DNA of 64,000 nucleotides. It comes from a virus. Position 1 is the stretch's first letter. Every line of letters begins with the position of its first letter. The position numbers and the translations under genes were made by a program. Below the pieces are notes generated by a model, which searched no databases, had not been told where the DNA came from, and saw nothing but the letters and a program-made list of their open reading frames with translations. Location: positions 124,001 through 188,000 of IMG/VR virus record IMGVR_UViG_3300046171_000252; one strand, 5' to 3'. This document shows positions 1 through 64,000 of this stretch, piece after piece.

Positions 1-2
1 GG

Positions 3-32
3 TTGATACAGAAGTGTATCAACATGATACAC
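3..32. promoter_or_regulatory. Inverted repeat plus half-site, possible operator or hairpin
   Basis: TTGATACA (3-10) and TGTATCAA (15-22) form a perfect 8-bp inverted repeat around GAAG, and the half-site TGATACA recurs at 25-31. A TATAAT box lies at 42-47, just before the ribosome binding site of the first small gene. The arrangement would suit an operator over a promoter or a hairpin in a leader. The true upstream context is outside the window. Confidence 0.4.
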
Positions 33-71
33 TATACTCTATATAATTATGTAATCGATTAGGAGGTATTA

Positions 72-155
72 ATGAACTTCACCACCACTGCCTTAGCAGC
101 TGGAACTCTAATGACTATTTTTATTGGAGTTCCCATTACTACATTTGTTTCTTAG
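72..155 (+). CDS. Small single-helix membrane peptide (27 aa)
   Basis: A 27-residue ORF preceded at ideal distance by AGGAGGT (61-67), which is the main reason to call it. The product starts MNFTTTALAAG and is one hydrophobic stretch, so it is probably a single membrane-spanning peptide. Cyanophages carry many such tiny membrane genes, some resembling small photosystem subunits, but I do not recognise a photosystem family here. A second tiny hydrophobic ORF follows after 3 bp. Confidence 0.55.
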   Translation: MNFTTTALAAGTLMTIFIGVPITTFVS

Positions 156-158
156 CAC

Positions 159-233
159 ATGGAAATCTTAGCAACCTTTGTCATTTTTGGCGCAGTAATG
201 AGTGGAGCATTTGCACTCACCCCTAAAAAATAA
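159..233 (+). CDS. Small hydrophobic peptide (24 aa)
   Basis: A 24-residue ORF starting 3 bp after the previous stop, MEILATFVIFGAVMSGAF then a short KK tail. It is a potential membrane helix. There is no clear Shine-Dalgarno of its own, so it would rely on translational coupling. Function is unknown. Confidence 0.4.
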   Translation: MEILATFVIFGAVMSGAFALTPKK

Positions 234-268
234 ATACTAAATAAAACTGAATATCGTCGTCGCAGATG

Positions 269-310
269 GAGGGGTAACTGGCAAAATCCAGTTAATGCCC
301 CTCTTTTTTT
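269..310 (+). terminator. Rho-independent terminator
   Basis: GAGGGG (269-274) and TAACTGG (275-281) pair perfectly with CCAGTTA (288-294) and CCCCTC (298-303), with a 3-base bulge, followed by a run of T residues. It separates the two tiny membrane genes from the next operon. Confidence 0.85.
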
Positions 311-341
311 GTATCTAAATATCAACGTTAGTGAGAGGAGT

Positions 342-656
342 ATGCTATCTACTCAGTATAGATTGAGATTAGAGTTCATCTGTAAATGTATTGCTAATGG
401 TGAGGAAGTAAAATTAGATGACATGATTTGGGCAGAGAAACTAGCAAAGAGTCATACTACTGCTAGAGATTGGTTGCAAAAAGCACGGAGACAATCTGCT
501 CAACAGATTGAAGAAGGTAGTGCAGATGATTTTCTGAATAGGATGGGATTAGGTGATCCCGACCCATCCAATCATAAAACGGGATTTACTGATGCTGATG
601 ATATTAAAGATTGGTTTCATACTGACAAACCTGATGATTGGAGGCAACGTGATTAA
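342..656 (+). CDS. Conserved cyanophage hypothetical protein (104 aa)
   Basis: The start is placed at ATG 342 because GAGAGGAG (333-340) lies directly upstream; an earlier TTG at 309 falls inside the T-run of the terminator. The product (MLSTQYRLRLEFICKCIANG...) is alpha-helical and charged, with an acidic C-terminal tail. I know of no assigned function. It opens a chain of small genes whose stops and starts overlap. Confidence 0.8.
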   Translation: MLSTQYRLRLEFICKCIANGEEVKLDDMIWAEKLAKSHTTARDWLQKARRQSAQQIEEGSADDFLNRMGLGDPDPSNHKTGFTDADDIKDWFHTDKPDDWRQRD

Positions 657-832
657 TGGCAAGTGAATTTGATTACGTTGAAGCACCTACTGAAGGTGAA
701 GTTGATAGGTGGGGATTTACAATTAAACCTTCTATTAGTGATAATGAATTGATTATTATATGTTTAAAAAACGCCCCTTGTGGATCAGACAAGAAACAAG
801 TTGAACGATTGATAAAACATTATGAAGAATAA
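656..832 (+). CDS. Hypothetical protein (58 aa)
   Basis: The start codon shares its A with the preceding TAA stop (TAATG at 654-658), typical of translational coupling in this phage. The 58-residue product (MASEFDYVEAPTEGEVDRWGF...) is acidic and soluble with one Cys. No family is recognised. It overlaps the following gene by 11 bp. Confidence 0.65.
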   Translation: MASEFDYVEAPTEGEVDRWGFTIKPSISDNELIIICLKNAPCGSDKKQVERLIKHYEE

Positions 833-965
833 AGAATCAGATTATGTTTGTGTCACGACATGGAATGCCATGTTTGAATGTATGCGGTATCATTGGGTAC
901 ATAAATCTGAAAAGGATCCTGTGCAATTCGTAAAAAATCTCAACCCAGATGAGGTAATTCTTTGA
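822..965 (+). CDS. Hypothetical protein (47 aa)
   Basis: A 47-residue ORF beginning inside the end of the previous gene and ending at TGA 963-965, where the next gene starts on an overlapping TTG. The product (MKNKESDYVCVTTWNAMFECMRYHW...) is rich in aromatic residues and Cys. No family is recognised; the tight coupling on both sides supports it being real. Confidence 0.6.
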   Translation: MKNKESDYVCVTTWNAMFECMRYHWVHKSEKDPVQFVKNLNPDEVIL

Positions 966-1255
966 AGAAACTATTCATAGTTAGTATTGGTGAGAATGAA
1001 TGTGTCACTCACGATGGTTATATTCAAATTGGTATCTTTAATCATTCTGTAGAAAAGCATCTAGAGTTAAATCCTACTATTGATTGGCAAGTAACTTATT
1101 GGATGCCAGATATCTGGGCAAATAGATATAAGAGAGTATCATTTCAACTTACTGAAAAGAAAAACGAAGGTTCACCTAGAACCGATAACGCAACAGACAG
1201 TCGTCCCAGAGATTTTCCAGATCAAGCGACTAATAGATTGGAAAGAACATTATGA
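962..1255 (+). CDS. Hypothetical protein (97 aa), TTG start
   Basis: The only sensible start is TTG 962, which overlaps the upstream stop (TTGA) and has GAGG a few bases before. The N-terminal two thirds looks folded (MKKLFIVSIGENECVTHDGY...), while the C-terminus is polar and probably disordered. No family is recognised. It overlaps the next ATG by 4 bp. Confidence 0.65.
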   Translation: MKKLFIVSIGENECVTHDGYIQIGIFNHSVEKHLELNPTIDWQVTYWMPDIWANRYKRVSFQLTEKKNEGSPRTDNATDSRPRDFPDQATNRLERTL

Positions 1256-1395
1256 AAATGTGGGAGACAAAATGCGTCGAGTGTGGTAAAATGGTTCCAG
1301 CGAATCAAGCACCTCAGATAGGGCACCAAGCACCTGATGGTAGTTGGACAAATTCGCTATGTAAACCTTGCTGGATAAAGAAGAACAATGGATAA
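1252..1395 (+). CDS. Small zinc-ribbon protein (47 aa)
   Basis: A 47-residue protein with two CxxC knuckles, CVEC (residues 8-11) and CKPC (residues 37-40), spaced as in a treble-clef or zinc-ribbon fold. Such mini zinc proteins in phages often bind nucleic acid or modify a host enzyme, but no target can be read from the sequence. The start overlaps the upstream stop (ATGA type). Confidence 0.7.
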   Translation: MKMWETKCVECGKMVPANQAPQIGHQAPDGSWTNSLCKPCWIKKNNG

Positions 1396-1561
1396 AATTG
1401 ATACACAAGGCATGAGTCTTCCTGGTAAATCAAAAAAACCAAGTAGTTATGATCCTATGCCAGTAAAGAACCGTACAATCTTCACGCCAGAAGAACGTAT
1501 TGAGTTGAAGCAGATTATCAACGAAGCACTTGATGAGAGAGAAAAAAATGAAGCATTATAA
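1388..1561 (+). CDS. Hypothetical protein (57 aa)
   Basis: A 57-residue ORF overlapping both neighbours. The product (MDKIDTQGMSLPGKSKKPSSYDPMP...) has a disordered basic N-terminus and a C-terminal helix (TPEERIELKQIINEALDEREK). No family is recognised. Confidence 0.6.
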   Translation: MDKIDTQGMSLPGKSKKPSSYDPMPVKNRTIFTPEERIELKQIINEALDEREKNEAL

Positions 1562-1721
1562 TAACTATTACGTCAAGTTTGACGATGATGAATTGCGACA
1601 GATCTTGAAAGAGATTAGTAACGAAGAAGTTAAAGTAAGAATAAGGAGTGCATTGGGAGAGACTGTTGATCCCATAGATAAGTTCCATGCAACTATCGCA
1701 TATTATAATAATGAAGTTTAA
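1548..1721 (+). CDS. Hypothetical protein (57 aa)
   Basis: The start is placed at ATG 1548 (MKHYNNYYVKFDDDEL...), after a purine-rich GAGAGAG stretch, rather than the upstream TTG/ATG at 1530/1533. The product is acidic with a long central helix. It overlaps purS by 11 bp and is probably co-translated with it. No family is recognised. Confidence 0.6.
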   Translation: MKHYNNYYVKFDDDELRQILKEISNEEVKVRIRSALGETVDPIDKFHATIAYYNNEV

Positions 1722-1992
1722 AGCACTTGTATTTGTTCGTTTGAGGTCACAGGTTGATGACTCTCCTGGTAATGCTGTGAGAGATGCCTGTAAGCGATTG
1801 TCTGAGTTAGATATTAAAAAACTTAGATTGGGTAAAGTGATTGATGTTTGGTTGGAATCAGAGAGTAGAGAGTATGCTGAGAAGGAACTTGAAATGCTTT
1901 CTGATAGATTCCTTGCTAACACAGTTATGGAAGACTGGGACTATGAACTGACCGAGATTGAAAACTTTCCCAAAGGTATTGACAATGGATGA
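1711..1992 (+). CDS. purS: PurS, phosphoribosylformylglycinamidine synthase subunit
   Basis: A 93-residue product beginning MKFKALVFVRLRSQVDDSPGN, with the PurS-type N-terminal strand, the conserved D-x-x-G-x-A-V region and the K-x-x-R-x-G-K-x-I-D-V-W segment. PurS joins PurL and PurQ in the FGAM synthase step of purine synthesis; family length is about 80-90 aa. ATG 1711 is chosen over 1687 because it starts exactly at the family's N-terminus. A purC gene lies at the other end of the window, so the phage supplements host purine synthesis at more than one step. Confidence 0.85.
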   Translation: MKFKALVFVRLRSQVDDSPGNAVRDACKRLSELDIKKLRLGKVIDVWLESESREYAEKELEMLSDRFLANTVMEDWDYELTEIENFPKGIDNG

Positions 1993-2188
1993 TTTTAACG
2001 CACCAGGATCTAATAAGTCAGGACTCACTCCTGTATTCAAAGATTTTGTAGTTAATATGCAGATAGATAATGTAGTGAAGATCTTAGATGCTAAGATTGA
2101 ACGTTGTAATGTGTACAACAGTGATAATCGAGATGAAGTATACAAACAAATAACTATTACCTACAAAGAAAAACCATGCAAGCAGTAA
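1985..2188 (+). CDS. Hypothetical protein (67 aa)
   Basis: The start at ATG 1985 overlaps the purS end (GACAATGGATGA); the upstream TTG at 1958 would overlap more and lacks support. The product (MDDFNAPGSNKSGLTPVFKDF...) is soluble and acidic with one Cys near the centre and another near the C-terminus. No family is recognised. It overlaps the glutaredoxin-like gene by 13 bp. Confidence 0.65.
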   Translation: MDDFNAPGSNKSGLTPVFKDFVVNMQIDNVVKILDAKIERCNVYNSDNRDEVYKQITITYKEKPCKQ

Positions 2189-2412
2189 TTTATTCTAACG
2201 GTAGTCAAGAATGTGAGCGTATAGCAGCACTCTTAAGAGCACTAGATGGGGAGTTTTTGGAATATAATCTCAATGAACACTTCACTCAAAGAGCATTTGA
2301 AGCAGAGTTTGGATCTGAAGCAACATATCCACAGGTCTCTATTGGTGCCAAGCATCTTGGTAATATGCACGATACACTTCATTATATGAGCGACAAAGGT
2401 ATGCTTGTTTAG
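2176..2412 (+). CDS. Glutaredoxin-like protein lacking the first active-site Cys
   Basis: A 78-residue thioredoxin-fold protein. The N-terminal strand MQAVIYSNGSQECERIAALL aligns with glutaredoxin, but the usual CPYC motif reads SQEC (residues 10-13), so the nucleophilic first Cys is replaced by Ser. The cis-Pro element is present (TYPQVSIG, near residue 55), as is the GNMHDTL helix start. Glutaredoxins reduce ribonucleotide reductase, also encoded here (23.3-26.8 kb). This variant may bind glutathione without normal dithiol chemistry. It is the last gene before a strong promoter. Confidence 0.8.
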   Translation: MQAVIYSNGSQECERIAALLRALDGEFLEYNLNEHFTQRAFEAEFGSEATYPQVSIGAKHLGNMHDTLHYMSDKGMLV

Positions 2413-2413
2413 C

Positions 2414-2442
2414 TTGACAAACTTTTAGTTATCTTCTATAAT
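2414..2442 (+). promoter_or_regulatory. Sigma-70 type promoter, near consensus
   Basis: TTGACA (2414-2419), a 17-bp spacer and TATAAT (2437-2442). It lies between the glutaredoxin-like gene and the gene starting at 2463 and should drive the following block, including the replication genes, early in infection. Confidence 0.85.
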
Positions 2443-2462
2443 GAAAATCTGCATAAATCACA

Positions 2463-2621
2463 ATGGCAAAGAAAAAATACACAAATAAATCTGGAGACAC
2501 TTTTGAGTGGGAGGAGACTGAAGAGATGCGTAAAGCAATAGAAAAATTGCATGAAGACATTCGCAGAAGGAAATTAAAAGAACAAGATGACAAACTAAAC
2601 TATGATACAGGAGGAAAATGA
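2463..2621 (+). CDS. Small charged protein (52 aa)
   Basis: The first gene after the 2414-2442 promoter. The 52-residue product (MAKKKYTNKSGDTFEWEETEEM...) is highly charged with a predicted long helix. It could be an early host-takeover protein by position, but nothing in the sequence proves that. Its stop overlaps the next start (AATGA). Confidence 0.65.
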   Translation: MAKKKYTNKSGDTFEWEETEEMRKAIEKLHEDIRRRKLKEQDDKLNYDTGGK

Positions 2622-2929
2622 GTATTAAACTTGTAATATTAAAATCCGGTGAATCCGTAATCACTGATGCAAAAGAACTTATTGTTGAAGATAAGGTATG
2701 TGGATATCTTTTTGGTAAACCTCATAAAATAGAATATCGCAAACCAATTCTTCTTTCTGAAGAAAAACAGGTTTCTGATGGAGAAGTTCAAGTTGCATTA
2801 TCTCCATGGATTTTATTGACATCTGAGGATCAAATTCCGGTTCCAACTGATTGGTTAGTTACCATGGTTGACCCCATACAATCAATCAAAGAAATGTATG
2901 TAGAAAGAGTAGGGGAAGAAGATGATTAA
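2618..2929 (+). CDS. Conserved cyanophage protein, tandem paralogue of next gene (103 aa)
   Basis: A 103-residue product starting MSIKLVILKSGESVITDAKEL, predicted to be mostly beta strand. The C-terminal part (SPWILLTSEDQIPVPTDWLVTM, then VDPIQSI) matches the same region of the following gene (SSWLTCTEQKDLLFRSEDILTI, then VEPKSSI), so the two are tandem paralogues. The K-x-x-x-L-x-x-G-x-x-x-I pattern recalls Sm-like small barrels, but that is only an impression. Function is unknown. Confidence 0.75.
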   Translation: MSIKLVILKSGESVITDAKELIVEDKVCGYLFGKPHKIEYRKPILLSEEKQVSDGEVQVALSPWILLTSEDQIPVPTDWLVTMVDPIQSIKEMYVERVGEEDD

Positions 2930-3167
2930 ATGTTTAGTTCTTCAAAATGGTTTAATTCTTATTGCAAAAATTGAAGAAATTGATGCAGAAATTGGAGATC
3001 CAAATTGCAAAATCTCTGATGTTGCTTTAGTCAATTCTGATGATACAGTAAGTTCTTGGTTGACCTGTACGGAACAAAAGGATTTGTTGTTTAGATCTGA
3101 AGATATTTTAACAATCGTTGAACCAAAAAGTTCTATTATTAAAGCATACATGGAAATCTCTGAATGA
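2922..3167 (+). CDS. Conserved cyanophage protein, tandem paralogue of previous gene (81 aa)
   Basis: An 81-residue product (MIKCLVLQNGLILIAKIEEI...) with the same layout as the preceding protein: an N-terminal hairpin, a variable centre and a C-terminal S-W-L then I-L-T-I-V-E-P block. It overlaps both neighbours. Probably a duplicated small beta-barrel of unknown function, always early by position. Confidence 0.75.
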   Translation: MIKCLVLQNGLILIAKIEEIDAEIGDPNCKISDVALVNSDDTVSSWLTCTEQKDLLFRSEDILTIVEPKSSIIKAYMEISE

Positions 3168-3910
3168 GAGTCTTAAGCATTGATCTAGATTACATTATGG
3201 GTCCGGTCATTGAACTCTATAATGGTCTGATGTTTAATGAAAATCCAACAATAAGATGGGAACAATTTTTTAACAAAACTGATTTTAATGAAAGTCATTT
3301 TCGTATTGATCAGTCAAATCTATTGTTTTGTTATAATACTTTTTTAAAGGCACTTCGCAATTGCGATAGTGTCTCTTTTGGTTATGAGCATGATTCTATT
3401 CTATTCAGTATTGCCGAGCATGAAAATATTGATCTAATTAATATAGATCATCATGATGATGTTTTTGGTGGAGATTATACTGGAGAGATGCCTGATGAAT
3501 ACGCATATCAGGCAGAGTTTTATGAAATTATGGAACACAATAGAGTTCATGAAGGAAACTGGGGTGCCTGGTTAGGGGGGAAAGGAAAGTTAAATTCTTT
3601 TACCTGGATTGGTAATAAGAATAGTGGAAATAAAATACGTAATAAATTTAATGCTGAGGTAGTTCCCAACTATCAAAATGTAGAGAAAGAAGATTATAAG
3701 TTTGATAGTTATAATTTTGACCACATCTTTGTGTGTATGTCTCCGCAATATATTCCACCAAATCACTGGCACTACTTTGCCATGTTCATCAGTGCATTTG
3801 AGGAATTTTCTGGAAAGGATGCTATAATATACACAGAGAAGTTTGAGACCAACGTTCGTCACCAAAGGATTCATAATGAGATTTTACACCAACGTTCAAA
3901 TGGTCGGTGA
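3164..3910 (+). CDS. Conserved protein, possible arginase-fold/UPF0489-like
   Basis: A 248-residue soluble protein. The N-terminus MRVLSIDLDYIMGPV and a downstream block INIDHHDDVFGGDY (around residues 96-109) give Asp/His clusters (DLD and DHHDD) like the metal-binding strands of arginase-type or UPF0489 proteins. This is motif resemblance only. The gene is common upstream of gp43 in cyanophages by my recollection. It overlaps the DNA polymerase start by 35 bp, so the two are likely co-translated. Confidence 0.7.
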   Translation: MRVLSIDLDYIMGPVIELYNGLMFNENPTIRWEQFFNKTDFNESHFRIDQSNLLFCYNTFLKALRNCDSVSFGYEHDSILFSIAEHENIDLINIDHHDDVFGGDYTGEMPDEYAYQAEFYEIMEHNRVHEGNWGAWLGGKGKLNSFTWIGNKNSGNKIRNKFNAEVVPNYQNVEKEDYKFDSYNFDHIFVCMSPQYIPPNHWHYFAMFISAFEEFSGKDAIIYTEKFETNVRHQRIHNEILHQRSNGR

Positions 3911-6377
3911 CCACTTTCTGGTCCGTGGATATGAGAATGGAAGACACTTTGCTACGAGGGAAAAGTTTTACCCTACACTTTTTGTACCCTCCAATAAAAA
4001 GACAAAGTATAAAACTCTTGAGGGAGACTATGTTGAATCAATAGAACCTGGCACTGTTCGTGATTGTAGGGAGTTTATCAAGAAATATGATGGTGTAGAA
4101 AACTTCAAAATCTATGGAAATGAAAGATACATCTATCAGTATCTCTCTGAGATGTATCCTGAGGAAGAGATTAAATTTGACACTAGTAAAGTTAAAATTT
4201 CTACAATTGATATTGAGGTCAAATCTGAAAATGGATTCCCCGATGTAGAGTCTGCAGCAGAAGAAATTTTGCTTATTACGGTGCAAGATTATACTACTAA
4301 GCAAATTCGTACTTGGGGTCAGGGACCTTTCAATAACAAACAAGAGAATGTTATCTACAAAAGTTTCAGAACAGAATATGAGTTACTGAATGACTTTATA
4401 AACTGGTGGATGATTGAAACCAATACTCCTGAAGTTGTGACCGGATGGAATAGTGAACTTTATGATATGCCATATCTGGTTCGTCGTATTGATCGTATTC
4501 TTGGCGAAAAATTAATGAAACGACTTTCACCTTGGGGGTTGGTGACGGAACGTGAAACTATTATCATGGGTCGCAAACATATTTCTTATGATGTTGGTGG
4601 CGTCACTCAACTTGATTATTTAAATCTGTATAAGAAATTCACTTACAAGGCACAAGAATCTTATCGGTTGGATTATATTGCGAGTGTGGAACTTGGGCAG
4701 AAAAAACTTGATCACTCCGAGTTTGATACTTTTAAAGATTTCTATACAAAGGGGTGGCAGAAGTTTGTAGAATATAATATCATTGACGTGGAACTTGTTG
4801 ACCGAATGGAAGACAAGATGAAATTGATTGAACTTGCAATCACCATGGCATACGATGCTAAGGTGAATTATAATGATGTGTTCTATCAGGTTCGCATGTG
4901 GGATGCGATCATTTACAATTATCTTAAAAAGAGAAACATTGTAATTCCACCCAAAGAACGTTCAGACAAGGATGCAAAGTATGCGGGCGCGTATGTTAAA
5001 CAACCGGTTCCGGGAAAGTATGATTGGGTTGTGTCTTTTGACCTTAACTCTCTCTACCCTCACCTTATTATGCAATACAATATCTCTCCGGAAACACTCC
5101 GGGAGACTAGGCACCCATCAGTTACAGTTGATAAGATACTTAACGAAGAACTAACTTTTGAACTGTATAAGGACAGTGCAGTGTGTGCTAATGGTGCCAT
5201 GTATCGTAAAGATGTCCGTGGGTTCCTACCTGAACTGATGGAGAAGATTTATAAGGATCGCACCATCTACAAGAAGAAGATGCTTATTGCAAAACAAGAT
5301 TATGAAAAAACTCCAACTAAGGTATTGGAAAAAGAGATTGCGAGATGCAACAACATTCAGATGGCTCGCAAGATTCAACTCAACTCTGCATATGGTGCTA
5401 TTGGTAATCAATATTTCCGTTACTACAAACTGGCCAATGCGGAAGCGATTACGCTTTCTGGTCAAGTCTCTATCCGTTGGATTGAGAATAAGATGAACGG
5501 ATTTCTAAATAAGATTTTAAAAACCGAAGAAGTCGATTATGTCATTGCATCTGACACTGACTCAATCTATCTTAATATGGGACCTCTTGTTGATAAATTT
5601 CTTAGTCATAAGTCTGATGATAAAACAAAAGTTGTTGAGTTACTTGATAAGATCTGTGAAGACAAATTGGAACCATTCATCGAACGATCTTATAAGGAAC
5701 TTGCGGATTACGTTGCGGCATATGATCAAAAAATGATTATGAAGCGTGAGAATATTGCAGAACGCGGTATTTGGACTGCGAAGAAACGTTATATTCTCAA
5801 TGTATGGAACAGTGAAGGGGTTCAGTATTCTGAACCTAAACTGAAGATGATGGGTATTGAGGCAGTTAAATCATCCACTCCTGCACCCTGTAGAACGATG
5901 ATTAAGGATGGTCTCAAACTCATGATGAACGGAACTGAAGAGGAAGTAATTAACTTTATCGATAAGTGTCGTAATGACTTTAAGGCACTTCCTCCAGAAC
6001 AAATTGCGTTCCCTCGTTCAGTATCTGATGTCATTAAATACAAATCTCATTCTAGTATCTACACAAAAGGAACCCCAATTCATTGTCGCGGAGCACTTCT
6101 ATTCAATCATTATGTCAAAGAGAAGAAACTGACAAATAAATACTCTCTTATTACTAATGGCGAAAAAATCAAATTTGTTTATTTGAAGAAACCAAATATC
6201 ATTCATGAGAATGTCATCTCATTTATTCAAGACTTTCCTCATGAACTTGGTCTTGACAAATACATAGACTATGACCTACAATTTGAAAAGTCATTTGTCG
6301 AACCACTCAAAGCAATTCTTGATGCGATTGGATGGAATGTGGAGAAAACTGTAAACCTTGAACTATTTTTTGTATAA
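3876..6377 (+). CDS. 43: Family B DNA polymerase, T4 gp43 type
   Basis: An 833-residue replicative polymerase with 3'-5' exonuclease. Exo I is IDIEV (D112/E114), Exo II is VTGWNSELYDMPY and Exo III is YNIIDVELVDRM. Polymerase motif A is FDLNSLYPHLI, motif B is KIQLNSAYGAIGNQYF and motif C is ASDTDSIYL. All catalytic residues are present. The length is slightly below T4 gp43 (898 aa). The start is set at ATG 3876 (MRFYTNVQ), where homologues begin, instead of 3843. uvsX begins at the last base of the stop, as in T4-like cyanophage replication clusters. Confidence 0.97.
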   Translation: MRFYTNVQMVGDHFLVRGYENGRHFATREKFYPTLFVPSNKKTKYKTLEGDYVESIEPGTVRDCREFIKKYDGVENFKIYGNERYIYQYLSEMYPEEEIKFDTSKVKISTIDIEVKSENGFPDVESAAEEILLITVQDYTTKQIRTWGQGPFNNKQENVIYKSFRTEYELLNDFINWWMIETNTPEVVTGWNSELYDMPYLVRRIDRILGEKLMKRLSPWGLVTERETIIMGRKHISYDVGGVTQLDYLNLYKKFTYKAQESYRLDYIASVELGQKKLDHSEFDTFKDFYTKGWQKFVEYNIIDVELVDRMEDKMKLIELAITMAYDAKVNYNDVFYQVRMWDAIIYNYLKKRNIVIPPKERSDKDAKYAGAYVKQPVPGKYDWVVSFDLNSLYPHLIMQYNISPETLRETRHPSVTVDKILNEELTFELYKDSAVCANGAMYRKDVRGFLPELMEKIYKDRTIYKKKMLIAKQDYEKTPTKVLEKEIARCNNIQMARKIQLNSAYGAIGNQYFRYYKLANAEAITLSGQVSIRWIENKMNGFLNKILKTEEVDYVIASDTDSIYLNMGPLVDKFLSHKSDDKTKVVELLDKICEDKLEPFIERSYKELADYVAAYDQKMIMKRENIAERGIWTAKKRYILNVWNSEGVQYSEPKLKMMGIEAVKSSTPAPCRTMIKDGLKLMMNGTEEEVINFIDKCRNDFKALPPEQIAFPRSVSDVIKYKSHSSIYTKGTPIHCRGALLFNHYVKEKKLTNKYSLITNGEKIKFVYLKKPNIIHENVISFIQDFPHELGLDKYIDYDLQFEKSFVEPLKAILDAIGWNVEKTVNLELFFV

Positions 6378-7384
6378 TGGATTTTTTAAACGAAATTGTA
6401 AAAGAGATTGGAGATGACTATACCAAACTGGCAAAAGACATCGACGACACAGAAACTTACGTGGACACAGGTTCGTACATCTTTAACGGACTCGTTTCAG
6501 GTAGTATATTTGGTGGCGTATCTGGGAATAAGATTACTGCCATTGCTGGCGAGTCTTCTACTGGCAAGACTTTCTTTTCTCTCGCTGTCGTCAAAAACTT
6601 TCTTGATTCTAATCCTGACGGATATTGCCTTTATTTTGACACCGAGGCAGCAGTTAATAAATCTCTTCTCGAAAGCAGAGGAATCGATCTTTCACGTCTG
6701 GTCGTGGTTAATGTAGTAACTGTTGAAGAGTTCCGTAGTAAGGCACTCAAGGCAGTGGATATGTACTTAAAAAAATCTGAAGATGAACGCAAACCCTGCA
6801 TGTTTGTGCTAGACTCTTTAGGAATGCTTTCCACAGAGAAGGAGATTACCGACGCACTCAACGAAAAGCAAGTTCGTGATATGACAAAATCACAACTGAT
6901 TAAAGGTGCGTTTAGGATGTTGACACTTAAACTGGGACAGGCTAAAATTCCTATGATCGTCACCAATCATACCTATGATGTTATCGGCTCTTATGTTCCT
7001 ACTAAAGAGATGGGAGGTGGTAGTGGTCTTAAGTATGCTGCCAGTACCATTATTCATCTCAGCAAGAAGAAAGAAAAGGATGGAACAGAAGTCATTGGAA
7101 ATCTTATCAAGGCAAAGACTGCTAAGTCACGTTTAAGTAAGGAGAATCAAATTGTTACGGTGCGTCTTTATTACGATGAGCGTGGTCTTGATCGATATTA
7201 TGGTCTTCTTGAACTCGGTGAAGCTGCTGGGATGTGGAAAAACGTTGCTGGTCGATATGAGATAGATGGTAAGAAAGTTTATGCCAAGGCAATTCTGAAA
7301 GACCCTGATACGTATTTTACCGAAGAAGTAATGCAGCAACTTGATGCTGCCGCGAAGAAGATTTTCTCCTATGGAACGAATTGA
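6377..7384 (+). CDS. uvsX: UvsX, RecA-like recombinase
   Basis: A 335-residue RecA/RAD51-family ATPase. Walker A is GESSTGKT (residues 58-65), Walker B is the hydrophobic strand CMFVLDSLG (141-149), and a later TNHTYDVIG plus GGGSGLKYAAS block corresponds to the DNA-binding loop region. It catalyses strand exchange for recombination-dependent replication and repair, working with gp43, gp41 and single-strand binding protein. It overlaps gp41 by 14 bp. Confidence 0.96.
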   Translation: MDFLNEIVKEIGDDYTKLAKDIDDTETYVDTGSYIFNGLVSGSIFGGVSGNKITAIAGESSTGKTFFSLAVVKNFLDSNPDGYCLYFDTEAAVNKSLLESRGIDLSRLVVVNVVTVEEFRSKALKAVDMYLKKSEDERKPCMFVLDSLGMLSTEKEITDALNEKQVRDMTKSQLIKGAFRMLTLKLGQAKIPMIVTNHTYDVIGSYVPTKEMGGGSGLKYAASTIIHLSKKKEKDGTEVIGNLIKAKTAKSRLSKENQIVTVRLYYDERGLDRYYGLLELGEAAGMWKNVAGRYEIDGKKVYAKAILKDPDTYFTEEVMQQLDAAAKKIFSYGTN

Positions 7385-8744
7385 GACTACAATTCTCAGA
7401 AACTTAATATGTAACGAAAATTATTCTCGCAAAGTCATTCCATTTATAGAACCAACATATTTTGAGCAAAGAGGTGAAAAAGTAATCTTTGAGGAGATTA
7501 CTCAGTTCATTGTGAAGTACGGTTCTGCCATCACAACAGAAGCACTAAATATTGAGGTTGAAAATCGGACAGATTTAAACGAGAGTGAGATTAAAGAAAC
7601 CAGAGACATCTGCAATTCGTTTACGGATCTTCCAGTAGATAATGAATGGTTAACGGATGCTACTGAAAAGTGGTGTCGTGATCGTGCGATTTATCTTGCA
7701 CTGATGGAATCTATTCACATTGCAGATGGAAATGACGAGAAGAAGAGTAGAGATGCAATTCCTTCCATTCTTTCTGATGCACTGGCAGTTTCTTTTGACA
7801 ACAACATTGGACACGATTACCTAGAAAATTATCAAGAAAGATATGAGTACTATCACAGGAAGGAGGAGAAGGTTTCGTTTGATCTCGAATACCTTAATAA
7901 GATTACGAGCGGGGGCATATCTAATAAGACTCTTACTATCGCGCTTGCTGGTACTGGCGTCGGGAAGTCTTTATTCATGTGCCATGTTGCTAGCTCCGTG
8001 TTGCTCCAAGGGAAAAACGTTCTCTACATTACAATGGAGATGGCAGAAGAGAAAATTGCTGAACGAATTGACGCAAACTTATTAGATGTTGCCATTCAGA
8101 ATATTGTAGATTTGCCTAAGTCAACGTTTGAGAATAAAGTCACTAAGTTGGCAGCAAAAACTCAGGGCACACTTATAATTAAAGAGTATCCAACTGCGAG
8201 CGCACACAGTGGACATTTTAAAGCACTTCTTAGTGAGCTTGCACTTAAGAAATCATTTAGACCTGATATTATTTTCATTGATTACCTTAATATATGTGCT
8301 TCCTCCCGTTATAAGTCGGGGATGTCTGTTAATTCATATAGCTATATTAAGTCTATTGCAGAGGAGCTTAGAGGGTTGGCTGGCGAAGCCGAGGTCCCTA
8401 TCGTATCTGCCACCCAGACCACTCGTAGCGGTTATGGTAGCTCTGACGTTGACCTTACTGACACTTCTGAGTCCTTTGGTCTCCCTGCTACTGCTGATCT
8501 TATGTTTGCCCTTATTAGCACTGAGGAACTTGAACTGATGGGACAGATAATGGTGAAGCAATTAAAGAACAGATACAATGATACTGTAGTCAATAAGAGA
8601 TTTGTGATTGGAATTGATCGTGCCAAGATGCGTCTTTATGATTGCGAACAATCAGCACAAGATAATATACTTGACTCCGGACAGGAAGAGGAGTATAATA
8701 ACGAGGATAGACCCAAGAAATCATTTGAGGGATTTAAGTTTTGA
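7371..8744 (+). CDS. 41: Replicative DNA helicase, gp41 (DnaB family)
   Basis: A 457-residue hexameric helicase. The N-terminal domain (about 1-150) resembles the primase-interacting DnaB_N. The C-terminal RecA-like core has Walker A ALAGTGVGKS, Walker B FIDYLNIC and the sensor block SATQTTRSGYG. It unwinds the fork and carries gp61 primase. ATG 7371 (MERIETTIL) is preferred over 7341 because it fits family N-termini and overlaps uvsX only slightly. Confidence 0.95.
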   Translation: MERIETTILRNLICNENYSRKVIPFIEPTYFEQRGEKVIFEEITQFIVKYGSAITTEALNIEVENRTDLNESEIKETRDICNSFTDLPVDNEWLTDATEKWCRDRAIYLALMESIHIADGNDEKKSRDAIPSILSDALAVSFDNNIGHDYLENYQERYEYYHRKEEKVSFDLEYLNKITSGGISNKTLTIALAGTGVGKSLFMCHVASSVLLQGKNVLYITMEMAEEKIAERIDANLLDVAIQNIVDLPKSTFENKVTKLAAKTQGTLIIKEYPTASAHSGHFKALLSELALKKSFRPDIIFIDYLNICASSRYKSGMSVNSYSYIKSIAEELRGLAGEAEVPIVSATQTTRSGYGSSDVDLTDTSESFGLPATADLMFALISTEELELMGQIMVKQLKNRYNDTVVNKRFVIGIDRAKMRLYDCEQSAQDNILDSGQEEEYNNEDRPKKSFEGFKF

Positions 8745-9034
8745 GAGGATACTATTCAGTCTTTGATCCTGATGGCAAGAAAATTGCTGATTGCGGTGCT
8801 ATCAAAGATGCCGTTAATCTTATTAGAACAAGAGGCGATGGGCATTACTATCAATTTAACCCAATCTATGAAACAGTTGACGTTCAACTCTTGGAAAGAC
8901 CAGAACTTCCTACTAGAGATATTACTATTGATGTGAATAGTAATTCTTATGAAGTAGAAGAACCTGAATACATTGAAGTTCAAGGACAAAAATTACAAAT
9001 ACAACAATCCGAACAACCCAAATTAGACTTATGA
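8741..9034 (+). CDS. Conserved cyanophage hypothetical protein (97 aa), TTG start
   Basis: Starts at TTG 8741 overlapping the gp41 stop (TTTTGA). The product MRGYYSVFDPDGKKIADCGAI... has a compact N-terminal domain and an acidic Gln-rich tail. It sits between gp41 and mazG. No enzymatic motif is seen and its function is unknown. Confidence 0.75.
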   Translation: MRGYYSVFDPDGKKIADCGAIKDAVNLIRTRGDGHYYQFNPIYETVDVQLLERPELPTRDITIDVNSNSYEVEEPEYIEVQGQKLQIQQSEQPKLDL

Positions 9035-9438
9035 GTAATGTAAACACTGATGCATATCTTGAGTTTGTGAATGCCGTCACATCTCAACCCAGTCAAGATG
9101 CCGATGCCTTTGAGTATCGTATTCAAGAACTTCGTGGAGAGGGATTTGAAACACACCGACTTCTTACTGCTGCTGTAGGAATGTCTGCCGAAGCAGGTGA
9201 GTTTACTGAAGTTGTAAAGAAGATTATCTTTCAAGGTAAACCAGTCAACGAAGAGAATCTGTTTCATCTTAAACGAGAACTTGGAGACATTATGTGGTAT
9301 GTTGCACAAGCATGTATGGGTCTCAATATTTCTCTTGATGATATCATTGAGATGAATGTTGATAAACTCAAATCACGATATCCTGGTGGTGAGTTTGATG
9401 TCCATTATTCTGAAAATCGTGTTGAGGGAGACCTATGA
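9031..9438 (+). CDS. mazG: MazG-like nucleotide pyrophosphohydrolase
   Basis: A 135-residue all-alpha NTP-PPase domain. The metal-binding motifs are visible as the EAGEFTEVVKK helix and ELGDIMWYVAQACMGL, which supply the E-x-x-E and E-x-x-D ligands. MazG-type enzymes hydrolyse (d)NTPs; in cyanophages the enzyme was proposed to tune nucleotide or ppGpp pools, though dNTPs such as dGTP are better supported substrates. It starts on an ATGA overlap with the preceding gene and lies in the replication cluster. Confidence 0.93.
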   Translation: MSNVNTDAYLEFVNAVTSQPSQDADAFEYRIQELRGEGFETHRLLTAAVGMSAEAGEFTEVVKKIIFQGKPVNEENLFHLKRELGDIMWYVAQACMGLNISLDDIIEMNVDKLKSRYPGGEFDVHYSENRVEGDL

Positions 9439-9632
9439 GTCAAGATAAAAAAGTAACATTAGAACTATCTGTCTATCAGGCAGCAGCAGTTCGTCAGTCA
9501 TTATTTACTGATATAAAAGGATATACTTATGATCCTACATGTTGTCCGCAACGTGTGATTGATATTCGTCAAGCAATTGTAAGTATTGATGAACAAATTG
9601 AGGAAATTGTGAATGATAACGAAAGTAGTTGA
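9435..9632 (+). CDS. Conserved cyanophage hypothetical protein (65 aa)
   Basis: A 65-residue soluble protein (MSQDKKVTLELSVYQAAAVRQ...) with a Cys pair (CC near residue 37) and predicted helix-loop-helix. It overlaps mazG by 4 bp and the following permease gene by 20 bp. Function is unknown. Confidence 0.75.
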   Translation: MSQDKKVTLELSVYQAAAVRQSLFTDIKGYTYDPTCCPQRVIDIRQAIVSIDEQIEEIVNDNESS

Positions 9633-10653
9633 ATCTATTTTAAAGAATGAACTCTATATGGGTTACATCTTTGGTATTATGATCTTGGGTGGTTTCATCC
9701 GGGATTATTCTGCATTAGAAGATGTATATGCTTTAGCAAAGAAATACATCAAGGATAATCGTGTCCTTGTTATTATCACATCATTGTTGGGTGGTATTCT
9801 TCCTATTCCAGGACGTGTTGCTTTATCGGCACCACTTCTTGATGCAATTGCACCACCTGATAAACAACGTCGTTCTGATTTTGGTGTGATTGATTATCTA
9901 TCTGTTCATCATTATTATTGGTGGTCTCCATTAGAGAAGACAGTTGTTCTTCCTATGGCAGTGATGGGAGTTTCTTATTCAACTTTTCTTGGATATACAA
10001 TCATTCCACTTATCATTACTCTTACTTATACCTGGTGGTATATTTTCACAAAAGTTCCTGCCACTTCTGTTATTCCTAATCTAGAATATGTTAGAGAATT
10101 TAATTGGAGACGTGCCATTACTGGGTGGGCACCTCTAATTGCTACTGTTATCCTTCTACTGAATACCGGTAAGGGGGGAGCAATATTCTTTTTCCCTTGG
10201 TTCCTTGGAATGGCAATCTATTATTCTATTGTGTTTAAGGATTGGAAGTGGGGTAAGTGGTTAGATGGTAAGTTTGCTATCATTGCTACTCTTGTCCTTG
10301 CCCTTGGTGGAGTGGTAGGATTAATCAAAGGTCCAGTCATGAACTATCTCCAAGCAGCAACGCCTGAAATGTTAGTTCCTGCATCTCTTGTTGCTATGGT
10401 TGCTGCCTACATTATGGGTTCATCTGGCAAGTATGCTGGTATGACCTCTGCACTTGTGGCAATCTTTGGACCTCAATATCTTGTTTGGTTTCTTTGTACC
10501 GAGTATTCTGGATACTTGATCTCACCCGCACATAAATGTTTGATGATCGGGCAACAATACTTTGGAACACCAATCAGAAAATACTACAACGTTCTTTCTA
10601 GATTGTGTGTTATACTGGTTGGATATGCGGCACTAGTTACATTCGTATTCTAA
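9613..10653 (+). CDS. Polytopic membrane permease, DUF401-like
   Basis: A 346-residue integral membrane protein with roughly nine hydrophobic segments. The segment GGILPIPGRVALSAPLLDAI (near residues 59-78) strongly recalls the LLPMPGGALxSAP signature of the DUF401 family, which belongs to the ion-transporter superfamily of uncharacterised anion or organic-acid permeases. A second re-entrant-like segment (YIMGSSGKYAGMTSALVAIFG) lies in the C-terminal half, consistent with the inverted-repeat architecture of that superfamily. The substrate is unknown. As a phage gene it is a candidate auxiliary transporter for the infected cell's inner or thylakoid membrane. Confidence 0.75.
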   Translation: MITKVVESILKNELYMGYIFGIMILGGFIRDYSALEDVYALAKKYIKDNRVLVIITSLLGGILPIPGRVALSAPLLDAIAPPDKQRRSDFGVIDYLSVHHYYWWSPLEKTVVLPMAVMGVSYSTFLGYTIIPLIITLTYTWWYIFTKVPATSVIPNLEYVREFNWRRAITGWAPLIATVILLLNTGKGGAIFFFPWFLGMAIYYSIVFKDWKWGKWLDGKFAIIATLVLALGGVVGLIKGPVMNYLQAATPEMLVPASLVAMVAAYIMGSSGKYAGMTSALVAIFGPQYLVWFLCTEYSGYLISPAHKCLMIGQQYFGTPIRKYYNVLSRLCVILVGYAALVTFVF

Positions 10654-10850
10654 TGTATACAATCCTCAACTATCTCATATCATTCTGGACGGTAGTTGTG
10701 ATGAATTGTATACAACCTGTGAACTGGAAATATTGTTATCGTGTTGACCAATGGTTAGTTCCAGAACTTCATGAGGGATGGAAACATTATACTGGTGAGA
10801 TAGTTCCCTATCAGACAGAAAAAGAGTATTTAAAGTCAATAAGAGATTAA
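10653..10850 (+). CDS. Conserved small protein with N-terminal hydrophobic helix (65 aa)
   Basis: ATG 10653 shares its A with the permease stop (TAATG). The product (MYTILNYLISFWTVVVMNCIQPVNWKY...) has one membrane helix or signal anchor followed by a hydrophilic tail. The position suggests a partner of the permease or simply a co-transcribed gene. The ORF could be extended upstream to 10605, but that would overlap the permease by 49 bp. Confidence 0.7.
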   Translation: MYTILNYLISFWTVVVMNCIQPVNWKYCYRVDQWLVPELHEGWKHYTGEIVPYQTEKEYLKSIRD

Positions 10851-10866
10851 TTATAAATATCTTTAT
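10850..10866 (+). promoter_or_regulatory. Late-type phage promoter (TATAAATA)
   Basis: TTATAAATATCTTTA begins at 10851 and is repeated exactly upstream of the structural gene at 19958. TATAAATA-type boxes without a -35 element are the T4-like late promoter signature. It lies about 35 bp before the virion-protein-like gene at 10887. Confidence 0.7.
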
Positions 10867-10886
10867 AAGAATTGTGTTGTCTGGAA

Positions 10887-11711
10887 ATGAACTCCAAAGA
10901 AATTAATAGTATTGCAGAAGCATATGCTAAAATGAATATCCGAGGAAATGATTCTGAGGAGCAAAAAAAGCGTCTTGAGAAGAAGCGTGGTATGAAACTG
11001 GACGATCATCCACAATTTAAAAAGGAAGCAAAATTAGATCCTGTTGGTCAGGAAGATGAAGATATTAATAATGATGGTAAGAAAGACAAAACAGATAAGT
11101 ATTTGAAGAATCGTCGTAAGGCAATCGGTAATGCAATTGCCAAAGAGCAAGTTCATCTAAATGATATTTCCAAGACTTACTTAGATCAGATTGCGACTAA
11201 TGAAGATGAAATTGATGAGGCACTGACTGGTGAGCGTCGTCAGGCAGCTGCAAAGAAAATGAATACCGCAAAGTCTGGTAGTGATCGTGCCACTGCATTT
11301 AATCTTGCCACTCGCAATGACATGGGTTCTTCTTACCAGAAGAAATCAACCGGTGGTAAGGGTAGTAGATTCCCTGGATATGGAGACAGAGGTGCTGGTA
11401 ATGCAGCAGCACGTCGTCAAGGTAAGGAACCTATGAGACAAGGACCTGAAAAGAAAGTTTCTGAAGAAACCTTGAAAGCAACCGGATTGTTCTCTGAAAA
11501 AGAGATTGCTGCTATAGAAGAAGCAATGAGTTCTTATGACAAAAATCGTAAGAGAGCAGCACAAAGAGCAGCAGACAGAAATGCTGCCAGAGCTGCTGGT
11601 AAGACTGGTGTAGTTCCTGGTGTAGGTTATGTAACTCCTAATAAGGAGAGAGAAACTTATACTGATGAGAAGGGCACCGAACGCCATAAGTCAGGAGCAA
11701 AAATGTCATGA
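10887..11711 (+). CDS. Putative virion-associated protein with Ca-binding-like loop (274 aa)
   Basis: Basic, low-complexity protein starting MNSKEINSIAEAYAKM. Near residues 54-70 it contains EDEDINNDGKKDKTDKYL, an Asp/Asn-rich D-x-N-x-D-G-x-x-D loop like a single EF-hand or dockerin calcium site. The middle and C-terminal parts are Arg/Ala-rich with repeated A-A-R and A-A-K-K patterns. Similar proteins are annotated as virion structural in cyanophages. ATG 10887 is preferred over the out-of-pattern start at 10872. Confidence 0.7.
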   Translation: MNSKEINSIAEAYAKMNIRGNDSEEQKKRLEKKRGMKLDDHPQFKKEAKLDPVGQEDEDINNDGKKDKTDKYLKNRRKAIGNAIAKEQVHLNDISKTYLDQIATNEDEIDEALTGERRQAAAKKMNTAKSGSDRATAFNLATRNDMGSSYQKKSTGGKGSRFPGYGDRGAGNAAARRQGKEPMRQGPEKKVSEETLKATGLFSEKEIAAIEEAMSSYDKNRKRAAQRAADRNAARAAGKTGVVPGVGYVTPNKERETYTDEKGTERHKSGAKMS

Positions 11712-11902
11712 TGAAGTCCTATCGGAATTTCTCTGAGGACATTGAGCAGCGTCGTCAGGCAATGAAGCAAAGGTCTAGTCAGCAACTACAAAAATTTAAA
11801 GCAAGAACTGCTGGTGCTCAACAAGAAAGACAGGCAGATACTGCTGATCGCGAAAACCTAAAAAAAGAAATCAAAAAAGAATTGCAACAAGACTCTAAAT
11901 AA
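11711..11902 (+). CDS. Small helical protein with capsid-targeting-like N-terminus (63 aa)
   Basis: MKSYRNFSEDIEQRRQAMKQ followed by a long Gln/Lys/Glu-rich helix. ATG 11708 and ATG 11711 are both possible; 11711 overlaps the upstream TGA stop. The first ten residues (basic, then aromatic, then acidic) resemble the head-targeting leader of T4 internal proteins (MKTYQEFIAE type). It may be an internal head or scaffold-like protein. Inference only. Confidence 0.6.
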   Translation: MKSYRNFSEDIEQRRQAMKQRSSQQLQKFKARTAGAQQERQADTADRENLKKEIKKELQQDSK

Positions 11903-11919
11903 TTTAAAATTTTTTTGAT

Positions 11920-13440
11920 ATGTCTAAAAATATTACTATTCCGGGATATCTTGATGGTCCTTTGGGAGTTATTCTAGAGGCGATTGATAGCACTCGTGGT
12001 GTGGAAACTTCTCCTATTCCAATGAGTGTTAATCAAAGCGATGTTGATGAAAACCCTGACACTACCAAAACAGTTCTTTTTAAGGCAAAGATTCATGTAA
12101 ATCCGAGTAGAAGAACTGCTATTAGAGATGAGATTGTTGAGTATTTAAATGGTGTTTTGGATAAGGGCAATTTTAGTGATTTTGTAGAAGTAAGAAGTGG
12201 TACACCAACAAAACCTGACTCTGAGCAATTTGATGTTGTAGTCAAATATTCTGGCAAAAAACCACAAGTAATTAGAATACTAGTTAAACCAACTAATGCT
12301 GGTGGTTCTGGCGGTGGTGCTGCTAAAACTAAAATACAAGAAGTTGGTCAAGCATTATTCACTGCCATAAGATATCTTAAGAATAAAGACCTTGAGTGTC
12401 ATCCCGATGATATTTCAAACTGTTTGACGACTGCTGATTATGAGGCAGGTATGGAGTATGTGGATTGTAATAAAGAAGTCAAAATAGATGAAATAATGGG
12501 ACTTGAGCAGCAATGGAAAGATGCATTTATTTTAGGTGCTAATAAAATTCATAAGGAAGTTGGTGAAAGTGGATGGGAATTTTTGAGGGGAGATAGAATA
12601 GTTGATGATGGAGCACTTAAGAAAGCTTTCACTAGAGTAAAGAAAAATAGTCCGGCTGCACCAGATAATGAAGATAAATGGAATCCCTCTGACATATGGA
12701 TGATAAAGAAAAGTGAAAAGAATGCCATAGTATCAAAACTTGCAGAAGAAAATACGATAGATTGCTTAAATGAATATATTGCTTCAAAGTTTAAAGATAA
12801 AGAATTTATTGGATTATCTTTGAAGAAACTTGGTTCAAGTGCTAGATGGACTACGATGAATCCACCTAATACAAAACAACTTGATAAAGCAAAAAAGGTC
12901 AGATTTATTAGATCTAAAACTTTGCAGGAACTGACAGCATTCTCTGCCATGGATGTATATTTTGTTTTTGCACCATCAGGAAGTAAGACTAAGGATAGTT
13001 TTCAGGCAAGAAATTTTGCAGGAACTAATAGGGGAGATTGGAAGTTGGAAATTAAAGGGGAATTTGCTGCTCAGGGAAAAATTCAGGGGCAGGTAATGAG
13101 AAATCTTTTGACTGCTGCTGGTTTTTCTAAACCTGTTCCTAATGAACCATCTTTTGATGATTGCAAACCAGGATCTAATAAGGTGCAGGCAATTAATAAA
13201 GAAATTTACGATATAATGAATGGGTTAAGTCCTAAACCAAAAGGATGGAATGCTAAAACTGCACAAGCAGAAATTCGCACAAAGGATGCTTCATGGAGGT
13301 ATAGTAAGTTGGCAGGACTAAGACTTTTGGAATGGTTGATGAGTCTCCCTCAATCGGATGCAAATCGTGCTACGAAGGAGATGTATCTTTATGCATCTTC
13401 TCAAACTGATAAATCATCTGTTCATTATAAAATTTATTAG
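11920..13440 (+). CDS. Large uncharacterised protein, possible nuclease-like or virion protein (506 aa)
   Basis: The product begins MSKNITIPGYLDGPLGVILEAI. Region 70-130 has alternating beta strands, EQFDVVVKY then VIRILVKP, which resembles a D...(E)xK nuclease core but lacks the expected Glu. A central DKWNPSDIWMIKK block is well defined. The C-terminus is helical and basic. It sits inside a block of putative virion proteins and is preceded by AT-rich DNA without a strong ribosome binding site. Function cannot be assigned from sequence alone. Confidence 0.75.
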   Translation: MSKNITIPGYLDGPLGVILEAIDSTRGVETSPIPMSVNQSDVDENPDTTKTVLFKAKIHVNPSRRTAIRDEIVEYLNGVLDKGNFSDFVEVRSGTPTKPDSEQFDVVVKYSGKKPQVIRILVKPTNAGGSGGGAAKTKIQEVGQALFTAIRYLKNKDLECHPDDISNCLTTADYEAGMEYVDCNKEVKIDEIMGLEQQWKDAFILGANKIHKEVGESGWEFLRGDRIVDDGALKKAFTRVKKNSPAAPDNEDKWNPSDIWMIKKSEKNAIVSKLAEENTIDCLNEYIASKFKDKEFIGLSLKKLGSSARWTTMNPPNTKQLDKAKKVRFIRSKTLQELTAFSAMDVYFVFAPSGSKTKDSFQARNFAGTNRGDWKLEIKGEFAAQGKIQGQVMRNLLTAAGFSKPVPNEPSFDDCKPGSNKVQAINKEIYDIMNGLSPKPKGWNAKTAQAEIRTKDASWRYSKLAGLRLLEWLMSLPQSDANRATKEMYLYASSQTDKSSVHYKIY

Positions 13441-13441
13441 T

Positions 13442-13666
13442 ATGAAACCTGAAATAAAAGAACTAGTAAAATCCTTCAAATCAAAGAAGAAAAATGAGCG
13501 GGAAAGATATAATGATTTTCTTTATCATTGCTTTATGGCATATCATGATAAAGTAAAATCAAAATCGCCAGATAAGGTTAAGAATAAATATATTATTATG
13601 AGGGATAGTATGCTTAAATACCTCATAGCACATGAACAAGAAGTAATAGAACAATTAAGTAAATGA
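13442..13666 (+). CDS. Small basic helical protein (74 aa)
   Basis: Begins 1 bp after the previous stop (TAG T ATG) as MKPEIKELVKSFKSKKKNER. It is Lys-rich and all helical, with no known family. The ORF could extend to 13358 only by overlapping the 506-aa gene, so ATG 13442 is chosen. It overlaps the next gene by 4 bp. Confidence 0.7.
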   Translation: MKPEIKELVKSFKSKKKNERERYNDFLYHCFMAYHDKVKSKSPDKVKNKYIIMRDSMLKYLIAHEQEVIEQLSK

Positions 13667-15012
13667 AGTCTTTCTTTCAATTTCTGCGTGAGAGTACTGC
13701 TGTTCAACAAGCCACCCGTCTTGGATTAAAGACTGATGGTCATGGTGGATGGTATGATAATAAGGGAGAGTTTGTTGCAAAGACAGAAAAGGGAACACTA
13801 AAATTTTTTAATAAGCGTCAGAGAGTAGGAAAGCAAGATCCGCCACAAACTGATAAAGAAAAGAATTTATCTGCAACATCATCGGCACCTGCTGCCGCAC
13901 CAGAGGAACCCACACAGGCAAAAGCAGCACCGGAACAAGAACCACAAAAAGATGCCAACACTCCTGTAGTATTAGAACCACCTGAAGTTGAGAAGACAAA
14001 AGGAACTCTCACAATTGCCTTTGGTAGATTTAATCCTCCTACTACCGGACATGAAAAACTTTTGGATACAGTTTCCAAGTCATCCGATGATGGTGATTAT
14101 GTTATTGTTCCATCGCGTAGTCAAGACCCCAAAAAGAATCCATTAGATACTGATACTAAAGTCTCTATCATGAGACAGATGTTCCCTCAACACAGTGAGA
14201 GAATTGTTAATGACCCTCAGAACAGAACCATCTTTGATGTCTTGAAGAAGGCACATATGGATGGGTATGCCAATGTAAGAATTGTTGGTGGTGCAGATCG
14301 CCAGAAAGAATTTGACAAGTTGGTTAATAATTATAATGGTAAGATGTATCAGTTTGATAATGTAGAGGTTCGTTCTGCCGGTGATCGTGATCCGGACTCT
14401 GATGATGTAGAAGGAATGTCTGCATCAAAGCAAAGAAAGGCAGCAGTAGAAAATAATTTTGATGCATTCTATAAAGGTATTCCCTCCTCAATGTCTAAGA
14501 AGGCAGCAAAGGAAATGTTTAATAATATTCGTCTTGCGATGAATGTTTCTGAAGGATGGAACATGTGGGAAATCTCTCCTATATTTGATTGGAAGAATCT
14601 TCGTGAAAATTATATCAAAAAGAATATATTCAACCTGGGTGAAATTGTTGAAAATTTAAATCATGGACTGGTTGGTAGAATTATTCGTAGAGGCACTAAT
14701 TATCTAATCTGTGTCACAGAGGATAACATTATGTTTAAGTCCTGGATTAAGGATGTTATGGAATCTAAGAAAGAAATGCCTAATGTTGCACCCAAAGATA
14801 GAGCAGCAATTAATGCTCGTGCGAAGAATGTTTTTAAGAAAGATTTAAAAGGAACTGTGGTTGGCATAAACGAACAAAAGAATACTGAGGTGTCTGGAGT
14901 TCCTGGTGATCAACGACTTATTGGAACTGATGCACACTTTAAATATGTAAAGTCTTTGGTTCCTGGAAGTGACTGGGGAAAACAATTCATAAATAAGTAT
15001 AGAAAAAAGTAA
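13663..15012 (+). CDS. Putative internal virion protein with nucleotidyltransferase domain (449 aa)
   Basis: The N-terminus MKSFFQFLREST resembles T4 capsid-targeting leaders. Residues about 65-110 are a Pro/Ala/Glu linker. Residues about 115-275 form a cytidylyltransferase-like domain with FGRFNPPTTGHEKLL, the HxGH-type motif (TTGH), and a later SASKQRKAA block equivalent to the ISSTxxR motif. The C-terminal part is uncharacterised. The family transfers nucleotidyl groups, as in NadD, NadM or CTP:phosphocholine enzymes. The combination suggests an enzyme packaged in the head and delivered with the DNA, which is inference. Confidence 0.8.
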   Translation: MKSFFQFLRESTAVQQATRLGLKTDGHGGWYDNKGEFVAKTEKGTLKFFNKRQRVGKQDPPQTDKEKNLSATSSAPAAAPEEPTQAKAAPEQEPQKDANTPVVLEPPEVEKTKGTLTIAFGRFNPPTTGHEKLLDTVSKSSDDGDYVIVPSRSQDPKKNPLDTDTKVSIMRQMFPQHSERIVNDPQNRTIFDVLKKAHMDGYANVRIVGGADRQKEFDKLVNNYNGKMYQFDNVEVRSAGDRDPDSDDVEGMSASKQRKAAVENNFDAFYKGIPSSMSKKAAKEMFNNIRLAMNVSEGWNMWEISPIFDWKNLRENYIKKNIFNLGEIVENLNHGLVGRIIRRGTNYLICVTEDNIMFKSWIKDVMESKKEMPNVAPKDRAAINARAKNVFKKDLKGTVVGINEQKNTEVSGVPGDQRLIGTDAHFKYVKSLVPGSDWGKQFINKYRKK

Positions 15013-15030
15013 CTATTTGTTTGTTTCCAA

Positions 15031-16257
15031 ATGAGTAACACGATATCTGAAGAACCAAATACACAACAACCAGGTGGTGCTGTTGATAAAGTAAGGAAGG
15101 CTGCGAGGCAACTTGCTTATGATGTTCGCTACAAAGTAAAGGGACAATTTAAGGATGGCCAGAAATCTGATGCCGCATCCTTGAAGCGTGCTTACATGCA
15201 GCAACTGGGTAAGTCTCCTGCTCCTGGTCCTGTCAAAGTAATGGCAAAAAAGATGCTTATTGGAGAAGCATATGATTTAGTTGATGTATCTGATACTGTC
15301 AATGAATCTGTTGTCAATGCACTTCTGAAAGTCTTTGCCAAGAAGACTCAGTTGGAAGATGCAGATGGAAATGTCGCATATGAGGTGACTGACATCGTTC
15401 AGGAGGAGATGAAGGATACGAAGTATAAAATTAGAGTTACTGATAAATCAACCGGTAAGACTTATGTCAGAATGGCAGACCGTGAAAAGATTAGTCAGTT
15501 GAGAGCAGACCCTAGAATCTCTTCTGTTGAGATGACCGGATACGGTGATTCATATGACAAACCTGTCGGTAAAGGAAAGGGTGAAGAAGAAAAGAAGGAG
15601 ACCGCAAAGGAAGAATTCATCCATGAGGTAAATGTAGAGGATGATAATCCTGATGCAAATACCAAGAAGATTGATGTAATGAAAGGTAAGAATAAAATTA
15701 TCATCAATCCAACTCAGTCTGAGGAGATGAAACCCGGAGAGGATACATCTGCAGAAAAGACCAAAGAGAGTTCTGCCGATAAGAGAATCAGAATGGTTAA
15801 GAGAAAGATTCTCCAGAGCAAGATGCAAGCAGTTCGTCAGGGTGCCGGTGCAGATATTGTTGCTCATACTGAATTAGAGGGTGAAGAAATTTCTGAGAAA
15901 GCAGGAAGCGAGTGTCCTCCCGAGTCTTCTTCCAAAAAAGAAAAAGAAGATACTGATGATTACAGAAGTATGCCTGCAAAGGTCAATATGGTTAGAAACA
16001 AATTGAGAGCAATGGGTCTCAAGATGTCGTATGAACCAGAAGGTGATATGGTTGAAGCAACTGAAGATTCATTGAAGGATCGCCGCATGGAGCGTGGTGG
16101 TGTTGGTGGCAACATTCGTTATGACAAAGCACCTAAACCTACCAACACTGCTGGTAAAAAGAAACCCTATGATGGTATGTCTGCAGTTGAAAAAGTAAAG
16201 GCAAGTATCCGTGCCAAGTACGGACAGGGTGCCATTATTGATACTAAGAAAAAGTAA
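15031..16257 (+). CDS. Putative virion structural protein, charged (408 aa)
   Basis: A Lys/Glu/Asp-rich protein with long disordered segments and short folded patches such as VNALLKVFAKKTQLEDADG (about 94-112). The C-terminus ends with KVKASIRAKYGQGAIIDTKKK. It has no enzyme motif. Position and composition match proteins annotated as structural in cyanophages. It overlaps the next gene by one base (TAATG). Confidence 0.7.
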   Translation: MSNTISEEPNTQQPGGAVDKVRKAARQLAYDVRYKVKGQFKDGQKSDAASLKRAYMQQLGKSPAPGPVKVMAKKMLIGEAYDLVDVSDTVNESVVNALLKVFAKKTQLEDADGNVAYEVTDIVQEEMKDTKYKIRVTDKSTGKTYVRMADREKISQLRADPRISSVEMTGYGDSYDKPVGKGKGEEEKKETAKEEFIHEVNVEDDNPDANTKKIDVMKGKNKIIINPTQSEEMKPGEDTSAEKTKESSADKRIRMVKRKILQSKMQAVRQGAGADIVAHTELEGEEISEKAGSECPPESSSKKEKEDTDDYRSMPAKVNMVRNKLRAMGLKMSYEPEGDMVEATEDSLKDRRMERGGVGGNIRYDKAPKPTNTAGKKKPYDGMSAVEKVKASIRAKYGQGAIIDTKKK

Positions 16258-16457
16258 TGCCTGCAGTATCACAAAAGCAACAGAAGTTCTTTGGAATAGT
16301 TCGTGCCATCCAAAAAGGAGAAATGGCACCGACGACTCCTGAGACTGCAAAGGCAGCTGCCGATATGAAGAAGAAAGATGTGAAGGACTTTGCATCTACT
16401 AAACATAAAGGTCTTCCTGAGAAAAAATCTCTCAAAGAGTTTTTGGAGAATATATAG
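16257..16457 (+). CDS. DUF3008 family small protein (66 aa)
   Basis: MPAVSQKQQKFFGIVRAIQK, then PETAKAAADMKKKDVKDFA and STKHKGLPEK match the DUF3008 pattern (MPAVSKxQQxxMG ... MKKKDxKDFASTKHKGLP). The family is found in bacteria and phages and has no known function. The basic C-terminus KSLKEFLENI recalls an amphipathic tail. Confidence 0.85.
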   Translation: MPAVSQKQQKFFGIVRAIQKGEMAPTTPETAKAAADMKKKDVKDFASTKHKGLPEKKSLKEFLENI

Positions 16458-16478
16458 TATTAGTAATTGAGATTTACC

Positions 16479-16679
16479 ATGCTTGCATTCCTATTACCAT
16501 TAGCATCCAAAATCATTAAAGATGCAGTATCTAAAATTCCAGAAAATGAAGAACTGGGTGAGAAAATGGTTGAGATCTGTCTTGTTATTCTTGCTAAGGC
16601 AGTTAAGTTGACCAAAACTGATATGGATGATCAACTTCTTGAAGTCGTAACCAAATCAATTAACGCACGTAAAGAGTAG
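16479..16679 (+). CDS. Small conserved protein (66 aa)
   Basis: The start at ATG 16479 (MLAFLLPLASKIIKDAVSKI...) is chosen over the TTG at 16467. An N-terminal hydrophobic stretch is followed by acidic helices. It could be a membrane-active or structural component; similar small proteins occur in marine T4-like phages, but function is unknown. Confidence 0.65.
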   Translation: MLAFLLPLASKIIKDAVSKIPENEELGEKMVEICLVILAKAVKLTKTDMDDQLLEVVTKSINARKE

Positions 16680-16682
16680 AAA

Positions 16683-18170
16683 ATGAACCAGAAACACATT
16701 AAGGAAGAGGGTCTGCGTGATTGGTTTGGTAAATCTAAATCAAAAGGTGGCAAAAAAGGATGGGTCAATGTCGTGACAGGAGATTCCTGTGCAAGTGACA
16801 AACCCGGTGAAGGTATTCCTAAATGTGTTTCTTCTTCTAAAAGGGCAAGTATGTCCAAGAAAGAAAGAGTTGCTGCTCAGGCAGCAAAGAGAAGAGAAGA
16901 TCCTGGTCAACAAAAGAAGTCTGGAGCATCTAAACCCACTATGGTAAAAACTGACCGTAAAGTAAGAAAAGAGGCAATGGAAGTTAATGGCGCACTTGAT
17001 GAAAATGTTTCATCTGGAAAATCACGTCTGGCTAAAATGGGTAGGGTTTCCGGAAAACCTACTGGTGCCATTACTAATACAGAAAAATCGGCAGAATTAA
17101 AAAAACAAAAAGACACAGAAAAGTCAAAGGATAAAGCAGTTGCAAATAAAGTTGATGTATCAGGAATGAGTCCTTTTGATGCAGCCAGGGTAAAGAAGAG
17201 AGCAGAATTTAAAGCAGAAAAGGAAAGATTGAGAGCACAGAAAAAAATGAGAAGAGAAGAGACTGAAGTACTTGATGAAGCAAAAGATAAGAAAGGTAAA
17301 GGCAGTGGATCTAAAGATGCCTGTTATCATAAGGTGAAGTCTCGTTATTCTGTATGGCCTTCTGCTTATGCATCTGGAGCACTTGTAAAATGTCGTAAGG
17401 TTGGTGCTGCCAACTGGGGTAATAAGAGTGAAGAGACTGAATTTGATTCTATCTCCTTCCAACAATTTCAAGAGAAGTGTTGGAAAGGTTATGAGAAGAA
17501 AGGTATGAAAAAAATGTTTGGTAAGAAATATCCAAACTGTGTTAAGAAGGAGGGATATGCACCTGGTGATGTGGATCAGAAAGTCGGTGCTGTCACTGCT
17601 ATTCCTAAGAGCGAACAGGATGCTGCCAAAGCAAGAATACTTGCAAAGACAAAGGCAAAAATGAAGAAAGAGGAAGTTGAAGAAATTGGTGAGGGTAAGT
17701 ATTCTAGTTCAGTCAGAGCCACCTATGGCGGAAAGACAGAAACTTTCCCTGTAGAGATTTATAGAAAAAAGTCAAAAAAAGCAGAGGCAAAAAAAGTAGA
17801 GGTAAAAGAAGGTGATGGCGATCCTTGCTGGGATACTCATAAACAAGTTGGCATGAAGAAGAAAGGTGGCAAGATGGTGCCTAACTGTGTGCCAAAAAAC
17901 GAGGAGGTAGAGACTCAGAATGAAGGAGCAGCATGGACAAAAAAATCCGGTAAGTCAGAATCCGGAGGACTCAATGAAAAAGGACGTAAGTCTTATGAAA
18001 GAGAAAATCCTGGTAGTGATCTAAAAGCACCATCTAAAAAGAAAGGCAACAAACGTAGAGCATCATTCTGTGCTAGAATGAAAGGTATGAAAAAGAAACT
18101 AACCTCTGCTAAAACTGCAAGAGATCCTGATAGCAGAATTAATAAGTCTCTTAGAGCTTGGAATTGCTGA
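16683..18170 (+). CDS. Modular Lys/Cys-rich virion-like protein (495 aa)
   Basis: Very basic protein built from Cys-containing modules. The N-terminal module is KEEGLRDWFGKSKSKGGKKG, then GDSCA and IPKCV. A central module is CYHKVKSRYSVWPSAYASGA ending in LVKC (DUF5872-like). Next come two motifs ending in PNCV: KCWKGYEKKGMKKMFGKKY and DPCWDTHKQVGMKKKGGK. The C-terminal module has WTKKSGKSESGGLNEKGRKS, SFCARMKGMK and RAWNC (DUF6321-like). Disordered Lys/Glu linkers join them. The composition suggests DNA condensation or internal head packing, which is inference. Confidence 0.75.
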   Translation: MNQKHIKEEGLRDWFGKSKSKGGKKGWVNVVTGDSCASDKPGEGIPKCVSSSKRASMSKKERVAAQAAKRREDPGQQKKSGASKPTMVKTDRKVRKEAMEVNGALDENVSSGKSRLAKMGRVSGKPTGAITNTEKSAELKKQKDTEKSKDKAVANKVDVSGMSPFDAARVKKRAEFKAEKERLRAQKKMRREETEVLDEAKDKKGKGSGSKDACYHKVKSRYSVWPSAYASGALVKCRKVGAANWGNKSEETEFDSISFQQFQEKCWKGYEKKGMKKMFGKKYPNCVKKEGYAPGDVDQKVGAVTAIPKSEQDAAKARILAKTKAKMKKEEVEEIGEGKYSSSVRATYGGKTETFPVEIYRKKSKKAEAKKVEVKEGDGDPCWDTHKQVGMKKKGGKMVPNCVPKNEEVETQNEGAAWTKKSGKSESGGLNEKGRKSYERENPGSDLKAPSKKKGNKRRASFCARMKGMKKKLTSAKTARDPDSRINKSLRAWNC

Positions 18171-18208
18171 CAAATAAATTTTTTGGTGAATACAAATAGT
18201 TAAATAAT

Positions 18209-18231
18209 AATTGTATAGCAACGATACAATT
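18209..18231. promoter_or_regulatory. Perfect 8-bp inverted repeat in intergenic region
   Basis: AATTGTAT (18209-18216) and ATACAATT (18224-18231) flank a 7-base loop. It follows a TTAAATAAT late-promoter-like box (18200-18208) and lies 42 bp before the next start. There is no T-run after it, so an operator or RNA hairpin is likelier than a terminator. Confidence 0.5.
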
Positions 18232-18272
18232 TAACTACACTAGATTAGAATCCAATCACATACTATAAACAT

Positions 18273-18539
18273 ATGGACGAAACTAAAGAGGTGTCTGATT
18301 TTTCTATGACCAGGAATGAATGTCCTAAGTGTGGGGCATTATGGTTAAATGGTCAGCATTATTGGGTAGGCACTGGAAAGTTGGGAGACCCTCATGATTT
18401 GGCTGGACTAGTTTGTAATAAACATGCCGATAACCAATGTATAAATCCTTGTAGGGGTTCTACTTCTGGAGATACTTGGGAGAAACGTCTTGAATTCTTA
18501 AATAAAGCACTTGAATCTTATGAGTCACCGAATAACTGA
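18273..18539 (+). CDS. Small zinc-binding-like protein (88 aa)
   Basis: MDETKEVSDFSMTRNECPKC... contains CPKC (residues 17-20) and two further Cys-rich points (LVCNKHAD and QCINPCRG), enough for a zinc site. A GTG/HYWVGTGK stretch lies between. No family is recognised. It overlaps the next small gene by 20 bp. Confidence 0.65.
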   Translation: MDETKEVSDFSMTRNECPKCGALWLNGQHYWVGTGKLGDPHDLAGLVCNKHADNQCINPCRGSTSGDTWEKRLEFLNKALESYESPNN

Positions 18540-18702
18540 AATAAAACCTGAACATTTTTTGACAAAAGAAGAATGTCAGGAAATGATTGATAAAGCAATT
18601 GACAAACACAATAAAACTGCTACAATTATTAGTGCTATTCTTGGGGGAATTCTTTTAACCTTTTATTCTCATGGAGTTCTTTCGTTAGTTGGTCGTGTTT
18701 AA
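18520..18702 (+). CDS. Small tail-anchored membrane protein (60 aa)
   Basis: ATG 18520 (MSHRITEIKPEHFLTKEECQE...) begins inside the previous gene. A helical cytoplasmic part of about 35 residues is followed by one membrane segment (TATIISAILGGILLTFYSHGV). Function is unknown; it could be holin- or spanin-like, but there is no motif to support that. Confidence 0.6.
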   Translation: MSHRITEIKPEHFLTKEECQEMIDKAIDKHNKTATIISAILGGILLTFYSHGVLSLVGRV

Positions 18703-18714
18703 TACTAAAAGTTC

Positions 18715-18746
18715 GTCATGAACTCATAACAAAAGTTGAGTATAAT
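18715..18746 (+). promoter_or_regulatory. petE upstream element: repeated motif plus TATAAT
   Basis: GTCATGAA, C, TCATAACAAAAG (18715-18735) occurs again with one mismatch at 30432-30452. Here a TATAAT box follows at 18741-18746, while no TTGACA-like -35 is present, so the motif may replace it as an activator site. It lies 43-74 bp before plastocyanin. Confidence 0.55.
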
Positions 18747-18788
18747 CACGCAAAAATATTATAGATAGTGTAGTTATTTGAGATTAAT

Positions 18789-19112
18789 ATGAAGTACTTT
18801 TTTGCACTTCTCATTACACTATTTTTTGCCATGCCAGCATGGGCAGTTGATGTCTCAATGGGTTCTGACGGAAACCTAGTATTTGAACCAAATGAGATTA
18901 CAATCTCTGCTGGTGAGACAGTTCATTTTGTAAACGAAGCATTACCTCCTCACAATATTATTGTAGAGGCTCGTCCGGATCTTTCTAGAGAAGCACTATT
19001 ATTTGCTCCCGGAGAAACACAGGATGTTGTATTTGCTGATGCAGGAGACTATAATTTCTTCTGTGGTCCTCATCAGGGAGCAGGTATGACTGGCGTCATT
19101 CACGTAAATTAA
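18789..19112 (+). CDS. petE: Plastocyanin
   Basis: A 107-residue blue copper protein. The signal peptide MKYFFALLITLFFAMPAWA is cleaved after residue 19, sending it to the thylakoid lumen or periplasm. The copper ligands are all present: His55 (PPHNI), Cys92, His95 and Met100 in FCGPHQGAGM. Plastocyanin carries electrons from cytochrome b6f to photosystem I. As a phage auxiliary gene it would keep photosynthetic electron flow going during infection alongside the D1, D2 and Hli proteins encoded here. The mature form of about 88 residues is slightly shorter than host versions. Confidence 0.95.
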   Translation: MKYFFALLITLFFAMPAWAVDVSMGSDGNLVFEPNEITISAGETVHFVNEALPPHNIIVEARPDLSREALLFAPGETQDVVFADAGDYNFFCGPHQGAGMTGVIHVN

Positions 19113-19122
19113 ATTAATTAAA

Positions 19123-19593
19123 ATGAAAGTAGGAATGATTGGGTTAGGTCGTACTGGTGAAGGTATGGCCCGCCGTATGATCGAAAAAGGAATTGAAGTT
19201 TGGGGTTATAGTAGTACTAACTATGAAAATGCCTGTGGACAATATGAAGCAGGGCACCTTAGTGGATGTGTAACTTCAATAGAGTATCTTGTCCGAGCAG
19301 TTAAAACTGATAATAAAAAATTTACTAGTGCTGGTAGAATTCCTGGCATCTTTCAGATTACACTCCCAGAGCAAAAGGCAGAAGACACACTTGATGAGTT
19401 GCTACCTTTACTTGAAGAGGGTGATATTATTATTGATCACAGCACCAGTGACATAAAAAAATGTCAGGAACTTGAAAAGTATTGTTCTAAGTTAGGTATA
19501 TCCTATATCTTCTCTGGTGTATATGGATCACCTGGTTCTATTAATGTTTGTTCAAAAATTTTTCAATCCTTATCACCAGGTAATATTAAATGA
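19123..19593 (+). CDS. gnd: 6-phosphogluconate dehydrogenase, N-terminal domain only
   Basis: A 156-residue protein matching the NADP-binding half of Gnd: GLGRTGEGMARRMIEKGIEV (residues 7-26, GxGxxG), then an FQITLPEQKAEDTLDELLP block and EEGDIIIDHSTSD where Gnd has DxGNS. The C-terminal helical substrate and dimer domain is absent; the ORF closes at TGA 19591, which overlaps the next ATG. Full-length Gnd is over 300 aa, so oxidative pentose phosphate activity is doubtful. It could be a decaying gene or a repurposed NAD(P)-binding protein. It is adjacent to petE. Confidence 0.8.
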   Translation: MKVGMIGLGRTGEGMARRMIEKGIEVWGYSSTNYENACGQYEAGHLSGCVTSIEYLVRAVKTDNKKFTSAGRIPGIFQITLPEQKAEDTLDELLPLLEEGDIIIDHSTSDIKKCQELEKYCSKLGISYIFSGVYGSPGSINVCSKIFQSLSPGNIK

Positions 19594-19721
19594 CCTTAGC
19601 TGATGTCTTACTTTTCGGATCACTACCCTTTATATGTGCCACCGCATATTTCGGGTACAGAAGAGGTGAAAATAACTATTATGAAACCGACTCCTACTCA
19701 GGAAATGGAACAGCGCATTAG
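19590..19721 (+). CDS. Small membrane protein (43 aa)
   Basis: Begins on an ATGA overlap with the truncated gnd. MTLADVLLFGSLPFICATAYFGYRR is one hydrophobic segment, followed by a short acidic/polar tail. It overlaps the next gene by 41 bp in another frame. Function is unknown. Confidence 0.55.
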   Translation: MTLADVLLFGSLPFICATAYFGYRRGENNYYETDSYSGNGTAH

Positions 19722-19902
19722 AATGCGATTTGCATTCGCAATGTCTTCCTTTGGTAGAATGTTCATGCCAAATAAAATCACACATGAGATGAGAGCACTT
19801 TGTAATGAATGGTCTATGATTGAAGAGCAACCACCTCAAGGTGATTTATATAAAGTAGATAGATATTTTTTGGAATTGTGGAAAAGTCGTGGTGAAGACT
19901 AA
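19681..19902 (+). CDS. Hypothetical protein (73 aa)
   Basis: ATG 19681 (MKPTPTQEMEQRIRMRFAFA...) is preferred to 19603, which would overlap the 43-aa gene entirely. The product is a helical soluble protein ending at TAA 19900-19902, shortly before a late promoter. No family is recognised. Confidence 0.65.
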   Translation: MKPTPTQEMEQRIRMRFAFAMSSFGRMFMPNKITHEMRALCNEWSMIEEQPPQGDLYKVDRYFLELWKSRGED

Positions 19903-19914
19903 ACTAATTATATT

Positions 19915-19931
19915 TTATAAATATCTTTAGG
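19915..19931 (+). promoter_or_regulatory. Late-type phage promoter (TATAAATA)
   Basis: TTATAAATATCTTTA starts at 19915 and is identical to the element at 10851. It lies about 30 bp before the structural gene at 19958 and has no TTGACA-like -35, as expected for a T4-type late promoter. Confidence 0.75.
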
Positions 19932-19957
19932 AAAAGATTCTTGCGGGTACAAAAACA

Positions 19958-21052
19958 ATGTCTCTTTGGGGAAAAAATGACAATAAACTTTCAACAGGAA
20001 CAGTTTCGGTAAATCATGCTAACCGAACTGTAGTTGGAAGCGGAACAACTTTTGGAGTAGCAGGTAATGGTGTAGTTGGTGATATTATCCGATTCGGTCA
20101 ACCATTAAGTGGTGCTGATGGATATTTTGGAGAAGCAGTTATCGTATCCGTTGCCAGTACTTTATCAATTAAAATTGATTCAGTAGAAGGATTGAGTGCG
20201 CGAGATATTACCGATAAAGCTTATCAGGTGACACAATCTCCAAAATCTACTCCTACTGATGCTGCTTTTAATAAGTTTTCAAGAGCAGTTGAAGAGCGTG
20301 GTGATCTCAAAATAACAACGGCAGTCAGTGGTGATGTCGCGGTTGGTGGAACTTCTATCACTATTACGGGTGATGCATCGGCATCTAGTCTTTTAGATAG
20401 TGACGTTCTTATCATCACTCATGGTGAGAGAAGAAAGAGGAGACAATTTAGTGAAGTCTATGGTATTGTAAGTGGTGGAAGCACTATTCTTGTTAAGAAT
20501 GGATTGAAAGGCGTACATAATATTTACAAAACTGATGGTACGGAATATAACATTGGTGCTAGTTCTATCATCCTTAGAGAGGCACTTTTCCGTACTGCTT
20601 TTGATGGTGGCATCGATGGAGCACATATAGACGAACTTTCTGTAGGTGATACATTTACTGCTGGAACCAACTCCATTGGAATTGGAACCATAAACGATAG
20701 AACTGAAACGAGTGCTACGGTTGTATTAAATACTGGTCTTACACAAAAAATTGATGCAAGTATTTTTGGAGCAAAAGTCACTATAAAGAGGGGAGCACTT
20801 AGTGGTTCCTTAGTTGAAGTTCGTGGTAAAGAAACTGTATCAGGTGATGAGACACAAGTTCTTGGTGTTTCAACTGATGGTACTGCACATGCTAATGGCA
20901 GTGCTTGGGAAGTTCCTCATGCTGGATGGGTGGGTGTTACGACATACATGGACATGCATGGAAATCTAAGAGTTAAGAAAGAAACTCTTGTTGCCATGTC
21001 TGGCATTGCAACTGGTAATGCACCAATCTACGATTCGAACCCATTTGCATAA
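19958..21052 (+). CDS. Virion structural protein (364 aa)
   Basis: MSLWGKNDNKLSTGTVSVNHANRTVVGSGTTFG is the start of a beta-rich, Gly/Thr/Ser-rich protein typical of cyanophage structural proteins. It has repeated short beta segments of the G-T-S-I-T-I-T-G and V-G-D-T-F-T-A-G kind. It has no enzymatic motif and is transcribed from a late promoter. I cannot say whether it belongs to head or tail. Confidence 0.8.
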   Translation: MSLWGKNDNKLSTGTVSVNHANRTVVGSGTTFGVAGNGVVGDIIRFGQPLSGADGYFGEAVIVSVASTLSIKIDSVEGLSARDITDKAYQVTQSPKSTPTDAAFNKFSRAVEERGDLKITTAVSGDVAVGGTSITITGDASASSLLDSDVLIITHGERRKRRQFSEVYGIVSGGSTILVKNGLKGVHNIYKTDGTEYNIGASSIILREALFRTAFDGGIDGAHIDELSVGDTFTAGTNSIGIGTINDRTETSATVVLNTGLTQKIDASIFGAKVTIKRGALSGSLVEVRGKETVSGDETQVLGVSTDGTAHANGSAWEVPHAGWVGVTTYMDMHGNLRVKKETLVAMSGIATGNAPIYDSNPFA

Positions 21053-21068
21053 TTTGTAATAATATAAT

Positions 21069-21440
21069 ATGAGATTTGATGAATTGAACGAAAGTAATTA
21101 TTTACTTTTTGCTATAAAATTTTATAACAACCCTCAATCTGTTACTAGAGAAGATTTTGAGGATGATTTGAAGCGAATAAAATATATTAAAAGACTTCTG
21201 AAACGGTATAAAAATACTGGTGAATTAAAAATTCATCTAATTTTAAATCATTTGACTGTATTGTTTAATGTATTTGATGAGGCTGCCGTGCCTCTTTTAT
21301 TTTATAACTTAGAAAGAGAACTTTGGCCTTTCATAAAAAGTTTCTTATTATATTTGAATAGATTACCAGAATACCCATACACTGAAATAAATAGTATACA
21401 AGAAGATCTAAATTGTTTATCATCTCTTAATTCGGTCTAA
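21069..21440 (+). CDS. Conserved hypothetical protein (123 aa)
   Basis: MRFDELNESNYLLFAIKFYNNPQSVTREDFEDDLKRIKYIKRLL... is all helical, with no recognised enzyme motif. Similar small proteins sit next to structural genes in marine T4-like phages, by my recollection, without a function. The stop overlaps the next start by one base (TAATG). Confidence 0.75.
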   Translation: MRFDELNESNYLLFAIKFYNNPQSVTREDFEDDLKRIKYIKRLLKRYKNTGELKIHLILNHLTVLFNVFDEAAVPLLFYNLERELWPFIKSFLLYLNRLPEYPYTEINSIQEDLNCLSSLNSV

Positions 21441-21934
21441 TGGATAAAGTAGATACACTCATTACTAAAATTAGACAACTTAGAGAAGCAGCACCTACTA
21501 ACTCTACTGGTGCTGGAATTGCTAGGTTTGATAAATTTCTATTTCCCATTGATGATGATACTTTAACTCAAGACTACCAAACTCCTGCTGAGGTTGGATT
21601 AGCAAAGGATGAGTTCATGGGTGTATATCCTGTTATGAAGTTGCAACTCAATAAGAGTAGTGACGGACCTTCAATTGATTCTATGGTAGATGCGTCAAAG
21701 GAGTATATGAACGTGATAGATGATAGAAGACTTAGTAATATTATGAATTTGTCCAGATCAATTAAAGAAGAGGTTGCAGCAGCACCTACGAATAATGTTG
21801 GTGGTGGTGCAATTGCCGGAACTGCACCTGCCGGTGATGATCCTCCGGTTAGGTTAAAGAAGAAAAGAAAACCAACACCAATTGGTCGCTATGGAACCCG
21901 TAGAACCTGGATGCAAAATCTCAGAAATGGATAA
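21440..21934 (+). CDS. Putative virion protein with repeated PTN/G motif (164 aa)
   Basis: The product carries two copies of an A-P-T-N-x-x-G-x-G-x-I-A motif: AAPTNSTGAGIAR (near residue 17) and AAPTNNVGGGAIAG (near residue 113). It ends in a basic KKKRKPTPIGRYGTRRTWMQ tail. Such motifs recur in structural proteins of marine myoviruses. It overlaps the next gene by 8 bp. Confidence 0.7.
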   Translation: MDKVDTLITKIRQLREAAPTNSTGAGIARFDKFLFPIDDDTLTQDYQTPAEVGLAKDEFMGVYPVMKLQLNKSSDGPSIDSMVDASKEYMNVIDDRRLSNIMNLSRSIKEEVAAAPTNNVGGGAIAGTAPAGDDPPVRLKKKRKPTPIGRYGTRRTWMQNLRNG

Positions 21935-22313
21935 AGATAGCGTTAATTCAGCAATACTAGAAAGAGTTGAGAGAGTTGTAGAAGCACTGCAAGATAACTC
22001 CATCAAGATGGGTGAGTTATTAGCAGTTCATAATGAGAAATTAGATAAGCAAGATCGTATTGATGCAGTTCTCTTTGAGAAAATAGAATCCTTGCATAAG
22101 GATATGGATCGTGCCACGGATGAAATAAAGAAAGGATGTGAAAGGGATATAAGAAAGATTGATGATCGTCTTCGTCTTATGGAAAAGAAGATGTGGAGCA
22201 TTGCTGGTTCTCTCATTGTAATATCATTTTTGGTTAGCGTGCCGGGTCAAAGAATTATGGCAAACGTCTTGACACCAAACGCATCACCGACTATAATAAG
22301 AGAAGCAAAATAG
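21927..22313 (+). CDS. Coiled-coil membrane-anchored protein (128 aa)
   Basis: ATG 21927 (MDKDSVNSAILERVERVVEAL...) is chosen over 21882. Residues about 5-95 are a heptad-rich coiled coil. A membrane segment follows (MWSIAGSLIVISFLVSV, near residue 95-111) with a short tail. The topology resembles spanin-like, holin-like or membrane-tethering proteins, but no family match is claimed. Confidence 0.7.
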   Translation: MDKDSVNSAILERVERVVEALQDNSIKMGELLAVHNEKLDKQDRIDAVLFEKIESLHKDMDRATDEIKKGCERDIRKIDDRLRLMEKKMWSIAGSLIVISFLVSVPGQRIMANVLTPNASPTIIREAK

Positions 22314-22326
22314 TAAATTATTTGTA

Positions 22327-23298
22327 ATGGATTTGGTTGACGCCAAATATATTGGACTAGTTTCTTCACGACTTAAGAAATTTAAGAGAATCAAGGAAAA
22401 CCTTTTTAATTTTCGTTGTCCTATTTGTGGAGACTCGCAGAAGCAAAAAAATAAAGCACGAGGATATTTCTATCGTGTAAAAAATAACGTCAACTTCAAG
22501 TGCCATAATTGTGGTGCCAGTTTATCGTTTAATAATTTTCTTAAGCAGATAGATGCGACTCTTCACAAACAATATACACTTGAGAAATTCAAAGAAGGTC
22601 ATACAGGAAAAAACTTTGTAGTTCAAGAACCTAAGTTTGAATTTACCAAACCTGTATTCAAAAAATCTCTAGGGTTGCCAAAGGCATCTTCAAGTCCTAT
22701 TTCGTCAGAATATCTCACAAAACGTGGGATAGATCCTGACAAGTTTTATTTTGCCGACAAGTTCATGGAGTGGACAAATAGTCAGAAATCAACCTTTGAT
22801 AATATCATTAGGGATGAGAATCGCATTGTAATCCCAATGTATGATGAGGATAAAAATCTTATTGGTTTTCAGGGTAGAGCACTGGGCAAATCATTCACTA
22901 AATACATCACCGTAATGTTGAATGAGGATGCACCAAAAGTATATGGACTTGACACTATTGACAAAAAATCTACCGTTTACATTACAGAAGGACCATTCGA
23001 CAGCACGTTCATTTGCAACTCAATTGCTATGTGCGGAGCTGATGTTGATGTCAGTGGTTGGGGTATTAGCAATCCTGTTTGGGTCTATGATAACGAACCA
23101 CGCAATCGAGAAATCGTCAATCGAATCAGTAGAACAATCGATAATGGCAACTCCATAGTGATTTGGCCAAATAACATAATTGAGAAAGATATTAATGATA
23201 TGGTTCTTTCTGGACATGATGTCATGTCTATGGTAAAATCAAACACCTACTCGGGTTTAGAAGCAAAAATTAAATTTAACAATTGGAAAAAAATATGA
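22327..23298 (+). CDS. 61: DNA primase, gp61
   Basis: A 323-residue DnaG-type primase of the T4 gp61 kind. The N-terminal zinc ribbon has CPIC (residues about 31-34) and CHNC (about 59-62). A TOPRIM-like core includes VYITEGPFDSTF (acidic E-G-P-x-D) and VWVYDNEP. It synthesises RNA primers for the lagging strand and works with the gp41 helicase encoded at 7.4 kb. It overlaps nrdA by 4 bp. Confidence 0.93.
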   Translation: MDLVDAKYIGLVSSRLKKFKRIKENLFNFRCPICGDSQKQKNKARGYFYRVKNNVNFKCHNCGASLSFNNFLKQIDATLHKQYTLEKFKEGHTGKNFVVQEPKFEFTKPVFKKSLGLPKASSSPISSEYLTKRGIDPDKFYFADKFMEWTNSQKSTFDNIIRDENRIVIPMYDEDKNLIGFQGRALGKSFTKYITVMLNEDAPKVYGLDTIDKKSTVYITEGPFDSTFICNSIAMCGADVDVSGWGISNPVWVYDNEPRNREIVNRISRTIDNGNSIVIWPNNIIEKDINDMVLSGHDVMSMVKSNTYSGLEAKIKFNNWKKI

Positions 23299-25595
23299 CC
23301 AATGGAATCAATGTAAAAAAGCGCAACGGAAGAGGGAAGGAACCACTTCTTCTTGAGAAGATGCATAGAATGGTTGATGAGGCATGTACCGACCTTGCAG
23401 GAGTCTCTGCATCGCAGGTAGAGATGCAATCTGGTATTCAGTTCTATGATGGTATTACAACTGCAGAAATTCAAGAGATTTTGATTCGCTCTGCTTCAGA
23501 CTTGATCGACTTAGACCATCCTAATTATCAGTTTGTCGCTGCTCGTCTCTTATTGTTTTCTATCCGCAAGCAATTGTATGGACGTAGGCATGAAATTCCA
23601 AAGGTAAAGGACCATATATCAAGTTGTGTAGAAAAGGGTGTATATGATCCAGAACTTTTAACTTTATATTCAGATGAGGAGTTTGATAAACTTCAGTCGT
23701 TTATCGACCATGATCGTGATTATTTGTTTACATTTGCCGGTCTTCGTCAGGTTGCGGATAAATACCTAGTGCAGGATAGAAGCAGCGGTGTTTTATATGA
23801 AACTCCACAGTTCATGTATATTTTGATTGCTGCTACAATTTTTTCAAAATATCCAAAAGAAACCCGTCTGGATTACGTTAAAAAATATTATGATGCAATC
23901 TCCAAACACAGACTCAACATCCCCACGCCAATCATGGCAGGAGTTAGAACACCTCTTAGACAGTATGCCAGCTGTGTTCTTGTTGATGTTGATGACACCC
24001 TCGATAGTATCTTTACTAGCGATATGGCTATTGGGAAATATGTTGCTCAACGTGCAGGCATCGGTATCAACGCAGGCAGAATCCGTGGCATCAACAGTAA
24101 GATCCGAGGTGGAGAAGTACAACACACAGGTGTTGTCCCGTTCCTTAAAAAGTTTGAATCAACTGTACGATGTTGCACTCAGAATGGGATTCGTGGTGGT
24201 TCCGCAACAGTCCACTTCCCAATCTGGCACATCGAAATCGAAGACATCCTAGTTCTTAAGAACAATAAGGGTACAGAAGACAACCGAGTGAGGAAACTTG
24301 ACTACTCAATCCAAATTTCAAAACTTTTCTACGAACGTTTCATTACGAATGGAGAGATTAGCTTATTCTCACCGAATGACGTACCAGGTCTCTATGATGC
24401 TTTTGGTACTGACGCATTTGACGATTGCTATGTGGACTATGAATCAGATCAGTCTGTTCCAAGAAAGACTGTCAAGGCACAGGATCTCTTTCTAGACCTT
24501 TTAAAAGAAAGGGCAGAGACTGGTCGTCTTTACATTATGAATATTGACCACTGTAACTCTCATTCTTCTTTTATTGACAAAGTTGAGATGAGCAATCTAT
24601 GTCAAGAAATTACTCTACCTACGAAACCTTTACAACATATTGATGATGAAGATGGGGAAATTGCTTTGTGCATCCTTAGTGCTATTAACATTGGTAAAAT
24701 TAGGGACCTTGAAGATCTTGATGTTCTTTGTGATCTTGCTGTTAGGAGTCTTGATGAACTCATTGACTTTCAAGGATACCCCGTCAGAGCAGCAGAGATT
24801 GCCACTAAGGCACGTCGTTCGTTAGGAATCGGTTATATTGGTCTGGCACATTATCTTGCCAAACATGGAGTCAAATACGACCAACCAGATTCTTGGAAAC
24901 TGGTTCATGATTTAACTGAGGCATTCCAATACTATTTGATTCAGGCAACTGTCAACGTTGCAAAAGAAAAGGGTGCATGTGAATACAGTCATCGCACCAA
25001 GTACGGGAATGGAATTCTTCCGATTGATACATATAAACATGATGTAGATGAAATTGTGCCGAATGAGCTTCAGTACGATTGGGAGAGTCTTAGAACTCAG
25101 GTTTTGGAATACGGGGTACGGAACTCAACATTGTCCGCACAAATGCCTTCGGAGAGCAGTTCCGTTGTGTCAAACGCAACAAATGGAATTGAACCACCTA
25201 GAGGATACTTGTCCGTTAAGAAATCGAAGAAAGGTCCTTTGAAGCAAATAGTTCCACAATATGGAACCCTTAAAAATAATTATACGTTGCTTTGGGATAT
25301 GCCTGGGAATACTGGGTATATTAATATTGTTGCAGTTATGCAGAAATTCTTCGATCAAGCAATTTCTGGAAACTGGTCCTATAATCCAGAGCATTATGAA
25401 AATTCTGAAGTTCCTGTTAGTGTAATGGCACAGGATCTTTTAACTACATATAAGTACGGTTGGAAGACCTCTTATTACCAAAATACATACGATAATAAAA
25501 ACGATGAAGTAGAGGAATCTACGGAGTCTCTTGATAGTTTAATTTCTCAATTAGAAAACGCGGAGGAGGAAGACTGTGAGTCTTGTACAATTTAA
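23295..25595 (+). CDS. nrdA: Class I ribonucleotide reductase alpha subunit
   Basis: A 766-residue large subunit. An ATP-cone-like region occupies the N-terminus (MTNGINVKKRNGRGKEPLLL...). The catalytic barrel carries YASCVLVDVDDTLDS, the MSNLCQEI block and a MPSESSSVVSNATNGIEP substrate loop. The C-terminus CESCTI is the mobile redox CxxC tail. It reduces ribonucleotides to deoxyribonucleotides with NrdB. ATG 23295 overlaps the primase stop; the TTG at 23283 is rejected. It overlaps nrdB by 20 bp. Confidence 0.97.
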   Translation: MTNGINVKKRNGRGKEPLLLEKMHRMVDEACTDLAGVSASQVEMQSGIQFYDGITTAEIQEILIRSASDLIDLDHPNYQFVAARLLLFSIRKQLYGRRHEIPKVKDHISSCVEKGVYDPELLTLYSDEEFDKLQSFIDHDRDYLFTFAGLRQVADKYLVQDRSSGVLYETPQFMYILIAATIFSKYPKETRLDYVKKYYDAISKHRLNIPTPIMAGVRTPLRQYASCVLVDVDDTLDSIFTSDMAIGKYVAQRAGIGINAGRIRGINSKIRGGEVQHTGVVPFLKKFESTVRCCTQNGIRGGSATVHFPIWHIEIEDILVLKNNKGTEDNRVRKLDYSIQISKLFYERFITNGEISLFSPNDVPGLYDAFGTDAFDDCYVDYESDQSVPRKTVKAQDLFLDLLKERAETGRLYIMNIDHCNSHSSFIDKVEMSNLCQEITLPTKPLQHIDDEDGEIALCILSAINIGKIRDLEDLDVLCDLAVRSLDELIDFQGYPVRAAEIATKARRSLGIGYIGLAHYLAKHGVKYDQPDSWKLVHDLTEAFQYYLIQATVNVAKEKGACEYSHRTKYGNGILPIDTYKHDVDEIVPNELQYDWESLRTQVLEYGVRNSTLSAQMPSESSSVVSNATNGIEPPRGYLSVKKSKKGPLKQIVPQYGTLKNNYTLLWDMPGNTGYINIVAVMQKFFDQAISGNWSYNPEHYENSEVPVSVMAQDLLTTYKYGWKTSYYQNTYDNKNDEVEESTESLDSLISQLENAEEEDCESCTI

Positions 25596-26760
25596 GATAA
25601 ACAAAGAAAAAAAACCAGTGGTTGAATCCATGACTGTTTTTAACTCTGAGGAAGTTGACACTAAAAAGCAACCAATGTTTTTTGGTAAACCACTGGGTAT
25701 TCAGAGATACGATTCTTATAAGTATCCAATTTTTGACAAACTCACAACGCAGCAGTTGGGATATTTCTGGAGACCAGAGGAAGTTTCTCTTCAGAAAGAT
25801 CGTGCTGATTATCAAACACTACGTCCAGAACAAAAGCATATTTTTACTTCTAACTTGAAGTATCAGATTATGCTTGATTCGGTTCAGGGTCGTGGTCCTG
25901 GTATGGCATTTATCCCATATTGCTCTCTTCCTGAATTAGAGGCATGTATGGAGGTCTGGGGGTTCATGGAGATGATCCATAGTCGTTCATATACTCATAT
26001 CATCAAGAACATTTATCCTGACCCCTCTGATGTATTTGATCACATTCTGAATGATGATCGCATTGTTGAACGTGCCATGACGGTTACTCAGGCATATAAT
26101 GAGTTTATTAATGCAGCACATCATTATGATAATTCTAATGATTGGCAACATGCATTGGAGCAAGTTCCTTATGCATTAGAATCCAGATATGAACTCAAGC
26201 GCAAACTCTTTAGAGCAGTTGCGAATGTTAATATCCTTGAAGGTATTCGCTTTTACGTATCATTTGCTTGTAGTTTTGCTTTTGGTGAACTCAAACTTAT
26301 GGAAGGAAGTGCAAAGATCATCTCACTGATTGCTAGAGATGAGAATCAGCATCTTGCTATTACTCAGAATATTCTGAAGAAGTGGAGAGAAGGTGATGAT
26401 CCTGATATGAAAAAAATCTTTAAAGAAGAAGAACAATGGTTGATTGGTGCATTTGAAAACTGTGTTAATCAAGAAAAACTTTGGGCAGAATATCTGTTCA
26501 AGAATGGTTCAATGATTGGTTTGAATGATAAATTGCTTCAGCAATATGTAGAATGGATTGCCAATCGTAGAATGAAAGCAATTGGACTAAAACCAATCTA
26601 TGACATACCCGCAAAGAATAACCCACTCCCCTGGACGGAACATTGGATTTCGTCGAAGGGTCTTCAAGTTGCTCCTCAAGAAACTGAGGTTGAGTCTTAC
26701 ATCGTCGGAGGAATCAAACAAGATGTCACCGAAAACACATTCGCAGGATTTAGTCTCTGA
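25576..26760 (+). CDS. nrdB: Class I ribonucleotide reductase beta subunit, GTG start
   Basis: A 394-residue radical-generating small subunit with a di-iron ferritin-like fold. The iron-ligand helices are visible: MEVWGFMEMIHSRSYTH (E...H), NILEGIRFY (E) and ARDENQHLAI (E..H). It starts at GTG 25576 after GGAGGA, inside the nrdA end. The C-terminal tail AGFSL would dock on NrdA. Confidence 0.96.
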   Translation: MSLVQFKINKEKKPVVESMTVFNSEEVDTKKQPMFFGKPLGIQRYDSYKYPIFDKLTTQQLGYFWRPEEVSLQKDRADYQTLRPEQKHIFTSNLKYQIMLDSVQGRGPGMAFIPYCSLPELEACMEVWGFMEMIHSRSYTHIIKNIYPDPSDVFDHILNDDRIVERAMTVTQAYNEFINAAHHYDNSNDWQHALEQVPYALESRYELKRKLFRAVANVNILEGIRFYVSFACSFAFGELKLMEGSAKIISLIARDENQHLAITQNILKKWREGDDPDMKKIFKEEEQWLIGAFENCVNQEKLWAEYLFKNGSMIGLNDKLLQQYVEWIANRRMKAIGLKPIYDIPAKNNPLPWTEHWISSKGLQVAPQETEVESYIVGGIKQDVTENTFAGFSL

Positions 26761-26866
26761 TTCTGAAGAAGAAAAATCTTTAGAGGCATACAGAGAGGCA
26801 GCAAAATCGGATGCCTTTCTGTTTGGTGACTATGATGGATACTCTGCTTTTACTGAAGATAAATAA
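26723..26866 (+). CDS. Small acidic protein (47 aa)
   Basis: MSPKTHSQDLVSDSEEEKSLEAYREAAKSDAF... begins 38 bp inside the nrdB end. It is acidic and probably disordered. The call rests on the in-frame ATG, a length similar to other small genes here, and the absence of any other gene between nrdB and 26887. Function is unknown. Confidence 0.5.
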   Translation: MSPKTHSQDLVSDSEEEKSLEAYREAAKSDAFLFGDYDGYSAFTEDK

Positions 26867-26886
26867 ATTCCAGATGATGGAGTGAT

Positions 26887-27327
26887 TTGACAGATTATGA
26901 AAATCCCTGGAAGTTTAAGGGAACCGATTTTTTATCTGAGAATATTGACGATAACTTCGGTTTTGTCTATCTCATTACAAATCTCAAAAACGGTCGCCAG
27001 TATATTGGAAGAAAATACTTCTGGTCAAATAGAAAGCCTAGAGGTAAATCTAGGAGAGTTAAATCTGAAAGCGACTGGAAAAAATACTACGGCAGTTCTG
27101 ATGAACTTAACAAAGACCGTAAAGAGATTGGAAACGAATTTTTTACAAGAGAAATTTTAAGTCTACATAAGACCAAAGGAAAGGTCAATTATGAAGAGAC
27201 GAAACAACTTTTCATCAATAACGTTCTAACCGAAGCCCTTGACGACGGAGGACCTCTCTACTATAATAGCAATATTCTAGGAAGGTACATGAAGAAAAAT
27301 TATGGTAACTTTGGAACAAACTCTTGA
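26887..27327 (+). CDS. GIY-YIG-like putative endonuclease (146 aa), TTG start
   Basis: The product contains FGFVYLITNLKNGRQYIGRKY (near residues 24-44), with VYLITN and YIGRK matching the GIY and YIG strands, followed by KKYYGSSDELNKDRKEIG. The expected later Glu of the family could be the glutamates in FFTREILSL or NYEETKQLF. It lies after nrdB, where T4-like cyanophages often have such a gene. TTG 26887 is the only start with a GGAG behind it. It may be a free-standing DNA endonuclease rather than an intron-borne one. Confidence 0.75.
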   Translation: MTDYENPWKFKGTDFLSENIDDNFGFVYLITNLKNGRQYIGRKYFWSNRKPRGKSRRVKSESDWKKYYGSSDELNKDRKEIGNEFFTREILSLHKTKGKVNYEETKQLFINNVLTEALDDGGPLYYNSNILGRYMKKNYGNFGTNS

Positions 27328-27517
27328 ACGCAATTACCATTGGGTCATAGATCGTATTCATTATCTTTGTGAAATTGATAAGGAAAAAACATTAACTTTG
27401 GATGCTTTAGATGATGCTTATGCTATTCAAAAAGAATTCTCTGAATGGTTGGACCCAAACATAGATGATCATGATGTATTTTCTCTTGAATACATAGGAG
27501 ATGACTCCTTGTCTTGA
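27302..27517 (+). CDS. Hypothetical protein (71 aa)
   Basis: MVTLEQTLERNYHWVIDRIHYLCEIDKEK... is a small acidic helical protein overlapping the previous gene by 26 bp. No family is recognised. It closes this operon just before a strong promoter. Confidence 0.7.
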   Translation: MVTLEQTLERNYHWVIDRIHYLCEIDKEKTLTLDALDDAYAIQKEFSEWLDPNIDDHDVFSLEYIGDDSLS

Positions 27518-27542
27518 CAACCTTGAAATGATGTCCTATAAT
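27514..27542 (+). promoter_or_regulatory. Consensus sigma-70 promoter
   Basis: TTGACA (27514-27519), 17-bp spacer, TATAAT (27537-27542). It stands 35 bp before the cell wall hydrolase gene, overlapping the end of the preceding gene. Confidence 0.9.
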
Positions 27543-27576
27543 ACGAAAGCACTGAAGAGGTTCCTTTTTTAATGGT

Positions 27577-27975
27577 ATGATTTTAGAAACACTCCTGGCA
27601 CTAACGCCCATTGACTACGACCATTTGGCAAGAGCAGTCAAGGTTGAAGCAGCCCCTAACACTATGGATGAATACTGTGTAGCAGTGTCTATCCTTAATC
27701 GTGTCAGATCTCCTCTTTACCCAAATACTGTTGCTGGCGTAGTTTATGCTCCCGGACAATATGAAGGATTTCGTTATTGGAGACCAGTTGCTTCTACAAC
27801 TTTAGTGAATGAATTCAAATCTGATAAGGGAAGAGAAAACTTTCTCAAAGCATACAGTATCATTGGGGACCGAACAAGTTTCAAAGGACAGCGGATGCTA
27901 CCGTATCGTGTTGTATCAGAAGATCCAATGTGCGATTCAAAAGGCAATTTCTTCCATTATCACTGGCAGTCATGA
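27577..27975 (+). CDS. Cell wall hydrolase, SleB/Hydrolase_2 type
   Basis: A 132-residue protein. ARAVKVEAAPNTMDEYCVAVSILNRVRSP with the downstream AGVVYAPGQYEGF and GNFFHYHW is the SleB signature (E-A...A-V-x-x-V-x-x-N-R ... G-Q-F), with the catalytic Glu in VEAA (near residue 25). The family cleaves peptidoglycan. There is no signal peptide, so it may be a tail-associated or holin-dependent lytic enzyme. It is first in an operon that also has a secreted protein and membrane proteins. Confidence 0.85.
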   Translation: MILETLLALTPIDYDHLARAVKVEAAPNTMDEYCVAVSILNRVRSPLYPNTVAGVVYAPGQYEGFRYWRPVASTTLVNEFKSDKGRENFLKAYSIIGDRTSFKGQRMLPYRVVSEDPMCDSKGNFFHYHWQS

Positions 27976-28259
27976 CCTATCCAGCACCAATTATTGCACC
28001 TTATGATGAGTGGTTCAGTGAACCAATTTTAACAGAAACTCAAATGGAGTATCAAAAACTAATGAAAGAATCTGGCGACGACATTATTGTAAATATGGAT
28101 GGTGGAGTTGGTGGTTCTTGGAAAGTCGAAACTGAACCTGTCAATATTCATGAAGTGATGTATGATATGGCAACCAAAACTGGCAAGACTACAACTCAAT
28201 TAGACCCTATTGGCGCATCGGAAAATTTTCAAGGAGGTTCGGAAAATCTATATGGATAA
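27972..28259 (+). CDS. Conserved hypothetical protein (95 aa)
   Basis: Begins on ATGA overlap with the hydrolase (MTYPAPIIAPYDEWFSEPIL...). The protein is acidic and Thr-rich at the end, with no signal or motif. It probably belongs to the same operon; function is unknown. Confidence 0.7.
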   Translation: MTYPAPIIAPYDEWFSEPILTETQMEYQKLMKESGDDIIVNMDGGVGGSWKVETEPVNIHEVMYDMATKTGKTTTQLDPIGASENFQGGSENLYG

Positions 28260-28473
28260 TGATTGGCGTTATAGTGAAGATAAATTAAAAATTCGTCAAC
28301 AAGCACTTAGTATTCTTTTGAAAAAATATGGTTCTGAACTTAATTCAACAAGAGAATCTAAATACAAATCCCAATCTATATACGAATGTGCCCATGATTG
28401 GGTATCCCAAGGTAATGTAAATTGTAATGGCATTGCCAAATACTACGAGGCTTATTATGCAAAAAGTAATTAA
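28252..28473 (+). CDS. Hypothetical protein (73 aa)
   Basis: ATG 28252 (MDNDWRYSEDKLKIRQQALSI...), after AAGGAGG at 28230. It is a small helical soluble protein. It overlaps both neighbours. No family is recognised. Confidence 0.7.
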   Translation: MDNDWRYSEDKLKIRQQALSILLKKYGSELNSTRESKYKSQSIYECAHDWVSQGNVNCNGIAKYYEAYYAKSN

Positions 28474-28711
28474 TGTTTTAGCAGTCCTATCATTTGTAGG
28501 AACTGCAGGTATCGTCGGTGGCGGTACTGCACTATATCTCAATAAGGATTCTATTATTGAGAACGCAAAGAACCAAATTGCAGCAGCTGCCGGAGAAGCA
28601 ATTGCTGGTGCTCTTCCTGGAATGATGGATTCTGCAATGCCAGAACTTCCTAGTGCCACTGGTGGTGCTCTACCACTTCCTACAACTACTGGACCCGCTC
28701 TACCTTTCTGA
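28457..28711 (+). CDS. Small membrane protein with Pro/Ala-rich tail (84 aa)
   Basis: MQKVINVLAVLSFVGTAGIVGGGTALYLNKD is one N-terminal membrane helix, followed by an Ala-rich helix and a Pro-rich end (LPSATGGALPLPTTTGPALPF). The topology places the tail in the periplasm or cytoplasm. It lies between the hydrolase and the secreted HEGWH protein. Function is unknown. Confidence 0.7.
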   Translation: MQKVINVLAVLSFVGTAGIVGGGTALYLNKDSIIENAKNQIAAAAGEAIAGALPGMMDSAMPELPSATGGALPLPTTTGPALPF

Positions 28712-28712
28712 T

Positions 28713-29384
28713 ATGAAAAAGATTATTATGGCCTTGATGGCAGCATGTCTTGCTGTCCCTGCTGCAATTGCAGATCCTCTTAAAGATGAAGATTACTTCA
28801 CCATGCATTCTATGGGATGTATGATTCTTCAAGAGTGTACTGATGATGTAGATGAAGTGTCCTCTCTTCTGGATGTTTCTTCTCAGTATAATAACACTGA
28901 AGCATTTACTCCAGTAGCAAATGAGTTTAACAATATGCTTATGTCATTGAACCAAGTGGGAGTGAATGTATATCTTGCGGATGAGAAGTATTTTCCAGTA
29001 GGGCATCGTGGTGTCTATCATACTGTTTCTAATAACTTCTTTTTAAATAGAAGGTTCATGAATCGTCCTGGTACACTGATGTCCGTGATGCGTCATGAAG
29101 GATGGCACGCTGCACAAGATTGTATGGCAGGGACTATTGATAATAGTTTGATTGCTATCATCAAACCTGAAGATCAAGTTCCACCACTATGGAAAGAGAT
29201 TGTGGAACGTACATATCCACCTTCAGCACAACCCTGGGAAGCAGAAGCAACCTGGGCAGGTAAGACTGAGGGTATGACTATGGCAGCACTGAGTGCATGT
29301 GCAACTGGTGAGATGTGGAATGTATATCCTCCTACACCACTGACTAGAGAGTATCTAGTCAAAGAAGGTTATATTTCTAAATAA
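28713..29384 (+). CDS. Secreted HEGWH metallopeptidase-like protein (223 aa)
   Basis: The signal peptide MKKIIMALMAACLAVPAAIA is followed by a mature domain of about 200 residues. MRHEGWHAAQDCMAG (near residue 130-144) has a zincin-like HExxH pattern, and a downstream Glu-rich PWEAEATWA may give the third ligand. Two or more Cys pairs suit an oxidising periplasm. It may cleave or modify periplasmic or surface proteins. The start is at ATG 28713; 28653 would read into the previous gene. Confidence 0.75.
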   Translation: MKKIIMALMAACLAVPAAIADPLKDEDYFTMHSMGCMILQECTDDVDEVSSLLDVSSQYNNTEAFTPVANEFNNMLMSLNQVGVNVYLADEKYFPVGHRGVYHTVSNNFFLNRRFMNRPGTLMSVMRHEGWHAAQDCMAGTIDNSLIAIIKPEDQVPPLWKEIVERTYPPSAQPWEAEATWAGKTEGMTMAALSACATGEMWNVYPPTPLTREYLVKEGYISK

Positions 29385-29405
29385 AGGTGCGTTGCTCCAT
29401 ACGGA

Positions 29406-29849
29406 ATGCCGGAAGAAGTTAAGAAGGAAGATACCAAGAAAAAAGGTATTCTTGGAAAGATGAAGGAGGCAGCAAGTGACAAAGAAGAGCAGCTTGATAT
29501 TCTTTCTACTTTTGTTAGGCTTGGCATCCTTGTTTGGAGCGGCGGAATACTCACGCTGGCGTACATCCAGTTACCACCTGTACTCGGTATTCCCGAGCAA
29601 AAACTAGATCCAACTTTTATCGCGAGTGTCTTTACTGGGGTGCTCGCGACTTTTGGTGTTCAGGCAGCAAAGAAAGGTGGCAATGGAAATGGTAATGGAT
29701 CTTCCACTGGTGGTATCAGTAAAGCAGATATGGAAAGATTGATTGCTGCTGCAGCACAAACTGCACCTGCTCAAACCATTCGTGTAGAGCAAGCACCAAT
29801 CAAGTTCATCACTAAGGATGATGAACCACCCGTAAAACCTACCGTATAA
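29406..29849 (+). CDS. Two-helix membrane protein, holin-like by topology (147 aa)
   Basis: A basic N-terminus (MPEEVKKEDTKKKGILGKMKEA) precedes two hydrophobic segments (FVRLGILVWSGGILTLAYI and FIASVFTGVLATFGVQAA, residues about 37-90), then a Gly/Asn-rich linker and an Ala-rich helix. Size and topology fit a holin, and the neighbours are a wall hydrolase and secreted proteins, but no holin family is identified. Confidence 0.65.
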   Translation: MPEEVKKEDTKKKGILGKMKEAASDKEEQLDILSTFVRLGILVWSGGILTLAYIQLPPVLGIPEQKLDPTFIASVFTGVLATFGVQAAKKGGNGNGNGSSTGGISKADMERLIAAAAQTAPAQTIRVEQAPIKFITKDDEPPVKPTV

Positions 29850-29853
29850 TCTT

Positions 29854-30422
29854 ATGACCTTCTTTAAATGGACTGCATTAGGAGTTGGTGGTGTTGTTGC
29901 CGTAGCACACATCGGTGTTTTGGGACACATCATTACATCAACCAAAGTGCCAGAAGCACCAGTTATTAATTTTCCTAGGGGAGATTATTCCTCATATAAA
30001 ATTGAGGCAGATAAAGAAGGTTATAGTGTAGAGTATAAAGCAAACGACCCTGCTGTTCTTGAGTCCCAAAAATCTTATCTTTAGATAAAAATAAGAGCGG
30101 ATTCTTCGGCGGAAAAACTAATGAAGTTAGAAGAGAGTGGCGTAAAGATCAATTTACTATGGATGGCACTAGAAATATAGGAGGTGCCGTTGGAGACGGC
30201 GAGGGAAAGTCTGCAAAAGAAATAGAGTGTATCGTGGCGGACGCTGGAGCACGGTCACAAGGTGCGATGGCAGGAAGTAGTATTGCTGCTGGAGTCGGTG
30301 TTCCTGCTGTGATTGGAATCCCATATGTTGGATGGTTAGCAGCTGGTTGGGTAGCACTTTTGGGTGGTAGAGTAGGTTCTAATATTGGTTCTACTGTTGG
30401 TTCTGTGTTTAACGATTGTTAG
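29854..30422 (+). CDS. Membrane protein split by a frameshift (about 190 aa when joined)
   Basis: Two ORFs appear to be one gene. The first (29854-30084) has an N-terminal membrane helix (MTFFKWTALGVGGVVAVAHIG) and ends in KANDPAVLESQKS. The second reads in another frame from about 30078, with DKNKSGFFGGKT then TMDGTRNIGGAVG and SAKEIECIVADAG, and has C-terminal Gly/Ala membrane segments. I recall cyanophage proteins with both halves continuous. The break lies in AT-rich DNA around 30068-30083. Lone ATG 30159 lacks a ribosome binding site, which supports the joined reading. Confidence 0.6.
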
Positions 30423-30431
30423 TATTTTAAG

Positions 30432-30452
30432 GTCATGAAGTCATAACAAAAG
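30432..30452 (+). repeat. Second copy of the petE upstream motif
   Basis: GTCATGAA, G, TCATAACAAAAG matches 18715-18735 except for one base. It lies 53 bp before the small gene at 30506. No clear TATAAT follows at the same distance; the DNA reads TAAAAATAAA. Confidence 0.55.
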
Positions 30453-30505
30453 GGGTAAAAATAAACGCTAATTGAATAGATAAGATATACTACGAAGTAT
30501 ATAAA

Positions 30506-30637
30506 ATGATCCCTCAATTTGCACACTGGATCGGACAAAACCCTTTGTTAATTGAGTGTGGGAGCGTATTAATGCTTGCTCCCATAGCATACTACTGTAA
30601 TGATTCTCTCAAGAATCCTCAAAAATATAAAGAATAA
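30506..30637 (+). CDS. Small membrane protein (43 aa)
   Basis: MIPQFAHWIGQNPLLIECGSVLMLAPIAYYC then a short Lys-rich tail. One membrane helix. It is the first of three small membrane ORFs downstream of the repeated motif. Function is unknown. Confidence 0.55.
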   Translation: MIPQFAHWIGQNPLLIECGSVLMLAPIAYYCNDSLKNPQKYKE

Positions 30638-30649
30638 TAATATAGAATT

Positions 30650-30745
30650 ATGAGCGCAATATTCGTGTTTTCCTTTGTTTCATTGCTGTGTTTTGCAATG
30701 CATATTACTTGGCCCCTACCACATAGGAGTGGGTTTAAAAAATGA
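30650..30745 (+). CDS. Tiny membrane peptide (31 aa)
   Basis: MSAIFVFSFVSLLCFAMHITW then PLPHRSGFKK: one hydrophobic helix with a basic end. It overlaps the next start by 4 bp (ATGA), which supports it being translated. Confidence 0.5.
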   Translation: MSAIFVFSFVSLLCFAMHITWPLPHRSGFKK

Positions 30746-30939
30746 ATTTACTACTAAGTCCTCATGTCAACCCAAATGATCCTGTGTGGTCGGTGATTCT
30801 ATGCGTAATCATTGGTGTCGGATTGACACTGGGTTATGTTATATACATATTAAAGATATCATACATGGAGTTAGAAGATGGGCGCTATGGTTCCACCCAG
30901 CAGAAAAAGCTGCTACAACTTCCGAGTGACGGAGATTAA
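30742..30939 (+). CDS. Small membrane protein (65 aa)
   Basis: MNLLLSPHVNPNDPVWSVILCVIIGVGLTLGYVIYI forms one long membrane helix with a polar C-terminal tail. It overlaps the thermonuclease gene by 62 bp. Function is unknown. Confidence 0.65.
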   Translation: MNLLLSPHVNPNDPVWSVILCVIIGVGLTLGYVIYILKISYMELEDGRYGSTQQKKLLQLPSDGD

Positions 30940-31339
30940 TCGTGTTCTTGACGGGGATACTATTGATGTCACCATTGATCTTGGGTTTGATCTATACAAG
31001 AAAGAAAGAGTTAGAGTTGCAGGAGTTGATACGCCGGAGAAGAGAACTAGAAACTTAGAGGAGAAGGCACTTGGAATCGACGCAACCAACTGGCTCGAAG
31101 CGAAACTGGAAAGTACTTTGGCTGGTGATGATGAGTTGTCTGTTAGGACTGAACTTGTTGGTGGCACTGGGAAATACGGGCGTCTTCTGGGTTGGCTTTA
31201 CATTGGGGACGCAGATGTGTCCCTCAACGAACAAATGATTGAGCAAGGTTATGCTCATCCATATGATGGAGGAACAAAGGACATGAACTTAGAAGCACTT
31301 AGAGAAATTAGGAGGGCACATGGTACGCTTGTTGACTAA
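30878..31339 (+). CDS. Thermonuclease (staphylococcal nuclease-like)
   Basis: A 153-residue OB-fold nuclease. The motifs are INRVLDGDTIDVTIDLG (catalytic Asp), RVRVAGVDTPEKR (Arg and Asp/Glu) and KYGRLLGWLYI (catalytic Arg). SNase enzymes hydrolyse DNA and RNA with calcium. No signal peptide is present, so it likely acts on host DNA or RNA inside the cell or on entry. ATG 30878 or ATG 30887 are both possible. Confidence 0.88.
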   Translation: MGAMVPPSRKSCYNFRVTEINRVLDGDTIDVTIDLGFDLYKKERVRVAGVDTPEKRTRNLEEKALGIDATNWLEAKLESTLAGDDELSVRTELVGGTGKYGRLLGWLYIGDADVSLNEQMIEQGYAHPYDGGTKDMNLEALREIRRAHGTLVD

Positions 31340-31460
31340 AATTAAAGATTGGGATAAGGCAATGGCAAATAAAATTCAGGACAAGTTTAACTTGACTGAT
31401 TATCAGATGCTTTGTCTTGCATTTGGAAAAGGATTTATTATTGGAGCAATTCTATTATGA
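31320..31460 (+). CDS. Small protein with C-terminal hydrophobic helix (46 aa)
   Basis: MVRLLTKIKDWDKAMANKIQ... ends in LCLAFGKGFIIGAILL, a probable tail anchor. Overlaps with the thermonuclease and with the next gene (ATGA) support it. Function is unknown. Confidence 0.55.
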   Translation: MVRLLTKIKDWDKAMANKIQDKFNLTDYQMLCLAFGKGFIIGAILL

Positions 31461-31660
31461 GAAGAGAAATGTTAGATGCTCTCAAGGCACTTGCTATTGG
31501 GAACATTAAAAAAGCAAAGATGAATATTGAAATTTATCTTGTCAATCCAGTTGGCATTGGTGAGCACCCAGATGTGCTTGGTGCAATCCAGGATCAAATT
31601 GATGCGATTGCAAAGGAAGAAGAACGTCTGGAAGTTATTAAAAAGTATTTGGAAGATTAA
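31457..31660 (+). CDS. Conserved cyanophage protein (67 aa)
   Basis: MRREMLDALKALAIGNIKKAKMNIEIYLVNPVGIGEHPDVLGAI... This compact helical protein pattern, with NPVGIGEHPD in the centre, is familiar from T4-like cyanophages but has no function. ATG 31457 overlaps the previous stop. Confidence 0.8.
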   Translation: MRREMLDALKALAIGNIKKAKMNIEIYLVNPVGIGEHPDVLGAIQDQIDAIAKEEERLEVIKKYLED

Positions 31661-31663
31661 CTA

Positions 31664-31888
31664 GTGGACACATCTGACCTGGATGATTATTCCCTTGGAG
31701 ATGGTGAATGGTACACAGAAATGACACTTGGCATAGATGAGGTTCGTGCATTATATGAACATTTTTCTTTTGCTTTAGAAACTTGGCCGGGGTCTCCTAG
31801 AAGACCCACACATGAACAAGAACTGCTTATGGTAATGAAAATGAGATTTTTTGCAATGCTACAGGATTATAATTTTTATAATAACTAA
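31664..31888 (+). CDS. Hypothetical protein (74 aa), GTG start
   Basis: GTG 31664 follows GGAAG and lies 3 bp after the previous stop. The product (MDTSDLDDYSLGDGEWYTEM...) is acidic with two helices. No family is recognised. Confidence 0.65.
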   Translation: MDTSDLDDYSLGDGEWYTEMTLGIDEVRALYEHFSFALETWPGSPRRPTHEQELLMVMKMRFFAMLQDYNFYNN

Positions 31889-31897
31889 GAACTTATA

Positions 31898-32698
31898 ATG
31901 ATTCCAGAAATCCAGTTAGGTAATATTGATATTGGAGTTAATCAAGTTAGTAATTTGATTATTAATGATACACCTGACTGGTTAAAAACTCCGCCTGCAG
32001 CAATGCCAATATACCCACCCGTGACTACACAGGTGGGTGTTCCTATTGTTAATATACCTGGATGTGTTGAGTCTCACAGAGATAGTAGTGAGAATCAAAC
32101 ACTCAAAGAAGAAGATAGAGATGGCGTCCAAGTATTCTGTGATGCAGGAACACCTAGCTATAGTCCAATAGATTATGATCCACGCAGACTAGAGATAACA
32201 ACAACATCTCCGCCACCCCCACCATACAAAGCACCTGATACAAAACCACCAGAGACACCCAAATCTCCTACACCACCACCTCCACCTGCGAAGGCAGAGT
32301 GTCCGAGTAGAGCACAAGAATTAAAAAACCCTGTAGGAAAGATCCTAGAGGGTAATAAAAAGATTACTAGGTATGAGACAGTCGGAAAAGAATGTCTTCC
32401 TGTATTTGAAAATTTAAATATACCGGATCAGATTGTCCAGAACATACCATCAGCAGGTGCAGTAACTGTTACCGCATCTATCGCTGTGGTGGCAACGACC
32501 TCGGCACTGCTTGCAAAACCTCTTGCTGATCTTTTGTTAAAAGTGGTGAAACCTGTGACGAAGAAAGTGGTGAAGAAGATTGCTGCCTTACGGGGTAAGA
32601 AACCCCCGGTACTGTCTGAGTCTGAGAGGAAGGCGGAGCAACGTGATCGGAACCGTGCGATAAAGGTCCTACGTTCGGCACTGAAACCGAAGGGATAG
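31898..32698 (+). CDS. Virion structural protein, proline-rich (266 aa)
   Basis: The N-terminus is beta-rich, followed by a cysteine-containing GCVESHRD region. Residues about 105-135 are a Pro-rich linker (SPPPPPYKAPDTKPPETP). A hydrophobic, Ala/Val-rich segment (about 190-215) and a very basic C-terminus (RDRNRAIKVLRSALKPKG) close the protein. This pattern is typical of a cyanophage structural protein. Its 3' end overlaps the minus-strand gene's 3' end by 221 bp. Confidence 0.75.
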   Translation: MIPEIQLGNIDIGVNQVSNLIINDTPDWLKTPPAAMPIYPPVTTQVGVPIVNIPGCVESHRDSSENQTLKEEDRDGVQVFCDAGTPSYSPIDYDPRRLEITTTSPPPPPYKAPDTKPPETPKSPTPPPPPAKAECPSRAQELKNPVGKILEGNKKITRYETVGKECLPVFENLNIPDQIVQNIPSAGAVTVTASIAVVATTSALLAKPLADLLLKVVKPVTKKVVKKIAALRGKKPPVLSESERKAEQRDRNRAIKVLRSALKPKG

Positions 32699-33485
32699 TA
32701 TGACGATGTTGCTTGACGGTATTAACATTTTGTACTACGACATCGGCACATATTTTAAAATAAGGACTTCTGGGATGGAAACTGATTCCTCTCTGCATTA
32801 ATTCTCCACAATTCTTAAGTCTCGCAATCTCAAAATCTAATCTCTTATTGGCAACCAATTGTTGTTGCATTTGGATCTGAGTATCTGCTGCTTGTTTACA
32901 ACGTTCTTGTAGTCCACCATCAAGTGGGAAAGAAAGTGTTGCAGATAAACCAAGACTGGTACTGTAATTTCTACTATCACCAGTTCTCACTGGTTTTTGC
33001 CAGAGTTCACGGCCTGGATTATCGGGGACACCATCACCCTGCATTTCCATAACAATGATAGTCATGTCTGCACCATCTTCATAGGCACGAACAGTTTCTC
33101 CAGCAGTATTCGTATATGTTCTATTATCATAGTGTGGTTCCCACGGCCAATTCTTTACTACCTTTTGAGTCTCTACTAACTGACCATTAAAATCTCTATT
33201 GTCATATTGAGGTTCCATGTAGTGTGTTTCAAATGGATCCTTTTCATTACGAGCATGAGTAATGAATGGTGTGATGTTAGCAGTCGGACCTTGACAAGCA
33301 ATACCCCCACCATATTGGTTAGTGATATATGGTCCTTGTAAGACCTGAATAGCTTGGTTCGTAACTGAGCCTGAACTATTAGCTATTGGGTTTGCTGTCG
33401 CACTTACACCCCCGACATCTGCCGCCAGTGTGGCAGGGACAGTCGCAAGTTGAGTTAGACATAGTACTATTGGGTAAAGATACTT
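32478..33485 (-). CDS. Secreted protein of unknown function, uncertain start
   Basis: The reading frame is open from 33758, but the part above about 33490 overlaps the previous minus-strand gene and reads as low-quality sequence. A signal peptide begins near 33480 (KYLYPIVLCLTQLATVPATLA), yet no ATG, GTG or TTG precedes it closely in frame. The mature part is Asn/Gln-rich, with a coiled segment (CKQAADTQIQMQQQLVANKR). The start is therefore approximate. It belongs with the two upstream secreted proteins. Confidence 0.6.
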   Translation of the reverse strand, partial: KYLYPIVLCLTQLATVPATLAADVGGVSATANPIANSSGSVTNQAIQVLQGPYITNQYGGGIACQGPTANITPFITHARNEKDPFETHYMEPQYDNRDFNGQLVETQKVVKNWPWEPHYDNRTYTNTAGETVRAYEDGADMTIIVMEMQGDGVPDNPGRELWQKPVRTGDSRNYSTSLGLSATLSFPLDGGLQERCKQAADTQIQMQQQLVANKRLDFEIARLKNCGELMQRGISFHPRSPYFKICADVVVQNVNTVKQHRHTIPSVSVPNVGPLSHGSDHVAPPSSQTQTVPGVSYPVRQQSSSPLSSSQVSPLLTKDQQEVLQAVPRSLPPQR

Positions 33486-33937
33486 GTTGTGTCGGTTACG
33501 CTGGTAACTTCTGTTGTTCTTTGAATCACAGTTTGATTTGTCACTCCTGGTCCCATGTAGGTCTGAGTGAACTGAAATGCTGCTCCTGGTTCTGCGATTG
33601 TGAAATTCTGTCCATTTAAATCGAGACCAGAGTTGGCACTTGTTACTTGCCCCTCTGTTCCTCCTAATGGATTCACTATCACTGAATTTGTTGTTGGGTT
33701 CGGACTCAGGGATTGTCCCCCGTTGGTCACGTTTGTTCCCGATACTGAATATTGCCATCCTGTTGCATAATCTATAGAGTTAATCGTCTCAGTCACTTTA
33801 CTTGTCGTTTCCGTGTGACTCGTCATACTTCCCTGTGTGAAATTTGGGACCACGGGGACCGCCAGGGCAGCGGCAGGAATAAGACTTACTCCCACCGCAG
33901 ACATCACAATATATATGATTGTCTTTCCAGAAGTCAT
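33467..33937 (-). CDS. Secreted protein with GSAFSF-like motif (156 aa)
   Basis: A signal peptide (MTSGKTIIYIVMSAVGVSLIPAAALA) precedes a Thr/Ser/Asn-rich beta protein. EPGAAFQFTQTYMGPG corresponds to NPGSAFSFSQSYTQ in the upstream minus-strand protein, so they are paralogues. GGAGGT precedes the ATG. Probably exported to the periplasm or cell surface, where it could form adhesive or structural material; function is unknown. Confidence 0.75.
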   Translation of the reverse strand: MTSGKTIIYIVMSAVGVSLIPAAALAVPVVPNFTQGSMTSHTETTSKVTETINSIDYATGWQYSVSGTNVTNGGQSLSPNPTTNSVIVNPLGGTEGQVTSANSGLDLNGQNFTIAEPGAAFQFTQTYMGPGVTNQTVIQRTTEVTSVTDTTSIFTQ

Positions 33938-33957
33938 GTTTTCTGACCTCCATTTAT

Positions 33958-34452
33958 TTAGTGTAGAATTGAGAGCTCACTTACGAATTGGCCAGTAGCA
34001 TTCGTACCAGCTCCACCAGCTGTCAAAGTAATTGCACCAGCAGTAGAGAGAGTACCTGCAAGAGAACCAGCAGCTCCTGCAGTTGTAGATGTAACATTAC
34101 CAAAGTTTGCTACATCACCAACAGTGACTGCACTAGTTGGAATCGCATCAGCCTGTGTGTAAGACTGAGAGAAACTAAAAGCACTACCAGGATTATCTTG
34201 AGTGGCAGCAATTGTACCAGGAGCATAAACTCCACTACTAATTGCACCAGTAGAAATTGTATTAACTGTTGTTCCGTCAGTAGTATCTACACCGCTGCCT
34301 GAAATTGAAAATGTACTGCCAAGTCTTGTGACATTAGAAGCAGCAGCATCAACGGTTAACTGAACACTAGAAGATATTTTATGAGTAAGAGCACCTGCAT
34401 TTGCTGCTGGTGCGGTCATCAATAACATTATGAAAGGTAGAAACCGTTTCAT
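33958..34452 (-). CDS. Secreted beta-rich protein (164 aa)
   Basis: ATG at 34452 (MKRFLPFIMLLMTAPAANAG) gives a good signal peptide; the open frame continues upstream to a TTG at 34464. The mature region is Ser/Thr/Gly/Ala-rich and nearly Lys-free, with NPGSAFSFSQSYTQ shared with the next gene. It resembles a surface or filament-like protein. First in the minus-strand operon behind a late-type box. Confidence 0.75.
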   Translation of the reverse strand: MKRFLPFIMLLMTAPAANAGALTHKISSSVQLTVDAAASNVTRLGSTFSISGSGVDTTDGTTVNTISTGAISSGVYAPGTIAATQDNPGSAFSFSQSYTQADAIPTSAVTVGDVANFGNVTSTTAGAAGSLAGTLSTAGAITLTAGGAGTNATGQFVSELSILH

Positions 34453-34480
34453 ACTTTTTACCAAAAATGGTGTATAGGTA

Positions 34481-34492
34481 TTTTTATTTAGC
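34481..34492 (-). promoter_or_regulatory. Late-type promoter box (minus strand)
   Basis: On the minus strand the sequence reads GCTAAATAAAAA, a CTAAATA-type late box, about 30 bp before the first secreted-protein gene. It stands back to back with the plus-strand tRNA promoter at 34493. Confidence 0.55.
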
Positions 34493-34521
34493 TTGACCTT
34501 TTTTTAATTTGGTGTTATAGT
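34493..34521 (+). promoter_or_regulatory. Sigma-70 type promoter for tRNA-Arg
   Basis: TTGACC (34493-34498), 17-bp spacer, TATAGT (34516-34521), ending 19 bp before the tRNA. Confidence 0.75.
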
Positions 34522-34540
34522 ACCTAAAGATACAACAAAT

Positions 34541-34614
<74 letters not shown>

Positions 34615-34633
34615 TTGTCCTTTTCTATTTCTT

Positions 34634-34837
34634 ATGGGCAAATATGATTTTGGTGGGCAACCACCAATAGCAGTCAACATCCTCAGACTCATTAGTGAGT
34701 TAGAAGGTTCTTCCCAAATGCTTAAATATATGGGATTTGAAGAAGATATGAATGCGATCAATGAAATGAAGAAGAGATACTATAAACTCTACTTCAAGAC
34801 CAATAAGGAAGAAAAGGCAAAAAACAATCCTCTGTAG
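34634..34837 (+). CDS. Hypothetical protein (67 aa)
   Basis: MGKYDFGGQPPIAVNILRLISELEGSSQMLKYMGFEEDMN... is a small helical protein between two tRNAs. Its last 10 bases overlap the 5' end of tRNA-Asn. No family is recognised. Confidence 0.7.
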   Translation: MGKYDFGGQPPIAVNILRLISELEGSSQMLKYMGFEEDMNAINEMKKRYYKLYFKTNKEEKAKNNPL

Positions 34838-34899
34838 CTCAGCGGTAGAGCCGACGACTGTTAATCGTCTGGTCGCAGGTTCGAATCCTGCCGGGGGAG
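34828..34899 (+). tRNA. tRNA-Asn (GTT)
   Basis: Acceptor TCCTCTG pairs with CGGGGGA with G-T wobbles. The anticodon loop CTGTTAA gives GTT, and the T-arm CGCAGGTTCGAATCCTG is canonical. The 5' end overlaps the end of the preceding small gene. Confidence 0.95.
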
Positions 34900-34928
34900 T
34901 TGACAGGATATTCATCTTGTCGTATACT
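34900..34928 (+). promoter_or_regulatory. Sigma-70 type promoter
   Basis: TTGACA (34900-34905), 17-bp spacer, TATACT (34923-34928). It starts at the base after tRNA-Asn and should drive tRNA-Gly and what follows. Confidence 0.8.
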
Positions 34929-34979
34929 ATGCTTGTCCGTGTGAAGGAAGTGTTTGAGGGATTTTTCTCTCACCACTCT

Positions 34980-35050
34980 GCGGGTTTAGTTTAGAGGTAA
35001 AACTAAAGGTTTCCAACCTTTCGTCAGGAGTTCGATTCTCCTAACCCGCT
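34980..35050 (+). tRNA. tRNA-Gly (TCC)
   Basis: Acceptor GCGGGTT pairs with AACCCGC, the anticodon loop reads TTTCCAA (TCC), and the T-arm CAGGAGTTCGATTCTCCT is canonical. A TCGGATT/AATCCGA hairpin (35052-35070) follows, perhaps a processing or termination signal. Confidence 0.95.
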
Positions 35051-35076
35051 TTCGGATTCCCGTAATCCGAGCATAG

Positions 35077-35178
35077 TATAAATACTTAACCATTTGTCTT
35101 TCAGTAATTAAAGTAACAAATGGTGATATTAACACGGGACAGTCGAGTCCCTATTCATCTGCGGGTATCCATTCCGCA
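35077..35178 (+). promoter_or_regulatory. Late promoter and structured 5' leader of beta-barrel gene
   Basis: TATAAATA (35077-35084) is followed by three hairpins: ACCATTTGT (35089-35097) with ACAAATGGT (35116-35124), GGGAC with GTCCC (35136-35151), and TGCGG with CCGCA (35160-35178). The gene starts at 35199. Such a leader could stabilise the message or regulate translation. Confidence 0.55.
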
Positions 35179-35198
35179 AGTAACTAAAGGTAAAACAA

Positions 35199-35568
35199 AT
35201 GTTTAAAACGACTATCGCTGCAGCTGCCGCTGCAATTGCTCTTGCTCCAGCTGCTGCCCTAGCCGGTCCCTACGTCAACGTAGAGACAAATGCAGGTTGG
35301 GTTGGCGACGATTATACTGCTGCCACGACAGATCTTCACGTAGGATTTGAAGGCGAAGTAGGTGCTGCTTCTTACTACGTCCAGGCTGGTCCTGCAATCG
35401 TCGCTGTTGACGGTGAAGAGACTGACACCCAGTTCTCTGGTAAAGGCAGGAGTTGGCGTCCCCGTTTCCGATGCTATCGGAGTATACGGTGAGCTCTCCT
35501 TCTTGACCGCAGAAGACGATGATGATTTCGGTGTTGGTGGTAAGTTGGGCGTCAAGTACAACTTCTGA
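35199..35568 (+). CDS. Small outer-membrane beta-barrel-like protein, frameshifted
   Basis: The signal peptide MFKTTIAAAAAAIALAPAAALA precedes alternating beta strands (YVNVETNAGWV, DLHVGFEGEVG, YVQAGPAIVAVDG). A run of three A at 35442-35444 breaks the frame. Removing one A joins FSGK to AGVGVPVSDAIGVYGELSF and ends at GVGGKLGVKYNF, a classic C-terminal aromatic beta-signal. The joined product is about 122 aa. It probably sits in the host outer membrane. Sequencing error is the likeliest cause of the break. Confidence 0.75.
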
Positions 35569-35606
35569 TCTTCAATATAGACACATAAACATCTAGATGT
35601 TATACT

Positions 35607-35634
35607 GGGGGTGCGACGGCATCCCCTTTTTTTT
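35607..35634 (+). terminator. Rho-independent terminator
   Basis: GGGGGTGC (35607-35614), loop GACG and GCATCCCC (35619-35626) form an 8-bp stem with one G-T pair, followed by eight T. Confidence 0.9.
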
Positions 35635-35699
35635 ATGAAAAAATATTTATAACTTTCATAACGAATCCAGGAACGCTGACCTCCCTTCTGTTACTGGGA

Positions 35700-35843
35700 A
35701 TGATAGCACTGATAGGGACACTGCATAACCATGCTCACTATGCAATGACTATGGATGCAGATTCTTACGTTAGACAATGGTGTAGAGCATCAGCAGAAAA
35801 CAAAAAGACCTGCATTCGTTATGGTGGAGACATGGACTATTGA
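35700..35843 (+). CDS. Small protein, start uncertain (47 aa)
   Basis: MIALIGTLHNHAHYAMTMDADSYVRQ... In-frame codons upstream add a hydrophobic LTSLLLLG stretch without a start codon, so either the start is non-canonical or a base is wrong upstream. Cys-containing soluble tail. No family is recognised. It ends at TGA over the next promoter. Confidence 0.4.
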   Translation: MIALIGTLHNHAHYAMTMDADSYVRQWCRASAENKKTCIRYGGDMDY

Positions 35844-35868
35844 CAAAACTTTATCTTTCCTATATAAT
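35840..35868 (+). promoter_or_regulatory. Consensus sigma-70 promoter for the hli operon
   Basis: TTGACA (35840-35845), 17-bp spacer, TATAAT (35863-35868), 28 bp before the hli start. Confidence 0.9.
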
Positions 35869-35895
35869 ATGTAAAGAAACATTACGGAGTGTATC

Positions 35896-36114
35896 GTGAC
35901 TGTAACAACCAATGATCGTGGACAACAGAATCTGTTTGCCAAAGAACCCCAGATGTACGTCTCTCAGACTGATGCAGAGCGTTACGGTTATGAGTCATAT
36001 GCAGAACGTGCAGAGAAATTGAATGGACGCACTGCTATGCTTGGATTTGTTGCTGCTGTCATCTCTTATGCTACTTCCGGTAGTGTATTTTTCTTTGGTG
36101 TCTTCGGATTCTGA
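35896..36114 (+). CDS. hli: High-light-inducible protein, GTG start
   Basis: A 72-residue one-helix chlorophyll-binding protein of the Hlip/ELIP family. The signature AERAEKLNGRTAMLGFVAAVISYATSG (residues about 36-62) has the ExxNGRxAMxGF motif that binds chlorophyll. Hli proteins protect photosystems by quenching and by carrying chlorophyll during repair. It starts at GTG 35896 behind CGGAG and is first in a run of membrane-peptide genes that includes a second hli. Confidence 0.95.
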   Translation: MTVTTNDRGQQNLFAKEPQMYVSQTDAERYGYESYAERAEKLNGRTAMLGFVAAVISYATSGSVFFFGVFGF

Positions 36115-36200
36115 TGACTGAAGTTATTTTCACCGTCACGACAGTTGCTTTTTTCTGTCTTCTCGGTTATACTGTGGAACAACTTTCAGAAACCTACTGA
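36114..36200 (+). CDS. Single-helix membrane peptide (28 aa)
   Basis: MTEVIFTVTTVAFFCLLGYTV then EQLSETY. It overlaps the hli stop and the next start by one base each, so translation is likely coupled. The size and topology match small photosystem-associated peptides, but no family is recognised. Confidence 0.6.
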   Translation: MTEVIFTVTTVAFFCLLGYTVEQLSETY

Positions 36201-36427
36201 TGGAAAACTCTCTACTTGAAATTCTGACTTATTATGTAATTGGAGGAGCACTGCTTGTCGGTGCGCCAGCAGTATTCTTTTTCGTAGTCTTCATGTCAGC
36301 TCTTCAAAATACGAAGGGTCGCATGGTAGGATACAAAGACCACAAACAGTATGGTGACATTTCATCTTATGAGAATGCACCAGTAGACCAAAGCAAATTT
36401 TATTTTACACTAGGAGAAAACACATGA
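36200..36427 (+). CDS. Small membrane protein (75 aa)
   Basis: MENSLLEILTYYVIGGALLVGAPAVFFFVVFMSAL is one long membrane helix, followed by a hydrophilic tail with Tyr and Asp. It lies between two hli genes in one operon, which suggests a thylakoid role, but function is unknown. Confidence 0.7.
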   Translation: MENSLLEILTYYVIGGALLVGAPAVFFFVVFMSALQNTKGRMVGYKDHKQYGDISSYENAPVDQSKFYFTLGENT

Positions 36428-36531
36428 ACGAAAACGCAGAACGCATCAATGGTTGGGCAGCAATGATCGGAGTCATTGCCGCAATGGGTAGTTATGCAAC
36501 AACAGGACAAATCATTCCAGGTATTTGGTGA
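36424..36531 (+). CDS. hli: Short high-light-inducible protein (35 aa)
   Basis: MNENAERINGWAAMIGVIAAMGSYATTGQIIPGIW keeps the core of the Hlip helix: E-R-I-N-G-x-x-A-M-x-G. It is the minimal form with almost no N-terminal extension. It overlaps the preceding gene by 4 bp. Confidence 0.85.
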   Translation: MNENAERINGWAAMIGVIAAMGSYATTGQIIPGIW

Positions 36532-36599
36532 TGGGATTTGTAGTAGCAGCACTGCTGTTTCTTATTCCAATTGGTGCAGCAGTTAGGAAATCATCATGA
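36531..36599 (+). CDS. Tiny membrane peptide (22 aa)
   Basis: MGFVVAALLFLIPIGAAVRKSS is a single hydrophobic helix with a basic end. It shares one base with the hli stop and overlaps the next ATG by 4 bp. The coupled overlaps are the only support. Confidence 0.45.
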   Translation: MGFVVAALLFLIPIGAAVRKSS

Positions 36600-36739
36600 G
36601 TATAGAATGGGCACAGGCAATTATTTTTTTCTTGGCACCCCTATTCTTTATGCTCCTCTTCATAGAAACTAATGAAGATGATGATGGACCACCAGATGGT
36701 GGAATGATGACGCCAGTATATGCACCAAACCCTGTGTAG
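36596..36739 (+). CDS. Small membrane protein with acidic tail (47 aa)
   Basis: MSIEWAQAIIFFLAPLFFMLLFI then ETNEDDDGPPDGGMMTPVYAPNPV. One membrane helix and an acidic, Pro-rich tail. Last of the hli-operon peptides. Function is unknown. Confidence 0.6.
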   Translation: MSIEWAQAIIFFLAPLFFMLLFIETNEDDDGPPDGGMMTPVYAPNPV

Positions 36740-36805
36740 TAACCAACACATTTAATTGACAGATAATAATCTTACTGCTTAAATAAAGGCAGTAGGATTA
36801 TTTTT

Positions 36806-36961
36806 ATGCCTCGCAATTCAATAACAAAAGAACAATTAAAATGTGATGTTCTTAAATTAAAAAATCAATTGAAAGATGAGTTTTGTTCTGAATCTAAAAA
36901 AGAAATTGCAGACATGTATTTAAATTTAGTTCTTGACAAAATTAATGAGTATAGATTATAA
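36806..36961 (+). CDS. Small helical protein (51 aa)
   Basis: MPRNSITKEQLKCDVLKLKNQ... is Lys-rich and helical. It is preceded by TTGACA (36756) and TTAAATAAAG (36779), an overlapping early/late promoter. Its end contains a second promoter (TTGACA 36933, TATAAT 36957, 18-bp spacer) for tRNA-Val. Confidence 0.65.
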   Translation: MPRNSITKEQLKCDVLKLKNQLKDEFCSESKKEIADMYLNLVLDKINEYRL

Positions 36962-36972
36962 TATTGTCATGG

Positions 36973-37044
36973 GGGCGATTAGCGCAGCGGTAGCGCAGTT
37001 GCTTTACACGCAATTGGTCGGCGGTTCGAATCCGTCATCGCCCA
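36973..37044 (+). tRNA. tRNA-Val (TAC)
   Basis: Acceptor GGGCGAT pairs with ATCGCCC, the anticodon loop CTTTACA gives TAC, and the T-arm GGCGGTTCGAATCCGTC is canonical. No CCA is encoded. Confidence 0.95.
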
Positions 37045-37090
37045 TATAAATAAATGAAATACTGAAGAAGTAAGATTTCATTATAAACCA

Positions 37091-37339
37091 ATGATTAAAA
37101 TTAGGTGTCTCTCCTGCAACACGGAGTTAGTAAGCACTAGTAAAGTGCAATTTTGTGGATGTTCAAATCAAATGAGTATTGTAGATAATAAAATTGGTGC
37201 CAAAGATTTGGATAAAGTTGTAATGGTATCTAATAATATAGAAAGAAAAATTGATAGTCATTTTTCTAGAGATGAACTTTGCTATCAAGAAGAAAGGCGC
37301 AAACGTAAAATTCGTAAATTAGATTTTGAAATAAGATAA
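37091..37339 (+). CDS. Small zinc-finger-like protein (82 aa)
   Basis: CLSC (residues 6-9) and CGC (22-24) near the N-terminus can form a zinc site, followed by a basic helical C-terminus (QEERRKRKIRKLDF). Zinc plus a basic tail suggests nucleic acid contact. It is preceded by an ATAAATAAA late-type box at 37044. No family is recognised. Confidence 0.65.
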   Translation: MIKIRCLSCNTELVSTSKVQFCGCSNQMSIVDNKIGAKDLDKVVMVSNNIERKIDSHFSRDELCYQEERRKRKIRKLDFEIR

Positions 37340-37414
37340 ATAATAATACTTAAATCCACAACTTACCGTGTAGCTTTTGGTGAGGAGGTTTAAGAGAAGC
37401 ATTTTAAAATCAAA

Positions 37415-37555
37415 ATGACAGATAGATCTATTGGGTCTGAACTAAATGAGGTTCGCAAAAAACTCAATGATATAGAAAAGAAACAAGAGTTTCTTGAGAA
37501 AGTTATTCAATTAGAAAGAGAGAGGCAACAACGAAGAGGTGAAATACCTTCATAA
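37415..37555 (+). CDS. Coiled-coil peptide (46 aa)
   Basis: MTDRSIGSELNEVRKKLNDI... is a heptad-rich coiled coil with an Arg-rich end. GAGGAGG lies at 37382 but is rather far from ATG 37415. A late-type GATAAATAA box is at 37338. Function is unknown. Confidence 0.5.
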   Translation: MTDRSIGSELNEVRKKLNDIEKKQEFLEKVIQLERERQQRRGEIPS

Positions 37556-37565
37556 AATATAGTCG

Positions 37566-37594
37566 TTGCCGAAAAGTAAATAACATGCTATACT
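37566..37594 (+). promoter_or_regulatory. Candidate sigma-70 promoter of a small RNA
   Basis: TTGCCG (37566-37571), 17-bp spacer, TATACT (37589-37594). No coding start follows nearby; the predicted transcript would begin near 37600, exactly at the first hairpin of the RNA candidate. Confidence 0.6.
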
Positions 37595-37599
37595 CAACA

Positions 37600-37688
37600 A
37601 GTTGAGAAATCAACTGCGGTAATCCCCTTGGCAGTTTAGGATTAGCGGCGATAGGAACTGCCGAGTGCCAGAATTAAAACTGGCACTC
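37600..37688 (+). ncRNA. Candidate pseudoknotted small RNA
   Basis: Four helices can be drawn. P0 is AGTTGA/TCAACT (37600-37605, 37610-37615) closed by a GAAA tetraloop. Stem A is TAATCC (37620-37625) with GGATTA (37639-37644). Stem B is GGCAGTT (37630-37636), inside the loop of A, with AACTGCC (37656-37662), giving an H-type pseudoknot. Stem C is GAGTGCCAG (37663-37671) with CTGGCACTC (37680-37688). There is no ORF, a promoter stands before it and another after it. No T-run follows stem C, so it could also be a leader element. Confidence 0.6.
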
Positions 37689-37717
37689 TTGACTACATAA
37701 TTACTATACCGTATAAT
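37689..37717 (+). promoter_or_regulatory. Sigma-70 type promoter
   Basis: TTGACT (37689-37694), 17-bp spacer, TATAAT (37712-37717), 22 bp before the gene at 37740. Confidence 0.85.
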
Positions 37718-37739
37718 ACACAGGTAAACAAACAGGACA

Positions 37740-37958
37740 ATGGTACTGACTGAAAAATTCAAGAAAGACATTCAAACTCTTTGGGGAGCAGTGAATGGCG
37801 ATTTTTATCTTGATGTAAAGAATCCAAAACTTTTCAAAAAAGTTCGTCGTTTTTATGAATCTCAGGGAGTCATCTTTTCTGATGATGCTCTTGATAATTA
37901 TGAAATTTTGATTGATTGTATTATTCAGGATCTAGAAACTAGTGAGGTTTCACGATGA
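37740..37958 (+). CDS. Conserved hypothetical protein (72 aa)
   Basis: MVLTEKFKKDIQTLWGAVNGDFYLDVKNPKLFKKVRRFYE... is a small mixed alpha/beta protein, first gene behind the 37689 promoter. Start overlap with the next gene is 4 bp. Function is unknown. Confidence 0.7.
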   Translation: MVLTEKFKKDIQTLWGAVNGDFYLDVKNPKLFKKVRRFYESQGVIFSDDALDNYEILIDCIIQDLETSEVSR

Positions 37959-38236
37959 ACGATCTAGATCCCAAGTCTGTTGTTTCAACAAAGACTACTG
38001 TCATTCACGAGAGGTTTCCCTATCGTTTTGTACAGAGAGGTTACATTCAATTGAATGGTAAACCTGACTTCCGTTTGCAAAAAGCAAATGAGTATACTAA
38101 GAAGTATTCTGACATTTATCTGTTTGACAATGGAGATCAGATGCTCCTTGCTATTGAAGACCCTGAGTACCCTAAATGGTTAGATCCAGATGGTGTTCCT
38201 TGTTATGTTAAAGACTCTGTGTCATTTGAAAACTAA
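37955..38236 (+). CDS. Conserved hypothetical protein (93 aa)
   Basis: MNDLDPKSVVSTKTTVIHERFPYRFVQRGYIQLNGKPDFRLQ... is beta-rich. No enzymatic motif. It is the last gene before the RNA elements and terminator that precede the glycan island. Confidence 0.7.
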   Translation: MNDLDPKSVVSTKTTVIHERFPYRFVQRGYIQLNGKPDFRLQKANEYTKKYSDIYLFDNGDQMLLAIEDPEYPKWLDPDGVPCYVKDSVSFEN

Positions 38237-38241
38237 GTCAA

Positions 38242-38302
38242 CCCCCTGAGAGTTTCTTGCTTCTCTCAAGAGCAAGTGGCGTGCATGTAAAGACCTTCAG
38301 GG
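38242..38302 (+). ncRNA. Candidate cis-regulatory RNA before the glycan island
   Basis: TGAGAG (38247-38252) can pair with CTCTCA (38263-38268), and CTTGCT (38256-38261) in its loop with AGCAAG (38271-38276). A longer-range CCCTGA (38244-38249) with TCAGGG (38297-38302) would compete with both the first stem and the base of the terminator at 38301. Alternative pairings next to a terminator look like an attenuator. The short loops mean the two inner stems may be alternatives rather than a simultaneous pseudoknot. Confidence 0.45.
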
Positions 38303-38327
38303 AGAGTTGCATAAACTCTCCTTTTTT
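38301..38327 (+). terminator. Rho-independent terminator
   Basis: GGAGAGTT (38301-38308), loop GCATA, AACTCTCC (38314-38321), then six T. It ends the preceding transcript and its loop overlaps the -35 box of the next promoter. Confidence 0.9.
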
Positions 38328-38335
38328 GGTATAAT
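38307..38335 (+). promoter_or_regulatory. Promoter of the glycan island
   Basis: TTGCAT (38307-38312), 17-bp spacer, TATAAT (38330-38335), immediately followed by CTAAATATA (38336-38344), a late-type box. The gene starts at 38365. Early and late signals overlap here. Confidence 0.7.
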
Positions 38336-38364
38336 CTAAATATACGGACTAACAATATTTAAAT

Positions 38365-39386
38365 ATGAAAAGAGCATTGATTACTGGTGGTGCGGGGTTC
38401 ATCGCACACCATTTGATTTCCCAAATTTTAAAGAATACTGACTGGGAAGTTGTGACTCTTGATCGTCTTGATTTTAGTGGCAATCTGAACCGCCTTCAGG
38501 ATGTTCTCCAAGAGTTTTCTCCAGAAGATCGCTCTCGTGTGAGAGTTGTATTTCATGATTTGAAAGCAGCAGTCAATCCACTTATTGCTGCCGATATTGG
38601 TAGAGTGGATTATATTCTGCATCTTGCTGCTGGTTCTCATGTCGATCGTAGTATTGATTATCCCATGGAATTTGTCATGGATAATGTTGTGGAACTTGCA
38701 ACATCCTTGACTATGCTCGTGGTCTTGACCACATTGAGAGGTTTGTATACTTCAGCACTGATGAAGTATTTGGTCCTGCTCCTAATGGAATCAACTATGG
38801 TGAGTATGATAGGTACAATTCTACCAACCCATATAGTGCAGCTAAGGCAGGTGGAGAAGAACTGGCAGTAGCATTTGAGAATACTTACGGACTTCCTGTA
38901 TACATTACTCACACGATGAATGTATTCGGTCAGCGTCAGCATCCAGAAAAGTTCATTCCGATGTGTATCAAGCGTGTTCGTGATGGTGAAGCAATCACCA
39001 TTCATAGTGATGAGACCAAAACAATTCCTGGTTCTCGTCATTATATTCATGCGGAGGATGTTTCTGATGCTCTGCTCTTCCTTCTGGCACAAGACACTGT
39101 GGTTGAAAATGGAAACTATGGTGGTGCCAAGTGTCCTAAATTCAACATTGTTGGTGCCGAGGAACTAAACAACCTGCAACTGGCACAGATCATTGCAGAT
39201 GTTCAGGGTAAAGAACTCAAGTATGATATGGTTGATTTCCATTCCACACGTCCGGGACATGATCTTCGCTATGCACTTTCGGGTGAAAAAATGCGTAAGA
39301 TGGGATGGGAACCAGAAAACATTCGTGATCGTATTCGTGAAGTTGTTGAGTGGACACTTGCCAATGAGCGTTGGATCAAACTATAA
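38365..39386 (+). CDS. dTDP-glucose 4,6-dehydratase-like enzyme, frameshifted
   Basis: Extended SDR of the RmlB type: GGAGFIAHHL (residues 8-17, NAD-binding), LHLAAGSHVDRSID, then after repair FVYFSTDEVFG, YSAAKAGGEELA (catalytic Y-x-x-x-K) and THTMNVFGQRQHPEKFIPM. One T appears to be missing after 38690 (GTTGT|GGAAC): restoring it joins NVV to GTCNILDYARGLDHIERF. The joined product is about 340 aa. It would make a 4-keto-6-deoxy nucleotide sugar for the glycan island it opens. Confidence 0.85.
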
Positions 39387-39411
39387 TAGATAAAGGAGGT
39401 TTATTACTAAC

Positions 39412-40455
39412 ATGTCTGAATATACAAAGACGGCACTAGTTCTTGGTGCTGGTGGTTTTATCGGAAGTCACATGGTTAAGCAACTTCGTTCCGAAGGATA
39501 CTGGGTTCGTGGTGTTGATTTAAAGCGTCCTGAGTTCTCTGACACGGAAGCAAATGAATTCATTCAAGGTGACTTGCGTGATAGAAGTTTTGTTCGCCGT
39601 TGCATTCGTACCACTGGCGTTAATGGTGGGTTCTATGCACAGATCGTAGATAAGTTTCTTTCACCTTTTGATGAGATTTATCAGTTTGCTGCTGATATGG
39701 GTGGTGCAGGTTTCGTATTCACTGGTGAGAATGATGCAGACATCATGCACAATTCTGTGTCTATCAATCTGAATGTTCTTGAGGAACAACATCTACTTAA
39801 TTTGGATAAGGATGTAAATAAAACTAAAATTTTCTATTCTGGTTCAGCATGTATGTATCCAGAACACAATCAACTAGACCCCGATAACCCCGACTGCCGT
39901 GAAGAATCAGCATATCCAGCAAACCCTGATTCGGAATATGGGTGGGAGAAATTATTTTCTGAGAGATTATACTTTGCTTATAATCGCAATCATGGTATTC
40001 CTGTCAGGGTGGCACGTTACCACAATATTTTTGGTCCCGAAGGAACCTGGGACGGTGGAAGGGAGAAGGCACCAGCTGCAATCTGCCGTAAAGTTGCTTA
40101 CCTCCCGGAGTCAGGTGGAGCAATCGAGGTGTGGGGAGATGGCCTACAAACTCGTTCCTTCCTGTTCGTTGACGAATGCGTTGAAGCAACTAGAAGACTG
40201 ATGGACAGTGACTTTATGGGTCCTGTGAATATTGGTTCCGAAGAGATGGTTACTATTAACCAACTTGTAGATACTGCTGCTAAGGTTGCTGACAAGGAAG
40301 TCACCAAGATTCATATTGATGGACCTCTGGGAGTTCGTGGACGCAACTCTAATAATGATGTGATCCGTAAGGAACTTGGGTGGGACTATTCTCAAACTCT
40401 TGAGGAGGGTATTCGTAAGACTTATAATTGGATTCAGGAACAAATTCAAAAATGA
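39412..40455 (+). CDS. GDP-mannose 3,5-epimerase-like SDR
   Basis: A 347-residue extended SDR: LVLGAGGFIGSHMVKQL (residues 9-25), FAADMGGAGFV, then SACMYPE and SEYGWEKLFSERLYFAY with the catalytic Tyr/Lys pair, and YHNIFGPEGTWDGGREKAPAA and GRNSNND near the end. These blocks match GDP-mannose 3,5-epimerase (GDP-mannose to GDP-L-galactose/gulose) closely. AAAGGAGG precedes ATG 39412. It overlaps the next gene by 4 bp. Confidence 0.88.
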   Translation: MSEYTKTALVLGAGGFIGSHMVKQLRSEGYWVRGVDLKRPEFSDTEANEFIQGDLRDRSFVRRCIRTTGVNGGFYAQIVDKFLSPFDEIYQFAADMGGAGFVFTGENDADIMHNSVSINLNVLEEQHLLNLDKDVNKTKIFYSGSACMYPEHNQLDPDNPDCREESAYPANPDSEYGWEKLFSERLYFAYNRNHGIPVRVARYHNIFGPEGTWDGGREKAPAAICRKVAYLPESGGAIEVWGDGLQTRSFLFVDECVEATRRLMDSDFMGPVNIGSEEMVTINQLVDTAAKVADKEVTKIHIDGPLGVRGRNSNNDVIRKELGWDYSQTLEEGIRKTYNWIQEQIQK

Positions 40456-41519
40456 TTAAAATTTATACTTATTCTCACAATAGACCCGACCTAATCAAAC
40501 CTCAATACGAAAGTCTTAAAAGACATATTAAAGATGACTTTGAATTTATCGTATTCAATAATGAACGGGCAGGATCTAATCCATTTAGTGGATACTCACC
40601 TGATAGAGTTCAGGAGATTTTTGATGTTTGTAATGAGATTGGTATAGAATGTATCAGAGTTGACCTAGACCCTCAGTATCAGTTCATTAATGGATACAAA
40701 CAATTTGAAGGTGATTCATTTACTGGTGATGGAAGTCAAGTTTGTGGGTATGCATTCACATGGGGATGGCAACATTACATCTCCAAGAATGATTGTATCT
40801 CTTTGATAATTGATTCTGATATGTTCTTCATCAAAGACATATCAATTGCAGAAATGATTGAAGGATACAACCTGTCTATCATTCCATCCTATAGATATAG
40901 TAGAAAATATAGTGATGGTGATCCTGGAGAGATTGCTTTGAAGTATCCTTGGAATGGTATTGTCATTGCTGATATTCCTAATCTTCCCAATCCTTCTGAA
41001 CTTAAATGGGATCTTGGAATATTCAACGGACAACCATGTGATGTTGGTGGAGGAGGACATAAGTATCTTTCTGATTATGAGAATGAATTAAAAATTAAAT
41101 ACATGGATCAGGTAAGCGTTCAAAGGGATGCTGACTCTGGGGATAAGCATAGTCCTCCTCCTGGATATATTGAAATGGGATTTAATGGATGCTCTCCAAT
41201 GCATGTCAATCTTGTAGAGAAAGAGTTTCACATTCTTGATTACCAACATTCCGATACTCAAACTTTTCCTCATCAAAAGGAAAGAGAGAACTACTGGCAG
41301 TATGTTTATGATTGCTTTACTTACATGGTTGACTATGGAAGTTATTATCAGTTTCCCAAACCAACATTTATTGACTTGATAAAATTTGAGGAAGATGATA
41401 GTATGGAGGATGCATTCGTTCTACATTATAAAAATGCAAGCAATGGAAATGCTTGGCAATCTGATGATTATAATGCATTGAAAACAAGATCACTCAATAG
41501 AGTTTTAGGTGTAAATTAA
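40452..41519 (+). CDS. Putative glycosyltransferase (355 aa)
   Basis: ATG 40452 (MIKIYTYSHNRPDLIKPQYES...) overlaps the previous stop. A GT-A-like pattern is visible: the N-terminal strand then a SLIIDSDMFFIKD block (near residue 117-129), which gives a DxD metal-binding motif. A Gly-rich CDVGGGGHKYLSDY and HILDYQHSD follow. The family cannot be named with confidence; donor and acceptor are unknown. Confidence 0.7.
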   Translation: MIKIYTYSHNRPDLIKPQYESLKRHIKDDFEFIVFNNERAGSNPFSGYSPDRVQEIFDVCNEIGIECIRVDLDPQYQFINGYKQFEGDSFTGDGSQVCGYAFTWGWQHYISKNDCISLIIDSDMFFIKDISIAEMIEGYNLSIIPSYRYSRKYSDGDPGEIALKYPWNGIVIADIPNLPNPSELKWDLGIFNGQPCDVGGGGHKYLSDYENELKIKYMDQVSVQRDADSGDKHSPPPGYIEMGFNGCSPMHVNLVEKEFHILDYQHSDTQTFPHQKERENYWQYVYDCFTYMVDYGSYYQFPKPTFIDLIKFEEDDSMEDAFVLHYKNASNGNAWQSDDYNALKTRSLNRVLGVN

Positions 41520-42377
41520 ATGAATATTGCTATTTTAGGATCTGCTGGACAGATCGGTGCTTATCTAGAAGAGTATCTAAAAGAGAAAGGGCACGATGTT
41601 ATTGGTGTTGATATAGTTGAAGGTCCACAGAATGATCTTCGTGTAACACCAAACACTTATGTTGAAAGTATTATTAAGAATGCAGACTTTGTATTCTTTC
41701 TATCTTTTGATGTGGGTGGTTCTCGCTATTTGAAAAAGTATCAACATACTTTTCAGTTCATTAATAACAATACTCGTATGATGGCAAATACTTTTGCCTT
41801 ACTTGAGAAGTATCGGAAGAGGTTTGTGTTCGCATCATCTCAGATGAGTAACATGACTTATTCACCTTATGGTGTCATGAAGCGTGTTGGTGAACTTCAT
41901 ACCACAGCATTGAACGGATTGATTGTTAAGTTCTGGAATGTGTATGGTATTGAAAAAGATATGGAGAAGGCTCATGTGATTACTGACTTCATCCGTAAGG
42001 GATTCGAAGAAGGAGAATTTGAAATGATGACTGACGGCACAGAAGAGCGTCAGTTCCTGTATGCCGAGGACTGCTGTGAGGCACTGGAAACTGTAATGGA
42101 AAACTTTACAGATTTCAAACCAGAAGACCCACTTCACATTACATCATTCCACTCTAATACTGTTAGAGAGATTGCTAATATTATCCAGGGTTGTTTTGGA
42201 TTAATTGATAAGTATGATGTAAAGATCAACTCTGGACTTGCTAAAGACAGTGTTCAGATGGATAAAAGAAATGAGGCAGACAATTATATTTTAAACTGGT
42301 GGGTTCCCAAGACTACTATTGATGTGGGCATCAGAAAAGTATTCAACGAAATGAAGAAGGACTATGAGAATATTTGA
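41520..42377 (+). CDS. NAD-dependent epimerase/dehydratase
   Basis: A 285-residue extended SDR: AILGSAGQIGAYLEEYLKEKGHDVIG (NAD-binding GxxGxIG), FASSQMSN with the catalytic Ser, YSPYGVMKRVGE (Y-x-x-x-K), and VKFWNVYG. It is one of four SDR sugar enzymes in the island. The product sugar is not predictable. It starts directly at the previous stop and overlaps the next gene by 14 bp. Confidence 0.85.
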   Translation: MNIAILGSAGQIGAYLEEYLKEKGHDVIGVDIVEGPQNDLRVTPNTYVESIIKNADFVFFLSFDVGGSRYLKKYQHTFQFINNNTRMMANTFALLEKYRKRFVFASSQMSNMTYSPYGVMKRVGELHTTALNGLIVKFWNVYGIEKDMEKAHVITDFIRKGFEEGEFEMMTDGTEERQFLYAEDCCEALETVMENFTDFKPEDPLHITSFHSNTVREIANIIQGCFGLIDKYDVKINSGLAKDSVQMDKRNEADNYILNWWVPKTTIDVGIRKVFNEMKKDYENI

Positions 42378-43140
42378 TTGTTTTATTTTCAATCATGAGG
42401 TAGAACTCTTAGAAATAAGAATGAATATCTTAAATGATTATGTTGATAAGTTTGTTATTACTGAAGGTAATATGACTTTCTCTGGACTACCCAAAGAGAG
42501 TCATTTTTTGAATAACAAAGATAGATTTGCCAAGTGGGAAGATAAGATTATCTTAAATCAGATTGAATTACCAGATCTTGAAGGTCCATGGCACAGAGAA
42601 ATCTATTCACGAAATGCTATGGTAAGACCTGACATTTTTAATGATGATGATCTGATTTTGATGAGTGATGGTGATGAGATTCCTAATCCCGAAATCTTAG
42701 AACATGCATCCGAGTGGGTCTCTGATGATACTCACTTCACATTTGAACAGTCTTGCTATGCATATTGGATAAACAATCTATACTCCAATAAGTGGTTTGG
42801 TAGTAGAGCAGCTACTTATAAACACATCAAAAATACTACAGTTGATGATATACGAGAAGGAACAGAGGATGAAAATAAGATATCTGGATCTATTATAACT
42901 AATGGTGGATGGCACTTTACGTATTTGGGTAATGAGGAACACATCCGACAGAAGATAAATTCATTCTGTGATAGACAATTTGATATTCCGGAAGTAACAG
43001 AGAACATCTCTAAGAATCTGGAAAGCGGTCAGGATGTTCTTAACAGGTCTCATATCTCTTATCAAAGAGTAGAACTTGATGAGTCATTCCCGCAACATAT
43101 TATTGACAACCAAGAAAAATATTCGCACTTAATTAAATGA
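42364..43140 (+). CDS. GT17 family glycosyltransferase
   Basis: A 258-residue protein with the GT17 pattern: FDCFIFNHEVELLEIRMNIL (residues 4-23), DKFVITEGNMTFSGLPKESH, then LILMSDGDEIPNP (D-x-D-E) and GGWHFTYLG. GT17 includes beta-1,4-N-acetylglucosaminyltransferase III; bacterial and phage members decorate surface glycans. It overlaps neighbours by 14 and 4 bp. Confidence 0.85.
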   Translation: MRIFDCFIFNHEVELLEIRMNILNDYVDKFVITEGNMTFSGLPKESHFLNNKDRFAKWEDKIILNQIELPDLEGPWHREIYSRNAMVRPDIFNDDDLILMSDGDEIPNPEILEHASEWVSDDTHFTFEQSCYAYWINNLYSNKWFGSRAATYKHIKNTTVDDIREGTEDENKISGSIITNGGWHFTYLGNEEHIRQKINSFCDRQFDIPEVTENISKNLESGQDVLNRSHISYQRVELDESFPQHIIDNQEKYSHLIK

Positions 43141-44180
43141 TTGTTTCTGAAATTTATAATGGTTCTGGTCTTGGAAACCAGTTGTGGAATATCGTAGCAC
43201 CACGATGTATTGCCGAGCATCGTGGATTTAGATGGGGTGTGCGAAGAGACACTAATAATAGTGCTCAGGGTAGTAGTAAAGTTCCTTCGGTTGGATTGAA
43301 AACATTTAAAGGATGTCAGTTCCTACCAGACATTGATTTTGGTGATGAAGTAATCGGTGGTGTCACCACTGTTGAAGGTCAAGAACCAGATGTTCTTCCT
43401 GATGGTATTGAATATTATGCCAGAGAAAGAGTTGATGAATATCCTTTAGGTCTTCATGCTCTGTCTGGCGAAGATGCTATGATTTATGATGAACTTCTTT
43501 ATAATACGATTCCTGATAATACTAAGGTTGATGGAACATTTCAGAGACTGAGATATATTAATGATCGTCGTGATGACATTATTCAGTGGTTGAAACCTAG
43601 TATTACAGTCACAGAATATAGTAGTGATGATTTTTGTGTAATTCAGTTCAGGGGTGGTGAGTATCTTATCACCTCTGCCTGGTGCCCTCCTGAGTATTAC
43701 AGAATGGCAGCAGATAGAATGTTGGAGATTAATCCTAACATGAAGTTTGGCGTGATTACAGACGACCCAGAGAATGCACGAAAGTTTATTCCTTGGGCTC
43801 CGATTATCGGTTCCTCTGCAACCAGTGAAGTTGATCCACTTGCTCATCTACAGGGTTCGGGATTCTATGAATACAAGGGTGGTCCAATCGGTATTGATTA
43901 TTCCATTCTTAATAATGCAGTCAACTCTATTATTACTTCATCCACCTTTGCTTTTTGGCCAGCATGGACTAATACTAAAGCAGAGATTATCATTGCTCCT
44001 AAGTATTGGAATGATTACAAACGTTCTGATGGATACTGGAGAGGCGATGATAACATTGTAGATGACTGGGATTATATTGATATGAAAGGTGCTATGATGA
44101 GTGGTGTGGATTGTAAGGAAGAGTATAGGAAGTATAGAAAAAAACATGCTTTCTATTTTAATAAACCCGAAGTTGTGTAA
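43137..44180 (+). CDS. Putative fucosyltransferase-like glycosyltransferase (347 aa)
   Basis: IYNGSGLGNQLWNIVAPRCIAEHRG at the N-terminus is the GLGNQxxN motif of GT11-like enzymes. CVIQFRGGEYLIT (near residue 165) stands in place of the HxRRGD motif. NAVNSIITSSTFAFWPAWTN matches the C-terminal S-S-F-S-x-W-x-A block. It differs enough from the two clear GT11 copies downstream to be its own subgroup. Confidence 0.75.
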   Translation: MIVSEIYNGSGLGNQLWNIVAPRCIAEHRGFRWGVRRDTNNSAQGSSKVPSVGLKTFKGCQFLPDIDFGDEVIGGVTTVEGQEPDVLPDGIEYYARERVDEYPLGLHALSGEDAMIYDELLYNTIPDNTKVDGTFQRLRYINDRRDDIIQWLKPSITVTEYSSDDFCVIQFRGGEYLITSAWCPPEYYRMAADRMLEINPNMKFGVITDDPENARKFIPWAPIIGSSATSEVDPLAHLQGSGFYEYKGGPIGIDYSILNNAVNSIITSSTFAFWPAWTNTKAEIIIAPKYWNDYKRSDGYWRGDDNIVDDWDYIDMKGAMMSGVDCKEEYRKYRKKHAFYFNKPEVV

Positions 44181-44860
44181 TGTTTAATACTGATAATATT
44201 CAGTCTGGTAATGACCCTTTTGACTATTGGATTCTTGATAACTTTTTAGATATTGAGGATGCAAAACAACTTAGTAAAGAATTCATTGACTATGATAGTC
44301 CTGCAGAGGACATCGTTCATTATCAAGGATGGATTGCCGAGAAGAAGACATGTAATAAGTGGGATAGATTTCCACCTTTAACTTACAAGGTCTTTACTAA
44401 TTTACTGGCATCTAATTTTATTTCTACACTTTCTGACATCACCGGAGTTAATCCTTTGTATCCTGACATTGGATTGCACGGTGGGGGTTGGCATATGCAT
44501 GGAAAGGGTGGTAGACTATCAGTTCACTTAGACTATTCTATTCATCCAAAATTGAACTTGCAGAGAAAACTAAATCTTATTCTATATCTTGAAGAAGATT
44601 ATGATCCTGCATGGGGTGGCAGTCTTCAGTTCTGGTCTCATGACGAGAAGACGAAAAAACCAAAGGATAAGATAAGAGAAGTAGAACCAATCTTTAATAG
44701 AGCAGTTCTATTTGACACAACTCAAAACTCATGGCATGGATTTCCAGAACCAATCCATCCACCTGCAGGTAAGATGAGAAAAAGTTTCGCAGTATATTAC
44801 ATGACTGACATCACACAAACTGCAGAAGAAAGATACAGAGCACATTATGTTGGAGTATAA
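44180..44860 (+). CDS. 2OG-Fe(II) oxygenase
   Basis: A 226-residue double-stranded beta-helix oxygenase. RLSVHLDYSIHP gives H-x-D, NSWHGFPEPI the distal His and RKSFAVYYMTD the 2-oxoglutarate-binding Arg. The layout matches prolyl-hydroxylase-like sugar or peptide hydroxylases. Inside a glycan operon it may hydroxylate a sugar residue or a linked protein. Starts at the last base of the previous stop. Confidence 0.85.
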   Translation: MFNTDNIQSGNDPFDYWILDNFLDIEDAKQLSKEFIDYDSPAEDIVHYQGWIAEKKTCNKWDRFPPLTYKVFTNLLASNFISTLSDITGVNPLYPDIGLHGGGWHMHGKGGRLSVHLDYSIHPKLNLQRKLNLILYLEEDYDPAWGGSLQFWSHDEKTKKPKDKIREVEPIFNRAVLFDTTQNSWHGFPEPIHPPAGKMRKSFAVYYMTDITQTAEERYRAHYVGV

Positions 44861-45628
44861 ATGCTAGACCTAAGAAAAGTTACTTTATTTGCAATCTATG
44901 TTCCTTGGGACAAATCAAATATTTCTGCTGAAGATTTTCAGGATGGTGAACAAGAAAAATCAATTGACAACGGACTTCGGGATACAATCAAAGCAATCTA
45001 TACATGCATGGAGAGCGCAAAGTTTGGTGCTGTTCGGTTAATAACATCAAAAGAAGTTATTAATGAATATGCTGGCAAACTCTCCTCAGATGGAATCAGC
45101 GTTGAACTACCGAATATTCCCATATGTAATATGAAAGATTATGCCAGATACATGATCTATCATCTAACAGAACATGTGGATACTAAATTTGTTTTAACAA
45201 TTCAACATGATGGGTTTATTCTAAATCCAAGTGCATGGAGAGATGACTTCTTTGATTATGATTACGTTGGTGCTCCATGGCCATGGCGAGAGCAAGGATT
45301 TGTGACTCCTTTCGGGGAGCACATTGCTGTTGGTAATGGTGGTTTCTCACTGAGAAGTAAGAAACTTTTAGATGTTCCTGGTAAGGTTGATGTTCCTTTT
45401 GATGTTGTTGCCATGAATGACTTCTATAAGATGTTTGGTGGGGTCAATTGGAATGAGGATGGAAACATCTGTGTGCATAATAGGCACATTTTTGAAGAGC
45501 AGGGATGTAAGTTTGCACCTGTGGAGGTTGCAAAAGACTTCTCCCATGAAAGTCCATTAGATGTTAATCGCGGTATTATACCCTTTGGATATCATGGCAA
45601 TTTGCCTGCAGGCGTAGTAATTAATTAA
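44861..45628 (+). CDS. DUF5672-like glycosyltransferase
   Basis: A 255-residue protein with TKFVLTIQHDGFILNPSAW (near residues 107-125), DYDYVGAPWPW, then GNGGFSLRSKKLL and NEDGNICV. This is the DUF5672 signature (QxDG ... YDYIGAPW ... GNGGFSLR ... ED), a family of putative GT-A glycosyltransferases in O-antigen loci. It begins right after the preceding stop. Confidence 0.85.
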   Translation: MLDLRKVTLFAIYVPWDKSNISAEDFQDGEQEKSIDNGLRDTIKAIYTCMESAKFGAVRLITSKEVINEYAGKLSSDGISVELPNIPICNMKDYARYMIYHLTEHVDTKFVLTIQHDGFILNPSAWRDDFFDYDYVGAPWPWREQGFVTPFGEHIAVGNGGFSLRSKKLLDVPGKVDVPFDVVAMNDFYKMFGGVNWNEDGNICVHNRHIFEEQGCKFAPVEVAKDFSHESPLDVNRGIIPFGYHGNLPAGVVIN

Positions 45629-45637
45629 GGAGTTCAA

Positions 45638-46426
45638 ATGAAATTTGACATAGATCATTCCACACCATACTTCATGGAAATCTTCCAGAATGTATCTGAT
45701 GATGATATGACTGGTGGTTCTGAGGCAATCAAAGTCATCTCTGAGTATCATAAGAAGAATCATTATCTTTTGAATACTGGTGCTGTGGGGTATGACCCAC
45801 CTTCCTGGTCTGAGGAGGATAATGTATTCCCATCTGATGCCCCCGTGCATCCTATGACTCACATTGAGTGGGCTGCAATTCTGAAGAGCATGAATCTTGA
45901 AGGTGATGTTCTTGAATTTGGTGTTGCATGTGGAGGAACGATTAGAGACATTGCCTTTATCAATCCCGACAAGAGGATTCATGGATTTGATCACTTTCAA
46001 GGACTAGAGCAAACTTCACAATTCATTCCGGATTATGCTGGTTGGCACGAAGGTGCATTCTGTCTTAATGGTCCTGAATATCCTCAGACCTATGAGCGTG
46101 TGATTGAAGACCTTTCTCAGTGGGATAATATTGGTATTGTGGTTGAGGATGTTCATAAACTTACCGAACCCGAAGAGTTTGAAATTGGTAAGATTTGTGC
46201 AGTGCATATTGATGTTGACATCTATGAACCAACAGTTTCATCACTGAAGTTTGTTGATAAGTGTGAGTGGGATAAAATCTATATGAGGTTTGATGACTGG
46301 CACGGACACGAACCTGATTATGATTCACATGAAAGACTTGCATGTAAGGAGTGGATTGAGAAGAACAACTATACATTTGAACTTCTACGAAACGGATTGC
46401 ATGGTGAGATGATTGTTTCACGATGA
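45638..46426 (+). CDS. TylF/macrocin-type O-methyltransferase-like protein
   Basis: A 262-residue SAM-dependent methyltransferase: GDVLEFGVACGGTIRDIA (motif I, near residues 88-105), RIHGFDHFQGLEQ and KICAVHIDVDIYEPTVSSL followed by MRFDDWHGH. The HIDxDxYEPT and FDDW blocks are typical of TylF/MycF sugar O-methyltransferases, which bind a metal through those acidic residues. A good AGGAG precedes the start. Confidence 0.85.
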   Translation: MKFDIDHSTPYFMEIFQNVSDDDMTGGSEAIKVISEYHKKNHYLLNTGAVGYDPPSWSEEDNVFPSDAPVHPMTHIEWAAILKSMNLEGDVLEFGVACGGTIRDIAFINPDKRIHGFDHFQGLEQTSQFIPDYAGWHEGAFCLNGPEYPQTYERVIEDLSQWDNIGIVVEDVHKLTEPEEFEIGKICAVHIDVDIYEPTVSSLKFVDKCEWDKIYMRFDDWHGHEPDYDSHERLACKEWIEKNNYTFELLRNGLHGEMIVSR

Positions 46427-47223
46427 CTGTAGCATTTAATCATCTAGGTAAACTGGGGCAACTGGGAAACCAGATGTTTCAGTATGCTGCTACCAAGGGT
46501 ATTGCATCTAAAGTAGGTGCTTCATTCATGATTCCCAATCATCAAGAAATTTTTGATGATGGCATAGGAAATCGATATACGATTCTATTGTTTGATGCAT
46601 TCAAACTTACGAGTGCCACGAATCTTGGGACTCTGCAAACTGAAAAGTATGTCCAAGAACCAAAATTTGAATTTACCCCTGAATTTTTTGATCTTAACGG
46701 GTCAGAAGATTTTTCTTTGTGGGGATTCTTTCAGACTGAAAAATACTTCAAGCACATTGAAGATGAGATAAGAAATGACTTTGCTTTCCGTGATGAGATT
46801 GTGGAAGAGTGTAGTGCAATCATGGAGGGATTTGATAATCCAATAGCACTTCATGTTCGCAGAGGTGATTTTCTTCATAACTCTGGCAATCATCCCCCAT
46901 TAGGACTTGAATATTATGCCGAAGCATTAAAAAACTTTAATGATGATAGAGAGGTTATAATATTTTCTAATGACCCAGAGTGGTGTAAAGAGCAAGAGTT
47001 GTTTGAGAGTGATAGATTTGCCGTGTCAGAAGGTGGCAATCAGTTCTATGATTTGTGCCTGATGTCTATGTGTAATGATTTTATTATTGCCAACTCATCA
47101 TTCTCTTGGTGGGGTGCATGGTTAGCAAACAGGGGTAAGGTGATTGCTCCTAAGAAGTGGTTTGGACCTAATCTAAATCATGATACAAAAGATTTGTATT
47201 GTAACGACTGGAAAGTATTATGA
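46423..47223 (+). CDS. GT11 alpha-1,2-fucosyltransferase-like
   Basis: A 266-residue protein with all GT11 motifs: GKLGQLGNQMFQYAATKGIA (residues 9-28), ALHVRRGDF (His144 to Asp149), and MSMCNDFIIANSSFSWWGAWL. It should transfer fucose or a related deoxy sugar from a GDP-sugar. A second copy lies at 48754. It overlaps both neighbours by 4 bp. Confidence 0.92.
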   Translation: MTVAFNHLGKLGQLGNQMFQYAATKGIASKVGASFMIPNHQEIFDDGIGNRYTILLFDAFKLTSATNLGTLQTEKYVQEPKFEFTPEFFDLNGSEDFSLWGFFQTEKYFKHIEDEIRNDFAFRDEIVEECSAIMEGFDNPIALHVRRGDFLHNSGNHPPLGLEYYAEALKNFNDDREVIIFSNDPEWCKEQELFESDRFAVSEGGNQFYDLCLMSMCNDFIIANSSFSWWGAWLANRGKVIAPKKWFGPNLNHDTKDLYCNDWKVL

Positions 47224-47927
47224 AAGTATCAATAGCATGTCCGACATTTGAATACTATGGTAGAGGTGTAGAAGTTCTGGATGATATGTTCAGGACTATT
47301 GCTGCTCAGACATTTAAGGATATTGAGGTTGTCATTTCAGATCACAGTAAAACCGATGTGATTGAAGATTACTGCAAAGAGAATGAGCACAACCTGAATA
47401 TCAAATACATTCGCAATGAGAATGGCAGAGGTAATCCTTCCATCAATACTAACAATGCGATTGATAATTGTAGTGGTGAGATTATTAAAATCTTTCAACA
47501 GGATGACTTCTTCTATGATACAGAGGCAGTAGAGAAGATGTATGATGCCATGACAAACTCAGATGCTAAATGGTTTGTATGTGGTGCGGTCCATACTCGT
47601 GATGACGGACATACATTCTTTAATCCCATGTATCCGAGATGGGATGATAAGATAATGCTAGAACCAGGTTATAACTTTATTGGTGGTGTATCTGTCACGG
47701 CAATCAAAAAAGAGGTGACTGTAAGGTATGACCCTGAACTCAGAATGTTACTGGATGTAGATTTTTACTATCAGAATGTGTTAAACTATGGTATGCCAAT
47801 CTTCTATCGTGATACTTTGATTGTTAATAGAGTCCGAGATAATGATACTCTGATGGCAGAAGTGAGTGAAGAAGAGATTGAAGAAGAATTTCAGTATTGT
47901 TTCAAGAAGCATGGTATTAGTAGATGA
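47220..47927 (+). CDS. GT2 family glycosyltransferase
   Basis: A 235-residue GT-A enzyme: MKVSIACPTFEYYGRGVEVL, TFKDIEVVISDHSKTDVIEDY and KIFQQDDFFYD, where the D-D pair is the nucleotide-sugar/metal site. A later MLLDVDFYYQ block follows. It is a standard inverting GT2, donor unknown. Confidence 0.88.
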   Translation: MKVSIACPTFEYYGRGVEVLDDMFRTIAAQTFKDIEVVISDHSKTDVIEDYCKENEHNLNIKYIRNENGRGNPSINTNNAIDNCSGEIIKIFQQDDFFYDTEAVEKMYDAMTNSDAKWFVCGAVHTRDDGHTFFNPMYPRWDDKIMLEPGYNFIGGVSVTAIKKEVTVRYDPELRMLLDVDFYYQNVLNYGMPIFYRDTLIVNRVRDNDTLMAEVSEEEIEEEFQYCFKKHGISR

Positions 47928-48757
47928 ATCATAAGTATTATTTTTCAGTTGCCGCAATGTTCAAGAATGAAAGTTGGACATTGAAGGAATGGGTTGAACA
48001 CTATAAGTTGCATGGAGCAGATCATATCTATCTGGTAGATGACTTCAGTGATGATGATTATCTGCCTATCCTGCAACCTTATATTGATTCTGGATATGTG
48101 ACTCTGTTTAAGAGTGATGTAGATGAGAGATTTACGGGGCGACAAGTTCATGTCACGAATAAGTATTTCCTTCCTATTGCAAAAGAATCTAAGTGGATTG
48201 CACAGGTTGATGTAGATGAGTTTCTGTATAGTCCAAAGGTTGTTGATATTAAAAAAATTCTAAAACAATATGAAGACTATGGTAGAGTAATTACTAACTG
48301 GGTATGGTTCAACTCTAATGATTTTATTGAACATCCTGAAGGTGGCATTGTCAATAACTTCAATAAGAGAGCAGAGTATAATGTAAGAGTCTGGGCTACA
48401 TTGTATAGTCATGCCAATCCAAAAGGACAGGATGAACCAGAGTGGCAGAACCTAGATGCTCCGAAGTGCATTGTGAATACTGACTTTGGTATTGAACATT
48501 TTGCAGTTCATGATGCATTTAATAATGGAGAGACAATCAATCTATCATACAAGACAAATGAAAATGACCCAGAATTGCTTTTGAATCATTATCAATTACA
48601 ATCTAGAGAGTATTGGGAAACTGTTAAGATGAATAGAGGTGATTGCAATCACTGGTATACTGGAAACAAAAGAGGATGGCACGCTTTCTATTCATTAGAC
48701 GTTGGTAATATAATTGATGACAGACTTAAAGAACAAAATATGGAGATAGTTCTATGA
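47924..48757 (+). CDS. GT92-like glycosyltransferase
   Basis: A 277-residue protein: AAMFKNESWTLKEWVEHYKLHGADHIYLVDDFSDD (residues 10-44) and SKWIAQVDVDEFLYSPK are the FKNE ... EWxxYH ... GxDHxYxxDxxS and DxDEF blocks of GT92 (DUF23). The family transfers galactose or related sugars. The C-terminal FAVHDAFNN and LLNHYQLQSREYW fit it too. Confidence 0.85.
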   Translation: MNHKYYFSVAAMFKNESWTLKEWVEHYKLHGADHIYLVDDFSDDDYLPILQPYIDSGYVTLFKSDVDERFTGRQVHVTNKYFLPIAKESKWIAQVDVDEFLYSPKVVDIKKILKQYEDYGRVITNWVWFNSNDFIEHPEGGIVNNFNKRAEYNVRVWATLYSHANPKGQDEPEWQNLDAPKCIVNTDFGIEHFAVHDAFNNGETINLSYKTNENDPELLLNHYQLQSREYWETVKMNRGDCNHWYTGNKRGWHAFYSLDVGNIIDDRLKEQNMEIVL

Positions 48758-49620
48758 CAATTGGAATGAATAATCTAGGCACGAATGGGAGACTGGGAAA
48801 CCAGATGTTTCAATATGCCGCACTAGTAGGTATTGCCAAACAAGGTGGATTTGATTTTAGAATCCCCGACCATTCAAAGGCAACATACTTTGACCGCAAA
48901 TCTGGTCCAAATATTATTACGGAGTATCATCAATTGCAGCACTGCTTTGAGATGCTCCATTGTGGTGATAGGTATGGACTGGTGGATGGTGATGAGATTG
49001 AATTGCATGAATCTCATGAGTTCTGTGAGGAGTTATTCAATGAGTGTCCAAATCATGTATCCCTGAACGGATACTTTCAAACAGAAAAGTATTTTAAGAA
49101 TGCAGAGAAACTTATCCGACTGGACTTTAGATTCAAGAAGCATATCATTGAAGAGGTTCAATCGCACTTCAAGGAATATCTAGATCAAAAACCTGTATGT
49201 ATTTTGGTAAGAGATTTCAACCCAGAATTTGATTATCCAAATTGTGAGAACAATCATATCAATGTCTCACTAGAGTTTTATGAGAAGGCAATTGAATCCT
49301 TAGGTAAGGACAGAACTTATATTGTATGCTCTAATAGTATTGACCTTTGTAAGAAGCAAAAGTTATTTCAAGGAGACAATTTTATCTTCAATGAGGTTGT
49401 TCCCGAAGAGATATATAAAGGACACTTTGACTTATGTTTAATGTCAATGTGTCAGGACTTCATCGTTTCCAATAGCACATTTGGATGGTGGGGTGCCTGG
49501 TTAGGAAATGGAGAAGGGAAGAGAGTTATACTACCGTCCCCTTGGTATGGACCCGGACTTTCTCATATTAGTGTTGATGATTTGTATCCAGATGGATGGG
49601 AGAAAATTGAATGGAAGTAA
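48754..49620 (+). CDS. GT11-like glycosyltransferase, altered catalytic motif
   Basis: Second GT11 copy (288 aa): NGRLGNQMFQYAALVGIAKQ near the N-terminus and MSMCQDFIVSNSTFGWWGAWL near the end match the 46423 gene, and NGYFQTEKYFKNAE matches GFFQTEKYFKHIE. The HVRRGDF motif is replaced by ILVRDFNPEF, losing the His and one of the Arg residues used for GDP-sugar binding. It may be inactive or altered in specificity. Confidence 0.85.
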   Translation: MTIGMNNLGTNGRLGNQMFQYAALVGIAKQGGFDFRIPDHSKATYFDRKSGPNIITEYHQLQHCFEMLHCGDRYGLVDGDEIELHESHEFCEELFNECPNHVSLNGYFQTEKYFKNAEKLIRLDFRFKKHIIEEVQSHFKEYLDQKPVCILVRDFNPEFDYPNCENNHINVSLEFYEKAIESLGKDRTYIVCSNSIDLCKKQKLFQGDNFIFNEVVPEEIYKGHFDLCLMSMCQDFIVSNSTFGWWGAWLGNGEGKRVILPSPWYGPGLSHISVDDLYPDGWEKIEWK

Positions 49621-50384
49621 CAGTTGTAAGTCATGCCGGTATTGCCAATAGAATTAAGAATCTATTGAGTGCCATGGCACAACATGATAAAGTTTATACT
49701 CCACATGATACAATCTCATTTCTCTTTCCATCTATTTCTAAGGTAGATGAAGTTGTGAATCCTTATCCAGAGGATTGGAGATTGTATGTTGATCCTGAAG
49801 AAGAAAAATACATAGACAACTACAAAACAATTGACCTGATGTATGAGAAGACTCCGCAGTATTTTGTGGATAAGTATCTCAATCTACTTGGAACTCTAGA
49901 AATCAATCAGGATATTCTTGATTATGTAAATGAGTTTACCGAATCTTGGGATGATATGGTTGGTGTTCATATTAGGTCATGGTATTGTGCCAAGAAAGTT
50001 TTTCATGATAATAGCATCTTTGAAAGAGAGATAGATAGGTTAGCAGAAGACAAGAAATTCTTTTTCTGTTCTGACAACTCTGATGTCTATAAACATTTTG
50101 CAGACAGATATCCCGACAGAGTAATTTTATACGATAGACAAATATTCAATGACCCCAAATTGGCTGAGTCCGGACATCATGATGATATTCAATTAACTAC
50201 TGATGCCTTTATTGAGTTGTTGATACTATCCAAGTGTGCTACAATTGTTGGTACATATGCCAGTTCTTTTGATGAACTCGCATGGTGGATGAGTGGGTGT
50301 AAATCAAAAGTGATTATACCAGAACCAATTAATTGTGAGCAAGAACTGAACAACTTTAACGATCTGATTTACGTAAAAAAATGA
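49611..50384 (+). CDS. Fucosyltransferase-like protein (GT-B, NodZ-like)
   Basis: A 257-residue protein: SHAGIANRIKNLLSAMAQ (residues 7-24), MVGVHIRSWYC and FFFCSDNSDVYKHFADRYPD, then GTYASSFDELAWWMSG. The HIRxW and SDxxDV blocks resemble NodZ/GT23-like and peptide-O-fucosyltransferase-like folds. The gene at 55836 is a clear paralogue with the same YKTIDxxYxxTPQYFxDKYL block. Confidence 0.75.
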   Translation: MEVTVVSHAGIANRIKNLLSAMAQHDKVYTPHDTISFLFPSISKVDEVVNPYPEDWRLYVDPEEEKYIDNYKTIDLMYEKTPQYFVDKYLNLLGTLEINQDILDYVNEFTESWDDMVGVHIRSWYCAKKVFHDNSIFEREIDRLAEDKKFFFCSDNSDVYKHFADRYPDRVILYDRQIFNDPKLAESGHHDDIQLTTDAFIELLILSKCATIVGTYASSFDELAWWMSGCKSKVIIPEPINCEQELNNFNDLIYVKK

Positions 50385-51139
50385 TTACATTAGAAGCAAC
50401 GAAACAAGTGGCAGATGATTCTCCGGATCATATCTGTCCGGTTGGTGCGATTAGAGATAACTTCACATCAGAGGGATTGATTGAAGAAGTCAAAGATGGA
50501 TTTGAGAACGAACAAATTTCCATGCTAGATCTTGGATGTGCCGGTGCTCAGTTTGTTGTTGATTTTATTAATAGAGGTGATATTGGTATAGGATTGGAGG
50601 GTAGTAGTAATTCTCTTGGTGGTATTGGTAAGGACAACTGGGATAAGTATCACAATAAAAATTTGTTCCTATGTGATATCACAAAAGATTATCAACTCTA
50701 TGATGATGGAGAACCCATGGAGTTTGATTTCATTCACTCGGAAGAAGTGTTTGAACACATTGCACCCGAAGATATTGACAACATGCTTATTAATATCTTT
50801 AAGCATCTGAAGGAGGGTGGTCTTTGTGTATTTGGAGTTTCTCTTGTTCCTGATGTAAGGAATGAGAAAGGTGAGGACATGGTGCCACCTTTTGCTCCAG
50901 AAGATAGAACTATCGGATATGAAGGAGAACTCTTTACTCTTCATCAATCTGTGTTCCCTGCAACCTGGTGGAAAGAAAAAATTGAGTCAGCAGGGTTTAA
51001 AATTTTCGAGGAAGGACTTCATGATGAGAACCACTTTGGATATCTTTTTAATCACATTGTTCGTGGTGCCGGATACTCTGGCAATGTTCCTGGTTATAAA
51101 GGATGGGATGAGTCCGCGTATTTCTGTTGCACAAAATGA
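50381..51139 (+). CDS. SAM-dependent methyltransferase
   Basis: A 252-residue class I methyltransferase: MLDLGCAGAQFVVDFINRGD (motif I), GIGLEGSSNSLGG, and FDFIHSEEVFEHI, the usual motif II block before EHI. Paralogue of the gene at 52888, sharing SPDHI near the N-terminus and NWDKYHNKNLF in the centre. It likely methylates a sugar of the surface glycan. Confidence 0.85.
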   Translation: MITLEATKQVADDSPDHICPVGAIRDNFTSEGLIEEVKDGFENEQISMLDLGCAGAQFVVDFINRGDIGIGLEGSSNSLGGIGKDNWDKYHNKNLFLCDITKDYQLYDDGEPMEFDFIHSEEVFEHIAPEDIDNMLINIFKHLKEGGLCVFGVSLVPDVRNEKGEDMVPPFAPEDRTIGYEGELFTLHQSVFPATWWKEKIESAGFKIFEEGLHDENHFGYLFNHIVRGAGYSGNVPGYKGWDESAYFCCTK

Positions 51140-51963
51140 TTGATCTTAAGAATTGTACTTTTATCATTCCCGTAAGGATTGAGAGTGAAGATAGAATGCG
51201 TAATGTTATTACAGTTCTGTGTTATCTTCTTGAAAACTTTGATACTAAAGTTATTCTCAAAGAAGTGGATGTAGAGTCTGTATTTCAGGAAGCAGTTCTA
51301 CCACAAATTAAAGAATATCTTGGTGATGCACTTAACAATCTAACGCATGTCTTTGAGAAATCTGATGACCCTGTGTTCTATAGGATGAAGATTCTTAATG
51401 AAATGATTGATATGGCAGACACTCCAGTCATTGCCAACTATGACTGTGATGTTCTGTTCAGACCAGAAACATATACAGAATCGGTTGAGATGGTCATGAA
51501 TGGATGTGATATTGTATATCCATATGGATTTGGTGAGTATCAGAGACAAGTCTTTGCCGATGATGAAGATGTGAGTGAGTTTCTTTCTAATGATTTTAAC
51601 TTTGACATCCTTGATAATAAGTCAAAGATGTATGATGCTCAGTATGGGCACGTTCAATTTGTAGATAGAAAATCCTATATTGATGCAGGTATGGAGAATG
51701 AAAACTTCCGAGGTTCTTCTCCTGAAGATAAGGAGAGATTCTATAGATTTGAAAAAATGGGTTATAATGTTGGTAGAATAGATCATCAGGTTTATCACCT
51801 AGAACATAGTAGAGGTAGAAACTCTTGGCCAAATTCAGTTCAAGGCAATCCATACATGAGAGAAAACTTTGAGGTATGGGAATCAATTCAGAACATGTCT
51901 GGTGAAGAGTTGAGAGAATACTATTCCAATCAAGAGTATCTGAAAAAGTATGTTAATTGCTAG
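51136..51963 (+). CDS. Chondroitin-polymerase-like glycosyltransferase (275 aa)
   Basis: ATG 51136 overlaps the previous stop; 51127 is a TTG and less likely. The GT2-like core shows FIIPVRIESEDRMRN, ADTPVIANYDCDVLFRPE (D-x-D) and FRGSSPEDKERFYRFEKMGY, followed by HLEHSRGRNSWPN. The last blocks match the C-terminal galactosyltransferase-type region (G-x-x-x-E-D, H-x-x-H-x-R). Donor unknown. Confidence 0.8.
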   Translation: MIDLKNCTFIIPVRIESEDRMRNVITVLCYLLENFDTKVILKEVDVESVFQEAVLPQIKEYLGDALNNLTHVFEKSDDPVFYRMKILNEMIDMADTPVIANYDCDVLFRPETYTESVEMVMNGCDIVYPYGFGEYQRQVFADDEDVSEFLSNDFNFDILDNKSKMYDAQYGHVQFVDRKSYIDAGMENENFRGSSPEDKERFYRFEKMGYNVGRIDHQVYHLEHSRGRNSWPNSVQGNPYMRENFEVWESIQNMSGEELREYYSNQEYLKKYVNC

Positions 51964-52897
51964 TTGTCCATTAAGAATTTCCCTGTTCGGAGGTTCTACT
52001 GATAATCCATATTTCGTAGAGAAGTATGGGTATGGTTCTGTAATTAGTTTCACATGTGATCTTAAGACATATGTAACTATCAGTCAGGACAAAATTGGTT
52101 TCAATAAAGAACAACACAAATATATCATCAACTATTCAAAGAGAGAGGAAGTCTCCAAGGTTGAGGATATACAGAATGAAGTTGTAAGAACTGTATTGGA
52201 GCATTTTAATATGCCACCAGTACAGGTTACTCTTACCAGTGATGCTTATTCACAAGGAAGTGGATTGGCATCTTCGTCTTCTTATACAATAAGTCTTATC
52301 AAGGCATGTTCTTTGTTCTTGAAGATTACAATGACAGAAAGTGAGATATGTAAATTGGCATATCAACTTGAAAGAGTATATAATCCTTATTGTGGATATC
52401 AAGATCCGTATGGATGTGGTGTCGGTGGATTTAAAAGAATTGAATTCATGAATAATGATTGTATCAAGTATGAGTTTCTTCCAACAGAACTATTTGATAA
52501 GTATGATACTCATCTTATCTTCACAGGTGTCACGAGAAACTCTAAGAAGATTCTTAAAAATGTAACTGATAATTTGGAGAAAGTAAAACCACTTCTTGAC
52601 ACAGTAGTCTGTGCATATCAAAGTCTTTCTCAAAATGACTATGAGTTGTTTTTCAAGTATCTAAATCATGGATGGCAACAAAAGAAAGAAACGAGTAGTT
52701 CAATATGTGAGAATGAACTCATTAAAGAGATTGATTCTTCTTTGGAAAATAGTCCATCGGTCTTGTCGCATAAATTATGTGGGGCAGGTAATGGAGGATT
52801 TTTCTTAGTATTCTCTAATAAGGACAGCTTGAATATTCCTTATGAATCTGTTAGAATAAATGTATCGCCAAATGGGGTAACGGGTAGATGTCTTTGA
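51950..52897 (+). CDS. hddA: GHMP kinase, D-glycero-D-manno-heptose 7-phosphate kinase type (HddA)
   Basis: A 315-residue GHMP-fold kinase: CPLRISLFGGSTDNPYFVEK (residues 5-24, PxRISxxGGxTD), GSGLASSSSYTISLIKA (ATP-binding motif 2, near residue 100-118), and KLCGAGNGGFFLVF (motif 3). The PLRISxxGGGTDxP opening is typical of heptose-7-phosphate kinases and related fucokinase-like enzymes. With GmhA (53698) and the HAD-nucleotidyltransferase (54198) it completes a possible heptose route. The alternative is another sugar-1-kinase. Confidence 0.83.
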   Translation: MLIASCPLRISLFGGSTDNPYFVEKYGYGSVISFTCDLKTYVTISQDKIGFNKEQHKYIINYSKREEVSKVEDIQNEVVRTVLEHFNMPPVQVTLTSDAYSQGSGLASSSSYTISLIKACSLFLKITMTESEICKLAYQLERVYNPYCGYQDPYGCGVGGFKRIEFMNNDCIKYEFLPTELFDKYDTHLIFTGVTRNSKKILKNVTDNLEKVKPLLDTVVCAYQSLSQNDYELFFKYLNHGWQQKKETSSSICENELIKEIDSSLENSPSVLSHKLCGAGNGGFFLVFSNKDSLNIPYESVRINVSPNGVTGRCL

Positions 52898-53694
52898 TTA
52901 CGTTAGAAACTGAAAATCCTGTTGCGATTGATTCTCCCGATCATATTGCACCAGCAGGAACGATTGTAGATAATCGCACGAATGTTGATTATGTAAATGC
53001 AGTAAAGAATTACTTTGATAGACCATTCAAAGTATTGGATATGGGATGTGCTGGAGCACAGATGATTGCAGATTATATTGATGCTGGATATGTTGCCGTA
53101 GGACTTGAGGGTTCTACGCATGTTCTTACGGGTGCAGGGTCTCACAACTGGGACAAGTATCATAATAAGAATCTATTCAATGTAGATTTGTCAAAACCAT
53201 TTCAACTGAAAGAAGATGGTGGGGACATGAAGTTTGACTTTATCCATAGTTGGGATGTTGTTGAGCATATTCATCCTGATGATCTGGGTGTCTGGTTTGA
53301 TAATGTTAAGAATCACCTGACAGATGATGGTGTGTTCTGTTGTGTTCTTGCAACTACTCCTGATTATGAAATGAAAGATGGTGAACTTGTAATTCGTCAT
53401 CGGTCAATGTTCAACTCTGCGGAGTGGGTCAACATCTTCTTTGATAATGGATTTGAACTCTGCGTTGAGAATAATTGGCACTCTTATCCTGTGGGTAGAA
53501 ACTATCCCGACAGTGTAAAACCACAATGCTATCATGAAGCAGCAGGTGTAGTCGGAACAGAAAATGGATTATACTTTGGTTATCTCTTTGGTGATGCTCA
53601 GTTCAGCAACCATGACAACAAAGGTGCAAACATTTATTTCTGTGTAAGAAAAAAACAAAACCACGAACAGCGTATTCCATCTAACTGGGACTGA
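52888..53694 (+). CDS. SAM-dependent methyltransferase (paralogue)
   Basis: A 268-residue methyltransferase: VLDMGCAGAQMIADYIDAGY (motif I), VGLEGSTHVLTG, and FDFIHSWDVVEHIHPDDL. It shares the SPDHI and NWDKYHNKNLF blocks with the gene at 50381. Similar length and layout suggest a duplication followed by divergence of acceptor. Confidence 0.85.
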   Translation: MSLITLETENPVAIDSPDHIAPAGTIVDNRTNVDYVNAVKNYFDRPFKVLDMGCAGAQMIADYIDAGYVAVGLEGSTHVLTGAGSHNWDKYHNKNLFNVDLSKPFQLKEDGGDMKFDFIHSWDVVEHIHPDDLGVWFDNVKNHLTDDGVFCCVLATTPDYEMKDGELVIRHRSMFNSAEWVNIFFDNGFELCVENNWHSYPVGRNYPDSVKPQCYHEAAGVVGTENGLYFGYLFGDAQFSNHDNKGANIYFCVRKKQNHEQRIPSNWD

Positions 53695-53697
53695 ATT

Positions 53698-54201
53698 ATG
53701 AATCCATTTAAAGAGTATATTGAAGTTCTTGAATGTGCCCACATGGGCAATGAGTTTGAGAAGTTTCAAGAAGCATTCAAAAATCACAGCAGAATTATCA
53801 TCCTTGGCAACGGAGGTAGCAGTTCAGTTGCATCTCATATCTCTCAGGACTATATGAAGTTCAGGGGTAAGAAAGTTTCGATTCTTTCTGACCCATCCAT
53901 GTTGACCATGCTTACAAATGATTTTGGGTATGAAAATGCATATCAAAAGTTTCTAGAGTATTATGTGGAGGATGAAACTCTTGTTGTTCTGATGAGTTCT
54001 GGTGGAGAATCAAAGAATATTTTGAATTGTTTAACCTGGTGTGAAGAAAACAAGGTCAACTATGGTATTCTGACGGGGTTCTCTCCTGAAAATACTATTA
54101 GAACTAGGGCAACCAATGCCCTTTGGAATTACTATATCTCTAGTCAAGACTATGGTGTGGTAGAATGTGTTCATCAGATTTTCCTGCACGGAGTCGTATG
54201 A
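53698..54201 (+). CDS. gmhA: GmhA-type phosphoheptose isomerase (SIS domain)
   Basis: A 167-residue single SIS domain: IIILGNGGSSSVASHISQDYMKF (residues 33-55) and LVVLMSSGGESKNILNCLTW are the GNGGS and SxxGxSxN phosphosugar motifs of GmhA/DiaA. GmhA converts sedoheptulose 7-phosphate to D-glycero-D-manno-heptose 7-phosphate, the first step of heptose synthesis. It is slightly shorter than bacterial GmhA (about 190 aa). The end carries Glu and His residues in VVECVHQIFLHG, where the isomerase has catalytic groups. Confidence 0.85.
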   Translation: MNPFKEYIEVLECAHMGNEFEKFQEAFKNHSRIIILGNGGSSSVASHISQDYMKFRGKKVSILSDPSMLTMLTNDFGYENAYQKFLEYYVEDETLVVLMSSGGESKNILNCLTWCEENKVNYGILTGFSPENTIRTRATNALWNYYISSQDYGVVECVHQIFLHGVV

Positions 54202-54950
54202 GATATTGCTTTGATATTGATGGCACACTTTGCCATACTCCTTGCAATCCAGATGGACATGGTATGAGGTATGAAGAAGCAACTTCATTTCCATGGATGG
54301 TTGGTCATGTTAATCGTCTTTATGATGAAGGACATTACATTATTATGATGACTGCTCGTGGAAGAGGGTCTGGAATTGATCATGGTGATTTGACTCGCAA
54401 TCAACTTGCAATGTGGGGATACAAGTATCATGAACTTGAACCTATGTTTCATAAACCAACTGCGGACCTTTTTATTGATGATAAGGGTATTGATGTAAAT
54501 GAGTGGTTAAAACAACAACCACAAACTAAAGGTGTTATTGCCGGTGCATTTGATGTTATTCATCCTGGATACATTAGAATGTTTTCTGAAGCAAAACAAT
54601 ACTGTAATCATTTAACTGTTGCTCTTCATGTTGACCCATCCACCGAAAGGTCTCATAAACTTTCACCGGTCCAATCTGCCGATGAGCGTAAAGAGATTCT
54701 TCTGGGAATGAAGAACATTGATGATGTTGTTCTTTATAATAATGAGGAAGAATATCTGTCCTATCTCAAGAGTGGTGATTATGAGATTCGTTTTCTTGGC
54801 ACAGACTATAAGGATGGAACATATTCAGGTAAAGAAATAGACATTGATATTGTTTGGTTGGATAGAGAAAATCATAATTACTCTACTACAAAACTAAAAA
54901 CAGATATTTTTAAATCAATTTTACCAAGGGCATCTGAGAACTATGATTAA
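54198..54950 (+). CDS. Bifunctional HAD phosphatase - nucleotidyltransferase
   Basis: A 250-residue two-domain enzyme. Residues 1-105 are a small HAD phosphatase: CFDIDGTLC (nucleophile D6, acid D8), MMTAR (motif II Thr) and LFIDDKG (motif IV). Residues about 111-250 are a cytidylyltransferase-like domain: GAFDVIHPGY (116-125), an HxGH-type motif ending in Tyr, and later Arg/Lys-containing loops. Next to GmhA and HddA this could remove phosphate from heptose bisphosphate (GmhB role) and activate heptose-1-phosphate (HldE C-terminal role). ATG 54198 overlaps the gmhA stop. Confidence 0.82.
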   Translation: MRYCFDIDGTLCHTPCNPDGHGMRYEEATSFPWMVGHVNRLYDEGHYIIMMTARGRGSGIDHGDLTRNQLAMWGYKYHELEPMFHKPTADLFIDDKGIDVNEWLKQQPQTKGVIAGAFDVIHPGYIRMFSEAKQYCNHLTVALHVDPSTERSHKLSPVQSADERKEILLGMKNIDDVVLYNNEEEYLSYLKSGDYEIRFLGTDYKDGTYSGKEIDIDIVWLDRENHNYSTTKLKTDIFKSILPRASENYD

Positions 54951-55839
54951 AAGTTTAGTAACTGGAGGAGCAGGATTCATCGGATCTAATCTGGTGGATG
55001 CATTACTTGAACAAGGACACATGGTCGTATGTGTTGATAATGAAAGTGCAAGTAATGAAGAGTTCTATTGGAATAGAGATGCTATTAACATTAAGGCAGA
55101 TGTAACTGATTATAAAATAATGAGAAACTGCATGACAGACATTGATTATGTTTTTCATCTAGCAGCAGAGTCGCGTCTTCAACCTGCAATTGAGAATCCA
55201 ATTGAAGCTATTGTAAAGAACTGCGTTGGAACTACAACTATTCTGCAGTGTGCCAGAGAAGCAGGTGTAAAGAAAGTTATGTATTCTTCCACTTCTTCTG
55301 GATATGGAATGAACTCATATCCGAATGTTGAAACACAACCAGATGATTGTTTGAATCCTTACTCTGCATCTAAGGTTGCAGCAGAAAAATTCTGTAAGAT
55401 GTATACAGATCTATATGGACTTAAGACTGTTGTATTCAGATACTTTAATGTATATGGAGAAAGGTCTCCTGTCTTTGGTCAGTATGCTCCTGTCATTGGA
55501 ATCTTCCTGAAGCAAAAGAACGAAGGTCAACCTCTTACTATTGTGGGTGATGGGTCTCAAAGGAGAGACTTTATTCATGTGAAAGATGTTGCTGCCGCAA
55601 ATATTCTTGCCGCAACTGCTGATATTCCTGAGGAGTATTATGGTCAGGTGTTTAATATTGGTAGTAGTGACAGCATTTCTATTCAGGAGATTGCAAATCT
55701 AATTTCAGATGATCAGGTTTATATTCCGAAGAGAGAAGGTGAAATGGAGACTACTTTTGCTAATATAGATAAGGCAAAAGAAATTCTTGGTTGGACTCCC
55801 AAGATTAATGTTTCGGATTGGATTCGTGAAAACCTATGA
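54943..55839 (+). CDS. NAD-dependent nucleotide-sugar epimerase
   Basis: A 298-residue extended SDR: VTGGAGFIGSNLVDALLEQG (residues 6-25), FHLAAESRLQPAIENP, MYSSTSSGYG (catalytic Ser) and NPYSASKVAAEKFC (Y-x-x-x-K), then RYFNVYGERSP. It resembles UDP-glucose 4-epimerase and related enzymes. Directly after the heptose genes it may epimerise the activated heptose (HldD or DmhB-like role), but a generic 4-epimerase is equally possible. Confidence 0.88.
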   Translation: MIKSLVTGGAGFIGSNLVDALLEQGHMVVCVDNESASNEEFYWNRDAINIKADVTDYKIMRNCMTDIDYVFHLAAESRLQPAIENPIEAIVKNCVGTTTILQCAREAGVKKVMYSSTSSGYGMNSYPNVETQPDDCLNPYSASKVAAEKFCKMYTDLYGLKTVVFRYFNVYGERSPVFGQYAPVIGIFLKQKNEGQPLTIVGDGSQRRDFIHVKDVAAANILAATADIPEEYYGQVFNIGSSDSISIQEIANLISDDQVYIPKREGEMETTFANIDKAKEILGWTPKINVSDWIRENL

Positions 55840-56747
55840 GCAAGTTTGTAGTATTGAAGTCTGCGGGACTGGGTAATAGAATTAAGTTATATGTGTCTTA
55901 CCTGCAGAGGTATGACGAACTTTTGATTGAAAAGGAACCTGACTTATATCTCTTTGAGAATTTCAAGTTATGTAATAAGGAAGAGGATATCAAAATCTAT
56001 CCTTGGACTCATTCTGGATGGAGACTTCTAGTTAATGAAGATGAGGTTCAATACTGCGACAAATACAAAACTATAGATCAACTCTATAATGATACTCCAC
56101 AATACTTTATTGATAAGTATCTTCCTGTATGGCAGAAGTTAAGAATTCAACCAGACATTCAAAAGATTATTGACGACTTTACGCAGGACTGGGACAAGGA
56201 AGATATGGTTGGAATCCATGTTAGAACTAATCTGCCACCAGTTGATGACGGAAGTCGTAGTGTCTGGATGGACTATGAAGGATTTGAGAAAGAGATTGAG
56301 AAGTATCCATCTACTCAGAAGTTTTTCCTTGCCACAGACCATGAACCAATAGTCGGATATTACAAGTCTAGATATCCTGGACAGATTATTACATTCCCTA
56401 GGAACGATATTGTTAGGCACGACAATCATACTGATAATGTGAGTCAGACAATCGGTGCATTTCTTGATATGTATTTGTTGTCTCAATGCTATAAGAAGTT
56501 GATTCTTACATGGGGAACTTCTTTCTCGGAATGTTCCTGGTGGTTTGGTGGATGTAGAGCTGAAGTGGTGATGCCAACACTTTGGGACAAAATTCCAACA
56601 GACTTTTACGATATCATTTACAATAAGAAGAATGTGTCCTATAATCTAGGAGGAGAATCAGTCTTTGCTGAGGGTTGTCGCACGTATGCTCCTCTCAGTT
56701 TCGGAAATAACTACACTATCAAAAATTGGATGGTCCATCATGAATAG
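55836..56747 (+). CDS. Fucosyltransferase-like protein, paralogue of 49611
   Basis: A 303-residue protein: LKSAGLGNRIKLYVSYLQRY (residues 7-26), MVGIHVRTNLPP, KFFLATDHEPIVGYYKSRYPG and TWGTSFSECSWWFGG. The YKTIDQLYNDTPQYFIDKYLP block matches YKTIDLMYEKTPQYFVDKYLN of the earlier gene. It overlaps nadE by 8 bp. Confidence 0.75.
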   Translation: MSKFVVLKSAGLGNRIKLYVSYLQRYDELLIEKEPDLYLFENFKLCNKEEDIKIYPWTHSGWRLLVNEDEVQYCDKYKTIDQLYNDTPQYFIDKYLPVWQKLRIQPDIQKIIDDFTQDWDKEDMVGIHVRTNLPPVDDGSRSVWMDYEGFEKEIEKYPSTQKFFLATDHEPIVGYYKSRYPGQIITFPRNDIVRHDNHTDNVSQTIGAFLDMYLLSQCYKKLILTWGTSFSECSWWFGGCRAEVVMPTLWDKIPTDFYDIIYNKKNVSYNLGGESVFAEGCRTYAPLSFGNNYTIKNWMVHHE

Positions 56748-57495
56748 GATAGAAGACTACAACAAATTAAAAATAGGTATTGTAACCTGGATTAAAGATT
56801 ATGTTGAAAAGAATGAGATTAAATCCCTTGTTATAGGAGTATCTGGAGGAATTGATTCTGCAGTAGTCTCTACCTTATGTGCAGAAACAGGACTACCAAC
56901 CTATGTGGTTGCCATGCCTCTGCATTCTAAAATTGAAAATAGTACATTATCAAGTGATCATTGTAAATTTTTGCAAGAGAGATACGCCAACATCAGGCAT
57001 AACCGAGTAGAACTGTCGGGTGTTTATGATCAGTTCATGCACAGTTTAACTTGGTGGACTGGTGATAAATTTAATGGCAATGAACTCTCCAATGCAAATA
57101 CAAAGTCTCGTCTTCGTATGGTGACTCTGTATCAAATTGCCGGATCTGTTGGTGGCATCGTTGTCGGCACCGGTAATAAGGTTGAAGATTATGGTGTAGG
57201 ATTCTACACTAAATATGGTGATGGCGGTGTTGATATAGCACCCATCGCAGACTTATACAAAACTGAAGTATGGGAACTTGGAAAGCATCTTAATATAGAT
57301 AAACGAATTATAGATGCAAAACCAACGGATGGTCTGTGGAATGATGGACGAACTGATGAAGATCAAATTGGTGCATCCTATGAGGACTTAGAACATGCCA
57401 TGGAATATGGTAATGGTCCTGCCGTAAGAATCTTGCATGATTATAACTGCAAGAACAAGCATAAGATGAACCCTATTCCGACTTTTAAATTATGA
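56740..57495 (+). CDS. nadE: NH3-dependent NAD synthetase
   Basis: A 251-residue NadE: LVIGVSGGIDSAVVSTLCAE is the ATP pyrophosphatase P-loop (SGGxDS), SRLRMVTLYQIAG and IVVGTGNKVEDYGVGFYTKYGDGGVDIAPIADLYKTEV match NadE closely, and KPTDGLWNDGRTDEDQIG is the GLWxxQTDE block with small changes. It amidates deamido-NAD to NAD+ using ammonia. The full set of motifs argues against a WbpG-like sugar amidotransferase. ATG 56740 overlaps the previous stop. Confidence 0.92.
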   Translation: MNRIEDYNKLKIGIVTWIKDYVEKNEIKSLVIGVSGGIDSAVVSTLCAETGLPTYVVAMPLHSKIENSTLSSDHCKFLQERYANIRHNRVELSGVYDQFMHSLTWWTGDKFNGNELSNANTKSRLRMVTLYQIAGSVGGIVVGTGNKVEDYGVGFYTKYGDGGVDIAPIADLYKTEVWELGKHLNIDKRIIDAKPTDGLWNDGRTDEDQIGASYEDLEHAMEYGNGPAVRILHDYNCKNKHKMNPIPTFKL

Positions 57496-58604
57496 AAATT
57501 GGACTTATTGGTGCAGGAAGACTTGGTATCTGTCTTGCTCTCTTGATTGAAAGAGCAGGATATGATGTCTTAGTGTCTGATATCAGAGAAGACTACGTTT
57601 CTAATCTGAATAAAAAGAGAATTAATACCAATGAACCGGGGGTCGGATGGTATCTCAAACAAACTGAAAGATTTGAAGCAACCACCGACAATCAACGTGT
57701 CATCAATGAGTGTGATATTATAATTTGTCTTGTTGCAACTCCTTCTCTTGATGATGGTTCTTATGATGTAAGTTCTGTCTGGAAAGTTGTTGAAGACTTC
57801 AAGAGTTCATCTGCAAAACTAAGTGGTAAAACTTTTATAGTTGGTTGCACGACAAATCCAGGTGACTGCGAACAATTTGCAGAACAATTAGATTCCTTTG
57901 GTATTGATGTTTTCTATAATCCAGAGTTTATTGCTCAGGGTTCTGTCATCAAAGATTTGCAGAATGCAGACATGGTTCTGATTGGTGGTGAAGGTAAGTA
58001 TCTTGAAGAGATTAAACAGATCTACTTTAAGATTCAAGTCAGTGCACCAAAAATTTATACGATGAGCACTACTGCTGCCGAACTTGTAAAGTTGGCAGTC
58101 AATTGTTATTTGACTACTAAGATTTCATATGCCAATATGGTGGGCGAGGTCATGTCTCTGTCCGGAATGGGAGATGAAATAGAAGATGTTTTATCTGCTA
58201 TTGGTGCTGATAGTCGTGTCGGGTCTAAGTATCTTAAGTTTGGATATGGGTATGGTGGTCCTTGTCTTCCTAGGGACAATCGTGCCTTTGCTGCTCATGC
58301 TAAAAAACTTGGATTGGAATATAATCTTGGGTCAACCACAGATAAATTTAATACCGAACACAATAAGTTTTTGGTTGACTGGGTAGTTCGCAATAATGAA
58401 AAAGAACTTCCTTTTGCTTTTTCATATGTTTCATACAAAGAAGGAACCGATATTGTAGAAGAAAGTCAACAATATCGTCTATGTCTTGAATTATTAAATC
58501 TTGGTTATAAAGTTTATGTTGTGGATGATCTTGTAGAATCCCAATGTGATGATAGAATTATTTGGGGAATCCCTTCTGAAGAAGTATTTTGGATTGAATT
58601 ATGA
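57492..58604 (+). CDS. ugd: UDP-glucose/GDP-mannose 6-dehydrogenase family
   Basis: A 370-residue NAD-dependent sugar dehydrogenase: GLIGAGRLGICLALLIERAGYDV (residues 4-26, Rossmann), FYNPEFIAQGSVIKDL, AAELVKLAVNCYLTTKISYAN (catalytic Lys/Asn) and YGYGGPCLPRDN with the catalytic Cys. It oxidises a nucleotide hexose to the uronic acid. Family length is about 390-440; this one is compact at the C-terminus. NAD+ use links it to the adjacent nadE. Confidence 0.9.
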   Translation: MKIGLIGAGRLGICLALLIERAGYDVLVSDIREDYVSNLNKKRINTNEPGVGWYLKQTERFEATTDNQRVINECDIIICLVATPSLDDGSYDVSSVWKVVEDFKSSSAKLSGKTFIVGCTTNPGDCEQFAEQLDSFGIDVFYNPEFIAQGSVIKDLQNADMVLIGGEGKYLEEIKQIYFKIQVSAPKIYTMSTTAAELVKLAVNCYLTTKISYANMVGEVMSLSGMGDEIEDVLSAIGADSRVGSKYLKFGYGYGGPCLPRDNRAFAAHAKKLGLEYNLGSTTDKFNTEHNKFLVDWVVRNNEKELPFAFSYVSYKEGTDIVEESQQYRLCLELLNLGYKVYVVDDLVESQCDDRIIWGIPSEEVFWIEL

Positions 58605-59403
58605 ATGATATCGGAGACAAAAATAAAGCAATACATAAACTCAAAGGACTTCCTCACATCTACTGCATCAATCTAGATGACAAGGTAGATAGATGGGAAT
58701 CAATGGAGTCTCAGTTTAAGTATTGGGAGATTGAAAATTATACTCGTGTGTCTGCTTATGATGGTCGTGAGGATGATCTTGGTTCAATGTTGAAGGGACG
58801 TTATCCTGATAATATGTCTTCTGGCGAGGTGGGGTGTGTTACATCTCATCTCAAAGCACTCAAAGAATTTTTGGATTCTGATGAAAAATGTGCTCTTATT
58901 ATGGAAGATGATTGTGATATCAATACTGTTAGTTACTGGCCTTTTTCTTGGAAGAACTTCTTTTGCAAAGTTCCTTATGATTATGATGTAGTTCAACTTG
59001 CAATCATTAATCCTGCACAGGTTAATGTAAAAATGCATAGAAGGTTTGTCAATGATTTTTCTACAGGCATGTTATTTAATTAATCGTCGGTATGCTCAGA
59101 AGTTGCTTGATCTTCATACCAGAGGCGATAAATACAAACTTGACAATGGAGTTAAACCTCGTGCTGTTGCCGATGATTTGATTTACAATTCTGGTAATAC
59201 TTTTGCCATTCCACTCTTTCTTTATAAGATAGAGTTGGGTTCAGACATTCATGATGCTCATGTTGATGTATTTCATAAAAGCAGTTATGAAGGGTCTATG
59301 GAACTTCTGGAAAAATGATGCATCATCTATTGAGGACTGGGATGGTCTGTTTGACTATGACCCATACTTTGGAACACTTCCTCCTGGATGGGAGGGCAAA
59401 TGA
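58601..59403 (+). CDS. GT25-like glycosyltransferase, two frameshifts
   Basis: HIYCINLDDKVDRWESMESQ, then GEVGCVTSHLKALKEFLDSD and ALIMEDDCDI are the GT25 (LPS biosynthesis glycosyltransferase) blocks: L-x-x-x-x-x-R, G-x-x-x-S-H and E-D-D. An extra G near 59066 (after DFST) and an extra C near 59304 (MEL/FWK junction) break the frame. With both removed the protein runs STACYLINRRYAQKLLDLH to SIEDWDGLFDYDPYFGTLP and ends at 59401-59403, about 266 aa. It closes the glycan island. Confidence 0.78.
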
Positions 59404-59576
59404 TGAATGATGATAGTGTAAATGATCTATGGGAAGATATGGCACGACTCAATATGCTTTATGAAGAGTTGTGCTGGGATCACGATGATGTCCTTGAATT
59501 TGTTCCTGACTATAATGAGGACGTAATTGTCATCCGGAACAAAAGCAGGAAAAAATCATCCAGGCACAGGGGTTGA
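59400..59576 (+). CDS. Hypothetical acidic protein (58 aa)
   Basis: ATG 59400 (or 59403) overlaps the end of the GT25 gene. MMNDDSVNDLWEDMARLNML... is acidic and helical, then basic at the end (KSRKKSSRHRG). No family is recognised. Its end overlaps the psbA promoter. Confidence 0.6.
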   Translation: MMNDDSVNDLWEDMARLNMLYEELCWDHDDVLEFVPDYNEDVIVIRNKSRKKSSRHRG

Positions 59577-59606
59577 CAGAGACCCAAAACAGTGGTATTA
59601 TAAATA
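59573..59606 (+). promoter_or_regulatory. psbA promoter, early and late elements combined
   Basis: TTGACA (59573-59578), 17-bp spacer, TATTAT (59596-59601), overlapping the late-type box TATAAATA (ending near 59606). The two would allow psbA expression through infection. Confidence 0.75.
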
Positions 59607-59643
59607 AGTCAGCAGGTTAAGGAACCAACACATTTCTTAACAA

Positions 59644-59745
59644 GTCTTCACACCCCTCAAACCAAGACCTATAGGGTGTATAAAAACGTCTTTCATACCT
59701 GTATCTAAGGGTGATACAGGAATAGTAAAACCATCATTTCCCTGA
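59644..59745 (+). ncRNA. Structured psbA 5' leader with pseudoknot (PhotoRC-like?)
   Basis: GTCTT (59644-59648) pairs with AAGAC (59664-59668), and ACACCC (59650-59655) in its loop pairs with GGGTGT (59674-59679), an H-type pseudoknot. CCTGTATC (59698-59705) with GATACAGG (59713-59720) and an ATCAT/ATGAT stem near 59732-59747 follow. PhotoRC motifs are known cis elements before cyanophage psbA; whether this is one needs an Rfam model search. Confidence 0.55.
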
Positions 59746-59769
59746 TGATCTTACTTTTTTTTCAGTACA

Positions 59770-60855
59770 ATGGCTAACGCTACACTTCAACAAAATCAAT
59801 CCCAATCGTCATGGAATAACTTCTGTGATTGGGTCACAAGCACTGACAACCGTCTGTATGTCGGTTGGTTCGGAGTCCTCATGATTCCAACTCTGCTTGC
59901 TGCTACAAAATTTGCTTCATCGTTGCATTCGTTGCTGCTCCTCCTGTGGACATTGACGGCATTCGCGAACCAGTTGCTGGTTCACTCATGTATGGAAACA
60001 ACATCATTTCTGGTGCTGTCGTCCCCTCTAGCAACGCAATCGGTCTCCACTTCTACCCCATCTGGGAAGCTGCATCTTTGGATGAATGGCTTTACAATGG
60101 CGGTCCTTTCCAACTGGTTATCTTCCACTTCCTTATCGGCATCTATGCATATATGGGACGTGAGTGGGAACTCTCTTACCGTTTAGGTATGCGTCCATGG
60201 ATCTGTGTTGCATACTCTGCACCAGTCGCTGCTGCGAGTGCAGTATTCCTCGTCTATCCTTTCGGTCAAGGTTCTTTCTCTGATGCTATGCCTCTTGGTA
60301 TCTCTGGTACTTTTAACTACATGCTTGTATTCCAAGCAGAACACAATATCCTTATGCACCCGTTCCACATGCTCGGTGTTGCTGGGGTATTCGGTGGATC
60401 TTTGTTCTCTGCTATGCACGGAAGTCTCGTTACTTCCTCGCTTGTTCGTGAAACGACTGAAACTGAGTCACAGAACTATGGTTATAAGTTCGGTCAAGAG
60501 GAAGAGACCGTACAACATCGTTGCTGCCCACGGGTACTTCGGTCGCTTGATCTTCCAATACGCATCATTCAACAACTCCCGTTCCTTGCACTTCTTCCTT
60601 GCTGCATGGCCTGTTGTCGGCATCTGGTTCACCGCACTTGGCGTCTCCACGATGGCATTCAACCTGAACGGTTTCAACTTCAACCAGTCCATCCTTGATG
60701 GTCAGGGTCGTGTGTTGAACACCTGGGCAGACGTTCTGAATCGTGCTGGTCTTGGTATGGAAGTTATGCATGAGCGTAACGCACACAACTTCCCACTCGA
60801 CCTTGCTGCTGCTGAGTCAACTCCTGTTGCACTCACCGCACCCACAGTCGGTTGA
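59770..60855 (+). CDS. psbA: Photosystem II D1 protein, frameshifted in this sequence
   Basis: Nearly full D1 sequence is readable across three segments: [20 protein letters not shown] to MIPTLLAAT, then [20 protein letters not shown] to [12 protein letters not shown], then [20 protein letters not shown] to the C-terminal [20 protein letters not shown]. Breaks are an AA excess at 59907-59910 and an extra G at 60510; together they restore the first frame. Repaired length is about 360 aa. D1 binds the PSII reaction-centre cofactors and the Mn cluster (DLA C-terminus present). Phage psbA replaces damaged host D1. Confidence 0.93.
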
Positions 60856-60882
60856 TATATCTGCTATAATTAATAGGAAGCA

Positions 60883-60911
60883 AGGGGGGTCTTCGGATCC
60901 CCTCTTTTTTT
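60883..60911 (+). terminator. Rho-independent terminator after psbA
   Basis: AGGGGGGTC, UUCG tetraloop and GATCCCCT (60883-60903), followed by seven or more T. Confidence 0.92.
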
Positions 60912-60944
60912 ACTTACAAATGTTAAGTTTAATTACTTATTCTC

Positions 60945-61208
60945 ATGAACGGAAAATTAGATCCAGAAGAAAGAATCTTGGATGATGTCTTACCAGAACC
61001 ACCGAAATGGTTTTCTCAAACTTCTGACGAACCATATGATAGACATCACTATCGATTTGTGTATTCAGACGGTCAAAGTAAAATCTTTGAGAGTTATGAA
61101 CGAGCACAACAAGAATGGTTCAATCTTCCAACAGTATTCAAATCTCATATAGAAGTTTTGGATATTAAAAACAAAAAACAAAAAAATTTAAAAGGAGGTT
61201 TTAAATAG
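60945..61208 (+). CDS. Hypothetical protein between psbA and psbD (87 aa)
   Basis: [44 protein letters not shown]... is soluble and acidic, with a basic tail ([13 protein letters not shown]). The last bases form the AAAGGAGG ribosome binding site of psbD, and its TAG overlaps the psbD GTG. No family is recognised. Confidence 0.7.
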
Positions 61209-62274
61209 TGACAACATCAACATTAGTACAACAACAGGGGAGGGGATGGTTTGATGTACTCGACGACTGGCTTAAGCGGGATCGTTTCGTTTTTATTGGC
61301 TGGTCTGGACTTCTTCTTCTACCCACTGCTTATCTTGCTATTGGCGGTTGGCTTACTGGCACGACTTTCGTTACGAGCTGGTATACCCATGGTCTCGCTA
61401 GTTCCTATCTTGAGGGTGCAAACTTTCTTACAGCGTCAGTTAGCACTCCAGCTGACGCTATGGGTCATTCTCTTCTTCTTCTCTGGGGTCCTGAGGCTCA
61501 GGGGGATTTCGTCCGCTGGATCCAACTTGGGGGACTCTGGAATTTTGTGGCACTACACGGAGCATTTCGCCCTCATTGGTTTCATGCTTCGTCAATTCGA
61601 GTTGGCTAGGTTAATTGGAATCCGTCCCGTACAATGCTATTGCTTTCTCTGGGCCTATCGCTGTATTCGTGTCAGTGTGTTTCCTCATCTATCCTCTCGG
61701 ACAGTCCAGCTTGGTTCTTTGCGCCGACGTTTCGGTGTCGCGGCGATATTCAGGTTCCTTCTCTTCCTACAGGGCTTTCCATAACTGGACGCTCAACCCA
61801 TTCCATATGATGGGAGTTGCTGGTATACTGGGAGGAGCACTACTCAGTGCTATTCATGGCGTAACTGTAGAGAATACATTGTATGAAGATGGAGAGCAAG
61901 CAAATACCTTTAAGGCGTTTGATTCAACTCAGGAAGAGGAAACTTATTCTATGGTCACTGCAAACCGCTTCTGGTCGCAGATCTTCGGCATTGCGTTTTC
62001 TAACAAGCGTTGGCTTCATTTCTTCATGTTGTTTGTGCCTGTTATGGGTCTATGGACATCCAGTATTGGCATTATTGGTCTTGCTCTCAATCTTCGTGCT
62101 TACGATTTCGTGAGTCAAGAGATCAGAGCAGCAGAAGATCCTGAGTTTGAGACATTCTATACAAAGAATATCCTACTCAATGAAGGACTTCGTGCATGGT
62201 TGGCACCAGTTGATCAACCACATGAGTCATTCGTTTTTCCAGAGGAAGTTCTTCCTCGTGGTAATGCTTTATAA
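61208..62274 (+). CDS. psbD: Photosystem II D2 protein, several frameshifts in this sequence
   Basis: Starts at GTG 61208 after [37 protein letters not shown] to NFVALHGAF; then [20 protein letters not shown]; then [16 protein letters not shown]; then [16 protein letters not shown] and [15 protein letters not shown] to the PRGNAL end. One-base insertions lie near 61568 (C), 61629 (G), about 61711 (T), about 61726 (T) and about 61782 (C), and an extra TGT codon near 61675. Repaired length is about 353 aa. D2 pairs with D1 in the PSII core. No long insert or intron is present. Confidence 0.92.
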
Positions 62275-62287
62275 TATTTTTATATCG

Positions 62288-62320
62288 TGAAGCGATTAGA
62301 ATTTTTTAATCGCTTCATTT
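62288..62320 (+). terminator. Terminator after psbD
   Basis: TGAAGCGATTA (62288-62298) pairs perfectly with TAATCGCTTCA (62307-62317), an 11-bp stem, followed by a short TTTAT. Confidence 0.8.
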
Positions 62321-62375
62321 ATCCTTTAATAGGGATTCTTCTCATTAAAACTTCAACCTTAAACTTAAATAAGAT

Positions 62376-62630
62376 ATGATTAAATCACTCTTTAGTTTCA
62401 TGTTTGCTGCTCTAATGTGGGTGCAAGTTCCGCAGTGGAGTGACGACTGGTCTAAGTGTTCAGTTGATGTGCCAGACACAGCATGTCATTGGTATATCAC
62501 TGCCCCTGATAGCACGATGGGTGAAGGGTTCAGTTGGGCAAATGCTCCCTGGTTTAGTGTTGAAGGTCTCAGAGATATTGGAGAACTTCATGACACTATG
62601 GCATCAATTCAAAAAAGTTCCGAACTATGA
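62376..62630 (+). CDS. Small secreted or membrane-anchored protein (84 aa)
   Basis: MIKSLFSFMFAALMWVQVPQW is a signal-like N-terminus, followed by a domain with two Cys (KCSVDVPDTACHWY), suited to a disulphide. It is preceded by a CTTAAATAAG late-type box at 62363. No family is recognised. It overlaps the next gene by 4 bp. Confidence 0.7.
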   Translation: MIKSLFSFMFAALMWVQVPQWSDDWSKCSVDVPDTACHWYITAPDSTMGEGFSWANAPWFSVEGLRDIGELHDTMASIQKSSEL

Positions 62631-62842
62631 ATCACTATCTAGTATTTGTTTATGGTGTTTGCTTCGCACTTATTGGTGGTGCTGCATTCGCAATGATGTG
62701 GGCAAATATCATGTCAATTGATATGAAACCCAGACCAATCAGACCAATCAAATCTAAACATCCTGAAGCACCTGAACCAGGTGAAGAGTTGATGTATGTA
62801 GATTTGACCAGAGAAAAACTTGAGGATTTGTATAATGATTAA
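62627..62842 (+). CDS. Small membrane protein (71 aa)
   Basis: MNHYLVFVYGVCFALIGGAAFAMMWANIM is one N-terminal membrane helix, then a Pro-rich linker (KPRPIRPIKSKHPEAPEPGE) and an acidic end. It is coupled to its neighbours by overlaps. Function is unknown. Confidence 0.7.
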   Translation: MNHYLVFVYGVCFALIGGAAFAMMWANIMSIDMKPRPIRPIKSKHPEAPEPGEELMYVDLTREKLEDLYND

Positions 62843-63233
62843 GTCATTGGGATTTTTACTTCTTCGTTTATCAATAGGCATCATGCTTATTCATCATGGA
62901 TACGAGAAACTAGAGAACATTGAAAACTTTGCGGATGCATTTGTAAGACCATTACATCTTCCATTCCCAGTTTTCTTCTCATATATCGCAGCATTCTCTG
63001 AGATTGTGGGAAGTTGGTTTGTTATCTTTGGACTTGCTACTCGGTTCGGTGCCTTGGCAATCTTGGGCACTGTATCATTTGGAATCTATCATGCCTTAGT
63101 TACAGCAGGATTCAATATCTATTTGTTAGAACTTCTGGTTCTTTATTGGGGAGGTGCAGCATGTATCGTTCTCAATGGTGGTGGTAAGTTCTCAATAGAT
63201 CATCTAATAGTAAGACAATTTAATTCATTGTAG
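62835..63233 (+). CDS. DoxX family membrane protein (132 aa)
   Basis: ATG 62835 (MIKSLGFLLLRLSIGIMLIHHGYEKLENI...) gives a four-helix membrane protein. RLSIGIMLIHHGYEKL, then YIAAFSEIVGSWFVIFGLATRFGALAIL matches DoxX (R-x-x-x-G-x-x-x-x-x-H-G-x-x-K-L ... E-x-x-G-x-x-x-x-x-G-L-x-T-R). DoxX proteins are linked to quinone or thiol redox and are often found in phages as auxiliary genes. The exact role is unknown. Confidence 0.88.
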   Translation: MIKSLGFLLLRLSIGIMLIHHGYEKLENIENFADAFVRPLHLPFPVFFSYIAAFSEIVGSWFVIFGLATRFGALAILGTVSFGIYHALVTAGFNIYLLELLVLYWGGAACIVLNGGGKFSIDHLIVRQFNSL

Positions 63234-63242
63234 AAAAACTGT

Positions 63243-63320
63243 ATGAAGAAAAATAGAGGATGTTGCGGAGCAGGATGTTATGACTGTCCATTCAAACCAC
63301 CTCCTAGACCATCCTCTTGA
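63243..63320 (+). CDS. Cys-rich mini protein, DUF5522-like (25 aa)
   Basis: MKKNRGCCGAGCYDCPFKPPPRPSS has four Cys in a C-C-G-x-G-C-x-x-C-P-F pattern, like the DUF5522 core (CCGxGCRHCPY). It may bind a metal. Its stop overlaps the next promoter. No upstream ribosome binding site is obvious. Confidence 0.55.
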   Translation: MKKNRGCCGAGCYDCPFKPPPRPSS

Positions 63321-63346
63321 CGGGGGTGGTTTCTTATTGTATAATA
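63318..63346 (+). promoter_or_regulatory. Sigma-70 type promoter for purC
   Basis: TTGACG (63318-63323), 17-bp spacer, TATAAT (63341-63346), 24 bp before the purC start. Confidence 0.85.
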
Positions 63347-63370
63347 TGAGGGTTAAACACCCTCTTTTTA

Positions 63371-64000
63371 ATGGAAGTAATTACAGAAGGCAAGGTTAAA
63401 ACTGTTTATCGGGGTGATGATGCACAGCAAGTCATTATTGAGTATCATGATAAAGTGACTGCTGGTAATGGAGAGAAGGAAGATCATCCTTTAGGAAAAG
63501 GATCTCTCTGTTGCAGCATCTCATCAATTATCTTTGAGAAACTTGCCAAAGAAAATATTCCAACACATTATATTAATATGGTTGGTGCTAATAAGATGGT
63601 ATGTAAGAAGGTAGAAATTGTCCCATTAGAAGTTATCTGTAGAAATCGTGCTGCCGGATCTATTGTTCGTGAGACAACTCTGGTAGAAGGTGCTCCACTA
63701 CCACAACCGATTGTTGAGTTCTTTCTGAAAGATGATAGCAAACACGATCCTCTCCTAACACCAGACCGAGTGCGTCTGATGGGATATGATCCCGAACCTT
63801 TCATTGAGATGACCCTACGGATTAACGATTATCTCAGGCAGATGTTCTACATCATGGGTATTGATCTGGTTGATTTTAAAGTTGAGTATGGTTATGATGC
63901 TCATGGTGATTTGTATCTTGCCGATGAGATTAGTCCTGATAGTATGAGACTGTGGAAGATTGGTAGTGATGAGAGATTTGATAAAGACTTATTCAGGAAT
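63371..64000 (+). CDS. purC: PurC, SAICAR synthetase (cut by window end)
   Basis: The first 210 residues: EGKVKTVYRGDDAQQVIIEY (nucleotide-binding hairpin), VTAGNGEKEDHPLGKGSL, then PLEVICRNRAAGSIVRE (the conserved RNxxAGS), and GIDLVDFKVEYGYD and LADEISPDSMRLW. PurC ligates aspartate to CAIR in purine synthesis; full length is about 240 aa, so roughly 30 residues lie beyond the window. With purS at 1.7 kb it forms part of the phage purine supplement. Confidence 0.95.
   Translation, partial: MEVITEGKVKTVYRGDDAQQVIIEYHDKVTAGNGEKEDHPLGKGSLCCSISSIIFEKLAKENIPTHYINMVGANKMVCKKVEIVPLEVICRNRAAGSIVRETTLVEGAPLPQPIVEFFLKDDSKHDPLLTPDRVRLMGYDPEPFIEMTLRINDYLRQMFYIMGIDLVDFKVEYGYDAHGDLYLADEISPDSMRLWKIGSDERFDKDLFRN

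Follow-up and report, generated by a model that had tools for sequence, protein, structure and literature searches.

Closest described systems

Knowledge of the capsid-targeting leader of phage T4 comes from work on small internal proteins of coliphages. T4 IPII and IPIII begin with a 10-residue leader (MKTYQEFIAE) that is cut by gp21. In IPIII, the first 10 residues suffice for targeting, with residues 4 and 7 weighing most for targeting and residues 8 and 10 for processing (PMC9026906). T4 also packages an enzyme in its head, the ADP-ribosyltransferase Alt, with a presumed immediate action on the host. A packaging module fused to varied enzymes that are delivered with the DNA is likewise found in polyvalent proteins and MuF-fused effectors (PMC9503650). 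Among cyanophages, the nucleotidyltransferase (NTase) T4-GC190 was detected in virions of S-SM1; it is encoded in S-PM2 and was undetected in S-PM2 virions (PMC3037559). Its S-SCSM1 orthologue ORF91, called an NMNAT by the authors, was found in virions (PMC9602691), as was its S-CREM2 orthologue ORF154, with 3 peptides (PMC10665884).

A cyanophage nucleotidyltransferase gene

The gene described here lies in a viral record of 207,616 bases, of which positions 124001-188000 (64,000 nucleotides, hereafter the window) were analyzed; coordinates are those of the window unless stated otherwise. The open reading frame at 13663-15012 (+) is open throughout, starts with an ATG that overlaps the stop codon of the upstream ORF (ATGA) and encodes a 449 aa product with the N-terminus MKSFFQFLREST. 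This protein matches phrog_395 "cytidyltransferase" (PHROGs, E-value: 3e-103) and has relatives in 557 phage records, including the T4-like cyanomyophages S-SKS1 (67% identity) and P-SSM2 (57%; 56.6% before rounding), whose orthologue is labelled T4-GC 190. Gene order around the NTase gene is the same in the relatives, with the locus between mazG and gp61/nrdA. Judged by homology over the NTase region and by this shared locus, the product represents T4-GC190 (phrog_395), a core protein of cyanophages, in a T4-like cyanomyophage. It is thus an orthologue of the proteins described as cyanophage "cytitidyltransferase" or NMNAT, with the same domain order and locus and no essential difference from them.

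The features of the gene and its neighbors are listed in Table 1. An AlphaFold2 model of the 449 aa protein, built from 45 homologues, begins with a helix from residue 4 (the first ten residues being of low confidence), followed by a three-stranded sheet at aa 29-48 within a block of pLDDT about 83-89; after the disordered linker comes a confidently modelled NTase domain (aa 113-292, pLDDT mostly above 90), and the C-terminal beta domain is placed at aa 328-367. The initial annotation had described a leader followed by an acidic linker and an FGRFNPPTTGH nucleotidyltransferase. The last of these is borne out by the motif at aa 120-130 and by a Pfam CTP_transf_like match (aa 118-231, E-value: 2.3e-7). 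A linker is also present, but it does not directly follow the leader, as a conserved beta domain (aa 18-53) intervenes, and it is only weakly acidic (net -3 over aa 54-114), being rich in P, A, E, K and Q.

Table 1. Features of the T4-GC190 gene and of neighboring genes (window positions)
Feature	Position	Strand	Basis and remarks
MazG gene	9031-9438		
Neighbor with region similar to virion protein SSCSM1_89 (S-SCSM1)	10872..11711	+	blastp, 39 aa, 59% identity
Neighbor homologous to virion protein SSCSM1_90	11920..13440	+	blastp E 2.7e-20; phrog_1462 for both
Capsid-targeting-type leader MKSFFQFLRE (aa 1-10)	13663..13692	+	Conserved F4, F7, L/I8, E10; predicted helix aa 4-19, low confidence
Predicted cleavage by the prohead protease, C-terminal to E10	between 13692 and 13693	+	
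Small beta domain around GLKTDGHGGWYDNKGEFVAKTEKGTLKFFNKRQ (aa 18-53)	13714..13821	+	Three strands, pLDDT about 83-89; shared with unrelated proteins
Disordered P/A/E/K/Q-rich linker (aa 54-114), net charge -3	13822..14004	+	pLDDT <50 over most; composition; pN/pS 0.45
HIGH-superfamily nucleotidyltransferase domain (aa 115-292)	14005..14538	+	Pfam CTP_transf_like; pLDDT mostly >90; Foldseek
Nucleotide-binding motif FGRFNPPTTGH (aa 120-130)	14020..14052	+	R122, G129, H130 invariant in 45 homologues
ISSTxxR-type motif MSASKQR (aa 252-258)	14416..14436	+	S253, R258 invariant in 45 homologues
SH3/KOW-like beta domain (aa 313-372)	14599..14778	+	Five predicted strands; kept in homologues without NTase domain
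Variable C-terminal tail and stop	14779..15012	+	Low pLDDT, lower identity
Neighbor homologous to virion protein SSCSM1_93	16257..16457	+	69% identity
Neighbor homologous to virion protein SSCSM1_29	16683..18170	+	46% identity, 527 aa, E 1e-112
Neighbor homologous to virion (tail fibre) protein SSCSM1_95	19958..21052	+	Two blastp segments, 43-57% identity

A probable T4-type capsid-targeting leader

The resemblance of the N-terminus to the leader of T4 internal proteins, proposed from the sequence alone, holds at four residues shown to be important in T4: F4, F7, L8 and E10. Among 38 relatives (dereplicated, <90% identity), F7 and E10 are found in every sequence, position 8 always holds L or I, and position 4 holds F in 34 sequences and L in four, while positions 3, 5, 6 and 9 vary. 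Three of the aligned sequences are gapped at residue 9, which brings L and E together, and there are relatives in which position 8 is F or the E is displaced by one residue. The pN/pS ratio is 0.20 for the leader and 0.23 for the NTase domain, against 0.45 for the linker. At the level of sequence, conservation across relatives exactly at the T4-critical positions, together with this difference in pN/pS between leader and linker, confirms that the leader is not a chance resemblance.

The assembly proteins expected to act on such a leader are also encoded. The focal record contains homologues of the S-SCSM1 protease (69%), scaffold (67%) and major capsid protein (75%). The first two are of gp21 and gp22 type, respectively, and the capsid protein contains a matching site for cleavage. 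This site reads EFLGE/AAP in the focal major capsid protein and SFLAE/AP in that of S-SCSM1, both in the expected N-terminal region, and resembles the end of the leader (FLxE/A or S). The focal protein shares with T4 IPII and IPIII a 10-residue N-terminal leader with an aromatic residue at position 4, F7, I/L8 and E10, in a phage of the same kind with the same type of prohead protease and scaffold; in both systems, the leader is fused to unrelated cargo. The focal protein differs from IPII and IPIII in that its cargo is enzymatic and includes a folded NTase domain, its leader runs into a beta domain and its cut is a predicted one. A literature search, which covered mostly papers available without subscription, found capsid targeting and cyanophages joined in one T4 review only; the link of the cyanophage NTase to the T4-type capsid-targeting sequence is new here.

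For genome-wide searches, we defined a strict leader by the regular expression ^M.{1,4}[FYLMIW]..F[ILMV].E. Applied to the whole T4 genome, it returned three ORFs: IPII, IPIII and one of 54 aa. The last (NC_000866, 18966-19130, minus strand) starts MKTFKEFIKEDMVAG, fits the capsid-targeting pattern and is possibly a further small internal protein.

A leader and beta domain shared by unrelated proteins

The leader is not confined to NTases. An HMM of the beta domain matches NTases, kinases and phrog_3561 proteins. In S-CREM2, leader and beta domain together front two virion proteins: ORF14, an APH/RIO-like kinase that has an HxDxHxxN...DLG motif and carries the module twice, and ORF12, which belongs with an ACG-2014f protein to phrog_3561. 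Relatives of ORF14 and ORF12 with leader and beta domain occur in S-H34, S-N03 and S-B68, and a module search with the ACG-2014f protein found one relative. The leader alone fronts two further S-CREM2 proteins found in virions, the SAM lyase ORF6 (PF23780, E-value: 2e-19) and ORF13. Virion peptides number 28 for ORF12, 21 for ORF14 and 19 for ORF6. With regard to the identity of ORF12, Cas9 was considered and rejected: the protein has no Pfam or NCBIfam match, and its only assignments are phrog_3561 and an HNH-like motif (TGLP...DH...N...N..K) that is visible in five of the nine phrog_3561 members aligned.

The leader is also kept without the beta domain, namely in the NTases of S-CRM01, S-CREM2, C48C1 and the viral contig L130. 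In C48C1 (OQ984149), the cytidyltransferase CDS at 63514 is annotated from a start codon too far downstream; when translation begins at a GTG upstream of it, the leader IKNFSQYLLEEE immediately precedes the NTase core. Conversely, proteins of three other viral contigs (L182, 5935-6558; L190, 1943-2530; L191, 530-1117) combine the leader and the GHGG beta domain with the SH3-like domain but have no NTase in between, a natural domain deletion. In these combinations, leader, beta domain and enzyme behave as separable units. On balance, we favor the reading that cyanophages use a swappable head-delivery module, made up of a T4-type leader and the GHGG beta domain, to load unrelated enzymes for injection. 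Its cargoes would be the adenylyltransferase-like enzyme, the APH/RIO-like kinase and the phrog_3561 proteins, and for the leader alone the SAM lyase. In contrast to MuF and the giant multidomain polyvalent proteins (PMC9503650), this module would comprise a short leader of cleavable type and a small beta domain.

That relatives lose the NTase domain yet keep the leader, beta domain and C-terminal domain could also mean that the protein is packaged in a structural or DNA-organizing capacity, its NTase domain binding nucleotides or DNA with no catalytic role after entry. Its status as a core gene and the virion-protein homologues among its neighbors agree with such a role. We nevertheless consider this unlikely, as all 45 homologues keep R122, G129, H130, S253 and R258, which is expected of a working enzyme, and as a leaderless, stand-alone form of the NTase is known in many other phages.

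Predicted enzyme chemistry

The Pfam CTP_transf_like match above cut-off, the predicted Rossmann-like fold and the invariant residues in motifs of the (H/T)xGH and ISSTxxR types place the domain in the HIGH superfamily of nucleotidyltransferases. When the NTase domain was compared with the PDB using Foldseek, the best matches were NadM, PPAT/CoaD and NadD, the top one being a bifunctional NadM NMN adenylyltransferase; TM-scores (target) to single-domain NadD, NMNAT and PPAT structures were about 0.55-0.73. The domain has the predicted fold and the HIGH-type motifs (GRFNPPTTGH, MSASKQR) in common with the NadM, CoaD and NadD adenylyltransferases, but its identity to them is about 11-17%, it falls below the family cut-offs and the record lacks a NadV partner. 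Cytidylyltransferase as a literal function is unsupported: the close structural matches are adenylyltransferases, and PDB sequence searches gave weak PPAT matches only. The fold comparison indicates that the chemistry is probably adenylyl transfer, with NMN as a candidate substrate.

The top Foldseek match and the name NMNAT given by the S-SCSM1 authors would also suit a NadM/NadR-like enzyme that is produced for NAD salvage once infection is under way and whose presence in virions is incidental. We regard this as quite improbable for three reasons. First, the NCBIfam equivalog models for NadM, NadR and CoaD score far below their cut-offs, and the NadM/NadR models TIGR01526 and PRK01153 reach 20.8 bits against a cut-off of 341 and 15.5 against 127, respectively. 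Second, no NAPRTase (NadV) was found in the 207,616-base record, although NadV is reported to accompany phage NadM in all cases; NadV-NadM salvage is therefore rejected. Third, Pfam detected no Nudix or kinase partner domain in the focal protein.

Virion association

Since orthologues have already been published as components of S-SM1, S-SCSM1 and S-CREM2 virions, virion association is not itself new. All three of these orthologues carry the leader (MKKFSAFLNEAE, MKSFLQFLKEAA and MKNFSSFLTEAD, respectively), which supports the initial proposal of a packaged enzyme; absence from purified virions, named there as counter-evidence, is not what is found for these orthologues. The S-PM2 NTase is leaderless and forms part of a fusion with T4-GC71 (the S-PM2 record is that of a deletion mutant), and no strict leader was found anywhere in this record. 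Similarly, the NTase of PA5oct is without leader and without an MS tag, while its neighbors are MS-tagged. The agreement between leader presence and virion detection in these five cases is suggestive. Non-detection in S-PM2 and PA5oct could be a matter of sensitivity.

Across the S-CREM2 genome, the strict leader is present in 4/219 genes, compared with 0.16 expected from shuffles. Each of the four genes encodes one of the 52 virion proteins (Fisher p = 0.0029, or 0.00035 with known structural proteins removed), an enrichment for which some N-termini were known before the regular expression was fixed. S-SCSM1 has two annotated strict-leader genes, the NTase, which is flagged as a virion protein, and a 106 aa ORF, which is not. 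With one of two flagged, the enrichment rests mainly on S-CREM2. Since many other virion proteins do without the leader, packaging does not generally depend on it. In the focal record, the only plausible genes with a strict leader are the NTase gene and a 96 aa ORF. The latter, at record positions 106098-106388 (outside the window), starts MKDFNKFIEEAASKRCPLGQYYCYTDKKCK and resembles the N-terminus of virion protein SSCSM1_29. Genes near the focal NTase gene encode homologues of S-SCSM1 virion proteins (Table 1), in agreement with a packaged enzyme.

It is quite unlikely that the NTase, as an enzyme abundant during infection, merely co-purifies with virions as a contaminant or bound to their surface, and that its N-terminal helix serves for oligomerization instead of targeting: authors of the virion studies do allow for a highly expressed contaminant of CsCl preparations, and S-CREM2 ORF154 gave only 3 peptides, but the leader is also found on unrelated virion proteins including ORF12, ORF14 and ORF6, its conservation is at the T4 capsid-targeting residues and not in a generic helix pattern, and S-CREM2 replication enzymes such as polymerase and primase are missing from the virion list.

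Proposed mechanism

With orthologues in virions and with the T4-critical residues and the major capsid protein site matched, the reading of a capsid-targeting leader on a packaged enzyme stands. We consider it likely that this T4-like cyanophage houses the NTase within its head as an enzyme that is docked by its leader, cut after E10, ejected with the DNA and active early; virion presence is taken from the orthologues, while we infer docking, cleavage, ejection, activity and substrate. F4 and F7 of the leader would dock the precursor to the prohead core, and a gp21-type prohead protease would cut after E10. The mature head would then keep the beta domain, linker, nucleotidyltransferase and SH3-like domain; for S-SCSM1, the predicted cut would give AAESGASVQAK in place of EAAESGASVQAK. 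At infection, the enzyme would be ejected with the DNA and act before phage gene expression. As its most likely activity, it would transfer adenylyl groups either to a small molecule, for example NMN (NAD supply), or to a host target. The initial comparison with T4 Alt is useful as an analogy of delivery, that of a head-packaged enzyme; the two proteins are unrelated in fold and chemistry.

Genomic neighborhood

Short N-terminal motifs, for example NSxxEAY or LPDMSxAL, are common to SSCSM1_89, the product of the neighboring gene at 10872, SSM1_191, PSSM4_156 and SRIM2_176, and may represent a second leader type. The gene at 9613-10653 encodes a 346 aa polytopic membrane protein with a match to DUF401 (PF04165, E-value: 5e-10), an unusual cyanophage cargo. 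A plastocyanin-type gene (PF00127) at 18789-19112 adjoins a 156 aa ORF (19123-19593) that corresponds to the NAD-binding part only of 6-phosphogluconate dehydrogenase (PF03446), and four tRNA genes (Arg, Asn, Gly and Val) are found at 34540-37044. The late-promoter motif ATAAATA has 15 matches in the window; as this count is no more than chance, the motif was not used as evidence.

Implications for cyanophage biology

Enzymes of unknown delivery recur in cyanophage virions. If the leader is a sorting signal, it would explain how the NTase, the kinase and the SAM lyase enter the head, open their delivery to tests on available MS data and provide a sequence handle for effectors injected into ocean cyanobacteria. 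If the swappable-module reading is true, the module would predict unknown injected effectors from sequence. As T4-GC190 belongs to the core gene set of marine T4-like cyanophages, a role for the NTase at entry would apply widely.
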